NCBI GenBank assembly: GCA_034638255.1
Contig: JAWPGT010000001.1
Location: forward strand, 1,984,001-2,048,000
Origin: Coprinus comatus
Lineage: Eukaryota > Basidiomycota > Agaricomycetes > Agaricales > Agaricaceae
DNA: 64,000 nucleotides
Direction of reading: 5' to 3'
The translations under genes and the position numbers were made by a program. Positions 1 to 64,000 of this stretch are shown here, piece by piece; within the stretch, counting starts at the first letter, position 1; the number at the start of each line of letters is the position of its first letter. Below the pieces are notes generated by a model. The model was not told the origin of the DNA, did not search any database, and saw nothing but the letters and a program-made list of their open reading frames with translations.

Positions 1-596
1 GTTCCAGTGCTAAGTGGTGTAGTTTGCGGATGGATCTGGTTTCCTGAGCTACCAAGAAGAAATGGCGGAATGCTCGCAGGAACATTTGGATGGTAAATAT
101 ACAGTGGGTGATCTCCCTGCATAACTTGGTTCCATGGAAAGTTTAGTGCTGATATTGAAGGTAGGGATGTAGGTGGCAAGCCCGCTGGATAATAAAAACC
201 TCCATATAATCCTGCTGGGGGCATCGTATTGGCATAAGGCATGGCATTCATACTCTGCATGAAGGTTTGATCCAGTCCAGTGTTATGTTCTCCAGCGGCT
301 GCAGCAAACTGAGCAAGTAGAGCTGCATCCTGAACGTCCGGCTGGCGCATAATGAGCACATAACTTTGAGAAATACAAGGCATACTCACATTATTAGATC
401 CTCCAGCTTGTGTGGAAGAAGACGAACGTGACCGTCGAGGCTTCTGTCCATGACCTGTATTGCTTGTTGAGGACGGTATATCTCTATCCATTTCGAATGA
501 AAAGACGAGCTGCTCCCAGTGTTCTAATTCTGTCTGTGCTTCGAGTGGCTTCTTCGGCAGAATGCTGCCAATAACATCGCTTTTGAGAGGAAGCAT
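1..596 (-). CDS. Unrecognised protein, N-terminal part (runs off the window)
   Basis: I do not recognise this gene. Two exons can be read: 596-390 (69 codons) and 341-1, joined by a 48-nt GT-AG intron (389-342) and in phase. I chose the ATG at 594-596 because it is the first in-frame ATG after a stop; an internal ATG at 489-491 is also possible. The first exon encodes a fairly ordinary stretch with EHWEQLVF, then a basic/serine patch (PRRSRSSSS). The second exon is rich in Pro, Gly, Tyr, Ala and Met, the low-complexity type often found in fungal transcription factors, but no DNA-binding domain is inside the window. The rest lies to the left of position 1. Confidence 0.55.
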   Translation of the reverse strand, partial: MLPLKSDVIGSILPKKPLEAQTELEHWEQLVFSFEMDRDIPSSTSNTGHGQKPRRSRSSSSTQAGGSNNVSMPCISQSYVLIMRQPDVQDAALLAQFAAAAGEHNTGLDQTFMQSMNAMPYANTMPPAGLYGGFYYPAGLPPTSLPSISALNFPWNQVMQGDHPLYIYHPNVPASIPPFLLGSSGNQIHPQTTPLSTG

Positions 597-1595
597 ATTC
601 GCATGGATACGCTACATGATGATGCAGTGTGGTAGGAGGAAATAAACTGGTAAATATGTTGATTCGCCATCAGCAGCCAAGATTGCGTTAGTTGAAGTGA
701 GGTGCACGCCACCTCATCAACTTCTCCAAATCCTTGCATTCTATAAACGGTCTCTCTTTTGGAAGCTCTTGCCTCTTGTGCCTCGGTACCCATGGCTCCG
801 TCAAACGGAATCAGGAAAGCGAATAAACGTATAATTATACTGCTGATTACTGCCATAAATATATATAAGGGTCCGTCCTGTTATATTAAGTGCATGAACG
901 CCTAATCTCTTGAGAATATTCACTCAGGTTACCCGTACTAGATACTCTAGAGTCTTGGAAACTCGGACCGGACCCTGAAATCTTAATCACAAAACAAACA
1001 AAATTCTGGTGCCGTGAACAGTACCGATTTGGAGCCACGAGCCACCTGAGGGTTCTGTGCGATGCCCTAGCTGTCTCGATGCGTTTCCATGATGGCGTCT
1101 GCGGTCTCGATACACCGGAGAAGCGACACCAGTTGCCCTTCAAGGCAGCTTATCAGTTTGGTCTATGTTCTATACTTACCCTGACTGCATACGTAAACGT
1201 ACGCTTAAATTCTCATACAATTATTGGGCTTGCTTTTTCTACGGGCCTATGTCGAATCTGTGGAAACTCCCCCGTTTAAAAGACATAGGGACATAGTTGG
1301 GCCGCCTGCCGGGTGCCAAAATGAACGACCATGTCCCATTGTGAGAATTTTCGTGTAATAATAACGGGTAAAAATGAGAAATCATAGCAATTATCTGGGG
1401 TCCTGCCGGACAACACTACTCCAGAATACTCTCACAAGTTTGGTGTAGATTGCGTGCTCTACATCGACTGTGCGTTACATATACGGATAGGGTCAATTAA
1501 TTCCACGTGAGGCTTAGTCAGCCAATTACGCGGTCGGTGATTGACGCGTTCAAATGAATGCGTCACTGTCGACCCTTCAGGACAACCACACTACA
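597..1595. other. Divergent intergenic region, gene 1 / NPL4
   Basis: About 1 kb between two divergent starts. I see no conserved coding sequence. A minus-strand ORF (856-524) opens with an ATG but resembles nothing and probably lies in leader sequence. An ACGCGT hexamer is present near the NPL4 end and is listed separately. Confidence 0.5.
1544..1549. promoter_or_regulatory. MCB-like ACGCGT hexamer upstream of NPL4
   Basis: Exact ACGCGT, 47 bp before the NPL4 ATG, with a related ACGCGG about 16 bp further upstream. ACGCGT is the core bound by MBF-type Swi6/Mbp1 factors in fungi. That it is used here is inference. Confidence 0.35.
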
Positions 1596-4013
1596 ATGGT
1601 ATGTTCAGAAACAAGGAATTTCAGTTGTATCTTATAGAATATTGTTATTACAGATCGTGCGTGTAAGATCAAAAGACGGCAACTTTCGCTTTGATCTCCA
1701 ACCTTCCGATGATGTAAAGGTGTTATTGGAAAAGGTGTGTACATGGTACTGACACTGGCTGAGTGTTAATGCAACAGCTCTCAATATTGCGTTAGATTTT
1801 AGGAACAACTACGGATGCGGATCCATCTAGTATCACAATATCCAATCAACCAAGGGGAAATGAGGTCAAGATTCAGGATCTGCTAGGAAGGTCGCTAGAT
1901 AAGCTTGGACTGAGGTGAGAACTTGACCTTTTAATGCTTTTATAAACCATTAACATGAAACAGTCACGGCGACCTGATTTTTGTAGCATATAAGTCAAAA
2001 CCTGCATCCTCAGCTAGCGCCCCCGCACCTGCAAGTACCGATAGTAAAACAAAGACTAATGTTATCAATATAGGGAAGCGACCATGGGAGCTAGTGAAAG
2101 AAGACCCGGTCGATGAATACTGGCGCACGCAAGATGGGAAAATACCTCGTGGAAGGGATGCTCAATTTTGCAAGCATGGGCCCAAGGGCATGTGTGATTA
2201 TTGCATGCCTTTGGAACCATATGACGCTTCGTATCACAAGGAAAACAGCATCAAATACCTGTCTTTTCATTCATATTTGCACAAGATTACGCCAAAACAG
2301 ACACTCTCAGCATCATCTACCCTGCCCCCGCTAAACCCTCTTTCATACAAGGTTAAAGTCCCATGCCCGACAGAAAGTCATCTTCCCTGGCCTGCAGGGA
2401 TCTGTACAGCATGCCAGCCATCAACAATTACCCTACAGTCACAACCCTTCCGCATGGTGGACCACTTAGAAATCGCTTCTATGGAAATCATTGATCGATT
2501 TTTACAAGCTTGGAGGAATACGGGCTTGCAACGCTTTGGATGGTTGATTGGGCGCTATGAACCATACGAAAAAGTTCCCATGGGTGTGAAAGCCGTCGTG
2601 GAGGCAATCTATGAACCCCCACAACAAGGAGAACTAGATGGTCTAACTCTTGGATGGCCTTGGGAAGATGAGGCTCGGATTCGAGAACTATCTGGCGCGG
2701 CTGCTGTTCCTCTGACAGTTGTTGGATATATTTTCACAGATCTCACTCCAACCCTAGAAGATAGGACTAAAAATGTTTACAAGCGCCATCCGCAATCCTT
2801 CTTTTTGTCTTCTCTTGAAGCTATTTTTGCTGCCACGATCCAAAAAGCCAATCCTACGGTGACGAAGTCATCCCCAACCGGTCAATATGGATCGAGACTT
2901 GTGACCGCAGTATTGACCGCGACGGAAGATGGTCAGGTGGATATTGCTGCATATCAAGTATCTGAACAAGCTGTTGCCATGGTTGATGCAGATATGATTG
3001 AGGCTAGTGTTGATCCGGGTATTGTACGTGTGAAGGATGAGGATCGTAGTGAAGATTCTGCGAGATACATACCCGATGTCTTTTTCTCTTATAAAAATGA
3101 GTATGGACTGGAGGTCAAGAAAAGTGCGAAACCTTGTTTCCCTGTGGAGTATCTTCTAGTGAACGTACGTAATATTCTTTCTTAGGAATGATTTTTTGAC
3201 AAGGAGGCCAATGACTCTATGTACATAATAGGTCACTCATGGTTTCCCTCAAAACCCATCACCACTCTTTAATTCGACACAATTCAAGATCGAGAATCGA
3301 CCTGGACTGGAAGATCAATCTTTAGATGGAGTCATGGCCAAACTTAGACAATTGGAAGCGCCAGACCTTAGGGATAGTAAATCAGCAAAGCCAGGAGAAG
3401 CTCATAAAAGGATTCAATTAGCGAAATGGTTAAGTGATTGGCATTTAATCACTTTCCTTGGAACAACACATCTCCTTTCTGATGTATGTAGCTTTTTTTC
3501 ATCGTTTTTTTTTTTGCCTTGTATACTAATGAATTAATTATAGGATGATCTCAAATTACTCATAAGAACTGTATCGAATCCTAGGATATTCGATGATATC
3601 TCACTTTTAGATCCTGTTTTTAATACTGATAGTTGGCAAACGTTAATGACGTTCACTCGTGAAAGTGCACGTAAGTCATTCTCTAAAACTTGACCAGCCT
3701 TTTTTTTTTAGGTTCGGTTTTACGTGTGCTAACCTCTCATTCATTACCTATAAATACAGCTGCTCGACCGTCATCTTCTGCACCTTCGACATCAATGGGA
3801 GGAGGGTTTGATGATGATATTCCTCCAGAAGTTTATGAACAAATTGCAGCTGATAATGCAGCAGCTAATAATAATAATAATAATAATGGTGGTGGTGGTG
3901 GTGGTGGTGGTGGTGGTGGTGATGGTGAAGGAAATATTCGAATCTGTCCACATTGTACATTCGAAAACACACATGGAGGAGGAGATTGTGAAGTTTGCGG
4001 ATTACCACTGTGA
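1596..4013 (+). CDS. NPL4: Npl4, Cdc48/p97 ubiquitin-cofactor subunit
   Basis: Npl4 pairs with Ufd1 and Cdc48 to extract ubiquitinated proteins from the ER membrane and other complexes for proteasomal degradation. Exons 1596-1598, 1654-1734, 1796-1914, 1964-3164, 3232-3483, 3544-3670 and 3760-4013 give 678 residues in phase. The N-terminus is a UBX-like fold (IVRVRSKDGNFRF). Next comes the zf-Npl4 segment (FCKHGPKGMCDYCMP), then the long MPN-like NPL4 domain with GWLIGRYEPY, and VEYLLVNVTHGFP across an intron. A C-terminal NZF zinc finger (CPHCTFENTHGGGDCEVCGLPL pattern) binds ubiquitin in animal Npl4. A run of seven Asn and eleven Gly lies just before this finger. Exon 1 holds only the start codon. 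The family assignment is firm. Confidence 0.95.
3867..3920 (+). repeat. (AAT)7(GGT)11 coding microsatellite in NPL4
   Basis: Seven AAT followed directly by eleven GGT triplets, read in frame as poly-Asn then poly-Gly. They form a flexible linker between the Npl4 body and the terminal NZF finger. Perfect triplets suggest slippage-driven length variation. Confidence 0.9.
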
Positions 4014-4521
4014 ATTATTATTTTTTTCGATTTTTCTTTCCCATTTTGTAGACCTCACGTTTTAAAATGCGGATTGATATGAAGAGATGAGAAGGAGTTT
4101 GTGAAATAGGAAAAGTTGGAACTCTTGGAACCTGTGATTAGAACAACGTTTTTTTTGTGTGTATTTTATAGGTTATTGACATACTCCCTTGGACCTTGGA
4201 CTATCTACTAAACCTTAAAAAATGTGTTTGAAACAGGGAACTATCATGAGAGAGGAGTAAATTCTAATAACATCAACCATAAGACTAGATTGGTAGATAG
4301 GTTGTATACAGTTTAAAAAACTCGTAAATGAAAAAAAAAAATGAGAGACAGAAAATCCATCAACATCTTAGTCCCGAAGAAGCTATACAAAGTAGAAAAA
4401 AAAAAGTAATTTGAACATTGAACAACACAAATGATATTTTTCCACCAGATGAAGAAAATTTGAAACGTGTCAGGGGGAGGGAGAAAACAGACATAGCTCG
4501 TCATAAAAAAAATCATTACGC
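4014..4521. other. Convergent 3' region, NPL4 / Nudix gene
   Basis: Holds the 3' ends of the two facing genes, AT-rich with several A and T runs. I see no further gene. Confidence 0.5.
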
Positions 4522-6093
4522 TCACTGACTAAAAATCCACCAACTCGCAAAAGCAAACCCAAACAAAATACCTAAAGCACGAGCAACAATAACAACTACC
4601 AAAGCCTTACGAATAGCAGCATAAAACGTGCTAAGCGCAGAACCTGACCAATTGATCCTATACACAATAAATTGGCATCAGTCAGTTGATTTTCATTCCT
4701 CGTCTATTTTTAAAGTACCCACCGTCTGTCATTTACTCCTCCAGCACGTAAAGAAGTTTCCCAACCACGCATTACTTCACGATAACGTTTACCAAATACC
4801 CTATGAAGCAGGTTTAGGGATGAAGTCAAAGATGCATATGTGGGCTTACCATATCCAAAAGTTGACGTCAGGATAAGAGAATCGAGGGAATACACTCGCT
4901 AGACTGGGAGCGATGTATTCCACACGGAACTCCTCACCAGATTCATAGGGAAGTTGAATATATTGAGAAAGCGGCGACGAGTTCGTTTCCCTTGATGGAA
5001 TAGACGTTCCCGAGGATGATTGCGGCGTTATCATGTAAGACATTAGGTCCAATGTCATTCCCAAGGAAAGTCCCCAGAGTTTGAGGACTTTGGGTGAATA
5101 CCCCTTTTCGATAACATCTTGAGGACTCGTTAATTTCTTTTTCTCTTTGTTTAAGGGCCCATCTAAGGAAAGGGAGGGTGCTAAAACGATGGCGGGGAAC
5201 TGCATACTTCCGACTAGGAGGCGAATCAACAGTCGGAGAGCAGTGGAATTCTTGGGAGCAATTCGCGAAGCAGCATCAACAGTAACCGACGACCAAGTTA
5301 GCGAAGAGAGGGGTGAAACGAGGGAAGCTAGGGGTATCCAATGCAGAGTGGTGGATGAAACAGGGTCTGGAGGTGGCGCATGAGGGGTGAGTTGAAGGAA
5401 AACAAACGGCGAAAGGACCATTAGGAGGCGTTTTCCTAACGATGTAGTAATTTCGCGGTCGTCTAGTTGGCCAATACATGTGTAATATTTTTCTGCAAGG
5501 TCAAGGCCAACTTCTTCCCAGGTCTGACGCATTGCTGTAAAATTTGTAAGAAAGAGGGAAGGGGACAAGGTATGGGTGATACGCACCAGTATAAAGTCCA
5601 CCCTCATCGTCCGCCTCTGTTCGACCTCCAGGGAAAGCCACATGGGCTTCATGCTTTTTGTCTACACGCGATTCCGACAGGAACGAGGCCTTTTCTTCCG
5701 CTTGAGAATCACGATGAAGGAACAGTATTTCCGGACGAGATTGAGGATCCTTGACCCATTCCTGTTCGAAAAACTCGGCGAGGGAAGGAGGCGGGGAAGA
5801 GGGGTCCGGTAGGTTAGCAGTGGGAGTGGGCACGACGCGGATGAGGAGGGAGACAGCAGCGCGTCGGGGCTCTGTGGAAAGTATCAGTAAGTGGGTCACC
5901 CTTATGTCGAGTGGAACATACGAGTTGGTGGTGATGCAATCATACGAGGAGGGGTTGAACGAATGCGTTGCAATGCCTGCGCAAGCAGCGGGAGGACCGA
6001 GACAGGCTTAGCCGTCTGAGCATTATACTTGTCTACGAGGATTGTTAGCCGAGTTCATCGTCGAGAACGGCGAGCAGAGGTACCTTTAGCCAT
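4522..6093 (-). CDS. Nudix hydrolase, CoA-diphosphatase type, with C-terminal membrane tail
   Basis: Related to Pcd1/NUDT7/NUDT8 enzymes that cleave CoA and acyl-CoA to acyl-phosphopantetheine and 3',5'-ADP. Exons (minus) 6093-6084, 6032-5922, 5871-5587, 5534-4850, 4800-4723 and 4657-4522 give 434 residues in phase. The CoA-type signature HEAHVAFPGGRTE leads into the Nudix box, completed across an intron as AMRQTWEEVGLDL, so the metal-binding Glu cluster is intact. The protein is longer than typical (about 220-350) and has Ser/Pro-rich inserts. The last exon encodes a hydrophobic segment near the C-terminus (VVVIVARALGILFGFAFA) that could be a tail anchor. There is no obvious SKL peroxisomal signal; it ends FSQ. 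Membrane attachment is inferred. Confidence 0.85.
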
Positions 6094-6277
6094 AATGGAT
6101 GTGAAACTGAAGGAGAAACTTTTGGGACTTGTCTTCCCCAACCAATTGGTCCTGACGTCTTAGCTCGGCATCCTCCGGCCCAACTCTCCTTTTATAAACT
6201 CATCTGAGCTCATACATGACATACTTGCTGACAATATATTAATTATTCTGTCCAATTAAATATTGTATTCAAATTAA

Positions 6278-7844
6278 TCATATCTCAACCCATCCTTCAG
6301 TCTCCTCTGGGCTGACAAAAAGATCGAGTATAAAGTAGACGGCACTAGCTCCGAGACGCATTCCAAGGCCACGGTACAGCTGTTGAAGTCCGGTGTTTTT
6401 CCACAAACTCTCGGGCTCATCAAGCTCGGCAGAGCCCTCTTTCTCATTGTCCTTGTCCTGGCCGTGAATAGACTTTCTGCGTCGTCGAGGTCGTCGGGAT
6501 ATAGGTAGGTCCGATCGCTCTTCGGTCAGAATGTGCCAGAAGGTATCCACAACACCGTTATAAGGAACCGGACGTAGCTCCACGCATCCTTTGATAGGTT
6601 CCGCACTCCCACGCACTTGTACTTGAAGCCGGCGTCGGATGGTTTCTATTGGCAGTGTAACAAGCAGGCCTAAGCAACTTGCTCCAAGTTGGGCACAACC
6701 CCATGCAACAGGGTGGGTCTCTTGAGTTATGTGAGATGCTCCGAAGTATGATGCAATGATTCCAGGGAGGGCTATCGACACAATGGGACGCATTGCACTG
6801 TCTAGCAATGTCGGGATAAGTAGATTAGGGTGGAAGTATATACCCTTGAGCCCGCCTTCGTCTCTAAGGATTTTGTGCAATGCGTCAAATGGACCAGCGT
6901 ATGTCCTATACTTTGGGGTAAATGATTGGACGATGAGCCGTGTCTGGATGAGGTCAAGAGGTGAAAGGATAAGACCAGTGAGAACATGAGAAGCAACGGG
7001 TAGGATGATTGGGGGTTGATGGAATGGCGACATGGATGGGAAGAGAAGGGATTGTAGAAACTGGTGAATGAAAGGTTGCATTGTCGATGTTAGCATCTCC
7101 GTCACAGTAGATGTTAAAAGACCTAATTGGTGTCAATGCATTGAAATATCAAGGGGATAGCGTATTCATACCCTTCCACAACGCCAACCAGCCTTCGGAA
7201 CGGAATCGACCAACCCTCTTGATCATGTCCCATACGCCGGCAGCACTGCCGACGGGAATGATGTATTCTGGCCGTGTACCCTCTTCCAAAACCGAGCGAC
7301 GAATAACATAGCCCTGTTCGTCGGTTGGACGAGGGGCGGGATGTCGTTTGTGGGTTGGTGTGCTATGAGGGTCGGCAAAGTAGGAATCGTCATTGTCTGA
7401 GTCACTGAGCTGCAATGACTTGTTAGTCTTCCTGGTATCCGCAAATAACAGAGCACATACAAGATCTTCATGTAATTGTTCAACACACTCTTCCTCCTCA
7501 TCTTCTTCGGGACCGACATCGCGGGGAACCCACTGGACCTGGAGCAATAATTTGCTGAGCTCCCACGGGTTAACTAGTGCACAGCTTGTGTATTGGAGAA
7601 CGGCAGAGGCTACTAGTGCCTTGAAAAGTTGAGTGGGATTTATTCCTGCGGGTTCTAATGAGTCGAAACTTGGAGACAGTTCAAATATTGAACTGCGCGT
7701 TGGCCGCGTAGACCACTGATACGCCTGGGATGCGGGTTCTGAGGTAGCAACAGCAGATGCATTATGGGATGGATTATTTGGAGAAGGGGGGACAAAGGCC
7801 CATGCAGAGGACGGGTCGATGTACAAGTCTCTGAGGGAGGTCAT
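6278..7844 (-). CDS. UGO1: Ugo1-like mitochondrial outer-membrane fusion protein
   Basis: Ugo1 is a modified mitochondrial carrier protein of the outer membrane that links Fzo1 and Mgm1 during mitochondrial fusion. Exons (minus) 7844-7461, 7409-7172 and 7122-6278 give 488 residues. The 51-nt intron 7460-7410 is a multiple of three without a stop, so it can be mistaken for coding; it has GTATGT, a GACTAAC branch site and CAG. The start is the only in-frame ATG, giving MTSLRDLYIDPSSAWAF, typical of fungal Ugo1. Degenerate carrier motifs are visible: PLDLIQTRLIVQ and LPIETIRRRLQVQVRG. An acidic linker and a basic insert (RRPRRRRKS) interrupt the carrier fold. Its start is 350 bp from the divergent tricalbin gene. 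Confidence 0.88.
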
Positions 7845-8194
7845 TGAGTAGTTTGGTCCAGTCTGCTCCTGACCAAAACCTGCCTTCCTCTTTCGGCATC
7901 CCACCCACGTGCCGTCTCCTCATCCGTGACCTCTCCACACTAAACCATTTATATATTGTATTTCTGATGTTATCACTCCGAGAAATACAGGCAATGTTAT
8001 CTTTCCGGCTCTAGTGCGCAGTATGTGTATTATGCAGGACAGGCCTTATGTGACATGTGACAAGAATGACGGAGGTGACATCACATCAAGCGACACTATT
8101 CGCGTGAGGAACCACACCTTGTTCAGTTCAAAGTTCAACTCCTCCTCTTCCCCCACACGCTCCTTCCACACGCTACCGTGTCTGGCCACCTCCA
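7845..8194. promoter_or_regulatory. Shared divergent promoter region, UGO1 / tricalbin
   Basis: 350 bp between two ATGs on opposite strands. The tricalbin side is pyrimidine-rich just before its ATG. I recognise no specific operator. Confidence 0.45.
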
Positions 8195-11100
8195 ATGGCC
8201 TCTAACGGCACTCAAGCACACAGCCCACAACTGGAGGCCCTGCTCAGACAAGACGCCGAAAAGAAGGCTGCCCCAGTCTATTCCTTCAACCCAGATGCTT
8301 CTCCTAGTCAAAAAGCCGCCGCTATAGCTCCTGCTCGTGACCAGCCTGTTAGTTATGTTGCAGACAACAAGAAATCTCCCGCGACTCCAAATAAAGGTGC
8401 GTCTTCCAAGGTTTTACCCCCAACCCCCCTATTCCCAACGTGGTGTCTTGCAGGAATCCATGTCGATAGTGGTCACTCGTCCATAATTCCCACTATTACC
8501 ATTGACGACCACGATCAACTCAAGTTGCAACCTGTAAACGAAGATACTTCTGAAAAACTAAAACTCGAAGTCCCTTCTCCAACGGACAGTATTCCTGGTG
8601 CACTTCCGTCAACCCCAGCGCCAGAGCTCCCAGACTGGTACACTGTTGGCTGGCGTCAAGCTTCGGGAATCGACAATCTACCTTTGTCAGATGCAACAGA
8701 AAAAGCTAGATCTGTTCTTGAATTGTTTGTGAGTGAACAGTTCTATGGTGATTGGTACCACAACGCCGCAGTGATTGTCGTCGTACGTAGTTCTCATCAT
8801 ATTGACATCTTGGCGACTAAATATAACCGCTCTATAGGCCGTATTTGCCTCCCATTTTATCACTCGCTTTGGTTTTGGTTGGGGCTGGTTGTTTATCCTT
8901 CTCGCCTTCTGCAATACGTATTATTCGACATCTATGACACGCACACGAAGGCATGCCAGAGATGATATCCAAAGGGAACTTGTCAAAACCCGGCTTGCAT
9001 CCGAGCATGAAAGTGCGGATTGGATCAATCACTTCTTGGATCGCTTCTGGCTGATTTACGAGCCTGTTCTCTCTTCTACCGTCGTTTCATCCGTGGATCA
9101 AATCCTTAGCGCCAACACTCCTCCTTTCCTGGACTCTCTTCGTCTTACTACCTTCACTTTGGGAACAAAAGCACCGAGGATCGACAAAGTGAGGACTTTC
9201 CCTAGAACCGAAGATGATATTGTCATGATGGATTGGGGCATTTCTTTCACTCCAAATGATGTATCCGAAATGACCCAACGCCAAGTTACACAAAAGGTTA
9301 ACCCTAAAATTACCTTGTCCATCAAACTTGGCAAAGGTTTGGCTACGGCATCTATGCCTATACTACTGGAAGATATCACCTTCAGTGGTGTCATGAGAAT
9401 TCGGTTGAAGTTAATTTCAAACTTCCCGCACGTCCAAATCGTCGATATTTCGTTTGTCGAGAAGCCAGTTATTGATTATGTCCTCAAGCCAGTCGGTGGC
9501 GAAACCTTTGGCTTCGACATTGCTAATGTAAGTTGGTTTGGTGCAATGAATTGGAATATAAAGACCTGATATCGTTGTCCCAGATACCTGGTCTTTCTTC
9601 CTTCATTCGTGATATGACGCACGCTACGCTTGGCCCTATGATGTATGAGCCCAACGTCTTCACTTTGAACTTGGAACAATTACTCTCTGGAAAACCACTC
9701 GACGCTGCAATTGGCGTTCTGCAAGTACACATTCATAGCGCACGAGGAATCACAGGCACAAAAATTGGCGGTGGTACTCCTGACCCTTACCTTAGTATCA
9801 ACATCAACAATCGCCAAGAATTGGCCACCACTACCTATAAGCAAAATACGTATGTTCAGGTCATAGATACCATTGCCAACATTACTAAATTTCCAATAGT
9901 TACAACCCAACATGGATGGAAACCAAGTTCATTTTGGTTAATAATCTTAGTGAAATGCTCAACCTTCAACTCTACGACTTCAACGATCATAGGAAGAACA
10001 CCTTACTTGGTTCTACTTCTTTTGAATTGTCTCAACTTGAAGAGGATGCATCTCACGAGGACATTGTCTCTCCATTGTTGAAGGACGGGAAGGGACGTGG
10101 AAACCTGAGATACGACATCACCTACTATCCAGTTTTGGAACCTGTTGAAGGTGCTACCGAAGTACCAGATTCTAGTATGTTGTATCATATGAACATACCT
10201 CCAATGTTACTTATTGACATGTTAGGTGTCGGTATTGTCCGTCTTGTCATCCACCAAGCCAAGGATCTTGATCAGTCCAAGTCCCTCTCTGGAGATCTCA
10301 ATCCTTTCGCAAAGCTCTTCCTTGGTAATGATACTACAAACTCTGTTTTCAGCACTGGCCTATTCAAACATACGATCTCTCCGGTCTGGGAATCCGCCTA
10401 TGAATTCCTCTGCTCCGATAAAGAAACCTCTGTCATCACTATCAAGGTTATTGATGACCGTGATTTCCTCAAGGATCCAGTTGTTGGTCATATGTCAATC
10501 AAACTTACAGATTTGTTAAGTTGTATGGGCGAGGCTGGTCGTGACTGGTTCCCTTTGAGTGGTTGTAAATCTGGTCGTGTCAGGCTCACAGCGGAGTGGA
10601 AACCTGTTGCTATGGCCGGTAGTTTACAAGGCTCTGATCACTACAAATTCCCTATTGGTGTTGTTCGTCTTCATCTTATTAAAGCGACTGATATTAAGTA
10701 AGACGAACCTTTTGGAACATCTTCATTAACATTACTGACGGACTTAGAAATGTGGAAGCTGCACTGGGAGGAAAGGTTAGTTAAATGATTTACTTCATCC
10801 ATTCTTCTCACAAAAAATGCCTTTCTAGAGTGATCCTTACGTTCGTGTTCATGTCAGTGGTTTCATCAGAGGTCGCACTGAGGTTGTTGATAACAGTGAG
10901 TACCCAAATATTCATTCGGAAAATGTACTTTAACCTTTGGTAGACCTCAACCCGGTTTGGGATCAAATAATCTACATCCCTGGTAAGCTGGTCGTGTATA
11001 GACTTCACATCTTTAGCTAATGTACGCATAATTAGTTCATTCACTCAAGGAGGTTTGTGAATATTTCTACACAATTCAACCCATTCTCATTTTCATTTAA

Positions 11101-13566
11101 GACTATCTTTTTGGAATGTATGGATTATCAACATCTGACAAAGGTAAACGGGTCTTTCAAATCAACATCTAAGTGTTTATTAACATATTTGGTTAGGATC
11201 GCTCCCTCGGTAACGTCGAACTTCATCTGTCGGACTTGGCACAGGAATCCAGCAATCTCGAATATCCCTATGAATCTACTGGTGTCAGATCTGTCGATGA
11301 TCCTATTCAACTTGATAAAGGCCAAGGTTCCAAGGGAAGACTCACTTACACAGCCGAATTCGTACCTGCTCTCGCTCTCAAAGATCTTGCCTTTGGCCAA
11401 CAAGCCAAAGCTTTACAAGCCTCGGATACTCGTTCAGTCCACTCTACTGCTTCTTCCTCTGATGTGGGACATCAAGCTGTTCCCGAAGGTGTCACTATTC
11501 AAGTTACTGACAAGGGTAACCGCGCTGTGACAACCACAGAGAATGGTAATGGAACTGTCGCTGACGATGGAGCTCAAAAGAGTGAACCCTCTACCCCTGT
11601 TACCCCTACCAAAGCCGAAGCTCCGGAACAACCTGGTGTTGAGTTAACTATTCCGGAACTGCTCCAATATCGTAAGTCTTTTACATGATTCCGCCAAACA
11701 ATGTGCCTGACAGCGTATTAGAATCTGGTATCATTGTGCTGAATGTTATCTCTGGTAAAATTGCGAAGAAAGCTCGTTTGGAGTTCCTTTTGGACGATGG
11801 ATATTGGCCATGTTTCAGTACAAATAGGTCTAATAGTACACATGCGCAATGGGGATATGTTGGTGAAGGTGTTATTAAGGAAGTTGACTTTAGCCGGGCT
11901 TGGCTTCGACTCAATGAAGCTGATGAAGGTTCAAAGGATGATATTATTGGTGAATGGAAAAGTGACGCCAAGACGTTCCTTCAAAATGCTTTGGTACTTT
12001 CATTGACCTGTACACCAATTACATGACTAATTGTATTTAATTAGGCTGGCCCTTATACCGTCGAACTTGTTGATGAAGACAATGAGAAGAGATCTACTGT
12101 CACTGTTGAAGCCAAGTATATTCCTGTTCCTATTAAACTGGACGCCAGAGAGAGTATTAACAGTAAGTGTTGTTAAGAACCAATTTATCCCCATGATTCT
12201 GACGCGGTTTGCTATTAGACATGGGTATTCTCCGCGTTGACCTCATTGATGGCCAAGAGGTTCGTGGAGTTGACCGTGGAGGTATGTGTTATTTCAAGGT
12301 CTATTGGTAAAAATTACTGACGAACATGTGATATAGGTAAATCTGATCCATACGCTGTGTTTACCTTGAACGGACAAAAGGTTTTTAAATCCTCAACCAA
12401 GAAAAAGACACTTACACCTGAATGGAATGAGAACTTTACAATTCCTGTGGTACGCCGACATACTATTACCATTCTTTTTTGCAAGCTTATACCTGTTTTT
12501 AGCCATCTCGTGTTGACGCAGATTTCTCTGTTGAGATCTTCGACTGGAATCAAATTGAACAAGCTAAAAGTCTCGGTACTGCACGTATTAATTTGGCCGA
12601 CATTGAACCCTTCACCGCATCACAAATCAATCTGCCTTTATTGACCACTAAACATGGTATTCACGGACAAATTCGCATTAACATGGTCTTCAATCCCGAA
12701 ATAATGGCCAAATCACGACAAAAGACATCTACTTTCAGTACTGCCGGGCGTGCCGTCACGACTATTGGTGGCCTACCTGTAGCTGCTGGAAAGGGTGTTT
12801 TCCACGGTGTTGCTGGTGTTTTCAAACGTGATAAGGAAGTAGAAGATTTACCGATCACTCCTGAATTACCTGCTGGACAAGCTTCTCACCCCGTTGGTGT
12901 CCCTGATGTCCTTGCTGCTAGTGCTCAATCTGAAGCATTCCCTACATCGAAATTCTCTATGGATGGCGCTCCACAACCTCCGGGTGCTTTGAGGGTGACG
13001 GTCTTGAGGGCTAAAGATATTGCTCCCCATGAAACTAAGGCTTATGCTACTATCCGGGTTGGTGACAAGGAATTAAAGACAAAGCATGTTAATAAGTCTT
13101 TTGCTCCTGAGTGGTATGTATCTTAGTGCTATTTAGTGATAAAGAGGTTGGCTAATAGACAATGACTCAGGAATGAATCCTTTGTATTTGCTGCATCACC
13201 AGCAACTGCTAAGGTCTATGTTTGGTTGTTTGACCATAAAACTCTTGGAAAGGATAAGGAACTAGGATCTGGAGAAGTCGATGTACGTCGCTTGACCCCT
13301 TAGAGGAAATTTGTCGTTGGTTAACATTTTCATTTTAGATTTGGAGACACATCTCATCGCAAGGTATATCCGCGGCTGACGTTTCCATTGAGTTGCCTCA
13401 GGGCGGCTTATTGCAACTACGTCTTGAGTTCGATGCTTCGGTGAACCCTAACAGCAGTAGTGCTTCGATATCTTCGGGAGAACATGTATCCAGAACTATT
13501 TCTATTGTAAACCCCTCTCGTTTCAGTATGCGAGGTCGTCGTTCCGGTGCTGAAGGCGAGGAGTAA
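8195..13566 (+). CDS. Tricalbin (extended synaptotagmin), ER-plasma membrane tether
   Basis: Tricalbins sit in cortical ER and tether it to the plasma membrane, moving lipid through an SMP domain. I could place 19 exons: 8195-8396, 8454-8782, 8838-9527, 9584-9849, 9900-10174, 10226-10697, 10748-10775, 10829-10895, 10944-10982, 11036-11052, 11102-11143, 11197-11671, 11722-11993, 12045-12162, 12219-12281, 12337-12449, 12503-13113, 13171-13282 and 13339-13566. They sum to 1472 residues in phase. Order: disordered N-terminus, hairpin membrane segment near residues 175-205, SMP domain about 235-435, then five C2 domains starting near 452 (VLQVHIHSARGI), 588 (GIVRLVIHQAKDL), 733 (VVRLHLIKATDI), 1098 (ILRVDLIDGQEV) and 1318 (ALRVTVLRAKDI). 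The third has the SDPYVRV calcium-loop type. Which yeast Tcb paralogue it matches is not resolved. Confidence 0.95.
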
Positions 13567-13773
13567 ATGGTTTTTTTTGTAGATACTTGATTGAAATTTG
13601 CGGAATGGACTTTTTTTTAATATCTTTTCACACCCTTTTTCTTCTCTTTTCAAGTTTCCGTTGTCAGGCATCTTTTATCGATTCAACTAGTCAGATCTAT
13701 TGGTACAACAATCGAATGTGTTATGCGTGCTACATTGCCTGTGATTTTTGACAGTTTTTACCGTATAACTCGT

Positions 13774-14815
13774 TTAATGTGTAAAACGGAGGATGAACAA
13801 ATGTTCTCGTCCCGCGCGACGTTGAATGACAACCTACAAGAAAAGTCTGTATCTTGGCGAAATGATAAGAGAGCTCGAAGGAAGTACCTGGCTTTTAAGA
13901 TTATGTTGTTCTAGCATTTGTCTTTGGATTTCGGGTATGTTGTTTTGTTTTAGTGCAACTAGGTAAAATCGACCCTTTTCAGAAAGCAAGTTCTATAGAC
14001 AAAAGAATTCATTTTTTGTTCAGTTAGTTACAGAACCACGAATCAGATTTAAAGTAGATTATGTTGGTATTTCTGACGCACCTTTACTACGGAAAGAAAT
14101 TGATTGGTCACTTGCATACCATCATATCCACCAGCCCAAGCTCCAGATAAGTTTTTAGAATTTTGAGCTATTTGTGCTTCTTCATATTCAGTTGGGACGT
14201 ATGGTGGGTTGAATAGGATTATGTCTACTTTGTGATGTAAACGAGATGATAGAGGAGACGCGAATGAGGTGTTTATGCAATCGAGAGTAACCTGTATAGG
14301 TGTTGAATGGTAAATAGTGATTGGTTTGTGTTTCAGACATTAGGAGTTGATTTTACTTTATTTTGAATTCCGGTAAGAGAAGTAGATTTGCTTGCGTATG
14401 GATTGATATCTGTACATAGGTAAACTGGTTGGATGATGAGATTTAGGATTCAGAGGATATTAATAAGATGTAGTCATACGGGTGGAAGATCCCAGAATTT
14501 GAGAAATGAAAGTCGAAACACAACCAGATCCTGAACTTTGTAGGAATTTGTTTATTAAGCAATTATTAAACCGTGATAACATTGTAATGTACTTACCCTA
14601 TTTCTAAACAGATAGTAGGTTTCAACTCTTTGAGATTTTCTGCGTCTGCTTCTAGGGCATCGAGTAAAAGGAAAGTGTCCTCTGTTTATACAAAGGTAAA
14701 TTCACACTTCCATTATTTTTTTGTTTCGATATTTTTTATTGCGATTACCTGCAGGTTCGTAAATCAGATCATAATCTTTAGATTTCAAGTGAGAGAGGTC
14801 GGGAGTAGGAATCAT
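13774..14815 (-). CDS. MTQ2: Mtq2, eRF1 glutamine methyltransferase catalytic subunit
   Basis: With Trm112, Mtq2 methylates the Gln of the GGQ motif in release factor eRF1. Exons (minus) 14815-14749, 14681-14597, 14535-14480, 14424-14357, 14291-14082, 13992-13888 and 13833-13774 give 216 residues, the usual size, in phase. The SAM motif is LEIGSGSGCVSTF, formed across an intron, and the substrate motif is NPPYVPTEYEEAQ. An aromatic loop (GAWAGGYDGMQV) and the terminal RRAGREHLFILRF match the family. The acceptor of exon 3 is AAAG before TTCAGG; the more obvious TTCAG would destroy the SAM motif. It lies between tricalbin and its small paralogue on the opposite strand. Confidence 0.95.
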
Positions 14816-15120
14816 AATCTTGTCAAAATAAGAAAATATCCAAACTTGGGTTAATCTCTCTAATTACCGTGGGATAAAAAGGGTTATGCCCTGGACCTCG
14901 TTGATATCGCGTTCTCTGCGCATAAACAGGAGGTATCAACAATGGTGTGGCAATGCCGCGGGAGTGTGTCATTTCTCCTTAATCCTCGTCTTGCGATAGC
15001 CTGACTTTCAACATCAACGGTATGTATAGATATTCATGTTTACATGCGTAATCGAGTAGAGCCTAGACTGGTAGGCCGACAGGATAGAAGCAACAGAAAC
15101 AGGCTTAATTCTAGGACATA
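14816..15120. promoter_or_regulatory. Divergent intergenic region, MTQ2 / tandem-C2 gene
   Basis: 305 bp separate the two starts. I see no recognisable element beyond AT-rich stretches. Confidence 0.4.
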
Positions 15121-16067
15121 ATGAAAGAGAAGGTTCGAAGCGAATGTACTCCTGCTATTGGAGCCGTCCGTATACAATTTCAATCAGCCCATCTGAAGAA
15201 ACCGGGATTGGGGAGTCCACTACGACCAAACTCTTTCATTGATATTTCTATCAATGACAATCACTTTATCGGCCGTAGCACGCAAATTCATGACACGTAA
15301 GTCTCTCTTTACGTCTTACCATTTGGAAGACATCGAAGCTGAAAAAAATATGAAAAAAGATTCGATCCTCGCTGGTTTCCGCAGACATTTTACGCTCTAG
15401 TTCATTCTCCACATGATGTGGTCGTATTTTCTGTGTCTTCTCATAGACAGTATTGGTGGACCAAACTGCTTGGCAAGGCCTCATACCCTCTGTACTCACT
15501 TTTTGAACATGATCCTTGCGGTCTTGGCATAAGCAGGAAGCTTCACAAAAGAAACCAAGAGCGTGGTGTTGTTCTTTTTGACCTCATTTTTTACCAAGTT
15601 GTCGATTCACCTATATATGGAAATGAGTATGGTAGGCAGCAAATTGATTGATAACTCACGTAGTCAAGTGGTGTATGTTAATATCACGTCTAGGAATGGG
15701 AATAGTATCTTTGGAAATATATGAAGCGAAGGATCTGTGGTCCCCAGGTATCGGGATCGATAAACTCAAGCCTTTCGTCATTGTGAAAACGAGTTTGGAT
15801 GATACTGGAGTACAACTGATAGCGCTTGGATACTTGCCCAATCCTTGGTGGAAGTCACATTGTGAAATATTGGCAGTAGAAGGGAAGAGAACTAGACTAA
15901 TCATCGAGGTGAAGAATGACCGGGACGACTGCCTTGGTCATCTGTTCCTACCTCTTATTGATGTATTGGATAGAAATGAGACAGGTGGTCGATGGTGGCC
16001 TTTAAGCGGAAGCTCCAGAGGTCAGCTCAGGTTGGGAATTGGATGGAGGGAATTGTCGGGCGGTTAG
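15121..16067 (+). CDS. Small tandem-C2 protein, paralogue of tricalbin C2 domains
   Basis: Exons 15121-15296, 15360-15631 and 15694-16067 give 273 residues in phase. The protein is little more than two C2-like domains and has no SMP domain or membrane hairpin. Its second half matches the second C2 of the neighbouring tricalbin: GMGIVSLEIYEAKDLW against VGIVRLVIHQAKDLD, NDRDDCLGHLFLPL against DDRDFLKDPVVGHMSIKL, and WWPLSGSSRGQLRL against WFPLSGCKSGRVRL. The first half matches the preceding tricalbin C2 (LLGKASYPLYSL against LLGSTSFELSQL). Several acidic calcium-loop positions look lost. It probably arose from a partial local duplication and has diverged strongly. Function is unknown; a soluble C2 adaptor is one possibility. 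Confidence 0.75.
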
Positions 16068-16158
16068 GTGGAGCATCCTAATTCATAGTGTGGGTTGTGT
16101 ATATACGCATGCAGATATCAGTATTCTGGTACATTAATATCGTAGTATATTGCAGAAC

Positions 16159-17565
16159 TTAATTAAATTTTGCATTCAAGACTTTCCAGTTGATTGCTGC
16201 ACCGGATCCATAGTTCGATTCGAGCCATTCGTTGGCTTTTTTGAAGTGTTCATTTCCTAAAAAGCCCCGGTGTGCCGACAACGGTGAAGGGTGCGCTGAT
16301 CTGAGAAGCAGTAAGCATGTGTAATATGGGTGTTGTCAATTAGAATACGTGCTTTAGAACAAGGTGTTTTGTCTGCGCAAAAATATCAATGAACTGCACG
16401 CATCGTACAAAAAAATAAATGAGCTTACTTCGTCAATACCTATGGCTGCGCAGGTCTTCTGGGCTGGAAGGCCCCAGGCCATAAAAACTACACCTTGCGG
16501 ATGTTCAGTAGTACACCTCGCCAAAATCTTCCGGATGACTTCGGCCGTGAATGTTTCCCAACCTTTCTTAGAATGAGAACCTGCTTTGTGAGCTCGGACG
16601 GTAAGGCTGGTATTAAGCCAAAGGACGCCCAACGATGCCACAGGACTTAGATCACTGCGGTGGGCGGGATCAGCAACACAAGATGAGCGGAAATGAGTTA
16701 AATTTGATGTACCCAGATGATGGTACCGAAAACCCTGGAATATCTATAGAAAGTTGTTTATAAATATTCCTTAGTGAACCCGGGGTTTTGGTTGGGGGAA
16801 GCACGGAAAATGAGAGACCTATCCATAGTAATCAGTCGAAGCTAGCCGAAACCTGCTAGTAGCAAGAACTTACCGTGAGCTTGGCCAACATTGTGGTAAG
16901 GGTCCTGATGGTACATGTAAACCAATCGTTATCGAGTCAGTTAGTATATGCAGTTCAGTTGACCCACCTGGCCCAAAATTACGACTTTCACTTGATCAAG
17001 AGGAGTGTATCTTGACCAAGAGTATATCTGTTCCACTGATTTCGACATAAGTGATCCGGTTAGACGAATAATAATACATAAAATCTAGACCCACTTGGAG
17101 GGTAAACTTCATGAGAAGTATTTTCATCTTCTAGGAACTGTTTGAGCTGTTCATGGAGCATGAGCGGGGTTAATCGATGGTAATTACTTCTATCTTTCTA
17201 TTTGTACCTTTTTGAAATATGGTTTGGTGAATTCTGGTTTGAGGACCTCATGCCACGACTGGTGCATGGTATCTTCTTCAAGGGTTTCTAGAGCAGCCTG
17301 AATACTTGCTCTGCATTTCTTTGGACTCGCGTTGTCGTTTTCTTCAATGGTCTTTGCTGCTATTCGTCATAGTTTTAGGACTAGAATTTGACAGCCGTCC
17401 GGACAGTCGCATACCACTGGTGTTTTCCGCGGTGGAGGTATGGTTCGATCTGCCACCAGAAGACCCTGCAGTTTTTGCAACGACTACCTTCTTAGGCCCT
17501 TTACCGGAACCCTTGGCGATAGTATTTGTTTCGCCTTCTTTAGTTCCAGTGCTCGCCTTGGGCAT
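16159..17565 (-). CDS. UNG1: Uracil-DNA glycosylase (UNG family)
   Basis: Removes uracil from DNA in base-excision repair. Exons (minus) 17565-17415, 17359-17208, 17146-17095, 17035-16968, 16904-16874, 16818-16713, 16654-16429, 16372-16353 and 16300-16159 give 315 residues in phase. Motif 1 with the catalytic Asp is [18 protein letters not shown], split by introns. The uracil-pocket stretch is [20 protein letters not shown] and the DNA-intercalation motif is [11 protein letters not shown]. The N-terminus is Lys/Ser/Thr-rich and could carry nuclear or mitochondrial signals. The last intron only works as a GC-AG intron (16352-16301), giving LVLKSAHPSPL; the nearby GT donor breaks the frame. Confidence 0.95.
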
Positions 17566-17818
17566 GCCTTTTCTTAGCTCTGGACGAGCAGTCTCTGTAG
17601 ATCAATATTTTATGTAATTACTTACTAGTGCGACCGCGTTATGTGCGTTTGTTTGGCAGGTCCAGACAACACTAAGTGCATACCAGGCCTTCAAGCTTCG
17701 TTTAAGGAATTAGTATAATACAGGAGTTATAGTTATATGTTTTAGAGTGTATGGAGCCTACAAAACGGACAAGAAAAAGTCTTAACCAGTATCATAAATC
17801 ATTCGGGTCAGCTGTGAT

Positions 17819-20800
17819 TCATCGGTCTCCTGTTAGTCTCCGGATTGTCCGGTTTCCTTGGGTCCTTGCCACTTTATTCTCAACTTCCCAAGCTACTCTT
17901 TCAGCGTTGTCAACTGTTACGACAGGTTTCTTTCCAAGTTGCCTAACATCTCGTTAGTAACACTGCGAGAGAGACAGGAGAAACCATACCTCTTCTTTTT
18001 CTTCACCACTGGTATGGAAGCAATCTCGTCATCGTCACTTTCATTAGCGTCTTCGCTATCTGAGTCGAGTATCACCTTCTTGATATATTTTGATCGTTTG
18101 GGCAAGATAATAACAGAATCATCAGGATCCTGTTCTTCATCATCTATTGTGAGAGCTTTCATATCGCGTGCAATCTTCGACACAGGTTTTTTCTTGTTTC
18201 CTGTTGACTCTTCAGATTTCTTCCCTAAAGCGGGTTTTATTTTGGATGAATTCTTTGGAGGAACCCATTCTTCTTCTGATTCCTCCTCGGTATATTCCTC
18301 TTCCCCTTCACCCCCAGATTCTTCAGCTTCAAAATCTAGGAGATTATTTCCAGTCTCCTCTTCTTCGTCCGACTCGGTTAGATCATCCAACATTGATTCT
18401 TCCCGGACATCCGACATGTTCCCGTTCGCACTGGTAGCATATGTGGACGTCTGATTCTGCTTGCCTTTACCAGCTAATGGCGACGAGCCGTCCATTTCAT
18501 CATCCTCAAGAAATTGAGAGCCTTCTTCCTCAGTCTCATCATCGTCCCGGGGCATCTACGATTGATTATGAGTAATGTATTCGTAGTAACAGGTTCCGCA
18601 ACATACCAGACTCATCTCGACATCTGCAATTTCTTCTTCATCTTCGCTTTCGGACATTTCTAAAACACGTTGGACATTTTTAATAGGACTACCAAATAGA
18701 CCTGCTTTATGCAACATGTCAATTTTGGCATCGGTCTTAAGTTCGTTTTGTTCCAGCTAAGGGAATTATGAACGCCATTGACATCATTATTTATGGTGAT
18801 TTAAACAAACCTCGGTCATCAGTCGGCGTGAATACTTTTCTTCCATCAATCTCATGCGGTCCTCCATCTCGCGCATGACTTCTTCTCGAGTGTCCGCTTC
18901 TATTAGTGCGCACCTCATTTCGGCTTCAAACAACTAAATTTCAATCAGAAAGGATTAGTTAAGGAAGGAAATAAGATGTTACCTGCATACGTAGATTCTC
19001 AACTTCATCAAATAGAGCATCGATAAGTGGGTCAAGGGGTTCGTCATCCACATCCATTTCGTCCATGGCCTCTTCCTCTATCCCAGAATGAGTTTCATTG
19101 CAATACAAGCTGTTTATGTGTCACAAACCTTCCATAACCTCGAGGACGGCTTCTTTCTTCTTTCCCATTGTGATAGTGACCTTTCTCCTGAATGGATTTG
19201 GGTTTACGTCGGGATCATTAATGGTCAAAGGACTTAAATCCTTGAATTTTTGGCCCTGTAACTTCCCTGGTCCAATTGGGGGTGCCTTTTGCACAGGCAC
19301 AGGCGCATTACTGAAATACACTTCCCTGGCAAGAGAAGAGAATTTCATGACGTGCGAGTTCTCATCATACCCTGTGTCACACGGGTTGACATTGACAATC
19401 ATAACCTATGTACCGAGAAGCAGAGTTAAATACTAACGGTAACATAAGGTTTGCGAGGTGCACTCACTGCTCTACCTTCACCAGTGAAGTAGTCCATGAG
19501 AACCTCGGTGAGTTTGCTATGACGGAATGGGACAACCGCAAGCGTCTTCCGGACGTCTCGTGTATCCATTCGCCCATCTTTCTCTGATGAATCTTGAGCG
19601 AGACTACTCGCAAGTTTGCGCTGATTAGAACGTAAAACTTCCATGCATTGTCCTAAGACCATCAAAGACTTGTTTATATTTCCGGCCTCCTTCAGACGAT
19701 CCCCTGTTGTGTGTGTGTGCTTCGTACGTTCAGAACCTGCAAGATCGACAAGTGTTAAACGAGATACTTGGAGGGAAGTTGGGTCCTAGGTATAGAGGAT
19801 TAGATATTGCAATTTTTCACACTGAACATACACACGTTCTTCTCTCCTCGATGTCCCCTGACAATCTTAATGATAACCATCCCATGACTTCTACTACTTT
19901 CGCGGTTGGCAAGGGTACCAAAGACGCGACGGTGTAGCTGTCCAAGTTTCACAAGTGACTTGGCTTGTGCAGCACTGGTGACACGGAATTGACGAAGTCC
20001 AGAGATATATTTACCATTTATTTCAGTATCCCCATTATCTGAAGCGGGAGATGATCGCAAAGGCAAAGCCTTACGAGTCAACAACAGAGTTCTATTAGCA
20101 TTCTTTTGAGCTTGTTTCTGATCGGATTCCTCTTTGACAGATTCTAAAAGATCGTATACTTTTTCATTGTATACCTCGACATAGGAAATCCACACGGTGT
20201 GTTCATAATTTCGATCGACTGTGATGACGGTTGGGTCAACGTCCAGGTCCACGATAGAGTTGGTATCAAGCTGTCCTAGAACTTCGGCCAAGGTAGGTTC
20301 CGTAGGCGGAAGAGGTAGGTCAGTGTCAGTGTCGTCTGCAGGTTCTATGCCATAAAGCCGGACAGGACGATACTATATTCGACACATGAGTGTTTGAGGA
20401 TAGTACCATTGTGAGCCACTCACTCTACCATCACCCTGTAAACCTTCTATACTATTGAATATAACGTCAAGGGTCCTAGGCAATATCCCTGCTGAGCCTT
20501 GGATTTGACCGCCTTGAACGGTGTATGTTTTTCCAGAATTAGTCACTCCATAGGTAAACAATAGTCCATTCTGTCCTTGTAGTACATCACGAACCAGAGA
20601 CAGAGTTGTATGGTTGAAGAAATCCGATTGTGTTGTCTCAGGGGGGAAAATATGAGAAAATGTGTACAATGAGGAGGGGGGTACTGCGGATGAACGGAAG
20701 CGATTACGATTGGCCTGGTTTTCTTGAGGTTCTGTCATTCGCACCGTCGTATCGTTAATGGGTGTTAGATATGGTGTTGACGCCAGGTCCTCCTCTCCAA

Positions 20801-21162
20801 GTCGCGGTCTTATGCGAAGATATGCCTGGTGTCCAGTTAGTTCGGGGTCAATGGGTGTGATCTTACAAGCTCACCATGATGGGTTCAAGATCGGAGGGTT
20901 GAGACGGTACTGGTTTCATAGGCTTTCGGATAGTCTTTGCTGTGCTTGATTTCGAATTCGATGAAATGGTTTCATGGGGTTCAGCAGTAGTTTGGCGGCT
21001 ACTTGCAGGTTTTCTTGTGGTTGTTCGTTTTGGTGCGGTTGGTTTTGCCGTGGTAGCAGCTGCTGCCTTAGTTGCTACTGTCCTCGTTCTTGTTTTCGTT
21101 GGGACTGGTACGCTAGATGTGCTCGTTGTAGCCTTGTTGCGTGTGGAAGCCCTAGTTGCCAT
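17819..21162 (-). CDS. Kinesin-6 family motor (KIF20/KIF23-like)
   Basis: Plus-end microtubule motor; kinesin-6 members act at the anaphase spindle midzone and in cytokinesis. Ten exons (minus): 21162-20875, 20825-20424, 20372-19836, 19785-19468, 19405-19129, 19077-18983, 18933-18811, 18756-18607, 18555-17990 and 17942-17819, giving 959 residues in phase. The N-terminus is basic and Thr/Ala-rich. The motor has the P-loop GVTNSGKTYT near residue 189, switch I NRESSRSH near 386 and switch II DLAGSE near 423. A long insert follows VYNEKVYDLLE, which is the kinesin-6 hallmark. A short coiled coil (LFDEVENLRMQ onwards) precedes a strongly acidic tail. It is divergent from SPC7 with 352 bp between ATGs. 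Confidence 0.88.
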
Positions 21163-21514
21163 TTCTGCAGCGCTTGGTGTAAACGAGTAAATGACAAAGG
21201 TGTCAATTCATTAATTTGGGCCTAACACGCGATCATGTGACTGACGCGTCTAAATGCTGGTTAGATGTAAATATTTATTATACCGTTTTCTCGTCGACAA
21301 ATGTTCAGAAAAAAAAAGTGAAATTAAAAGTATATCTTAACGATGTTACCTTGCTGCTTACATGGATATACTAGCTTCTACTCTCTTATACTTATACTTG
21401 ATGGTGTTAGACAACAATAGACAGACGCGGTCACATGACTGCAATAACGCGGTCAGGAGATTGTTAACGTTCGGTTAAGGTTTACCAGTTACAACCTCTT
21501 CTGTTGCTGGTCTC
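21163..21514. promoter_or_regulatory. Shared divergent promoter region, kinesin-6 / SPC7, with ACGCGT
   Basis: 352 bp between the two ATGs. It contains a perfect ACGCGT at 21244-21249 and several partial ACGCG copies nearby. MCB-like elements in fungi are bound by MBF factors and drive G1/S expression; use of this one for both mitotic genes is inferred. Confidence 0.5.
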
Positions 21515-24500
21515 ATGGCTGTAGCTAAGGATGGCGCATCTAATCGTCGACGTTCAATAGCCGTTACAAACCAGAACAGACCAACTCTTGGTGCTGCGCC
21601 AGGAAGACGACGAGCACACAGTATTGTTCCAGGAGGCCTCAGCCCCCTCGCAAAGGCACGCAGATCTCTTGTGAGTGCTTGAAGATGAGAAATACGATAA
21701 ACACAAACCCTACTTGATTAGGTACCCAGAAAAAGCATTCTGAAGACTTCAATAATCATCAATACAGAAGAAACATCAGAACAATCATCCCAACCTTCAC
21801 AGTCACAATCCTCTTTCTTTGATGATGGAAACATAACGCAATCTATGGACCTCACTACGGAGTACCATGCTCGTGTACACGATAAACAATCCCGTAAATC
21901 CTTTGGTCGTCGAGTCAGTTTTGCTGAACATGCACAAGTCCGTCTCTTCCAAATACCAGAGACCAACCATACCAACAACACTGCATCTCCTCAATCATCT
22001 CCCGCACAACCATCTCCAGAAGAGAACCAGCCTCCTGCTCTATCCAACGAGAACGATTACCCAGCCTCGTTTTCACGAAAGCGGAGAAGGAGTTCAATAC
22101 GTAATTCTTTTGCGGGTAGTGAAGACATGAATTTTACTTCTGTTAACCCTGCCGATTTCTTGGAAGGTGGAGACGGATCTGCTCTGATGGATGAAGAACT
22201 GGACCTTGATGACATGGACGTAACGGAGGTATTTGATGAGCTACCTGAGGGTCGCCGACCATTTGCCCCTGTGCGACGGCGAAGCACAATTCAATTCCCT
22301 TCTGACGATAACATCCCATCCGATGGTGATGATTTCGACGACAACAGCCAAACACAATCTTTCACCAGAGGAGAAGAGCCTCATCTGGAGCATGACATAG
22401 AGCATAGCCGGGAAATGGAGTTTACCGTTCCCATGGGCCAGTCCTTGCGACCGCCACCAACAGAAGATCCCATATGGTTAGCCTTACGTCAAGTAACACA
22501 CTCGGGGGATACTCCTCACGAGCCTGAACCTCCTTCTGAGGATGATATTACGGTACCTGCCCAAGGAGGAATGGATCTTAATGATGCTGTTGCGCGACTG
22601 ATGCGAGCAAGGGATTCTCTTGCTGGGGGTGGCGAAGATGATTCAGACGATATGGACATCACAACTGCCAATGGCCATCTCATTGCACAAGAAGATTCTC
22701 TGATAAGCTCGGATGATAGCCTGAATCATGGTGTAGAATTTGGAAATGAGACGCTGAATATCAGCAAGATTGTTGGGAGATTAAGTCTTGGTGGTGACAA
22801 TCGCATGAGCCTAGGTTATCAAGACTCAACGATGGATGAGTCTGGTATCTATGGGTCTATTGTTCCTGTATCCTCTTCGACTCCGCGACCCAGCACAGCC
22901 CCAACAGGGAGTCTGACAGAAGAATTGCCCGCAGAAGTTCCTAGCGAAGCGGATGCGGAGGACGACTCTGCTCCTCTCTCGTCAGTATTTCGACCACCCC
23001 CTACATCGGTGGCAATCTTTCCAGAAGTTTCAGCTACCCATGAACAAATACAAATATCGAAAATAACCCCTTTTACTTTCGTTCCACCGCCCCAGGACTC
23101 ACAACATTCGCAACCATGGAAAAATAGTAAACCTAACTCACCCGTGAAACCTAAACCTAAACCAACGTTCTCCGCGGCTTTTGCCCTTCCCGTTACAAAA
23201 CCATCTCCAAAAAAACCATCCACAGCAACACCCTCAACCCCAAACAAACGCCCATTTTCGGTGATGCAAGATAACGATCCAAATACCCCGACACAACCCA
23301 GTCCCGCGAAACGGCAAGCTGTTACCCCTAGACAATCTGCCCTTGGAACTCCAAGCAGATTGTCCATACAGTCTCAAGGACGAGCTTCCCTATCGCCAAC
23401 GAAGAATTCATCATCATCATCAAAACCAGTAAATAAACGACCTTCGATAAGCTATTTCGCACGTAGAAAGAGCCTTGGGAACAGTTTATTACCGTCACAG
23501 AATACACGAAATGAACAAACGGCGCCTCAGTTTGATTCACCAAGCAAACAAACGAGTCGTGGTTCTGGGCGCGTTAGTCTTGCGTCGGCTCCCGCTAATG
23601 CTTGGACCCGTTTTGACAAAAATGCGTCACCTATAGGTGCACCAACCACCACTGTACGATCAGCGACGCCCGAACAAACCAATAGACCAGAAACATCTCA
23701 GCAAGGTGATGCCCAATCTAATCCTGCAAGCGGTTCTCCCGTTATTATCTCTCCTGAAGTCGTCATTTCTGGGGCGACATTATCCCAACTGCCCATCACT
23801 ACACCTGTGATAACTGTTAATCTCGCCGATGATGATTTGAATACCAATGACGTTGTAAATGTCGATGAAACTACTGCGACAGGAGTTGTGGAGACAACAG
23901 AAGCTCAACCAGAAGAGGAAGTGGTAAGCTCTGTCTTGATATTTCGTAGAGCCTAAAGCCTAATATAACTTCTGGCGCAGCCGTCGGTATCAATTGAACA
24001 ATTCTTCTCAATCACCGGTATCAAATTCATGGATGAGCTTACTGCTCCAAGACGTTCAATTCACCCCCAAGGTGGATCACGCCAGGCTCGCAATCCATCT
24101 GACATTCCCTTGTCAGATTATTACGTTGCAATGGGCATTGATGTTCCACAGCTAGGCTTATTCACTCGAGTATCGAGGGATCTCGAAGGCTGGATGTCAA
24201 AAAGTAAAGCTGAGTTTTCTCAAGCGGAAGAGGAAGCAACAAAAATTACTCCAGAACTATTCGTCGAGTTCATGCGGGCAGATGAAGAAAGCCAGGCAGC
24301 ACTTATGGTAAGGATCATGTAAAAACAAAAAATGTCACAAAACTAATGATCAAACAGCATACATTGAATCTCATCCGGGTAAATGCCAGAGCTCAAGCGA
24401 AGTCGGATTGGTATGACTGGAAACTGCGATGGGTTGAAGGGCTCCACATAACAGCTGAAGAGGCCTTCAACAACTTGCAATCGGTAAGATATCTGGAAAC

Positions 24501-25760
24501 TATCCATGCAATGATTATATTCATCTGTTTCTCAGGACGCCAAAACCCTAGAACCCATCAAACATGCAGCTGAGGAGCTTGCACCAACTTTGGAGAAGGA
24601 ATATAATGAAATACTGCAACAGTTGGAGCGCGAGCAAGCAGAAGTGGCAGAAATTGAGGCCAGTGATCAAGAATACCTCAATGACCTTAAGGTCTCTATT
24701 TCGGAACAGAAGTGAGTGATGTCATGGCACGTTGATATGGCGTTGTATTAAGTTTTTTTGTGCAGCATTGAAGTAGAAGCACTACGAGCCGAACTCTCGG
24801 AACACATGGAACAGTTAAATTTCGTTCAGGGTCGATTACATGAACAAGAAACTGAAAAGAAGGAAATCAGCGAAGCGATCGCAAAAGCGCAAAGGATACT
24901 CCAGATACAGAAGAATAGTACAACGGCTGAAGTGTTTCGACTGCGGGGTATGTTCTCATCTCCTTCGTTGAATGATGTCTTCCAAATTTAACAAGTGATG
25001 GATTTAAAGATGAATTAGAAACCTTGGAAGATCTTCACCGACTTCGTATAACTACAGTGGATGAGATGCTTTTCGAGTTTGTGTATGCTTCTCGCTATCA
25101 AGTCACGATTCCGTGCAAAAATTATTTGCCTGTCGTGTCGTCGATTGATATTGTACGAGTTGGGGACTTTTTAAGCAAGTATAAGGACGATTTCCCTCAG
25201 TTCAGTAATGTGACGTTCAAAGCTTCCAAACTCTTGGCCACCCAATCGAAAGCTACTTCATGTCGAGAGGTGAGTCATATTTTAGAACTCTTCATATCCA
25301 CCGGATACTGATAATGTCATTACAGGTCGTTCATCAACTGGCAGACTATTGGACATCATGTGTCCAACTCCGTTCGCAGTTAGAACTGTTACTCGTAAGA
25401 TACCCTGTTGATATCATTGTAACTTCCAACGACGGCGCTCCGAACTTCAAGGCCAGGGTTAAAGTTATGATACCGTCCAAGAAAGCTAAAATTTACGTAT
25501 CATTCAACTTCACACCGGAGATATATTCACGTTGGCCGATGTCACTCAACTCATTGACTTGTAATATTGATGTGAGCTATGGCCCCGTTGAGTAAGTCAA
25601 ATGTTGTATAGCCTCGCGGGTTGCACGCTAATTTAAGATATCCAGTCGTTCCCTAATAGCCCAAGCGGTAACTGAACGCCTTAATCAAGCAACACCATCC
25701 GTCAACTATGCCTGTTTGCTAGATGCATGCATCGAGGCCCAGGAGATATATAATCAGTAA
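21515..25760 (+). CDS. SPC7: Spc7/KNL1/Spc105 kinetochore scaffold
   Basis: Outer-kinetochore KMN subunit that recruits the checkpoint proteins Bub1/Bub3 and the phosphatase PP1. Exons 21515-21670, 21722-23923, 23981-24307, 24358-24483, 24536-24711, 24766-24947, 25010-25269, 25326-25591 and 25646-25760 give 1269 residues in phase. PP1-docking motifs are present: SILK at residues 57-60 and RVSF at 116-119. Degenerate MELT-type motifs follow (MDLT at 94-97, then MDVT, MEFT and MDIT). The middle is disordered and rich in Ser-Pro/Thr-Pro. The Spc7 domain begins PSVSIEQFFSITGIKFMDEL and continues through a coiled coil to a C-terminal RWD-like region. Confidence 0.94.
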
Positions 25761-26111
25761 TATATGTTGTACTAAACAAAACTTCTCCAGTTTCTTTCCA
25801 CATTTATTTTCTCACATCGTGCAGCAGTTCTGAATATGTATGTACTGCACTAGCACGCCGTTTACGTTTTTATTTATCTTTCGTAATCATTTGTAATGGT
25901 TCTCATAAAATATTAATTATACCAGTCTTCGCCAGGACACTGAAAAAATAGGGTTGCTAAAGGAGAATAGTTGGGCATAACAAGAGGAATACATATCCAA
26001 CGAAAAAGCATAGAGAGAATGATATGTTACAAAACTTCAAAAAGAAGATACTAGTAAGATGTCAGCACATTATCAATTTCAGTTCGTAGGCGGTCTTACT
26101 CACACATTAAA
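25761..26111. other. Convergent 3' region, SPC7 / coiled-coil orphan
   Basis: 351 bp of AT-rich sequence between facing gene ends. I see no gene in it. Confidence 0.5.
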
Positions 26112-28154
26112 TTATAATACAAATGTTTGCGCGAGATGATCCAGCTCAGTCAAGAGAATGGTCAAAACACCCCGGTCACCGTGAATAAGGTCAAGCTCAA
26201 CTTCCGATAAGTCCTTCACACTTAACCACTCCGACCTGGCCACGCAGGCTGTAGCCCTAGCTTCAATCACAAATTTTTCTTTTCTTTTTTCATTCTCAAA
26301 GCTTCTCCTTGCTCTCTCCTCACATCGCTGTGTCGCAAGATCGATTGCCTCCCGTTGATGAGACTCCATTTCCCTAATTTGATTTTCTAAGGACGAAAGA
26401 TAATTCATAGATTCTTCTCCTTTTCGCTGGTTAGCCTCTAAATACTCGATTTGTCTAGCGGTTTCTTGCATCTGTCGTACATGAGCCTCTTGAAGACTAT
26501 AGATTTCTTGTTCCATCGCCTGCATTTGCATCAGTCGCTGCTTCGCGATGTTCTCCGCTTGTGCGAGTTGAAGTCGAAGCAACGTCACAGCAGGAGGGTC
26601 GAATGTGTTGTTATCTTCCGAAGAGAGTAGGGTAAACCGTTGGGATCCATGCATGGCAGGTGAAGGTGTTACATCTGGAAGAAGGACCTGGGATATGGAG
26701 CCATAACCACCAGGAGAATCCAACGTGCTCAAGCATGGACTTTCTGGTATTTCCAAGTTGGCACTTAGCGCAGGTGACGCTACACCCGATTGGAAGGGTG
26801 CAGGTATGTCTGCCAACATCTTCTCAAGTTCATCCTCTCCGAGTGTCTTGGAGGCTTCAGATGCAAGCTGTTCCCATGACAAAATAGAGCCTCGTCCAGC
26901 ATTTCGAGCCGACAGCGATTTCTGACAAGGTTGAGGAGGACGAATCGATAAGGAATTGTCCCCAGGAGGCATCGGTGACAAATAGGACATATTTGCTCGC
27001 GTAGGTAATTGATTAACAGCCCGGGTTGGAGTCTTGGGCGCGCCCGACCTTCGTGGCCGCATTTTCTGAATCCTGGGCATAGTCGGCGTAGGGGCAGTGA
27101 TATCAGCTACAGGAGCTAAAAGCATTTCAACAGCTTCTTCGTCTTCGTCATCTTCATCTTCACTCGAGCCCTCGGAGATATGAGACATGTTACCCATAAC
27201 AGGGCTCGCTTTGTGCATAAAGCGAGCATGTCGGCTAGGTGGTGAAGGAGAGTCGGAGGATTGGTTAGAAGAGGTGGAATCAGGAGCTGGTCGCTGTCTA
27301 TTTTTATCCTGTCTAGGAAAACGGATGTTTGATTTAGGGGTAGAAGGGGTAGGAGGAGTAATAGAACTTGACGAAGAGGAGGACGATGGGTGGGGAGCAG
27401 TAGTTGTTGTTTTGATGGTCTTGGAAGGGCGTGCAGGAGAACCTCGTACAGGCGGAGTTCGCGTGTGGACTTGGTTGCCTGTAGGAGGCGTGGGGGTGGG
27501 AGTATTCGAACTCCTCCGTGCAGCTCGCTGCGGGAGTGGACTAATCGGGCGAGCACATTTGTCTGCTTTCAGGGCGACGGGAGAGTCTGCAACCATGGCC
27601 TTTTCCACCTTCTCATCATCTGAAGTACTGAATCGCCGTCTTGTACCAATACGGATCGCTGAAGACGAAGGTGACTGCTTTGATGGCTCAGCAATGACAG
27701 ACTTGGGTCGATATTTGGGCAAAGCTGAGGCTGTGGTATTCATATTTCTTGCCCGCAGGGTAGCTGCACGAGTTGTAACCCCAGTCGTAGCTATTGGTGT
27801 ATTTCCAGCAGAGTCACATTTTCCGGGTTGTTCAGTAGGGGAAGCCCTTTGCACAGACATTCGCTTCCGACCAGAGGTTCTAGATTCCGGAGTGACTGTC
27901 CTGACAGTAGCCTGAGAGGGAGACCGTGTATCGCCCATGGAAGTGCGAGGGGTAGCAGCCTTTGTAGGGTTGGCTGTGCTAAGGCGGCGAGACTCCTTTG
28001 TTTTCTTCGCGTGTTTGTTCGTGTCTTTGTTGTCCTTGTTTATAACTTCTGCAAACGCCTTGCTGACGGAGGCGAGGTTGAGCGACTGTCTGATAGAACT
28101 TCTCCTCGTGGTCGGCTTAGCCTTCATGCTAGAAACTCCTGACTCTTCAGGCAT
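26112..28154 (-). CDS. Ser/Thr/Pro-rich protein with C-terminal coiled coil, unrecognised
   Basis: A single uninterrupted 680-residue reading frame with an ATG start. I do not recognise the family. Roughly the first 500 residues are disordered, very basic and Ser/Thr/Pro-rich with many SP and TP sites, plus an acidic patch (EDEDDEDEEAVEML). A short conserved-looking block reads SILSWEQLASEASKTLGEDE. From about residue 525 to 630 there is a long heptad-type helix (RLQLAQAENIAKQRLMQMQA onwards). The end is a hydrophobic Leu-rich tail. The composition resembles microtubule- or kinetochore-associated scaffolds, and the neighbour is SPC7, but this is only suggestive. Confidence 0.7.
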   Translation of the reverse strand: MPEESGVSSMKAKPTTRRSSIRQSLNLASVSKAFAEVINKDNKDTNKHAKKTKESRRLSTANPTKAATPRTSMGDTRSPSQATVRTVTPESRTSGRKRMSVQRASPTEQPGKCDSAGNTPIATTGVTTRAATLRARNMNTTASALPKYRPKSVIAEPSKQSPSSSAIRIGTRRRFSTSDDEKVEKAMVADSPVALKADKCARPISPLPQRAARRSSNTPTPTPPTGNQVHTRTPPVRGSPARPSKTIKTTTTAPHPSSSSSSSSITPPTPSTPKSNIRFPRQDKNRQRPAPDSTSSNQSSDSPSPPSRHARFMHKASPVMGNMSHISEGSSEDEDDEDEEAVEMLLAPVADITAPTPTMPRIQKMRPRRSGAPKTPTRAVNQLPTRANMSYLSPMPPGDNSLSIRPPQPCQKSLSARNAGRGSILSWEQLASEASKTLGEDELEKMLADIPAPFQSGVASPALSANLEIPESPCLSTLDSPGGYGSISQVLLPDVTPSPAMHGSQRFTLLSSEDNNTFDPPAVTLLRLQLAQAENIAKQRLMQMQAMEQEIYSLQEAHVRQMQETARQIEYLEANQRKGEESMNYLSSLENQIREMESHQREAIDLATQRCEERARRSFENEKRKEKFVIEARATACVARSEWLSVKDLSEVELDLIHGDRGVLTILLTELDHLAQTFVL

Positions 28155-28392
28155 TTTCGAGCAGATAATAGTGTCGTTGTGCGTCGTTACTGGCGTTAGA
28201 GTTGCGTCAAGTCGTAAGAAGAGGTTAGAGAGCAGACAAATAACTTGTCCATCAACTTCGCGTTTGTTTGGCTATGCTTGACACTGTTCGAAATCCTATG
28301 ACTTGCTTCTCCAGGTCACATGATAATGACTCCAGTGATACAATGTGGTGATATCATATACGATATATCTGCAACAATATATACGCTGGGAG

Positions 28393-30225
28393 CTACCACA
28401 TAAACCGTACTGCGCCTCTAGGATAATACAGAAATACACTCATAGTTACCGCGTTGATAAATGCATACCAAGCTCCCTCTAATACTAGTCCCCACTTGCG
28501 AGTATCAACCACTTGTGCTCGAAGCAAAATGTAAGGTATCAGGAAATAACGTGGCTCAAGTAATGGCGTAGGCAAAAGCGTTGGTAAGAGCAGGACAGGT
28601 AGAAGAAGTGTTTGAAGTAACGTCTGACCGTGACCTAAACCTCCTATCAATCAATGTGGAGAAAAGGACCGTGCATGAACACGCACCGACACGCAAAAAC
28701 CATGCCCATCCGCAGGCAAGGTAAAGGGGCACGAGGAGATATGGGACTAATGAATGAAACATATATATCCTCCGCCATACATAAAATGTGTAATGTCTAT
28801 TATCCGCAAGCAGAAATGGATGATGAATTCTGATAGGAAACGTCAGGATGTCTCTGAAAGTAGATACGAACATACTGACGTGAAGAGATTCACTGTCAAA
28901 GCCATCACGCTGATAATGACAGCAGTTATCAAAGTCCGCCTTTGCAGAGATAGATTAATTTGTAACATTCGAAACAAATGGTATCAGGAAAGGTTACTGA
29001 CATTTTATTGCCAAACATGCGTTTCCAAACATCCTGAATCAAATCATACGCACTGCGTGGACCGCTAAGAAGTACTGGCCAACCAAAAAAGGTGGTAGTC
29101 GCTACAAAATAATACACTTGAGGGATATGAAAGGTTGGTATATGATTCGATTTGTCGCCTACAACCTCGATTAATTGCATGGACTATCACTTTAGGAAGC
29201 ATCCAATGGAGTACATACCAAGAACGATACCTCCATTCCAGATGACAAAGGCACCGAAAGCAAGGATAACTAATGAATAAGGTACAAACGATGGCAAAAT
29301 GTCTGGCAAAATTCTAGGAATGCTCAGAAAAGACCATAAAATATCGTCTGAAAGCTCTGGTTAAGTAGGACGAAATTACATAAAGTAGAAATGCTTACCT
29401 ATAGATGCCTCTAGTGCAAGCGGATTATACAGTTTCGCAAGAGGAGAAGCATTAGGAGATGGGCGTCTGAACCGGAGATAAACGAGCTGACTCAAGGCAT
29501 AAGCATAGATTACCCAGATGATATTATTTTGTCGGAAAGCGCAGCTGACCAAACCTAACTAAATGATCATTTTCAATACAGAACCTAGAACCACAAATCC
29601 CAAAGGACCCACCAGAGCAGCGAGCCAGTGCTGATCATCCATAGCAGCAGTGACGGTTGCAACTACAAATAACAGACTGGGAACATCTGTGTAATAAAGA
29701 AATCCGAAGAACCAAGCTAAAGGGAAGGTTGCCAGCACAGTCGCTTCCATCACCGGGGAAATGATCGATGTTGGTGGATGTTCTCGCTTATGGTAACACA
29801 CGAGACGTGTCAATACCAGAGGGAGAGCAAGTAGAGTCAAGAGTGTTGTGAGCCGTAGCATGGATATATTGCATTTGAACAGGAAAATTCGTTTCAGCAA
29901 AAACGACATGACGTAACTGGCTCAGGACTTTCAGTATCATACGATGCTGGACACGCGAGAACTACGTGTATGAGAAGAACGTACAGTCCTGGAGGTGTAG
30001 TAATCTTCGGGTCCCATGTGAGATAATCACCGTTACAATAGGCTTGGGCTTGTGGAATGTGAAAAGGTTCATCCTGGAGATGATGGTTTGTGTCGTCAGC
30101 CAGCGTGGAATTAATATTAATGGCTGAAATATTCAACGCACCATGTAGGGAAAGTCAACAAGTATATTCAGCTCCTTCAGAACGGTCACACATATTGCGC
30201 AGAAAATGGCATAGGAGATGGACAT
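28393..30225 (-). CDS. ALG10: Alg10/Die2 dolichyl-P-Glc alpha-1,2-glucosyltransferase
   Basis: Adds the last, alpha-1,2-linked glucose to the dolichol-linked Glc3Man9GlcNAc2 oligosaccharide in the ER, the mark preferred by oligosaccharyltransferase. Early exons (minus) are 30225-30142, 30073-29985 and 29916-29585; at least five more follow, ending at 28393. The family signature [13 protein letters not shown] then [12 protein letters not shown] lies just after the first membrane segment. [48 protein letters not shown] and [15 protein letters not shown] follow, all typical. Many hydrophobic segments indicate a polytopic ER membrane protein. It belongs functionally with the OST5 gene in this window but is not adjacent to it. 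Confidence 0.93.
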
Positions 30226-30596
30226 TGGGTCCTTATGTGTCGTTCAGAACAGGGGTATATTCGAATATCAACGCGGCGCCGGACAATGTTCGGGGTCCGG
30301 ATCGGCGATCGGCTGTTGCGGAATGAACTACTCAAATAGATCCCCCGGACCCCGTTGTTGTCACAATGTTGTAACATTCTGTAAATAGCATATGGATCAG
30401 CAACGCTTCGTATACCAGGCTAAGCTCGACACTACTATGCTTTCAAATATAAAAGGGCCACTCAATCCTGATGCCGATGTCCAGAACTTTCCTTCCTTGT
30501 CTTCCTTTCCTCATCCTCCTTCAATCTCTGAAAGAACTACCATCATTCCCTCTGACATTTCTCTACTATACTTCGTTCTCCATCAGTCATACTACA
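30226..30596. promoter_or_regulatory. Divergent intergenic region, ALG10 / F-box gene
   Basis: 371 bp between the ALG10 start and the chosen start of the F-box gene. It includes a GC-rich tract around 30270-30360 that stands out from the AT-rich surroundings. No known element was recognised. Confidence 0.4.
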
Positions 30597-31853
30597 ATGA
30601 TAAACCTCCTCCCATCCGAGCTACTCTGCAAAATATTTATCACATCCTTGTCGGACACACTCTTCGACCACTACGACAGAGACTCGTACATGAGCAACAG
30701 TAATGACAACTCGCCCATGCGTATAACCCCTTTTACATTCATTGCTGTTTGCCGCCATTGGAGAAATGTTGCGTCTGCAGAACCCCGGCTTTGGAGCACA
30801 GTATATCTCCTCGTGGCTCCTTCTAATGCCAGGCGCCAGGCATCTCTTATGGACACCATTTTTTCGCGCTCCGGTGATTGTCCTCTCTCCCTTGAACTCG
30901 ATTGCGATTATCAAATATGGATGAGCGGCAACGCACATTTTGCTCTCCCTCTTTTAGAGGTGACAAGTAAATACAGTGCGCGAATCACGACATTCCGCAC
31001 TCGCTTGCCACCCATTTGTCTACTGTTTCCCGAGGAAACAAACATACCTCACCCTCACTTCGCTCACCTCACCACCCTACACCTTGTGCCGGAGTGGGTT
31101 CCTGAAGATGAAGAAGACATGGACATCAGCGAAGAGGATGATGATGATATGGATTTAGTGGATCCCGGCCACGAGATATCTCTCTTTAGGCATTCCAACA
31201 ACGTAACACACCTGGAAATACGACAGCTTAACCTGCCGCAAATCCTTTTGGGTAATTGGAATAGATTAACCAACTTCAAGGCATACATGCTTGAGCTTGC
31301 TGACTGCTACCAAGTTTTGTACCAGGCCCCGAATCTTGAATCGGCTGAATTTCACAATATTCTTTATTCTACCTTTGACCCAGAAGAGCCCATTCCCACA
31401 CCACTCCACCTTTCCCATCTAAATTTCTTAACCCTAGATTTACGCGAGTCAGGCATTGCCGACACCGTCCTTTCCAATATTATCGCGCCACGCCTGAAAG
31501 TATTGGAATACATTACAGAGGTAGACCCTCATGTCGTAGATTTTCCTGTCCAAGATTTTATCAACTTCGTCCATCGATCTAACTGCAAACTCGAGGAGTT
31601 ATTGATAATGGATTCAGCTTTGACGGACTGGAAGACCCTCCTGTCAATATTGGAAGTTATACGTGCCACCATCGTGCATCTGAGGATTAATCTCCTTCCA
31701 AACAACCCTAGTCATTTCAACCAAACACGTCCGACATTTATAATACAAGGCTTTCTCAACCTATGGAGGGGGAAGTTTCCCAATATCAGGTCCGGCTTCG
31801 TCGGCGGCCCAACAGAAGTCGTCTTTCCGTTGAATTCTTTCTTAACTGCCTGA
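30597..31853 (+). CDS. F-box-like protein
   Basis: An intronless frame of 418 residues from the ATG at 30597. The open frame extends upstream to 30471, but INLLPSELLCKIF, the start of the F-box, directly follows this ATG, as is usual for this expanded Agaricomycete family. The F-box core ends with FIAVCRHWRNVASAEPRLWS. The remainder is Leu-rich, consistent with degenerate leucine-rich repeats, with an acidic insert (EDEEDMDISEEDDDDMD). Such proteins recruit substrates to SCF ubiquitin ligases through Skp1; the target is unknown. Confidence 0.82.
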   Translation: MINLLPSELLCKIFITSLSDTLFDHYDRDSYMSNSNDNSPMRITPFTFIAVCRHWRNVASAEPRLWSTVYLLVAPSNARRQASLMDTIFSRSGDCPLSLELDCDYQIWMSGNAHFALPLLEVTSKYSARITTFRTRLPPICLLFPEETNIPHPHFAHLTTLHLVPEWVPEDEEDMDISEEDDDDMDLVDPGHEISLFRHSNNVTHLEIRQLNLPQILLGNWNRLTNFKAYMLELADCYQVLYQAPNLESAEFHNILYSTFDPEEPIPTPLHLSHLNFLTLDLRESGIADTVLSNIIAPRLKVLEYITEVDPHVVDFPVQDFINFVHRSNCKLEELLIMDSALTDWKTLLSILEVIRATIVHLRINLLPNNPSHFNQTRPTFIIQGFLNLWRGKFPNIRSGFVGGPTEVVFPLNSFLTA

Positions 31854-32555
31854 TTCGAATCAACATTTTCAATTCCTACTCGTTTCTGTTCCCACAAATG
31901 TGGAAATTTCTTTTCTATGATCTTTCTACTCCGTTTTGATGTTTTCTCCTCTGTTTTAATAGTTGAAGTTTTTTTTTTCTTTGTCTGCGTCTCATCTACG
32001 TCGTCGTTTGTCTTATATCTCCTTTTGTGTCTGTAAACTGCCTAGTAGTTCCACGGTATTCGTATGTTTCTCTCCTAAACCCCACTCAATTACAATTTAT
32101 ATCCTTTCACATCTCATCGATCTTATTCACCCAACGCCTGGAAGCTCCTCGGAGTCAGTACGCCATCTCTTCAATGACACACGAAAGAATACAAGGCGGC
32201 ACATGGCCCAGACAATTTTACTCCTTTTTCAGTCAACCCAAAACCATCGCGGGTGGGTATCCCGGTCATTTGATATATTGGAACGTAACACATTTACGTC
32301 ACCAGTGAATCTACGCCATGTACAGAAGAAAGAATAGCATGTCATCCAAGCTTGCTCAAAATGGAGTGCGATGTTCAAATTTGCAAACTTCCGCTGGTGA
32401 GTTATGCTATCCCTCTCATGTGTCAGATATATATTTTTATTAATATTTACATTTGGTGTCTGCTATCAAAATGTTACAATCCAGCAGTGTAACAGCTAGT
32501 GCTTTAAAGTTCTTGAATCTGAATTCGACACCTGTTCGCTGCGAACACCTGAGAT
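31854..32555. other. Convergent intergenic region, F-box gene / dioxygenase
   Basis: About 700 bp. Open frames here lack ATG starts and resemble nothing. T-rich tracts near 31966 fit 3' processing signals of the F-box gene. Otherwise I see nothing. Confidence 0.45.
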
Positions 32556-34057
32556 CTAAACACTCAGATCAAGACCTTCCAACGCAGGCCTGGGTCGTTC
32601 AGCTTGGGGAGTAATCCGAGCGCCATGGCGGCGTTCTCCAGTTTCCTTAAAGTCAACGATTGCGGACTAAAATAGGCAGTTAGTAAATGCTCATGTATCA
32701 AACCGGTGGTGGTAGATCAACACGACATGGACAGCGGAAGCAAGTGTCGAGCGGAATTCGAGAAAATGACTCACATGAGCTGTGACTCGATTGTCCCAAA
32801 GAACAACTGTATTAGGCTGCCACTTGACACGGGCTTGATTATCGGCACTCTTGTCGATGTGATCATACAAGAACCTCAAGATATTTTCTATAAATAAAAG
32901 GTTATGTTAGACAAGGTATCGCATTACCAAACAGAAGGGCGTGCTATCCAACAGGGCCCGCTAAAAAGTTCTAGTGCGCTTACCGGATTCTTCACGTTTC
33001 AGTCCCACAATCCTGCGAGTGAATTGTCTGTTGACATATAATGCCTCCTCCCCGGTGACGGGATGTCTCCTTACAACCGGATGGACATGTTCGACCGGTT
33101 CACGGCGGACAATGCCACCCCGACGGCCGGAGCGCGAGAAGTCGGCCTGTTCAACACCAGAGTGAACAGCTTTCAATGTACGAAGGAACGCGATGAATTG
33201 CGGTGAAAGATGTTTAAGGACAGAAACTTGAGATGTGAAAAGTGTATCTCCTCCAGTTTCGGGCTGCGCAAGGAGGAAGAAGGTAGTAAGACCTGGTGGT
33301 TGGAGTTCGTAAGAAACATCAGAATGCCAGACAGTGGATGTGATGCTTTGATCGTATTCGAAATTATAAGAACTATTGGCGTCACTGGAATGCATTAAAC
33401 ATTAGTCAGGGACTACCTGTGGGATAATTCCCGAGTAACGAACCGGTAAACGAGGTGGATTTCGGGATAACCAGCAGGGTGTCCAGAGGTGGGATGAATA
33501 TGCAGGCTACACAATGAAGCAAATAGTGAGATCGCAAAACAGGACGAGTTGTGCGGGTAGGGAGCTTACCGGCCGAAGTGGCTTCCCCACTCACGATAGA
33601 AGTCGGGCCCGCGGTCGATGAAGTCTTGTTGATCTCTGAAAACCACCAGACCTCGGCGGGCAACCTAAAGATCATCAGGACCTTGGTCAGTCTATCCATT
33701 TATTACCCCCTGAATAGAAAAGTATATATCCCATACCTCTAACGCCAACTGATCGCGACCTGAGCTGTCAAGTTCCACAAGATTAATACCGGTAACTTCT
33801 AAGCCCAGATTGGGTGTTAGCTCTGACACGGTAGTAGCACCCTCTAGGAAGGCACGGGGGTTGGGGAGCTCCAGAGCTCGGTGACCAGGGTCAATATGCT
33901 CAAATGGTTCCAGCGGAGGGTAGTTATCGGAGGAGAAATGAGGGAGTAGGTGCGCATAGCGATATTCCTCCGTTTCTTTGGCCTCTTCTCCGGTCGGAGG
34001 ACGGAGGCGTAATACGGAAACACCAGAAGTAATGGTTTCTGTAGCAGTCTGAGCCAT
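32556..34057 (-). CDS. TauD/TfdA-type Fe(II)/2-oxoglutarate dioxygenase
   Basis: Family members oxidise sulfonates such as taurine, releasing sulfite, or related small acids. Exons (minus) 34057-33737, 33664-33570, 33506-33444, 33384-32984, 32887-32775 and 32666-32556 give 367 residues in phase. The proximal iron ligands are in VWHSDVSYE (His-x-Asp). The distal His is in VLWDNRVTAH, cut by an intron, and the 2-oxoglutarate Arg is probably in ERRHGARITP. LVVFRDQQDFI and HPTSGHPAGYPEI match fungal taurine-dioxygenase homologues. There is no signal peptide, so it is probably cytosolic. It is divergent from an OPT transporter across about 1 kb. The actual substrate cannot be read from sequence. 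Confidence 0.9.
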
Positions 34058-35066
34058 CTGGAGTGCTAAAGTCGTTATGGATTTTCACAAGGCCATATGG
34101 ATTTTTAAGACATTAGCCGCCGTATTGATGGTGGGAGAAGGATCGTCATTTCGGTCAGGAAGAACGTCATACTTAGTTTAGAAGGTGAAAAAATGTGTCC
34201 TGTGAGCATTGCTCATATGCTCGTCAGTAATTTATAACGGTTGATTACACAGCACCCCGCGATGGCATATATCGGCGTATCATAAGGGGGATTTTATAGG
34301 GAGCTGTGAGTTGACGGAAGGTTTGCAGATATGAAAATGCCCAGGGTCCAATCGAGGCTAGACTCAAGAATTAAAGTATGTTGCAGTCCAACGTGTCAAA
34401 GGTAAGATAGTTATGTCAGTTTTATTAGGGCCACATGCCATCTTCTCGTCTCCATAGGTATGTGATGGGGTGGGACAATATCCTGTTGTGTGGAGATAAT
34501 AATAATGGCGGTGGGACATATAAGTAGTGTCGGCACGCAAGAGATCTAATCGGGTGCAGAGACAATTAGAGGATACAGGTGATCAGCCCCTCGTGGGACA
34601 AGATGGCGTCAACAACAATAAGCTGGTCAACCCATCATTTCGACCTTGCCACTTTAGCAGCTACCCTGCCAATCAATCTTGGACCACCTACGTTTACTTG
34701 CTCGTTATTGCACTGCTGTCTGGGCTATTAACCTGCTATTAGGGCTCAAAGACATGATTAAAGACCAACATAATGGTTTTACCTACTCGGGCAACACCAG
34801 AAAGCAACTGGAGCAAGGGTGACGCTATACGCGGTACTTTCTTATTGTTGTTTATATGACTGTGTTATCAGGTTTACACCTCATACACTATTGTCTAATT
34901 GTTTTCATGCCTTCCATCAATCCTTCGCAGAATGGACGTGCCATTCGTTCCTTACCCGGAAGAGATTCAAAAGGACCATCGTCGGCTTTATATTCCTTAC
35001 CCTTTCCTTTCCCTCCAGCGGCCCATCCCCTTCTCTTCATAGTCTGCGCAGGTCAGACACTTCGCT
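34058..35066. promoter_or_regulatory. Long divergent intergenic region, dioxygenase / OPT transporter
   Basis: About 1 kb between two ATGs pointing apart. An open frame at 34527-34742 has a hydrophobic end but only a GTG first codon and an in-frame stop just upstream, so I do not call it a gene. The length fits a regulated shared promoter. Confidence 0.45.
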
Positions 35067-37818
35067 ATGGAGGACACCAAGCAGGAAAACTCCTCCTTAG
35101 ACCGTATTGTCCTTCCCAATGTCCTTCGCAGTAGAAATGTCCCCGATGTCCCAGAAGATGTCGACTTTCTCATGGAGCATCTCAATGATCCCAACTATGA
35201 CCTGAAGAAGCCTTATCCTCCTTCTATGCGCTCTGTCTCTACAGATCTTCAGGGAAAGAAAATATATGCCTATGATCAGTCCGACTACGACACCGAGTCC
35301 CATTTCGAATCTGAGCGCCCCGAATCTAGAAATTCGACGACCATCGACTTTGACGAGTGAGTCTCCACCATGTTGTTTATAACGCTATTCTCACCCGCAT
35401 ACAGCGAGTCCCCTTACCCAGAGGTTCGAGCTGCTGTTGCAAGCGTCGACGATCCTTCAATTCCCGTGAATACCTTTCGCATGTATGTTTAATTCTTTAA
35501 TTGTATATCTCACTTGACCTGACTGCTATTAGGTGGTTCCTCGGTTTATTAGCAACCATTCTTGTTTCCGGCTTGAATCAAATGTTCTCTATGCGCTGTA
35601 AGTTGACAGTTAAGCAACCGGTCGATATTGGCACTGACATTTCCCCAAAGACCCTTCCGTTTTCATCAGTGGTATTGTTGTTCAACTTATCTCACTTCCG
35701 TTCGGAAAACTCCTCGAGCGGATACTTCCAACTACTCGTTTTAATACCTTTGGATATATCTGGTCTCTCAATCCAGGCCCATTTACCATCAAGGAGCATG
35801 TCTGCATTACTGTCATGGCTAACGTTGTCGTCGGTGGTGCGTATGCAACTGATGTCATGCTCACCCAAAGCGTCTTTTACGGACAAAAAGTCACCTACGG
35901 ATACCAGATCATGATTGTCCTGTCGTCGCAGATTATTGGTTATTCCATGGCCGGTGTCCTTCGCCAATTCGTCGTTTGGCCGTCGAGCATGATTTGGCCT
36001 GGTGCATTGGTCAACTCGGCACTCTTCAACACCCTACACAAGAGTTATGGCAAGAAGGACAACGGTCACATGAGCCGTGAACGCTTCTTCCTTCTGGCAT
36101 TCCTCGCTAGCTTCGTCTGGTTCTGGGTTCCCGGATATCTTTTCACCGCCCTGAGTATGTTTAGTTGGATCTGCTGGATTGCTCCGAACAACATTGTTGT
36201 TAATACGTTGTTTGGTGTTAACACTGGCTTGGGAATGAGTGTCCTGACTTTTGACTGGAGCATGATTTCCTTCATTGGTAGTCCGCTCGTCACACCTGTA
36301 AGCTCTTCAGATTTGGCATTGATATATTATGAAGCTCATTTATTGTAGTGGTGGTCGGAAATGAATACTGGCATTGCATTCATTCTTCTTTTTTGGATTG
36401 TTTGTCCCATCTGGTATTGTAAGTCTTCGTTTCACAATCAAATTATTCCTCAGCCGACGTATATATTTTTAGTCACAAACACTTTCAACACTGCTCATTT
36501 CCCCATTTCTTCTTATCTCTCCTTCGATAATATGGGCTTCCCTTATAATCCCCGAGAAGTTGTAACGGATGGTCTCTTTGATCCGGTCAAATACTCTCAA
36601 TACTCGCCCATCTTCATGTCTGCTACACTTGTCATGGCATATGGTATTGCATTTGCTTGCTTCCCCTCTGTCTTCGTGCATACATTCCTCTGGTTCCGCA
36701 AGGATATTGTCAAGCGCTTCAAAAACACGCTCAAAGATGAACGGGATGTGCACTCTCGCCTCATGTTGGCCTACACAGAGGTTCCGATGTGGTGGTATGG
36801 CATCCTGGGCGCTGTAACCTTCGTCATGCTATGTGTTGCCGTCGAAGTCTACCCTACTCAACTTCCCGCATGGGGTGCTTTTATCGCAGTTATCCTTTCC
36901 GCTGCGCTTGCAATTCCTCTGGCTATGCTTATGGCCATTACCAACCAGCAAGTTCCTACTCAAGTCATGCATGAACTCATTGCCGGTTATATGCTCCCCG
37001 GTCGTCCTATCGCCAACGTCCTTTTCAAGACTGTTGCCTTCATTGGAACCCATCAAGCTGTTAGCTTCGCTGGTGATCTCAAACTTGGACACTACATGAA
37101 GATTCCGCCCCGTGTCATGTTCAGTGTTCAAGTAGTTGCTTCTGTTGTCAGCTGCTTTGTTGTTACCGCCGTTCAAGATTGGATGCTTTCCAACATCGAG
37201 GATATTTGCACACCCGCGCAGAAGAATGGATTCGTGTGCCCGGGTACTACAGTATTTGCCACCGCATCACTTATTTGGGGAGGAATTGGACCTCAGAGAA
37301 TGTTCGGTCCTGGTGCTCCTTATAATCCCCTGCTATGGTTCTTCCTCATTGGCGCTCTCCTTCCCATTCCATTCTACTTCCTCGCTCGTCGCTTCCCCCT
37401 CTCGTTCTGGCGTTACGTCAATATCCCTATCTTCTTTGCGGGTTTAGGTGCTATGCCACCCGCCAGTGGTATCAACTATATCTCATGGGCTGCCACTGGA
37501 TTCCTGTTCAACTACGTGATCAGGAAGTACCGCTTCAGATGGTGGATGAGATACAACTATATATTATCCGCTGCCCTCGATGCCGGTGTTGCAATCGCAC
37601 TGGTAGTCATTTTCTTCTGCGTGCAATTCCCCAAGGGAGGCTTTGAGCTGAATTGGTGGGGTAATACGTGAGTTATTTATTTCAATCTACTACTGGCCTT
37701 AACTGATGAACTTTTATTTATTTATTGCAGTGTGTGGCTAAATAACGCCGACGCCGAAGGACGTGCTTTCAGACCCATTCCTGAAGGTGGTATGATTGGT
37801 CCTGAAACATGGTCATGA
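35067..37818 (+). CDS. OPT-family oligopeptide transporter
   Basis: Proton-coupled plasma-membrane importer of small peptides; some fungal members carry glutathione. Exons 35067-35356, 35405-35482, 35533-35597, 35651-36297, 36349-36418, 36473-37667 and 37731-37818 give 810 residues in phase. A hydrophilic acidic N-terminus (DVPEDVDFLMEHLNDPNYD) precedes about a dozen membrane segments. Family landmarks include FRMWFLGLLATILVSGLNQM, SLNPGPFTIKEH, GYSMAGVLRQFVVWPSSMIW, YMLPGRPIANVLFK and GINYISWAATGFLFNY. The exact substrate is unknown. It faces away from a sulfonate-type dioxygenase. Confidence 0.93.
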
Positions 37819-38392
37819 ACGGCTTATTCTTTTTCATATCCTTGTATCATCACTTCACTTCACGCACACACTACGCCTCACAATTACAATTGTCTCATGT
37901 ATTATTTACCACGTTCTTTCCGACGCTGGTCGTAACACTCCCTTGGTTAAAAAGCAAATGTCATAAATGACTTCGCTTTCGTTTTTGTACAGAATACCCT
38001 TTGTCAATTAGTTGATAGGGTTGTACTTTTGTTTTCTTTTTTCGATGATTTTTTTCGATGAAACAGTGACGCATAATACCAACACGTACCACAAAAACTG
38101 TTCTTTGTCTCTTTTTTTTTTTTTCGCCGCTGGAAACTTTTTTTACGATTGACATTTGGGGTTTCGTACAAACTTGCATTATCCTATTCTTATTTCTTGT
38201 TTATATACTGGTCTCTCCATTCTCTGTATTAGGTATCACGAATACACTAGTGGCTGCTTGTGTTGCACAATCTCTTGGAAAAATATAAAACTCTTCGCAA
38301 ACGAGTGTAATCATGGACACAATTTTCTACAACATGCTGCACAAAAGTAAAGGGAAGAGAAAGCAACAGGAGTCAACTAACTAGCTATTCGA
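37819..38392. other. Convergent 3' region, OPT transporter / PRP19
   Basis: 574 bp, AT-rich, with a long T run near 38110. I see no gene. Confidence 0.5.
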
Positions 38393-40012
38393 TCAAGCTG
38401 TTCCCCAGATCTTAACTTCTCTTCCAATAGATCCCCAAATCTCTCTACCCTGCTCCCCAAATACAAAATCGGAAATATCAGATTCCTCATCCACCCTCAA
38501 TAATTCCTCCCATGACTTGTGAGCATAAACCCTTGCACCATGATTACCAGCAACACCCAAGAATTGAGCACTCGAATCATACGTGACTCGGTTGACTTTG
38601 AAGTTTTCACCAAGGGCAATACTATGAGTACTCTTCGCCTTACGTAGATCCCAAACGGCAACAGAGGAAAGGGAATCAGGAGCGAGCATATGATAACCGT
38701 TTTCGGAGAATGCAAGGGTGTTGACAGTGAAAGGAGTACTTTCAGAAGGAGTAAGAGTGGCTGCGATAGCACCTGTACGAATATCATAGATTTGGATTGT
38801 AGAGGTGGGTGTACCAGTAGCAAGGAGTGTACCATCAGGATGAATGGCGAGTGATGAGAAAGCTTCATCTGCAGGTGCAGAACGGAAGACTTGAGTGAAA
38901 GTGGTCAAATCATGGATAGAATAAGTTTTATCCAATGACGAATACACGGCGAGAGTGGAGGTAGGGTGAATGGCTAAACCAGAAATCTCGCCTCTGTGAG
39001 TACGGACTGTATAGTTGGGTATATATTCGCCAGAGGCAGAGTCTTGAGACCATATTTTGGCGATTTTGTCAGCACCAGCGGAGAGTAGAAGGGTAGCCTC
39101 ACCCTCGCGTTCGCGAATAGCAACGTGGTTAATTTTCTTGCTATGACCTTTCAGGGACGCGAGAACTTTGTCCGTGTTTCTATCATAGAATTGAACGATT
39201 TTGTCGTTACCACCGGTAAGGAATTGTGATGGGTTAGACCTGGAAACAGCCAAAGAGGTGATTCCAGCTGGCGAGGCAGAATGAAGGGAGGGGATGGTGT
39301 GCTTGGTAGTCATGGTCTTAACTTCTGCAGCGGTGGCATAGCCTGCAGGTGGTTTGCGCTTTTTACGGCTGGCAGAGAGGGTTGCATGAGTGGCATCGAT
39401 TTGAGCAACTACAGGTGCGGGAAGGCCTTCTTCGGCAGCAGCATTATCACTCATCTCGACGTCACCACCTTCTGTTGAAGCGGAGGGAGCGAGACCCATG
39501 GAAGCTTGGACATTGGCAAGAGCCCTGAAAATGAAAATGAACATCAGAAAATAATATACTATGTATATTTACGCACTCTCTGGCAGCATCACGTTCTCTA
39601 ATGAGACGAGCAACGACGCGAGTAGCAGCGTCCTGTGCATAGAGGGCGTAGCTCAATTCTTGACGGACTGAGTTGTACTTTTCGCGCAGAGAGAAAAGCT
39701 CGAGTACGATGGCGTCATATTCGTTCTGGAGAGTATGGAGCAAAGCAGGAAGAGAGGTTGCTGTTGAAGGACGTGGGGGAGCAGCTTTGGGGGCTAATGG
39801 GTGGATTAGAAGAGAGTTGGGAAGAGATAAAAGAGAGACGTACAGGCCTTGAGCTCTATGAGATCAGACTCCTCGAGCTTGTCGCCTGTGATGGGGTCCG
39901 TGCCATTTTCTGTGATGTACTTCGTGATGAGACGACGCTCGTAGATCTGGCCCGACTTGACAGAGACGACGGGGTCCTGAGGCGGCTCTCCAGAAATTGC
40001 GCAGAAAACCAT
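38393..40012 (-). CDS. PRP19: Prp19, U-box ubiquitin ligase of the spliceosomal NineTeen complex
   Basis: Core of the NTC, needed for catalytic activation of the spliceosome; also acts in DNA repair. Exons (minus) 40012-39844, 39793-39577 and 39524-38393 give 505 residues in phase. The N-terminal U-box begins MVFCAISGEPPQDPVVS, with YERRLITKYI and GTDPITGDKL. A tetramerising coiled coil follows (HTLQNEYDAIVLELFSLR), then a linker with the conserved SRKKRKPP motif. A seven-bladed WD40 propeller fills the C-terminus (FLTGGNDKIVQFYDRN, LLSAGADKIAKIW, ending IGREVKIWG). The start is 84 bp from the divergent SGT2 start. Confidence 0.96.
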
Positions 40013-40096
40013 TGTTGGAGTTTGCAGGTCAGTCTTCCTCACGTTGCGTCACCTTTGTTGTCGCTTGTTTACTCCATCTCCTCCTCCCCTATTACC
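40013..40096. promoter_or_regulatory. 84-bp bidirectional promoter, PRP19 / SGT2
   Basis: Only 84 bp separate the two divergent start codons, so both 5' leaders and core promoters must be very short or overlap. Confidence 0.6.
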
Positions 40097-41290
40097 ATGT
40101 CCGACAAGCAACAGCGTCTCGTTCTCTCCATCATCGACTTCCTCAACTCCTCCATCAATGAGGGAACAGTAAAGGCAGACGACAAGGAGAGTCTCGAAGT
40201 TGCCAGTCAGTACAAGCTATACCTCTTTTATTATAATCTAATCGCATCAATTAGTCCAGTGCATCGGTGAAGCTTTCGGTGTAGATCCCTCCAACCAGGA
40301 TCAGGTCGATAAACTCAGTGTCAAACCTGCAACTCTCCAGAGTATCTTCGATGTATACATGAAAACCCGTGACAAAGTCGGCACACGCACACAGGCTCCA
40401 GCCGCCTCTGCTGAGCCTGCAGAATCTTCCAGTGGCCCTTCTGCCGACGATAAAGCAAAGGCTGAAAAGCTCAAGCAAGACGGAAACAGTCTCATGTCCA
40501 ATAAGAAATATACAGAAGCAATTGCAGCATATACGCAAGCAATCGAACTCGATGCATCCAATCCCGTCTACTTCTCCAACAGGGCCGCCGCTTATTCAAG
40601 TTCTGGTGATCATCTAGCCGCTATCGGTGACGCTGAGAATGCTATTTCTGTCGACTCGTCGTTCTCCAAAGCATACCATAGGCTAGGGTGCGCATCATCT
40701 GCCTCCTAGAAAATTGCATACAATTCCTTAATATTCCCTCACATCCAGACATGCTCATTACTGCCTTGGAGATTTCAAGTCTGCTGCGGATGCATTTGAG
40801 CGCGGCCTGAAGATTGAACCAAGCAATTCTGGCCTTAAATCAGGCCTCAAGAATGCAAAAGATAGAATCAAGGTTGACGAGGCTGATGTGGCTACCAGAG
40901 CGGCACCATCTGGCGGTGCCGCTGGTGCGGGTGCGGGTGCGGGTGCTGGTCTTGGGGGTATGGCAGATATGTTCAGGAATATGGCCGGTGGTGGTGGAGG
41001 CATGCCTGACCTGGCCAGTCTAATGAATAACCCTCAAGTCATGCAAATGGCTCAACAGATGGCATCCAATGGTGGACTAGCTCAGCTTATGCAAAACCCC
41101 ACGGTGGCCAGCATGATGGAACGAGTACAAAATGGAAATATGCCTTCAATGTCAGAATTGATGTCAGATCCCAGTCTTAGAGATTTGTGAGTTTGTCTGT
41201 GTTCACATGAGATATTAGAAATTGATTCCTCCTAGGGCATCACAATTTGGAGCCGGTACCACAAACCAACCTGGTCAAGATCAACAGTAA
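40097..41290 (+). CDS. SGT2: Sgt2, TPR co-chaperone of the GET tail-anchored protein pathway
   Basis: Captures tail-anchored membrane proteins and passes them to Get4/5 and Get3; also binds Hsp70/Hsp90. Exons 40097-40205, 40255-40687, 40749-41186 and 41236-41290 give 344 residues in phase. The N-terminal dimerisation domain (LVLSIIDFLNSS) binds Get5. Three TPRs run from about residue 105 (AEKLKQDGNSLMSNKKYTEA) to 220. A Gly/Ala linker and a Met/Gln-rich substrate-binding region follow (NNPQVMQMAQQMASNGGLAQ, NPTVASMME). All hallmark parts are present. Confidence 0.95.
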
Positions 41291-41552
41291 TGTACGAGAT
41301 AGTATTAAACAAACGCCGGATCGGCTAAGTGGTGCGACGTTTTGGACGTCCTAGTTTAGACATGACGTTTTTGGTTTTGATTTTACAATTTATCTTGAAT
41401 AATCTTTCGTTTTTCCCCTTTTGCTTTATCGCTCTTCGTTTATTCTGGCGTGTGAGAAGATTGTATAAAGTTGGTATATAAAGTCGATATATTACTTGCA
41501 AATTGGTCATCTTTTATCTTTTATCACTTTCGAGAAAATCAAATTTTCAAGA

Positions 41553-42990
41553 ATGTCTCCGAAAGTTTCACTGTTTGTCGCTACCCTGGAACAGACGATC
41601 ATTTCTCGTGAGCGGACTTACGTAGAATGGGGCCGTGGATTAACGTTGGAACAATATCTTGAGCGAGATGAGCTTGGTGAACGTGAAGAATTTGCAAAGG
41701 ATGGAAAATTAATCACTTGGTATGCAGTATGGATATTTATATTTCAGCTGCATCTTTCTGAACTTGGATGGCTTTTTTAAAACCAGGGTATTGGCCCCTC
41801 AAGATAATCCGACTACAACAGAATTCTTTTGTTCCTGCGAAACGTAAATGAAGAATTCTACCAAACCATCACAATATACTCACATTTATCTATTTTCATT
41901 TCATTTCTTAATTGAAAACAGCTTCAAGCGTCAAATTGCAATTGCCAATCCACCCACACACCAAACTCCCAAACCAACTTTAACACTAGGCCAAGGATAT
42001 GGAATCGCTTCCGTTTTCACACCTTTACAACATCGCGGACATGGTTATGCTAAACAGATGATGAAATTGTTACATTGGAGATTGGCACCTCAATCGTATT
42101 TATCAACCAAACAATTGCGAAATTTGGGTCCAATTGAGAGGATTAAAGAAGCCGGGGATGCTTCATTTAGTGCTTTATGGAGCGATGTTGGACCTACGTT
42201 TTATGCAAGTGTGTCTGTCGGAGATTTAGAGGAAGATGAAAATAAAGAGAGAAAGGAAAAGGGTTGGGTAGTTGATAGTCCTTATTCGACTATTTGGAAA
42301 CTCGATCAAGTAGATTTTGGAGGTGTTGAAGAAGTTCTCAAGAGTTATGAAGACAAAGTCAACTCGGATGCCAATGTGGTATGGATGGACTCGGCTGCAT
42401 CAGAAGAAATCTTGGATAAAGATGCGGAATTAATCAAACAAGAGCTTGTCGAAAGCGCGGAGAAGGAGAATAAAATGCAAATCACTTTTATGCCTAATAA
42501 AAGCGTAGCTGCTTTTCAATGGTTTAGACTGCATTACCATTTCAGCAGGTATATTGCTGATCATCCAAAGTATTGTGGTTTGCGTATCGCAACTTCAGCA
42601 TCGGGAACTCCACAAGAGCCGGGTTCATTTGCAACTTGGACTTGTGAATATAGACCCGGTACACCCAAGACATTGACTATCACTCGTATTCGGGCAGATA
42701 AAAATACTTTTGTTTCTATAATTACCAACATCCTAAAATTTGCTAGGAGGTATGGAATGGAAGAAGTAGAAGTATGGAATCTTGGAGAGGAATTGGAACA
42801 GAGTGTTTTGAATACTGTGTTATGTGGTAGACGGTTTGAGAGAGATGAACATTTACCTGCTGTTAAATGGTACGGCGAGGAAGAAGTGTCATGGAAGAAT
42901 AATGAAAAGTCAGTTTTTTGTTTTTATTTTCATTGTAATTGCAATTGGCTAAATGGTGTTGATTTTTTTGGAAGGTTTTGCTGGTGCTAA
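41553..42990 (+). CDS. Lyc1-like GNAT-type acetyltransferase, intact copy
   Basis: Related to fungal Lyc1, described in Yarrowia as a lysine N6-acetyltransferase of lysine catabolism. Exons 41553-41719, 41787-41843, 41922-42908 and 42975-42990 give 408 residues in phase. The N-terminal part has LEQTIISRERTYVEWGRGLT, followed by DNPTTTEFFCSCETFKR. The acetyl-CoA-binding loop looks like HRGHGYAKQMMKLLHW, a GNAT motif A pattern (R/Q-x-x-G-x-G/A). The C-terminal Lyc1 region includes GWVVDSPYSTIWKLDQVDF and PGSFATWTCEYRPGTPKTL. It is followed at once by a degraded tandem copy. Substrate is inferred only from the family. Confidence 0.85.
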
Positions 42991-43291
42991 GTGCAGCTGC
43001 CGCTCCAACGTTGCGGGGTGATATATATTTAGAAATTTCCTTAAAAATATTGAAGTATAATTGTGCATTGGTGTGGTATATTTTGAGTAAACGGATATGA
43101 GTTATAGGGTCGGGATAGATACAAGGGAATTGAGTAGTTGCGATAAATCTAATAAAATATTATGGGGGAAGTAAGATACACTGCACATCACACCAAATGC
43201 CGATCACTCTCTCTTGTCACAATATCAAGAGTTAGACAGCCGGGATATCTAAACTTACACAGCTGCTTTCATATTTTCAAGCCTCAAGAGA

Positions 43292-44712
43292 ATGTCAACA
43301 CATGCATATTATTCATCGCTACCCCAGAACAAATACTCATTGTTCGGAAACGCCTTTACGAACATTGGGGGAAAGCGTTTACATTGGAGGAATTTATTGA
43401 TCGAGATGAGGAGTTTGCAAAAGATGGAAAACTGACACATTGGTATGTCTTTATATCCACTAGTATACTGTATTTTCATTATTGATAAACAATTTCGTCT
43501 TGGCGACTTCCCCCCCGAAAATCAGGATATTGGCTCCTCAAGACAATCCAACCACAACGGATTTCTTATGTTCCTGTAGAACGTATGTAAAACACCTCAA
43601 TTCCAATTTCGGCTTAGTTGAAGCCTCATATACATCATGGATATACATTTGACTTACGAACAGATTTAAGCGCCAAGTTGCTATTGCATACCCACCCACA
43701 CCCGAAACTCCCAAATCGACTCTCACGCTCGGTCAAGGATATGGTGTATCCGCTGTTTTTACACCTCCATGTAATCGAGGTCATGGATATGCTAAACAAA
43801 TGATGAATTTGGTTCATTGGAAATTGGCACCTTTATCATATTTATCAACTAAACAACTATCAAGAGGTGATAGTGAGTTGGAACCAAAATTTGAAAAGGC
43901 CGAAGGATTTGGAGATGCATGTTGTAGTGGGTTATACAGTGATGTTGGACCTGATTTTTATTCAGGTATAGGTGTAGGCACAGGCATAGGAGAGAAGGGT
44001 TGGGTAGTTGACAGTCCTTATTCGACCATTTGGAAACTTGATCAAGTGGATTTTGAAGTTGTTGAGGATGTTGTTACCAAGAACGAGAATGAATTAGGTC
44101 CGGGAGAAATAGTGTGGATGGACTTGGCCGCATCGGAAGAAATTTGGATGAAGGATATACTGAATTAATCAAACAAGAACTCGTTCAAAGTGCAGAGGAG
44201 AAGAAAATACAGGTCTCCTTTTTACCTGACAATGGTATAGCTGCTTTTCAATGGTTAAGACAACAATATTATTTCAGCAGATATACTGCTGATTATCCCA
44301 AGAGTTGTGGTTTGTGTATTCGGACGGTGATTCAAGTTCCAGAAGAATGCCCTGGCTCATTTGCAACTTGGGATTGCGAATTTAGACCTGGGTTTCCCAA
44401 GACGTTAACCGTTACCCGTACCCGAGCGATAAAAATACTGTCATGTTCATAATTGCCAACATTTTTGAATTCGCGAAGCATTACGGGATGGAAGAAATAG
44501 AAGTATGGAACCTCGATGAAGAATTAGAACAGAGCATTTCGGATGCTGGGTTGCGCGGTCAACGGGTGAACAGAGATGAACATTTACCTTCTTTGAAGTG
44601 GTACGGGCCAGAAGAAGTATCCTGGAAAAATAATGAAAAGTAAGTTTCATTGATAGTTGTTTTCCCAAGCCATGAATGATTTAATTACGTCTGAAGGTTT
44701 CGTTGGTGTTGA
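43292..44712 (+). pseudogene. Tandem Lyc1-like acetyltransferase copy, frameshifted
   Basis: Aligns along its whole length with the intact gene at 41553-42990 and keeps the same intron positions, so it is a DNA-level tandem duplicate. Three frame breaks are visible. First, the ATG matching the intact start (43292) is out of frame with the rest by one base. Second, around 44143-44146 a net change of two bases leads to a stop at the -ILN end (44166-44168). Third, around 44425-44428 one base is missing, leading to another stop. The motifs HGYAKQMMNLVHW, GWVVDSPYSTIWKLDQVDF and EVWNLDEEL survive. An in-frame ATG at 43162 could replace the start but not mend the two later breaks. Assembly error is a less likely alternative. 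Confidence 0.82.
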
Positions 44713-45677
44713 CCAGTGAAGAGAAAGACTTAGTGTTAACTAAAGATATTAAAAGATATTAAAATGGTGCTTAAATTTTAGATAGTACCATGTAGTATTG
44801 TTCTGCTCTACAATACGGGAATGGTGGGAGTGTAAATTAAAAGGGGAATTGGATAATCCCCATACATAGAAGCAAATGATATTAGGATTAGGGTAACGCA
44901 AGCATAGCAAGGTGTAAATAGAGCGAGCGGCTATCTGTCAATTCCGATGATGTTAAGTTGCGACACACTCGAAAGGCAAGTTCTGGCCGTTTTTGGTTGT
45001 ATTTGGACCTGAAACCGCATTTCACTGCATATGACATCGCTAGCCAACCCAGCATCCAGCAATGTGTCACGTTTGAGATAAAATGCAAATCGAACCTGAG
45101 TAAAATTACTCTTCATGCTCAGAACACTGATGTTGATCCAGACTCATCGCACGAGACATACACGAGTTCCCAAGAGCAGGTCGGATCAAGAGTGAATGGC
45201 AATCGATAATCAACTTCAGCCCCAATAAATTGATGAGAGATGCCTTGAACTCATTGTTACGGCACGGAAACCAAACGGAAACCAAGCTCAGAGACACCGA
45301 GGGCCACGTTCTTTGTGACAAGAATAGTCTCCTATATGGCTTGACAGTATCATGGGGCAAATATCCAACAGAGCTGGACAAATCATTGTATGAACATGAC
45401 ATCGCGCTAAGCATTGATAGAATCGGGTAAGGCCCATGGGATGTGCACAGCAAGTGTACTATACAGTGATGTGTGAGTTTGATTGTATCCAATGACTGTT
45501 CGAGGATTTACTGCGAAATTGTGGGTATGAACGACCAGTTGGTGATTGTTATAAGGCGGTATGGATAATTGTGAATCTTCTCGTAAAAAACCAATGATAG
45601 TAAGTATCGTGAAACAGGAAAGCAGTATAACAAAAGCAACATTGATGATATCAATAGCAGGAAAACAACAGATCTTA
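44713..45677. other. Intergenic tract with an orphan open stretch
   Basis: About 960 bp between the pseudogene and the Myb/zinc-finger gene. A plus-strand open stretch of about 95 codons ends at 45430 (RDALNSLLRHGNQTETKL, LYGLTVSWGKYPTEL) with an ATG only at 45233. Its composition looks coding, but no homology, clear start or splice partner is visible. It may be a gene relic. Confidence 0.3.
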
Positions 45678-48222
45678 TCATTCCTCGGTAGGTAATTTCC
45701 GCCGCATGCGTCGTGTCTTGATGGGGAGCTCACGAGCAAGTGCTGGCGGTACTTCATCAAGCTGAACAGGGATCTTAGGTGGATGTCCCTGTGACGGAAG
45801 TGAGTATAGTTCGTCAGTTAATGAATTGGTGCTTACATGTCTTTGGTGGTATCTCAAGCCACTGGAATGTTTGTAGGCTTTGAAGCAATCAGGTACGGGA
45901 CATAGATATTCTCGCCCATGTTCTTCGGTTTCTGCATCAGCGTTAGGACTTGCGCCAGTTTGTTCTTCTGTTACAGTTTGTGAGCAGAACCTTGATGATA
46001 GTGCTGTGCGGAAATGTGCGGTAGACCTGTGCAGTCAAATAAGCAATCCAGATACAGTTATCCATGTGTTATACGCGTACAGCTGTAGGTGGTATTGGAG
46101 ACCGTTTATGGACTGCAAATAATCAAGTAAGTGAAAGGCACGCAGTTATGGAATGGGTTTTACCTTCCAAGACTTTCCACAACCTTGTAAAGCGCAGCGA
46201 TATGGTTTTTCTGTAGCGTAATCGTCTGGATGTTGAGTTTTATTGTGATCAAATAGTTCCTTTGATGTTAAAAAACAAGCACAGCTTGTTGTTGCACTAG
46301 CTGGCCAACATGAATCGGCTCCGCATGCATAAGGTCTGATAGAAGGACTAAGAACTCTTATATTAGCATATAACTGAACTGAGCTGATTCATTTACATAC
46401 TCGGCAGTTAGAGGCAAAGACGAAGAAAGTCTGGTTTGAGTACTGGGTTTCATCAGTTTCTTCGCTGACAGTCGACGACGGCTTGGTGGTATGGGGTTTG
46501 TACGAGTGTCCCGTGCAGTCGAAAATAACAGCGAACCTGTAGACTGAGATTGCTCCCCGCTGGGAAGGTCTACAGGGGAAGACACATTGGGGCTGGATGT
46601 AGGGGACAACGACGACCGTAAACAAAACGGAGTCGAGGAAGCTGAAGATAGATCATCATTAGCATCTCCCCAAAGCGAGATCTCATGAGAACGGGGAGAA
46701 TTCTCGAAAATTTGAGGGGTAAGAAAATTGGTAAAAGGGTTGGGCGATTTCCAGAAACTCTCAGTGTGTTGATCCACCTGAACTTGCAGAGGAATATCAG
46801 AAGGGTAGATAGGCGAGTCGGATGTTGGTTGCTGTATGTGTATGTTATTATGTGGTTGCAATGCAGGCGAGATTGGTGTTGATTGTTGTACATGAGCGTT
46901 AGTATGTGATTGCAGCGTAGGTGATGAAAGATTTGTGTGTAGATGGGAATAAATTTGAGTAGCTTCATGATTCATTGGTTCCGTAGTTACGGCAATCGGA
47001 AGCTCGTCCAACAGCATCGTATCATCTTCCGTGGTCTCTTGGCTTGCAAAAGCTTGGGGAAGTGTTTCGGTTTCGGATGCAATTTCCATGAAGGGTTGTG
47101 GTGGTGAAACCGGAGGCAAGGGCATTGGAAGCAGCGGGGGAGCTGACAAAGCGGTACTCAGAGAGGAAGAAGTATAATGGAATGGTGCATGGTGAGGTGA
47201 GGGCGAAAACGATGCTACGGACGGCAGATCGAAAGGAAGGGAGAGGTAAGAGTCAGTTGGTAGAGATCCTGGCAAAGAATATGTGTCTGTTGGAAAGAAA
47301 CTCCACACGTCAAGTGGGTCAGGGTCACTTTGAGATTCAACACAATCAGTTAGCTGACTCTCTGAGAATTGACTCTCCGGAAATACTGGCAAGGGAACAT
47401 CGCCTGGAGGTGCAAGGGGAGATGGTTGAGGGGAAGACAATTGGGAAACACTATACGCAGGTGACAATTGAGCGATGCTTGGAGCAGGTGAGAGGGTTGA
47501 TTGCTGTGAAGCAGGCATGTCGGGAGGCAGTAGCTGACTTTGCTCCTGGGAAGTAGCAACCAGATTCAAAGTTGTATGTACAATTGCTTTAGCTTTCTTG
47601 CGCTCCAGTAGCCTCCATCTACAAGAGTGTTGAGCACATTTCCGGGTAAGGGACATTGGGGCATCACCTGTTTCTGCAACCTAGACCACTGCGTTGCATT
47701 TCTTGACCGATCTTTCCCCATCTTCCACCAATGCGGTTGAAAACGTCCAGCAGCTGCCTGTCCTCGTCAGGGGTCCATTCTTCCTTCTTGAGGCCGGGAT
47801 CAAGCGCTTCTCTGTAACGCTTTGAGCAAGCATCGTCCGTCCTGCCAGGTATTGAGCGAGCTATTAGAGACCATTTTGGCCCATGTTCTTTGTAGAGATC
47901 AAGTAGTATTTTGTCCTCGTCCGGGGTCCACACCGATTTCTTTACAGTTGGGGAAAGCGAGTGTAGCCAGCGCTGGAGAAGGGTTCAGTCAGAGGGTCAA
48001 TATATTAAAAAGAGAATAGACACCTTTCTGCAGGCTTTGTTGGTGCGACCTGTGACACAGTCGGCAATAACCTTCCAGTTGTCCTGCTCACCATGCTTTG
48101 CCACAGCCTCTGTGAGCAGTTTATCTACGCCAAGACGCAGTGAGCTTGGGTGATAAGCTGGGTGAGAGATTGTACGAACCTTCTTGTTCTGTCCATGGTC
48201 GACCAATGTTTCTCTCTGCCAT
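45678..48222 (-). CDS. Transcription factor with three Myb repeats and Sfp1-like C2H2 fingers
   Basis: Exons (minus) 48222-48180, 48124-48024, 47972-47668, 47618-46401, 46356-46164, 46112-46081, 46026-45837 and 45788-45678 give 730 residues in phase. The N-terminus holds three SANT/Myb repeats: residues about 9-52 (RPWTEQEDKL... TNKACRKRW), about 60-105 (SVWTPDEDKILLDLYKEHG) and about 112-160 (EEWTPDEDRQLL... GLGCRNRWRLL). A Ser/Pro-rich linker of about 390 residues follows. The C-terminus has an atypical C2H2-like unit (PYACGADSCWP onwards), then CALQGCGKSWKSINGLQYH and CPVPDCFKAYKHSSGLRYHQ followed by RHGH, which is the finger style of Sfp1, the ribosome-biogenesis regulator. A fusion of these domains is unusual to me. 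Two separate genes cannot be wholly excluded, but all phases agree. Confidence 0.8.
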
Positions 48223-48353
48223 GAGGAGGATGAATCACGAAATCATGACACAGAGCCCGTCCAGTCCTCTGCCTACACCGCAATAGCCCAGCGCTTGTCA
48301 CATCGGCCCGTCTTGTGACCTTGTGTCACTCCCCACTTCAACGCATAGCCATT

Positions 48354-50425
48354 ATGTCGCTGGCCATTGATTATTCTTCAGACGACGAAGAGATATCGCG
48401 CGCAGTCGCTAAGGATGCATTCGGTATAACATTGCTGCCCTCTAACAAGAAACCTCGCGTCCAGGAATCACTACCCTCACAGACTAGAGAGGCCGATGCT
48501 GCGCCGCACGTATTATCAGAGGTCAGTAATCTTCCTTGTTAAATTCATTTTTACTGAACAAATCCCAAGGATCCTCTAAAAATGACATCCCTTGTAACAA
48601 GACCAACAGATACACAAATGAATGTGAATATCCCGTATCAAGACATGATGACGCCTATTCAAGGACCAGAAAACCCGTTCAGTGACAGGAATCGTTTCCT
48701 CAACCAGAATGCTCTTGCTGGTCACGTAGAAGAACAGGCAATGTCAGAACATGCGTTCCGCAGCCAACACCTTACACATGCCATTCTGGGTTACTCGGCA
48801 AATCCTTCAATGGACCCCAATGCTCCGGCCATTTTGGGCTCAATGGAAGGCGCAAAGGCAAACAACTTTCAGACGATAGACACTCTTAGAGCACCTAGAA
48901 GTGAACGTAAAAAACTCAAACGCAAGAGAGAAAACAAAGGAGATCTCGAGATTGTAGACGGCGAAGGTGCTTATGTTGGTCCCTGGGCAGCCTACAAAGG
49001 TGAGGATAACCAGGTTGAATTCTTGGCCGGTGTCACCGGTGGAGACGAGGACGAGGAAGAGGAAGAGGAAGAAGAGGAACCGCAGTATATTGTCAAAAAG
49101 GCCAAACCCAAGCGGGGCACTATTGGCCAGGAATACTCAGTTTTCCATGGTACATCTATGACGGATTACCAAGGAAGAACATACATGCATCCCCCTGTCT
49201 CGGAGGCTCCCCAACTACTCCAGGAACCTGGTTCACAAGATTGTTTCATCCCCAAAGTGTGCATACATACATGGACTGGACACACACAGGGTGTCTCCGT
49301 TATTCGAACATTCCCAGAAACTGGCCATATGTTCATTAGTGGCTCAATGGACACTAAAATCAAGGTTCGTCTAGTACAACGGACCATTCCATATTGTACT
49401 CATCAACGGCTGGCAGCTTTGGGATATTTACACGCACGGAAATTGCCTGCGAACGTTCCATGGTCATACTAAGGCTGTCAAAGATATCAGCTTTTCAAAT
49501 GATGGGAGGCAGTTTCTTTCCTGCGGTTATGACCGTCAGATGAAACTTTGGGACACTGAAACTGGACAATGTATCAAACGCTTTAGCAATGGCAAGATTC
49601 CTTATGTCATTCGTTTCCATCCTGACGAAGACAAACAACATATTTTCCTGGCTGGTATGTCAGATAAAAAGATCATCCAGGTTGGTAATAGCTTGATCCT
49701 GTCCAGGTTATCGACTTATATTTCTCAATGACAGTACGATATGAACATCGGGGAAATCACACAAGAGTATGATCAGCATCTTGGTCCTGTGAATACAATT
49801 ACCTTTGTGGATGAAAACCGTCGTTTCGTCACAACTTCAGACGACAAGACCATTCGGGCTTGGGACTTCGATATTCCCGTGGTTATCAAGTATATTGCAG
49901 AGCCACATATGCATTCAATGCCCTCCGTGACCCTTCATCCTTCCAGTGTGTTGCCCTAATGCCACGATCTGACACAAATACTTAATATCTCTCGCAGAAA
50001 AATACTTCGCCGCTCAATCTCTCGACAATCAAATTTTAGTTTACAGTACTGATAGCTTCAGACAAAATCGCAAAAAACGATTTGCTGGTCACTCTGTGGC
50101 TGGCTATGCATGTCAGGTTGGATTCTCTCCTGATGGCAAATGGATAAGTAGTGGTGATGGTGAAGGGAACGTCGTATTCTGGGATTGGAAAACTGGCCGC
50201 ATCAAGTCAAGGCTAAAGGCTCATTCCAAGGTCGTGATAGCCCACGAGTGGTTACCTCATGACACAGTGAGTAATCTTTTTAACCCCTCATTTCGTATTC
50301 ATACTCACGAATTCCCTAGTCAAAGGTCATCACAGCCTCCTGGGACGGATTGATAAAACTATGGGTAAATATTTCCACTTTTTGTACCTTAAGTCTTGCT
50401 AATGGGCGCTTCTTATCAGGACTAA
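48354..50425 (+). CDS. PRP17: Prp17/Cdc40, second-step splicing factor
   Basis: WD40 protein that joins the spliceosome for the second transesterification step. Exons 48354-48521, 48570-49364, 49417-49680, 49735-49945, 49998-50266, 50320-50364 and 50420-50425 give 585 residues in phase. The N-terminus opens [13 protein letters not shown] and includes [20 protein letters not shown] and [14 protein letters not shown], typical of the family, followed by a run of Glu. The propeller begins [20 protein letters not shown] and ends [11 protein letters not shown]. The last exon encodes only Asp and the stop. The start is 131 bp from the divergent Myb/zinc-finger gene. Confidence 0.95.
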
Positions 50426-51109
50426 ATGTTAGAATACTATTCTTTCTATTCTTGTATTACTAGGGTCACTAATGCATGTCATCGCCGGTTTTGAGCCCTC
50501 GTGTTCAATGAACATATGGAGTTCGGGCCCATGGCTATGGTCTCAAGCACCATTTAGTACTCAAAGCGAATATTCTGTACACAGCTTCTTATGTATCAGC
50601 TGTTCTACCATAAGTTCACCTGACGTCGGTAAGTGGACTTTTGCTAGGTTGGCTACAGGGAAGAGAGGCCTTGTCCCTCCTTTTCGCACAAGAATAGCAT
50701 CCATAGAGTTGTTGCACACACTTGATCAGATGTGATCCTCTCATGCCCATTGCTACCAGGCACAACAACATTTACAGATTTCGCAGCTTCGATGTTCCCG
50801 CCCAGGCGCTACAAGAAAACGTGCTTGTAAACTCTTGTATAGTAGGGGAGTGAAATCGCTCTCTGATACAAAGGGCTTATTTTCATTTTAAAATCCATGG
50901 TTGATGAGCTACCTCTAAATAAGCTCACACGAGAACTACCAATGGCATGGTACTTTGGATACTACATACGGAAAAGCGGATTGACATGCTTTCTCCGGAA
51001 TCGACCACATTTTCCCAAATCTGCGGGAACACTTATAAGAATCCTAACTCCTCTTGTCCTGCACCCACGCTATTATCCCTTCCTACACACACACTGAACA
51101 GACTTGGAC
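50426..51109. promoter_or_regulatory. Intergenic region upstream of the repeat-peptide gene, with TATA-like box
   Basis: 684 bp between PRP17 and the secreted-peptide gene. TATAAGA at 51034-51040 lies 70 bp before the peptide ATG, followed by a pyrimidine-rich leader, as in strongly inducible fungal genes. Several CGG triplets around 50980-51005 could be zinc-cluster sites, but the spacing is not diagnostic. No other gene is seen. Confidence 0.4.
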
Positions 51110-51462
51110 ATGAAACTTTCTATCATTCTCTCTACCCTCTTGGTCGTCTCTGTAACTGCGATTCCGGTATATAGTCATTCAGAGAGTATCATGGAACCTA
51201 GATACTGATAGCCTTATAGATCGCTATGCCTATGCCTGCTGCCATCGCTATTGCTGGCAATAGTGACTGGAGACGAGGATCTGAGGTTGAAGAACGCGGC
51301 AACTCGGACTGGAGACGGACTGTGATGGCAGCCGGTGGCGATTGGGAAAGAATTAACCATGGAGAGCTGGGTGATCGCGGTAATTCTGACTGGAGAAGAG
51401 AACAAGTTGAGGTCCGCGGAAACTCGGACTGGAAACGAGAGAGTCGTGGTGCTTCTGATTGA
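51110..51462 (+). CDS. Secreted repeat-peptide precursor, probable kexin-processed, core GNSDW
   Basis: Exons 51110-51166 and 51220-51462 (53-nt intron) give 99 residues. The first exon is a signal peptide (MKLSIILSTLLVVSVTA, then IP). If cut after Ala17, residues 18-31 are seven dipeptides ending in Pro or Ala (IP IA MP MP AA IA IA), the kind trimmed by Ste13/DPP-IV enzymes. Four exact GNSDW units follow at residues 32-36, 46-50, 73-77 and 86-90, each followed by Arg-Arg or Lys-Arg, the Kex2 site. The last three are also preceded by a single Arg. Degenerate copies are GGDWER at 58-63 and GASD at the C-terminus. Spacers are acidic. There is no Cys, and no modification enzyme is visible nearby. 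It could be a pheromone-like or signalling peptide, a RiPP precursor, or a surface peptide; I recognise no known family. Confidence 0.75.
51256..51459 (+). repeat. GNSDW-(R/K)R coding repeats
   Basis: Exact units at 51256-51276, 51298-51318, 51379-51399 and 51418-51438; degenerate ones at 51334-51351 and 51448-51459. The four Ser codons are AGT, TCG, TCT and TCG, and the Gly codons vary (GGC, GGC, GGT, GGA). The peptide is therefore kept constant while the DNA has diverged. Confidence 0.85.
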
Positions 51463-51624
51463 AAGCACGGTGGGTTAGTACCTTTCACCAGGGATTTCTA
51501 GAGCTTAGGTGTGAATTAATTTGTAGATATGATTCATTTGATAACTGTATGCACAAACCTATGTTGTAACCTGTTGTAACATGATAGATTGCTTGGTTGA
51601 GATTGGGTTTGATGACGTCTGTTG

Positions 51625-51630
51625 ACGCGT
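51625..51630. promoter_or_regulatory. MCB-like ACGCGT upstream of MCM3
   Basis: Exact ACGCGT, 65 bp before the MCM3 ATG. MCM genes are classic MBF/E2F-type targets, so this is a plausible functional site. Confidence 0.55.
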
Positions 51631-51694
51631 TAATGAGATCGCGCTCAGCGTGACCCTGTCGTATTTTCTATCTCTACCTTCTGCCGTCCAGATA

Positions 51695-54424
<2,730 letters not shown>

Positions 54425-54909
54425 TGGAAATTTTATTGGAATTTGGATGCGCAAATATGTATGTATGATACCTAATGTAGACGATGTGATTATTTTTCAG
54501 GCATGTATAGCTAACCTTGTATCATACCCTTCTTTTATTATCTGACTACACCTGGTCTTGGTTTCTGGGGCAATACTTTCAAGTTCGAACTGACGACAAA
54601 ATATGTTGTCAAGAATAACGTTATTACAGATTATTTATCTAGAGTTTGGAGTATATATCTCCTTTCCTTGGATTGTCTTGTAGTTAGTGAGGGGGTAACA
54701 CCTACATCGTTGGGGTACAACATGTACAACTGGGTATCCTGTTATCAACGCGGTAAATAGCATTAGCTCTCTTAAAAGAGCTTTCGTTAATTGCCATCGC
54801 GGCTCCATTGAGCACAAGCGCCATTACAACCAAAGATATAACGGATAATAATATCTCGCAAGTACCAATTCGTTGTCATTGCATTCTGCACTCGGGCAAT
54901 GCATGAGTG
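54425..54909. other. Convergent 3' region, MCM3 / SPC25
   Basis: 485 bp between facing gene ends. No gene is seen. Confidence 0.5.
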
Positions 54910-55804
54910 TCATTGTGATTTGAGGCTCTCGCAAAAGACTCGTCTAATCTCCCTTATGAAGCGATATATGTCACCCCCTTCGGTAAGGTGACTTATGGGT
55001 AGACCGAGATTGGGGAGGTTCGGCGAAACAGTGAGAACTAGCCGGCCTATTAGCAGAGAAACTTCATACTAGCGATGTGCTCTTACCTCGATATGATGAT
55101 TCTCCGATTTCTAACACGAAGCTAGCCTCGCGAGTCGGGTCGTTTGGATCTATACGATTGAATCGTACCAACAGTTGGTCCTTCCCTACACCTTCGATAA
55201 TGCACGCCAGCTTCTCTTCACAGACAATGAGCTCAGGGGAAATATGGGACGCATGTGTGCTCAAGGTCGTCCGTTCCTTGTCTTTCTCTTCAAAAACATA
55301 AGCCTAAGTGGGTGAGCATGTGACGGAAATGGAACGAACCTCGCCGCAAGTTAGCAGATAGTGTGATATACTGTTCCATTTCGGCTTGGATAGCAGCAGA
55401 TTTTTCCTTGAGTGAAGCCAATTGGCGTCGTAGGGCGGATACAGTAAGCTCAGCATCTTTCCTTTCTTCCTTTTCACGTTCAAGATCTACCACATTCTTT
55501 TAGTATAGTCTTATAGCTTGGTGAATGGACTCTAACCTGCCACTAAGTCAATTTCTTTCAGTTTACATTGATTTGTTTCGGCCTCGATGTGTTGTATCTT
55601 TTCGCCGAGTTTCTTCTTCTCCGTAGCTTGATATTTTCGTCTTTCGGAGATGGTAGCAATAGCACGGTTTTTGTAATTGACAAGGGCATTGATAAAATTC
55701 TTGGTTGAATCTTCGTAGACTTGTAAGCGAAGATCAATAGATGGATGCTGAGCCTGAAGGACTTGAGTAAGATCAATGCGAAGTAAGCGGGCGCCGGTAG
55801 CCAT
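54910..55804 (-). CDS. SPC25: Spc25, Ndc80-complex kinetochore subunit
   Basis: Partners with Spc24 at the centromere-proximal end of the Ndc80 complex, binding Mis12 and CENP-T. Exons (minus) 55804-55537, 55486-55340, 55287-55087 and 55046-54910 give 250 residues, the usual size, in phase. The N-terminal half is coiled coil (ATEKKKLGEKIQHIEAETNQ; SALRRQLASLKEKSAAIQAE). The C-terminal globular domain has IIEGVGKDQLLVRFNRIDPN then DPTREASFVLEIGE, ending with YRFIREIRRVF. The third exon uses the acceptor TTTTTGAAG; the earlier CACTTAG would give a premature stop. It is divergent from the Dbf2-like kinase. Confidence 0.92.
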
Positions 55805-55968
55805 TTCCTCGCTGTGTTCGTTATTACTTGCGATTTGACTAATAACTGGACGCGTTTATCAACACGCGTAAGTGGTTGAACATCATGTGACCACTCATTC
55901 CTTTGACCCCTGTTTATCCCCAAATCTACTTAAGCATAATAACCTACCCTAGACCTCGCTTAACACCC
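55805..55968. promoter_or_regulatory. Bidirectional promoter, SPC25 / Dbf2-like kinase, with two ACGCGT boxes
   Basis: 164 bp between ATGs. Two exact ACGCGT hexamers lie at 55850-55855 and 55864-55869, 14 bp apart start to start. Paired MCB boxes are characteristic of strongly MBF-controlled promoters in yeasts. Confidence 0.6.
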
Positions 55969-57875
55969 ATGGCTTCAGAATCCACCGACATTCGGATGGG
56001 AACTGCCAAGGCCTTTACCCGTGATAACAAAGTGGGAACATCGAAGCCTTTGAACGACATTCGAATGGAAACCGCAAAACCAGGGCTGACGTTACGCCAA
56101 GGGGCTCAAGGGGCTACAAAATCTTGGGAGAAAGAGTTGTTGGAATCCCCAGAGGTCAAAAGGAAGGCAACTGTGGCTCAACTCTGTGGGTTACATCAAG
56201 AGCTTGAAGATAGACCCATATACTAATCAACATATCCAGATTTCCTTGATTACTACTTTCAGACCTTGGGATACATCGCTGCGCGTAAAGAAAGAAGAAC
56301 AACGTTCGACAGAGATACTGCTGCGAGAAATGTTAAAGGAGCTGAATATGCAGCCGAGTTCAAATCCTATTGTGGGCGAGAACGAGTGCTGCTACGACGA
56401 CGAAGAGCAAAACTTAAGGTTGACCAATTCCACATTATTACGCAAGTAGGCCAGGGAGGTTATGGAGAAGTGTATCTTGCACGTAAACAGGACTCTGGTG
56501 AGGTCTGTGCACTAAAAAAGCTGCGTAAACGTACACTTCATAAAATGGACGAGGTCAGTTCAACCTAGTGATATGGACTATATGCTACTAAGATCTAATA
56601 CAGATCCGACATGTTCTTGTAGAACGTGATATCTTAACAGCAACAAAGACACCTTGGCTTGTTAAATTGCTGTATGCTTTCCAAGACCCTCAGTTTGTTT
56701 ACTTGGCCATGGAGTATGTTCCGGGAGGAGACTTTAGAACAATGCTGAACAATTCGGTGTCCTGCTGGAGCCACATGCAAGGTTCTACATTAGTGAAATG
56801 TTTACCTGTGTCAACGAGCTTCACAAACTAGGCTATATTCATCGCGATCTCAAGCCGGAAGTAAGCACTGCTAAATCTACACATCCTCTCTTTAAATTCT
56901 AATATTATTCATAGAACTTCTTAATTGATGGGACTGGACATGTCAAGTTAACCGATTTTGGACTTGCCACTGGTGCCTTAAACCCTCAACGCATTGAATC
57001 GCTCAAGATCAAGGTAGTTATTGTTCCATTTTTTCACAATTACGCTATTCACATGCCCTGTAGCTTGACAAAGTCAAGGATAAACAAGTCATTCAACGAT
57101 CAACACTTGAACGACGCGCAATGTACAAGTCAATAAGAAACGAGGATCCTCGTTACGCGGACTCAATTGTTGGTTCTCCTGACTATATGGTTTGTCCCCG
57201 TTTGTGAACAAAGGCATTCCAACAACTAATTGATTTTAGGCACCTGAAGTCCTAAGAGGGAAGCCATATAGCTATTCAGTTGATTATTGGTCGCTTGGTT
57301 GCATTCTTTTCGAGTTTATGGCAGGTTTCCCGCCGTTCACTGGCAGCTCCAACGAAGAGACTTGGACCAATCTCAAAAACTGGACAAAAGTACTTCACAG
57401 GCCTCAGTATGATGATCCACAAGACTTGATGTTTAACCTGACTGATATATCATGGGATGCGATTACTCGGTATGTGCCTACCTGTCCGATTGTGTCTTTC
57501 GGTCACCGAGTCTAGTCTAGTTTGATCGCCCATGCGAGCGTCCGTTACTCCACGATATCTCAGATAACTCGACATCCATTTTTTAAGTCCGTTAAATGGG
57601 ATGACCTTAGAAGAATGCGGCCCCCTTTTGTTCCTACCCTGGAATCTGATTTTGACACCGGGTACTATGACGACTTTACATCTGTAGAAGATATGGCTAA
57701 GTATGCGGAGGTACATGATAAGCAGAAGAATGTAGAACTTGTTCAAGAATCACAAGAACCGATGGGAAGAGGCGTTTGGGTTGGATTTACCTTCGGTAAG
57801 AATGGTCCTGGGAATAAAGCCGCCGCTGCTAGTAGTTATGATGACGACGATGGCACTTTGGCCACTATTTTTTGA
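55969..57875 (+). CDS. Dbf2/Sid2-like NDR-family kinase, with apparent one-base loss
   Basis: AGC kinase of the mitotic-exit/septation network, activated by Mob1. Exons 55969-56185, 56240-56553, 56604-56860, 56915-57013, 57064-57189, 57240-57469 and 57521-57875. The Mob-binding N-terminal lobe extension reads VAQLYFLDYYFQTLGYIAAR. Kinase motifs are GQGGYGEVYLA, CALKKL, YIHRDLKPEN, LTDFGLATG and SPDYMAPEVLRGK. The C-terminal extension ends with a KNGPGNKAAAASSY-type tail. Exon 3 is 257 nt where 258 is needed: the frame is lost after GGDFRTMLNNS around 56754-56756, and the next frame continues GVLLEPHARFYISEMF. Everything else is intact, so this is either a sequence error or a recent null allele. 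Dbf2/Sid2 rather than Cbk1/Orb6 is my reading from the activation-segment style. Confidence 0.82.
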
Positions 57876-58100
57876 AGCACGTTTTCCATATACGCTATCC
57901 CAATTGCTTTGTGTATTAGTTGTAAACCTATTAATAATCGATATCTCTCCGACATAAGTAATCAGAATATAAAACTGTCCTTAAGAACAAACCAAGTGAA
58001 CAAAAGATGAAAACAAAAGAAGCCTAACGCCATGAATAATATCGTAATGGTCATGAACAAGAAGGGTAGAACCGCCTAGTATCAGGTAACTATGTGGTCT

Positions 58101-58871
58101 TCAGCAGATAATTCCCCGAGATCGGAGGTTATAAGAGCCTATGCCGTCGACCCAATCTTTCCTGGCGTACTGTTAAAAGGTTAGGATAAAGGAGATTGAT
58201 GAATGGAAAAATATATACCTTTGATCGTTTATCTACGGAATCGATATTCTCCTCAATAGCCTGAACCTTGCGCTTGATGCGTATCTTAAGAGGCATTTCC
58301 TGGTTGCCACCCTGTTATAATAATAAGTATGAGTGGGATAACGTTCACGAATGAATGGACTTACTGGAGTTGAAAGCAAGGTGCTTGCCACTGAAGTTCT
58401 TGATGATCCGGCCATGGACAAGTTCTCGTTCCAGGCTGGGGGTGTTGCGTATGGGTACATCAAATCATTCCCAAGATCGGTCCGGAAATTTTGTTGAGCG
58501 AGCTTCGACTCTGATAGCAGTGATAGGACAGCATCAAGATTTCGTAATTCAAGAGCAGTGGGACCATTGAAACATTTGCCCTCGATCGAGTCCAGTCGAT
58601 GAACCGTAGCAACCGGGCTAATATATTGTGTGACGATGGGCAAAGCGATCTTGCTGACATATTTCTGGGCAAGGTTGACCGCTTTGTCGGTGTCCACACG
58701 AAGACCTAGGCGTTTAGCATGCATCTTGGCATGGAACGTAGGACGATGTGTGGCGCGAATCATTTGTGCGATATTAGCGTAGAATACATTCGCATTATGA
58801 ATGACTTGAGAGAGTCCGACGATATAGCGACGGCTCGTAGAAGGTCGTGAATGTGTTGTAGAGGTAGACAT
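58101..58871 (-). CDS. Unrecognised 222-residue protein
   Basis: Exons (minus) 58871-58365, 58311-58219 and 58169-58101 give 222 residues in phase. The start is the ATG giving MSTSTTHSRPSTSRRY; the open frame upstream looks like leader. I do not recognise the family. It is mostly helical, with a globular N-terminal part (LSQVIHNANVFYANIAQMIR) and a basic C-terminal stretch (LKIRIKRKVQAIEEN, DKRSKYARKDW) that may be a nuclear signal. No membrane segment or signal peptide is seen. Confidence 0.6.
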
Positions 58872-59405
58872 ATTGAAATAGAAAAGAGGAATTGAAAATG
58901 TAAAAAGATAAGTGTATGCGTCGGAGGCAGATAGTAACAATGGATAGGCAACACGCACAGCGTGTATGAACGGAGGGTCAGGACAAAGTGAGAGAGAGGG
59001 TGAAATAACGGGGGACAGAGTCTAGTGGAATGTTGTTGGGGCCACCGACCTTTTAAGTAGTTCCAACATCTTGGACCCACAATGCAAGGGAAAAAAACAA
59101 AAGAACACGTGGCTATTTTTGGAAATGCTCATGAACGTGGATTCAATTGTTTTCTGTGACTGTGCTTGATGCAGAACAAGGGATGTGCTTCTTAATTGCA
59201 CCTTGTAATTATTGTATTCGGTTATGTGCGAATATAAATGATGTATCATAGTGTTGCTTTGTGTTCCCCTAGAGGCGCCCGTCTTTGTGCTGTATAGAGT
59301 AAGTCACGCAAGGGATATGTGACCTCTGTTTGTTAGCGGAGTGAGAGTCACCACTTTTCCATTCCCAGATAATTACACCTTTCACTCCCTGTTGCCAGTT
59401 TTCAC
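58872..59405. other. Divergent intergenic region, 222-residue orphan / RPA12
   Basis: 534 bp between starts. No further gene or motif is recognised. Confidence 0.45.
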
Positions 59406-60038
59406 ATGAGCTTGGCAGAGAAAATAGGTCAGCCAGGAAAGCATAGACTATGGACACGATCCGAGAATGATGTATTAATTAGGTTCACTTTTATTCTGTC
59501 CTCAATGTGGGACATTACTAGATCAACCAAAAGATGGTGAGGCGGCGGTCATTTGCGAACAGTGTCGGTACGAAGAACCTGCAGGATGTACGTTGTTGAT
59601 AGAAGTGGATTGTCCAACGCAATTGATAGCTTCCAACTAGCTTACGACAATATTGTGATTACTACCCGTTCTCACCCTGACGCATTTCCATCAGCATTAA
59701 GACAAAAGAGAAAGACCCAGACCAAGCTACACGAGACGGGAGACCAAGGAACCAAGGTAAGCTTTACCTACACATCTAAGGCACGAGGGAGGTTCTTAAT
59801 GTACTCTCAGGTTTCAGAAAAGTGCCCCGCTTGTGGACACATGGAGGCGTATTCAAAGGAAATGCAGGTATGGCGTTATTGAGCTGATACAAATAAATTT
59901 TAACTTGAGGCCAGTTACGAAGCGCGGACGAAGGGTCAACCATTTTCTACTGGGTGAGTGGGTGAAGAGGCCAAGTGATCAAAACTAACAAAGATCTAGT
60001 GTACATCATGTAAACATGGGTGGCGTGTCAACAATTGA
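59406..60038 (+). CDS. RPA12: Rpa12, RNA polymerase I subunit (A12.2)
   Basis: Zinc-ribbon subunit of RNA polymerase I with transcript-cleavage activity related to TFIIS. Exons 59406-59427, 59483-59591, 59630-59756, 59811-59867, 59915-59953 and 60000-60038 give 130 residues in phase. The N-terminal ribbon is MSLAEKIGSLLFCPQCGTLL with a second CEQC pair. The C-terminal ribbon has KCPACGH, the catalytic-loop motif LRSADEG and the last pair in FYWCTSCKHGW. The donor of the second intron must be GTTGTT (at 59592) rather than the better-looking GTACGT four bases earlier, which would give a stop. The 3' end is 20 bp from the convergent OST5 stop. Confidence 0.9.
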
Positions 60039-60058
60039 GCAGAAGTTGGATATATTAC

Positions 60059-60406
60059 TCAAACATATACGCCTACACTGCAGAATAGGGCGACAACACC
60101 AAATCCTCCAAGAAGGCTGGCAGTGGATGCAACAGCTAGTTCTCGCGTAGGAACCTTTTTCTTTGGTATACTGCAGGTAGTCAAGTTAACAGAGACATTG
60201 GAGTGAGTGATAGTGGTCATACGTAGTGAAGTAGAAGGCAAGAGCAAAAGTAGAAGCCAGAAGGACTAAAGCGAGTGAAGGCAGCGTTGAGGTAGGGATG
60301 ATGGGGCTGAACGAAGGCAATGCTTTGAACACATTCTACTTGAAAATGAGAATGAGGAGACGATTGGAGACGTGGTGCATACCTTGGCCTCGATGTAATC
60401 AGCCAT
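60059..60406 (-). CDS. OST5: Ost5/TMEM258, small oligosaccharyltransferase subunit
   Basis: Two-span membrane subunit of ER oligosaccharyltransferase, which moves the Alg10-capped glycan to proteins. Exons (minus) 60406-60383, 60335-60223 and 60170-60059 give 82 residues in phase. Membrane segment one is STLPSLALVLLASTFALAFY and segment two ends SLLGGFGVVALFCSVGVYV, matching the SLxxGFG...VGIYV end of the TMEM258 family. A KKK turn lies between them. The gene is easily missed because every exon is short. Confidence 0.85.
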
Positions 60407-60532
60407 GGTGGCAATGACGATGATATTACGCCCAGAGCGTGTTTAAACGTCACACATCAACTGAGACAAACACACGTAATCACTACATATCAACCGCCTT
60501 CCCAACCGCCCTCTCTTCCCAATACACCCACA

Positions 60533-61193
60533 ATGTCCGCCTCTCAAAAGATTCAGCAGCACCCCGTCTTTCTCCAGGTCCAAAATAAGGCCCAGCAGCA
60601 CATTCAGCAGCTCGACAAAGAGGTAAATCCCAATTATGACGTACACAGAATCAAAGCTCACTCCTCTTTTCCAGCTTTCCAAGTATCCGGTCCTCAACAA
60701 TTTGGAACAACGCACCCAAGTCCCTAAGAGCTATGCTGTCCTTGGTGCAGTTCTCCTCATTGCAATCCTCCACACTATCAATCCTCTTGCCGCCCCCGTC
60801 TCAAATCTCGTCGGTTGGGGCCTGCCCGCATATCTCTCCTTTAAGGCACTTGAGACACCTTCCCCTAACGATGACGTCCAATGGTTAACCTATTGGGTTG
60901 TCTTCGGTTTCTTCAACTTCTTAGAAAGCTTTGCTATCCGTCTGGTGTTGTACTACGTCCCCTGGTATTACGCATTCAAGACCGTTTTCATTCTCTGGTT
61001 GCAGCTTCCTGCCTTTCGCGTACGTTATTTTTTTGTTGTCTTCCAAACGAGCCTGTTTTGGACTAAACTGCATCACTTTCAGGGTGCCCAAACTACGTAT
61101 TTCACTCTACTCAAGCCCGTCTTGTCCAGCCTGACTTCTCAGTCTGGCGCTGTTGCTCCAACGACCACCACTGCAGACCCACATCAAGAGTGA
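60533..61193 (+). CDS. YOP1: Yop1/DP1 (TB2/HVA22) ER-tubule-shaping protein
   Basis: Reticulon-like protein whose wedge hairpins curve ER tubules. Exons 60533-60622, 60675-61019 and 61083-61193 give 181 residues in phase. The N-terminal amphipathic region includes LSKYPVLNNLEQRTQVPKSY. Two long hydrophobic hairpins follow, with NLVGWGLPAYLSFKALETP and the family signature WLTYWVVFGFFNFLESF. The conserved WLQLPAFRGAQTTYF closes the domain. The start lies 126 bp from the divergent OST5. Confidence 0.94.
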
Positions 61194-63879
61194 TGAATCA
61201 CCTTCCGGTGGTACTTCACTATCTTGCGCTGTCTCCCTTCTGAGATAGATCCTTTTCTATGTTGCTTTCTATCTTCCATAGACTTTTTGACTCTGTTAAT
61301 AATGCATTTCTTCGTGGTTTACAATATATTAGTACTTGATCTACGCTTTCGCGAAATGCAAACTTGGTTTGATAACTTGAATCCTCACTGTCCAACGCGG
61401 TGATTTCCGAGATTTTGACACTATGACTCAAGCACGCGCTTTCCTCCTGCTTTTCCTCGTGTTGTTAATCTGCGTCTATGTTCGTTGTTGAGGCCTTTTC
61501 GCCTACGCAACTGTCATTTTCATTGGGATCGAGATATCCGCCCATTGTTAAGTAATGTTACACCTGGTGGGTGTTTCACCGTGTTGGGACTACCCAGCGC
61601 CAAATGAACATGATCTGCGCCTGATTTGCACCCGATCTGTGCTACTATCGTTACCCAGAAGTTCGGAATCACCAGAAGTTCGGAATGTCACAAGAGTGAC
61701 CGTGATAGTTTCAACCTCCGCTTGACGCTAGCGTGTGCGGACATTCAATGATATGTGATGTGCAATCAATACCTCATCAATATTCAATATCCGACATGGC
61801 AAGGCTTCGGCAGGCGTGACAACTCTCCCAAAAATTTTCTTCAAAACCCCACTTTCCTTCTCGCAAAAAATGGTATGATGGCATTCAGAGTAGTGTAAAT
61901 AATAAGCATACAAGTTCTCAGGTGAAAACTTGCCCCGAGCGAGGAGGAAAGCGGGAATTCCGAACTTGTGGTGATTCCGAACTTCTGGGTAACGATAGTA
62001 TCACATTGTAAATTGCTACATCAATATTTATGTCGTAATATTTATATCTATGATGTCGAGACTCAATGAACTATCTTGTACTTTTCAAGGAGAGTCCAAA
62101 AAACGTGGTGGTATGCATACATTCAACGGGTGGATGTTGGGTGGAGTCCGCATAATTTACCTCGCACGATAAGTATGTCACCACTGCCGAGAGATGTCAG
62201 CAAACGACGGATGGTTACAAACAACGAAGCAATCCAAGTACAATTGACACGCGGTGATGGGCTTGTTGTTTATTCTTTGCCACATGGCAAACAGTTGCCG
62301 TCAGCATGGCCAGTTCTGGGAGTCGTAAGGTAGAAAGAAACCATGCTCCCCCACAAAATCTACTTACTAACACTATACCTAAGCTTTGGCCTTTATATTA
62401 AGGTATTGATGGAAGGTCTAGAGTGTAGTTCCACAGAGAAGAAGAAGATTCGATGAGAGAATCACTCAAAGAGACCAAAGAAGTAGTAACTGCTATCTTG
62501 GTATATATTTCAGATGAAAAAAGGATGTTTCAAAGCAGTGGATATATATTTTAAGATGACACACCCTTTATGAGCGTACATCATACCCAATACTAGTGTA
62601 AATAATGCCTTTTCAAGGAAAACCAGGTGAATTTGACGAAATTACATTACGGTGTCACAGTGTGGCACTTGACACATGATGTGGGTAGTTCTTGGTGAGA
62701 CCTACCTTAAGTATAGTGTATTATTACCAGACGCGGTCTACAAATATTTACTCGCCAGAGTAGGGTACAAAGTAAAACAATTTTTGTTCCTAAACTTATG
62801 GATATACAAGTATGTACTTACTACTTGTGGCCTGCTTTTGGCATAATCTGGGTATGACCAAGTTATGACGAAAATAGCACCAAAACTCCGGGCCTCGCGA
62901 ACCATCCGGAAGCTCCGCTGTGAATTTAAGTGGCCACTTTCTCATTTTTTGTCATCGTATATATGAATTGACAATGGCGGATATGATATCTAAATTATGA
63001 AATCCGAGAGTTCCTGTTTACTGGGCGATGAATGTGTTGTACTGAACCTCACAATGGTGTGACCCCAGTGACCGTTCCCAAAGTAGGAAAGGGTAAGATC
63101 ACAATTTTTTATCTAACTATCGTCCCATATCACCCTTACCAATGCTACTAACGGCCAGCTGTTCCGCGGTGAGACAAATTCAACGTTTTCTTCGGTAGTC
63201 TCATTGTGACTGAATATATTCGAGAGCTTGGCAACCATTGAAGGCTAATTAAAGCATCGAGCGTACATGTTGTAGGTCCCACTGGGTACTAGAAATCATT
63301 GAGGTTTGATTCTACACGAGTATACAAGAGTATACAGGCATCTTCACGAGTAAAAAGATATCTCACAGAGTTATGTTATCAGATGTTCCTTTTTGAAAGG
63401 TTTGATATTGTCTATTTATAAACCTAACCTAGTACACAACAGACTCAGAGAATCGAGATCAATTAAGGTCGTTTCATGTGTCTCAAGCATCAATGCAGCA
63501 CAAAGACAAGACCGGCTGTTTCTGGCAACAACCTAATAGGGTTTACTCACACAAAATACTATGAAGCATATGGATCAGGACGCGTGCAGTAGGTATGCAA
63601 TCGAGTGGTATTATAAGCGTTGGCGTATTAACTCCACTCCCCACAGATAGCCGAATCATTCTGAATGGTCTTCTTTGCCCGAGGTGAAAAAATAGATACA
63701 TCCATTGCATAAAGGATTTTGCCGCGAAACAGAAATGAATGGCGGAAACTCCATTCGAGGTGTGCATGTGCTTCGCATCAAGGCAGCCAGTGCGAACCTA
63801 GCTCTGGTATACCTTATAATACCTCACTCAATTCAACCCCGCACCGTCGCCTCCTTTCCAACTCTTACATCATCTCGTC
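61194..63879. other. Gene-poor AT-rich tract
   Basis: 2.7 kb between YOP1 and the UNC93-like gene, the longest gap in the window. Apart from the MITE listed separately I find no supported gene; open frames here are short and mostly begin with non-ATG codons. A short direct repeat (GAGTATACA twice) lies near 63318-63338. Confidence 0.55.
61645..61998. mobile_element. 354-bp MITE with 42-bp terminal inverted repeats and TA target duplication
   Basis: The first 42 bases (61645-61686) and the reverse complement of the last 42 (61957-61998) agree at 41 of 42 positions; both begin CTATCGTTACCCAGAAG. TA flanks both ends (61643-61644, 61999-62000). Each inverted repeat contains two tandem copies of AGAAGTTCGGAAT (the inner copy in the right arm reads ACAAGTTCGGAAT). 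There is no transposase frame inside, so it is non-autonomous. The TA duplication suggests a Tc1/mariner-type source. Confidence 0.88.
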
Positions 63880-64000
63880 ATGAGCGACAAAGATGGCACG
63901 GATACCAGTGAACAGCTGCAGATCTATGTGCGCCCGACTGGCCTGAAGGGCCTCTATGCCCATCCTGTTACGCAAGTAACCATGCTTGGATTTGTCTGCT
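63880..64000 (+). CDS. UNC93-like/DUF895 membrane protein, N-terminal fragment
   Basis: Starts at ATG 63880 and runs off the right edge. The visible frame gives a hydrophilic start (MSDKDGTDTSEQL) followed by TGLKGLYAHPVTQVTMLGFV, which matches the conserved beginning of fungal UNC93-like major-facilitator proteins (Y/F-x-H-P-x-T-Q-V-x-M-L-G-F-V-C). Function in fungi is unclear. The assignment rests on about 40 residues. Confidence 0.65.
   Translation, partial: MSDKDGTDTSEQLQIYVRPTGLKGLYAHPVTQVTMLGFVC

Follow-up and report, generated by a model that had tools for sequence, protein, structure and literature searches.

The gene at positions 51110-51462 on the forward strand of the window (the 64,000-nucleotide stretch of Coprinus comatus DNA analysed here) encodes a precursor of 99 residues which, judged by its sequence, is a member of a described class, the KEX2-processed repeat proteins (KEPs); it is probably of the basidiomycete '[S/A]DW' kind, giving rise to linear peptides that end in GNSDW, mainly the pentapeptide itself, through kexin, Kex1-type trimming, and either dipeptidyl aminopeptidase action or cleavage at a single Arg. 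The precursor is new, but its kind has been described since 2019.

By the criteria of Le Marquer et al. (PMC6339444), a KEP should begin with a signal peptide, should yield at least four fragments of at least two residues upon in-silico cutting at KR/RR, and should carry at least three similar repeats over at least 15% of the protein. The window precursor has, on inspection, a putative signal peptide; it yields four fragments ending in GNSDW and a C-terminal one, and its four GNSDW copies account for 20 of 99 residues (20%, counted as identical 5-mers and not with FIMO). The same authors describe an 'XSDW' KEP motif in Basidiomycota, in an ectomycorrhizal and in saprotrophic species, and the fourfold GNSDW is a repeated XSDW within a KEP; as far as their text description goes, the likeness extends to a repeated SDW-ending core in KEX2-processed, secreted Basidiomycota precursors.

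Structure of the precursor gene

The gene has two exons separated by a 53-nt intron, all on the forward strand. Exon 1 (51110-51166, 57 nt) encodes the putative signal peptide MKLSIILSTLLVVSVTA followed by IP; its assignment rests on translation and hydropathy (mean 2.36 over residues 3-16) and on a V-T-A cleavage motif, with the cleavage site placed by eye, and the protein is on this reading probably secreted. The intron (51167-51219, phase 0, GTATAT...TACTGAT...TATAG) has standard ends and, on inspection, a CTGAT branch-like motif; left unspliced, the exon-1 frame meets two stops inside it, and the adjoining MCM gene has a comparable intron of 49 nt (GT..TATAG). Exon 2 (51220-51462, 243 nt) encodes the repeat region and ends with the stop codon TGA. 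Its upstream neighbour is a WD40-repeat gene; the downstream one belongs to the MCM family, and we take it to be MCM3.

In a homology search of the fungus's own 35.7-Mb assembly, this gene is the sole match at E <= 0.001. A genome-wide pattern search for two D-W runs, each with two basic-like codons after it, 9-39 nt apart, likewise matches only here, twice (the reversed pattern, run as a control, has 0 matches), so that neither approach sees a close paralogue. A Pfam scan assigns the precursor to no family.

Conservation of the pentapeptide

Exon 2 opens with the X-P/X-A dipeptides IA-MP-MP-AA-IA-IA (51220-51255, + strand, as are all units that follow), which the IP of exon 1 brings to seven and which run into the first core, forming a putative ladder of the STE13/dipeptidyl aminopeptidase type. 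Core 1, GNSDW with RR (51256-51276), is followed by the spacer GSEVEER (51277-51297), which places a single Arg ahead of core 2, GNSDW with RR (51298-51318). A longer spacer (51319-51378), which holds the degenerate unit GGDW-ER (51334-51351) and ends in GDR, leads to core 3, GNSDW with RR (51379-51399), and the spacer EQVEVR (51400-51417) to core 4, GNSDW with KR (51418-51438); the remainder (51439-51462) consists of ESR, the degenerate GASD starting at 51448, and TGA. The original observation of four GNSDW units without variation, each ahead of RR or KR (RR, RR, RR and KR at 51256, 51298, 51379 and 51418), and of degenerate extra units (GGDW-ER at 51334, GASD at 51448) is therefore borne out. 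In the last unit (51448-51462), GASD is followed by TGA where the other units have TGG (Trp), so that the precursor stops just before the Trp that would complete a further DW unit.

Repetition to this degree does not arise from composition: when the 80 residues of exon 2 are shuffled 200,000 times, no shuffle contains any 5-mer four times, and 1,425 contain one twice or more. The four 15-nt core units (GGCAATAGTGACTGG, GGCAACTCGGACTGG, GGTAATTCTGACTGG and GGAAACTCGGACTGG) differ pairwise at 1-5 nucleotides, with no residue changed, and include serine codons of both the AGT and the TCN type, which no single silent step connects; thus, it is the peptide that is conserved and not the DNA. Under a simple star-like substitution model, which gives a rough figure, the chance of identical residues despite these nucleotide differences is about 1.4e-7, and differences confined to silent positions are what purifying selection on the pentapeptide would leave. 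That the repeats are a matter of chance, or a DNA-level microsatellite in a non-coding stretch, is a reading to which we give next to no weight: the units vary in DNA and not in protein, Tandem Repeats Finder lists no array at the locus, and GNSDW recurs, again repeated, in other fungi or metagenomes, so that the relatives contradict it.

These relatives are few and of uneven significance. A search with the full 99-residue query finds nothing at E <= 10; the protein encoded by exon 2 finds a metagenome protein, P0001 (E = 3.5e-4), and the Pluteus cervinus protein BDN72DRAFT_890582, P0002 (E = 0.35, not significant alone). A profile built from the window protein and these two, in which their own E-values are uninformative, finds a second metagenome protein of 149 residues, P0003 (E = 1.7e-25, a value helped by a stretch shared with P0001, so that the two are not independent), and the Volvariella volvacea protein AX16_005664, P0004 (E = 5.6e-5). 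P0001 contains three copies of GNSDW and P0003 five, with spacers other than those of the window protein; six-residue spacers are common in both (NEVDVR in both, TGNEAR in P0001, SEAEAR in P0003). In the Pluteus protein RR stands ahead of, and RR or KR behind, each of four exact GNSDW, and the Volvariella protein has three GSGSADW and one GGGGADW. Both resemble the window protein in their hydrophobic N-terminus, in the sequence ALPVAEP (AIPIAMP in the window protein) and in four DW-ending cores ahead of RR/KR, but differ from it in that their cores are directly adjacent (RR-GNSDW-RR; RR-GSGSADW-RR), without spacers. P0003 appears from its sequence to retain an unspliced intron, in frame, after its ALP, the window gene having its own intron after AIP. 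P0002, P0003 and P0004 also have no family in a Pfam scan.

The window protein and P0001-P0003 together hold 16 GNSDW copies, of which 15 follow an Arg and 15 precede KR/RR. Cores that stay constant while the spacers vary suggest that GNSDW is what is released; conserved spacers with changing cores, which had been named in advance as grounds for abandoning the proposal, are the opposite of what is seen in these few relatives.

Boundaries of the predicted peptide

The cores had been placed 'between dibasic sites', which holds only for their C-terminal side; on the N-terminal side the residues immediately preceding the four copies are A, R, R and R. Ahead of copy 1, the seven-dipeptide ladder IP-IA-MP-MP-AA-IA-IA starts at the likely signal-peptidase site and ends exactly at the G of the core; when these 14 residues are shuffled 200,000 times, a perfect X-P/X-A ladder turns up in 0.25% of cases (analytically 7/3003). 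Ahead of copies 2-4 there are no STE13 dipeptides, and the Arg is preceded by acidic or aliphatic residues, which does not make an ideal kexin site. The relatives have runs of the same kind that are broken short of the first core (LP-VA-EP-AP-VA, then GEDLRR, in Pluteus; a run that stops after LP-VA-EP in Volvariella), so that the ladder reading is drawn from the window protein only.

From these features we infer cleavage at each site, secretion, linearity and function as follows. Signal peptidase would take off residues 1-17; kexin would cut behind each Trp, after RR/KR, and a Kex1-type carboxypeptidase would trim the basic residues to leave ...GNSDW ends. Ahead of copy 1, a STE13-like dipeptidyl aminopeptidase would work along the ladder and so expose the N-terminus of the core; copies 2-4 would gain theirs by a cut after the single Arg, made by kexin or by a yapsin, the yapsins being proteases with a role in single-Arg cleavage. 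Either way, the peptide would start at the same G. Most of the product would be GNSDW in linear form, released from the cell as a signal inside the mycelium or to other organisms.

The main rival to this pentapeptide reading is that the same type of precursor is cut by kexin at its dibasic sites only, releasing the N-extended peptides GSEVEERGNSDW, EQVEVRGNSDW and a 25-mer, of which GNSDW would be the shared C-terminus. The non-ideal single-Arg sites mean that such peptides may be real products, and the six-residue spacers of P0001 and P0003 would give 11-mers, the length of SGTGEASAADW from Lentinula (PMC9769878). However, the GNSDW of Pluteus is dibasic on both sides, so that no extension is possible there; the six residues ahead of window copies 2-4 agree at only one to three of six positions, the cores being identical; and the last dipeptide of the ladder directly adjoins the G of copy 1. 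Products apparently cut after a single Arg have moreover been described in Pichia, a host in which C. cinerea KEPs were expressed (PMC9769878). We thus regard 11-12-mers as the main products as possible, if on the unlikely side, with the proviso that this estimate overlaps with the one for the pentapeptide, since both forms may be released together. The calculated [M+H]+ values are m/z 578.2205 for GNSDW, 1318.6022 for EQVEVRGNSDW and 1364.5713 for GSEVEERGNSDW.

Genes for the processing enzymes are present in the genome. A kexin homologue (L013), one of nine Peptidase_S8 matches, aligns to a solved kexin at E = 1.1e-71; a search of the genome for P_proprotein gave no match, perhaps because the domain is broken by introns. 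A Kex1-like carboxypeptidase (L047) aligns to a solved Kex1 at E = 9.8e-9, and a DPPIV-like gene lies on contig C7 (L024/L027), which may equally encode an ordinary secreted DPPIV. A piece of an S9-family gene (L021) was considered as a STE13 candidate and set aside, its best matches being S9 peptidases. The presence of kexin, Kex1-like and DPPIV-like genes supports a kexin-processed repeat precursor, and together with relatives in which the core is constant and the spacers differ it sustains the original proposal of such a precursor with GNSDW as its unit.

Comparison with other peptide precursors

Peptides of related form have been detected by mass spectrometry in two cultivated mushrooms (Vogt et al., 2022, PMC9769878): the 11-mer SGTGEASAADW from KEP 2599 of Lentinula edodes (shiitake), and forms of SGVAADW from KEPs 1091723/1439342 of Pleurotus (oyster mushroom), both with the end AADW. 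As described there, these precursors share repeats, KEX2 sites and DW-ending peptides with the window protein, and the Pleurotus ones STE13 motifs as well; they differ in their longer cores and AADW ends, and the STE13 motifs, which belong to the repeated units in Pleurotus, stand only before copy 1 in the window protein. The view that no peptide with such a core had been described is not supported, given the XSDW motif (PMC6339444) and the AADW peptides (PMC9769878), while the exact string GNSDW is absent from the literature searched, bar an unrelated substring match. The most widespread KEP type of Umemura, G-1 (PMC7329392), was considered as a class for the precursor and rejected, its profile being described as high in Tyr.

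The layout is also that of ustiloxin-type dikaritin precursors, which combine repeats with kexin sites (PMC7329392, PMC9769878), and the genome does contain UstYa matches (11 pieces on contigs C1, C3, C9 and C31), as would be needed if the core were cyclised by UstYa-family oxidases into a dikaritin-type RiPP. Unlike in the ustiloxin type, however, the core has no Tyr and no UstYa match lies nearby: the window has none, and the closest on this contig lies about 533 kb off (matches broken by introns could be missed), so that no UstYa (DUF3328) gene was found within the 15 genes of Umemura's dikaritin criterion (PMC7329392). KEP peptides from four agaricomycetes are, moreover, described as linear and minimally modified (PMC9769878). 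With the nearest UstYa match at such a distance, a cyclised dikaritin, one of the forms that the RiPP originally suggested might have taken, is very unlikely.

Two groups of UstYa matches, at C1:2568046-2574527 and C31:50639-52213, mark possible dikaritin clusters elsewhere in the genome. A scan for KEP-like repeats around the UstYa matches on C1, C3, C9 and C31 returned only one frame, on C31 (L050:3-1787), with about nine repeats around MPEPT[I/V]PSIVPD and RR after most of them; no signal peptide is in view, the frame extending past the start of the stretch examined. Over the regions examined around UstYa matches and the window, a simple search of the open frames for such repeats returned three rows: the GNSDW gene, this repeat protein, and a second KEP on contig C22 (L039:1278-1689, also in L055). 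The latter, which a query of published cores matched weakly (E = 2.08) and which was identified by reading, starts with a hydrophobic stretch and probably has two introns, of 62 and 59 nt. It carries YPPGW four times and APGW once, with KR after every one of these cores; STE13-type dipeptides (EA-VP-AP or DA-EP-AP) stand ahead of three of the four YPPGW cores, which end in Trp as GNSDW does. The string YPPGW is absent from the literature searched, and a Pfam scan finds no family in this protein either.

The precursor of yeast alpha-factor has a signal peptide, kexin sites and X-A dipeptides before a core, all of which recur in the window precursor, the signal peptide as a putative one; the cores themselves are unrelated. 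Mating in basidiomycetes usually proceeds through lipopeptide pheromones. An alpha-factor-type sexual pheromone is suggested by the STE13-like ladder and the kexin sites, and look-alikes of the alpha type in Basidiomycota are discussed by Le Marquer et al. (PMC6339444), but no STE2 match was found in the genome (by a search that gave none in control genomes either and in which introns break matches), and the 25 STE3 matches, of which 19 lie on contig C8, fit the usual lipopeptide system, with the precursor gene on C1. We consider this reading highly improbable and find no positive support for a pheromone role. The 19 STE3-type receptor matches on C8 lie together at C8:445461-496030, presumably as expected for a basidiomycete mating-type region; the others are on C3 and C40.

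Implications

From the class of the precursor we infer a role for GNSDW in signalling or biotic interaction. What KEP-derived peptides do is for the most part unknown, as the abstract of PMC9769878 states; the same study reports six kep knockouts of C. cinerea without visible phenotype and synthetic KEP peptides without antibacterial activity in the tests made, so that a function is not assured. Cryptococcus Qsp1, which is imported by Opt1 (PMC7537855), offers an analogy only.

The core is exact in Pluteus cervinus, in the window fungus and in two metagenome proteins, and the rest of the precursor changes around it. A tentative and rather doubtful extension is that GNSDW serves Agaricales as a conserved pentapeptide hormone without modifications, and that its precursors would arrive at the same N-terminus by three routes: the dipeptidyl-peptidase ladder in window copy 1, single-Arg cleavage in window copies 2-4 and most copies of the metagenome relatives, and dibasic cleavage in Pluteus. 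If this were true, selection would bear on the precise peptide rather than on the manner of cutting, and one would expect a receptor or importer dedicated to it. As a defined candidate of predicted mass that is cheap to synthesise, GNSDW makes it practicable to test whether hormones are made from basidiomycete KEPs.
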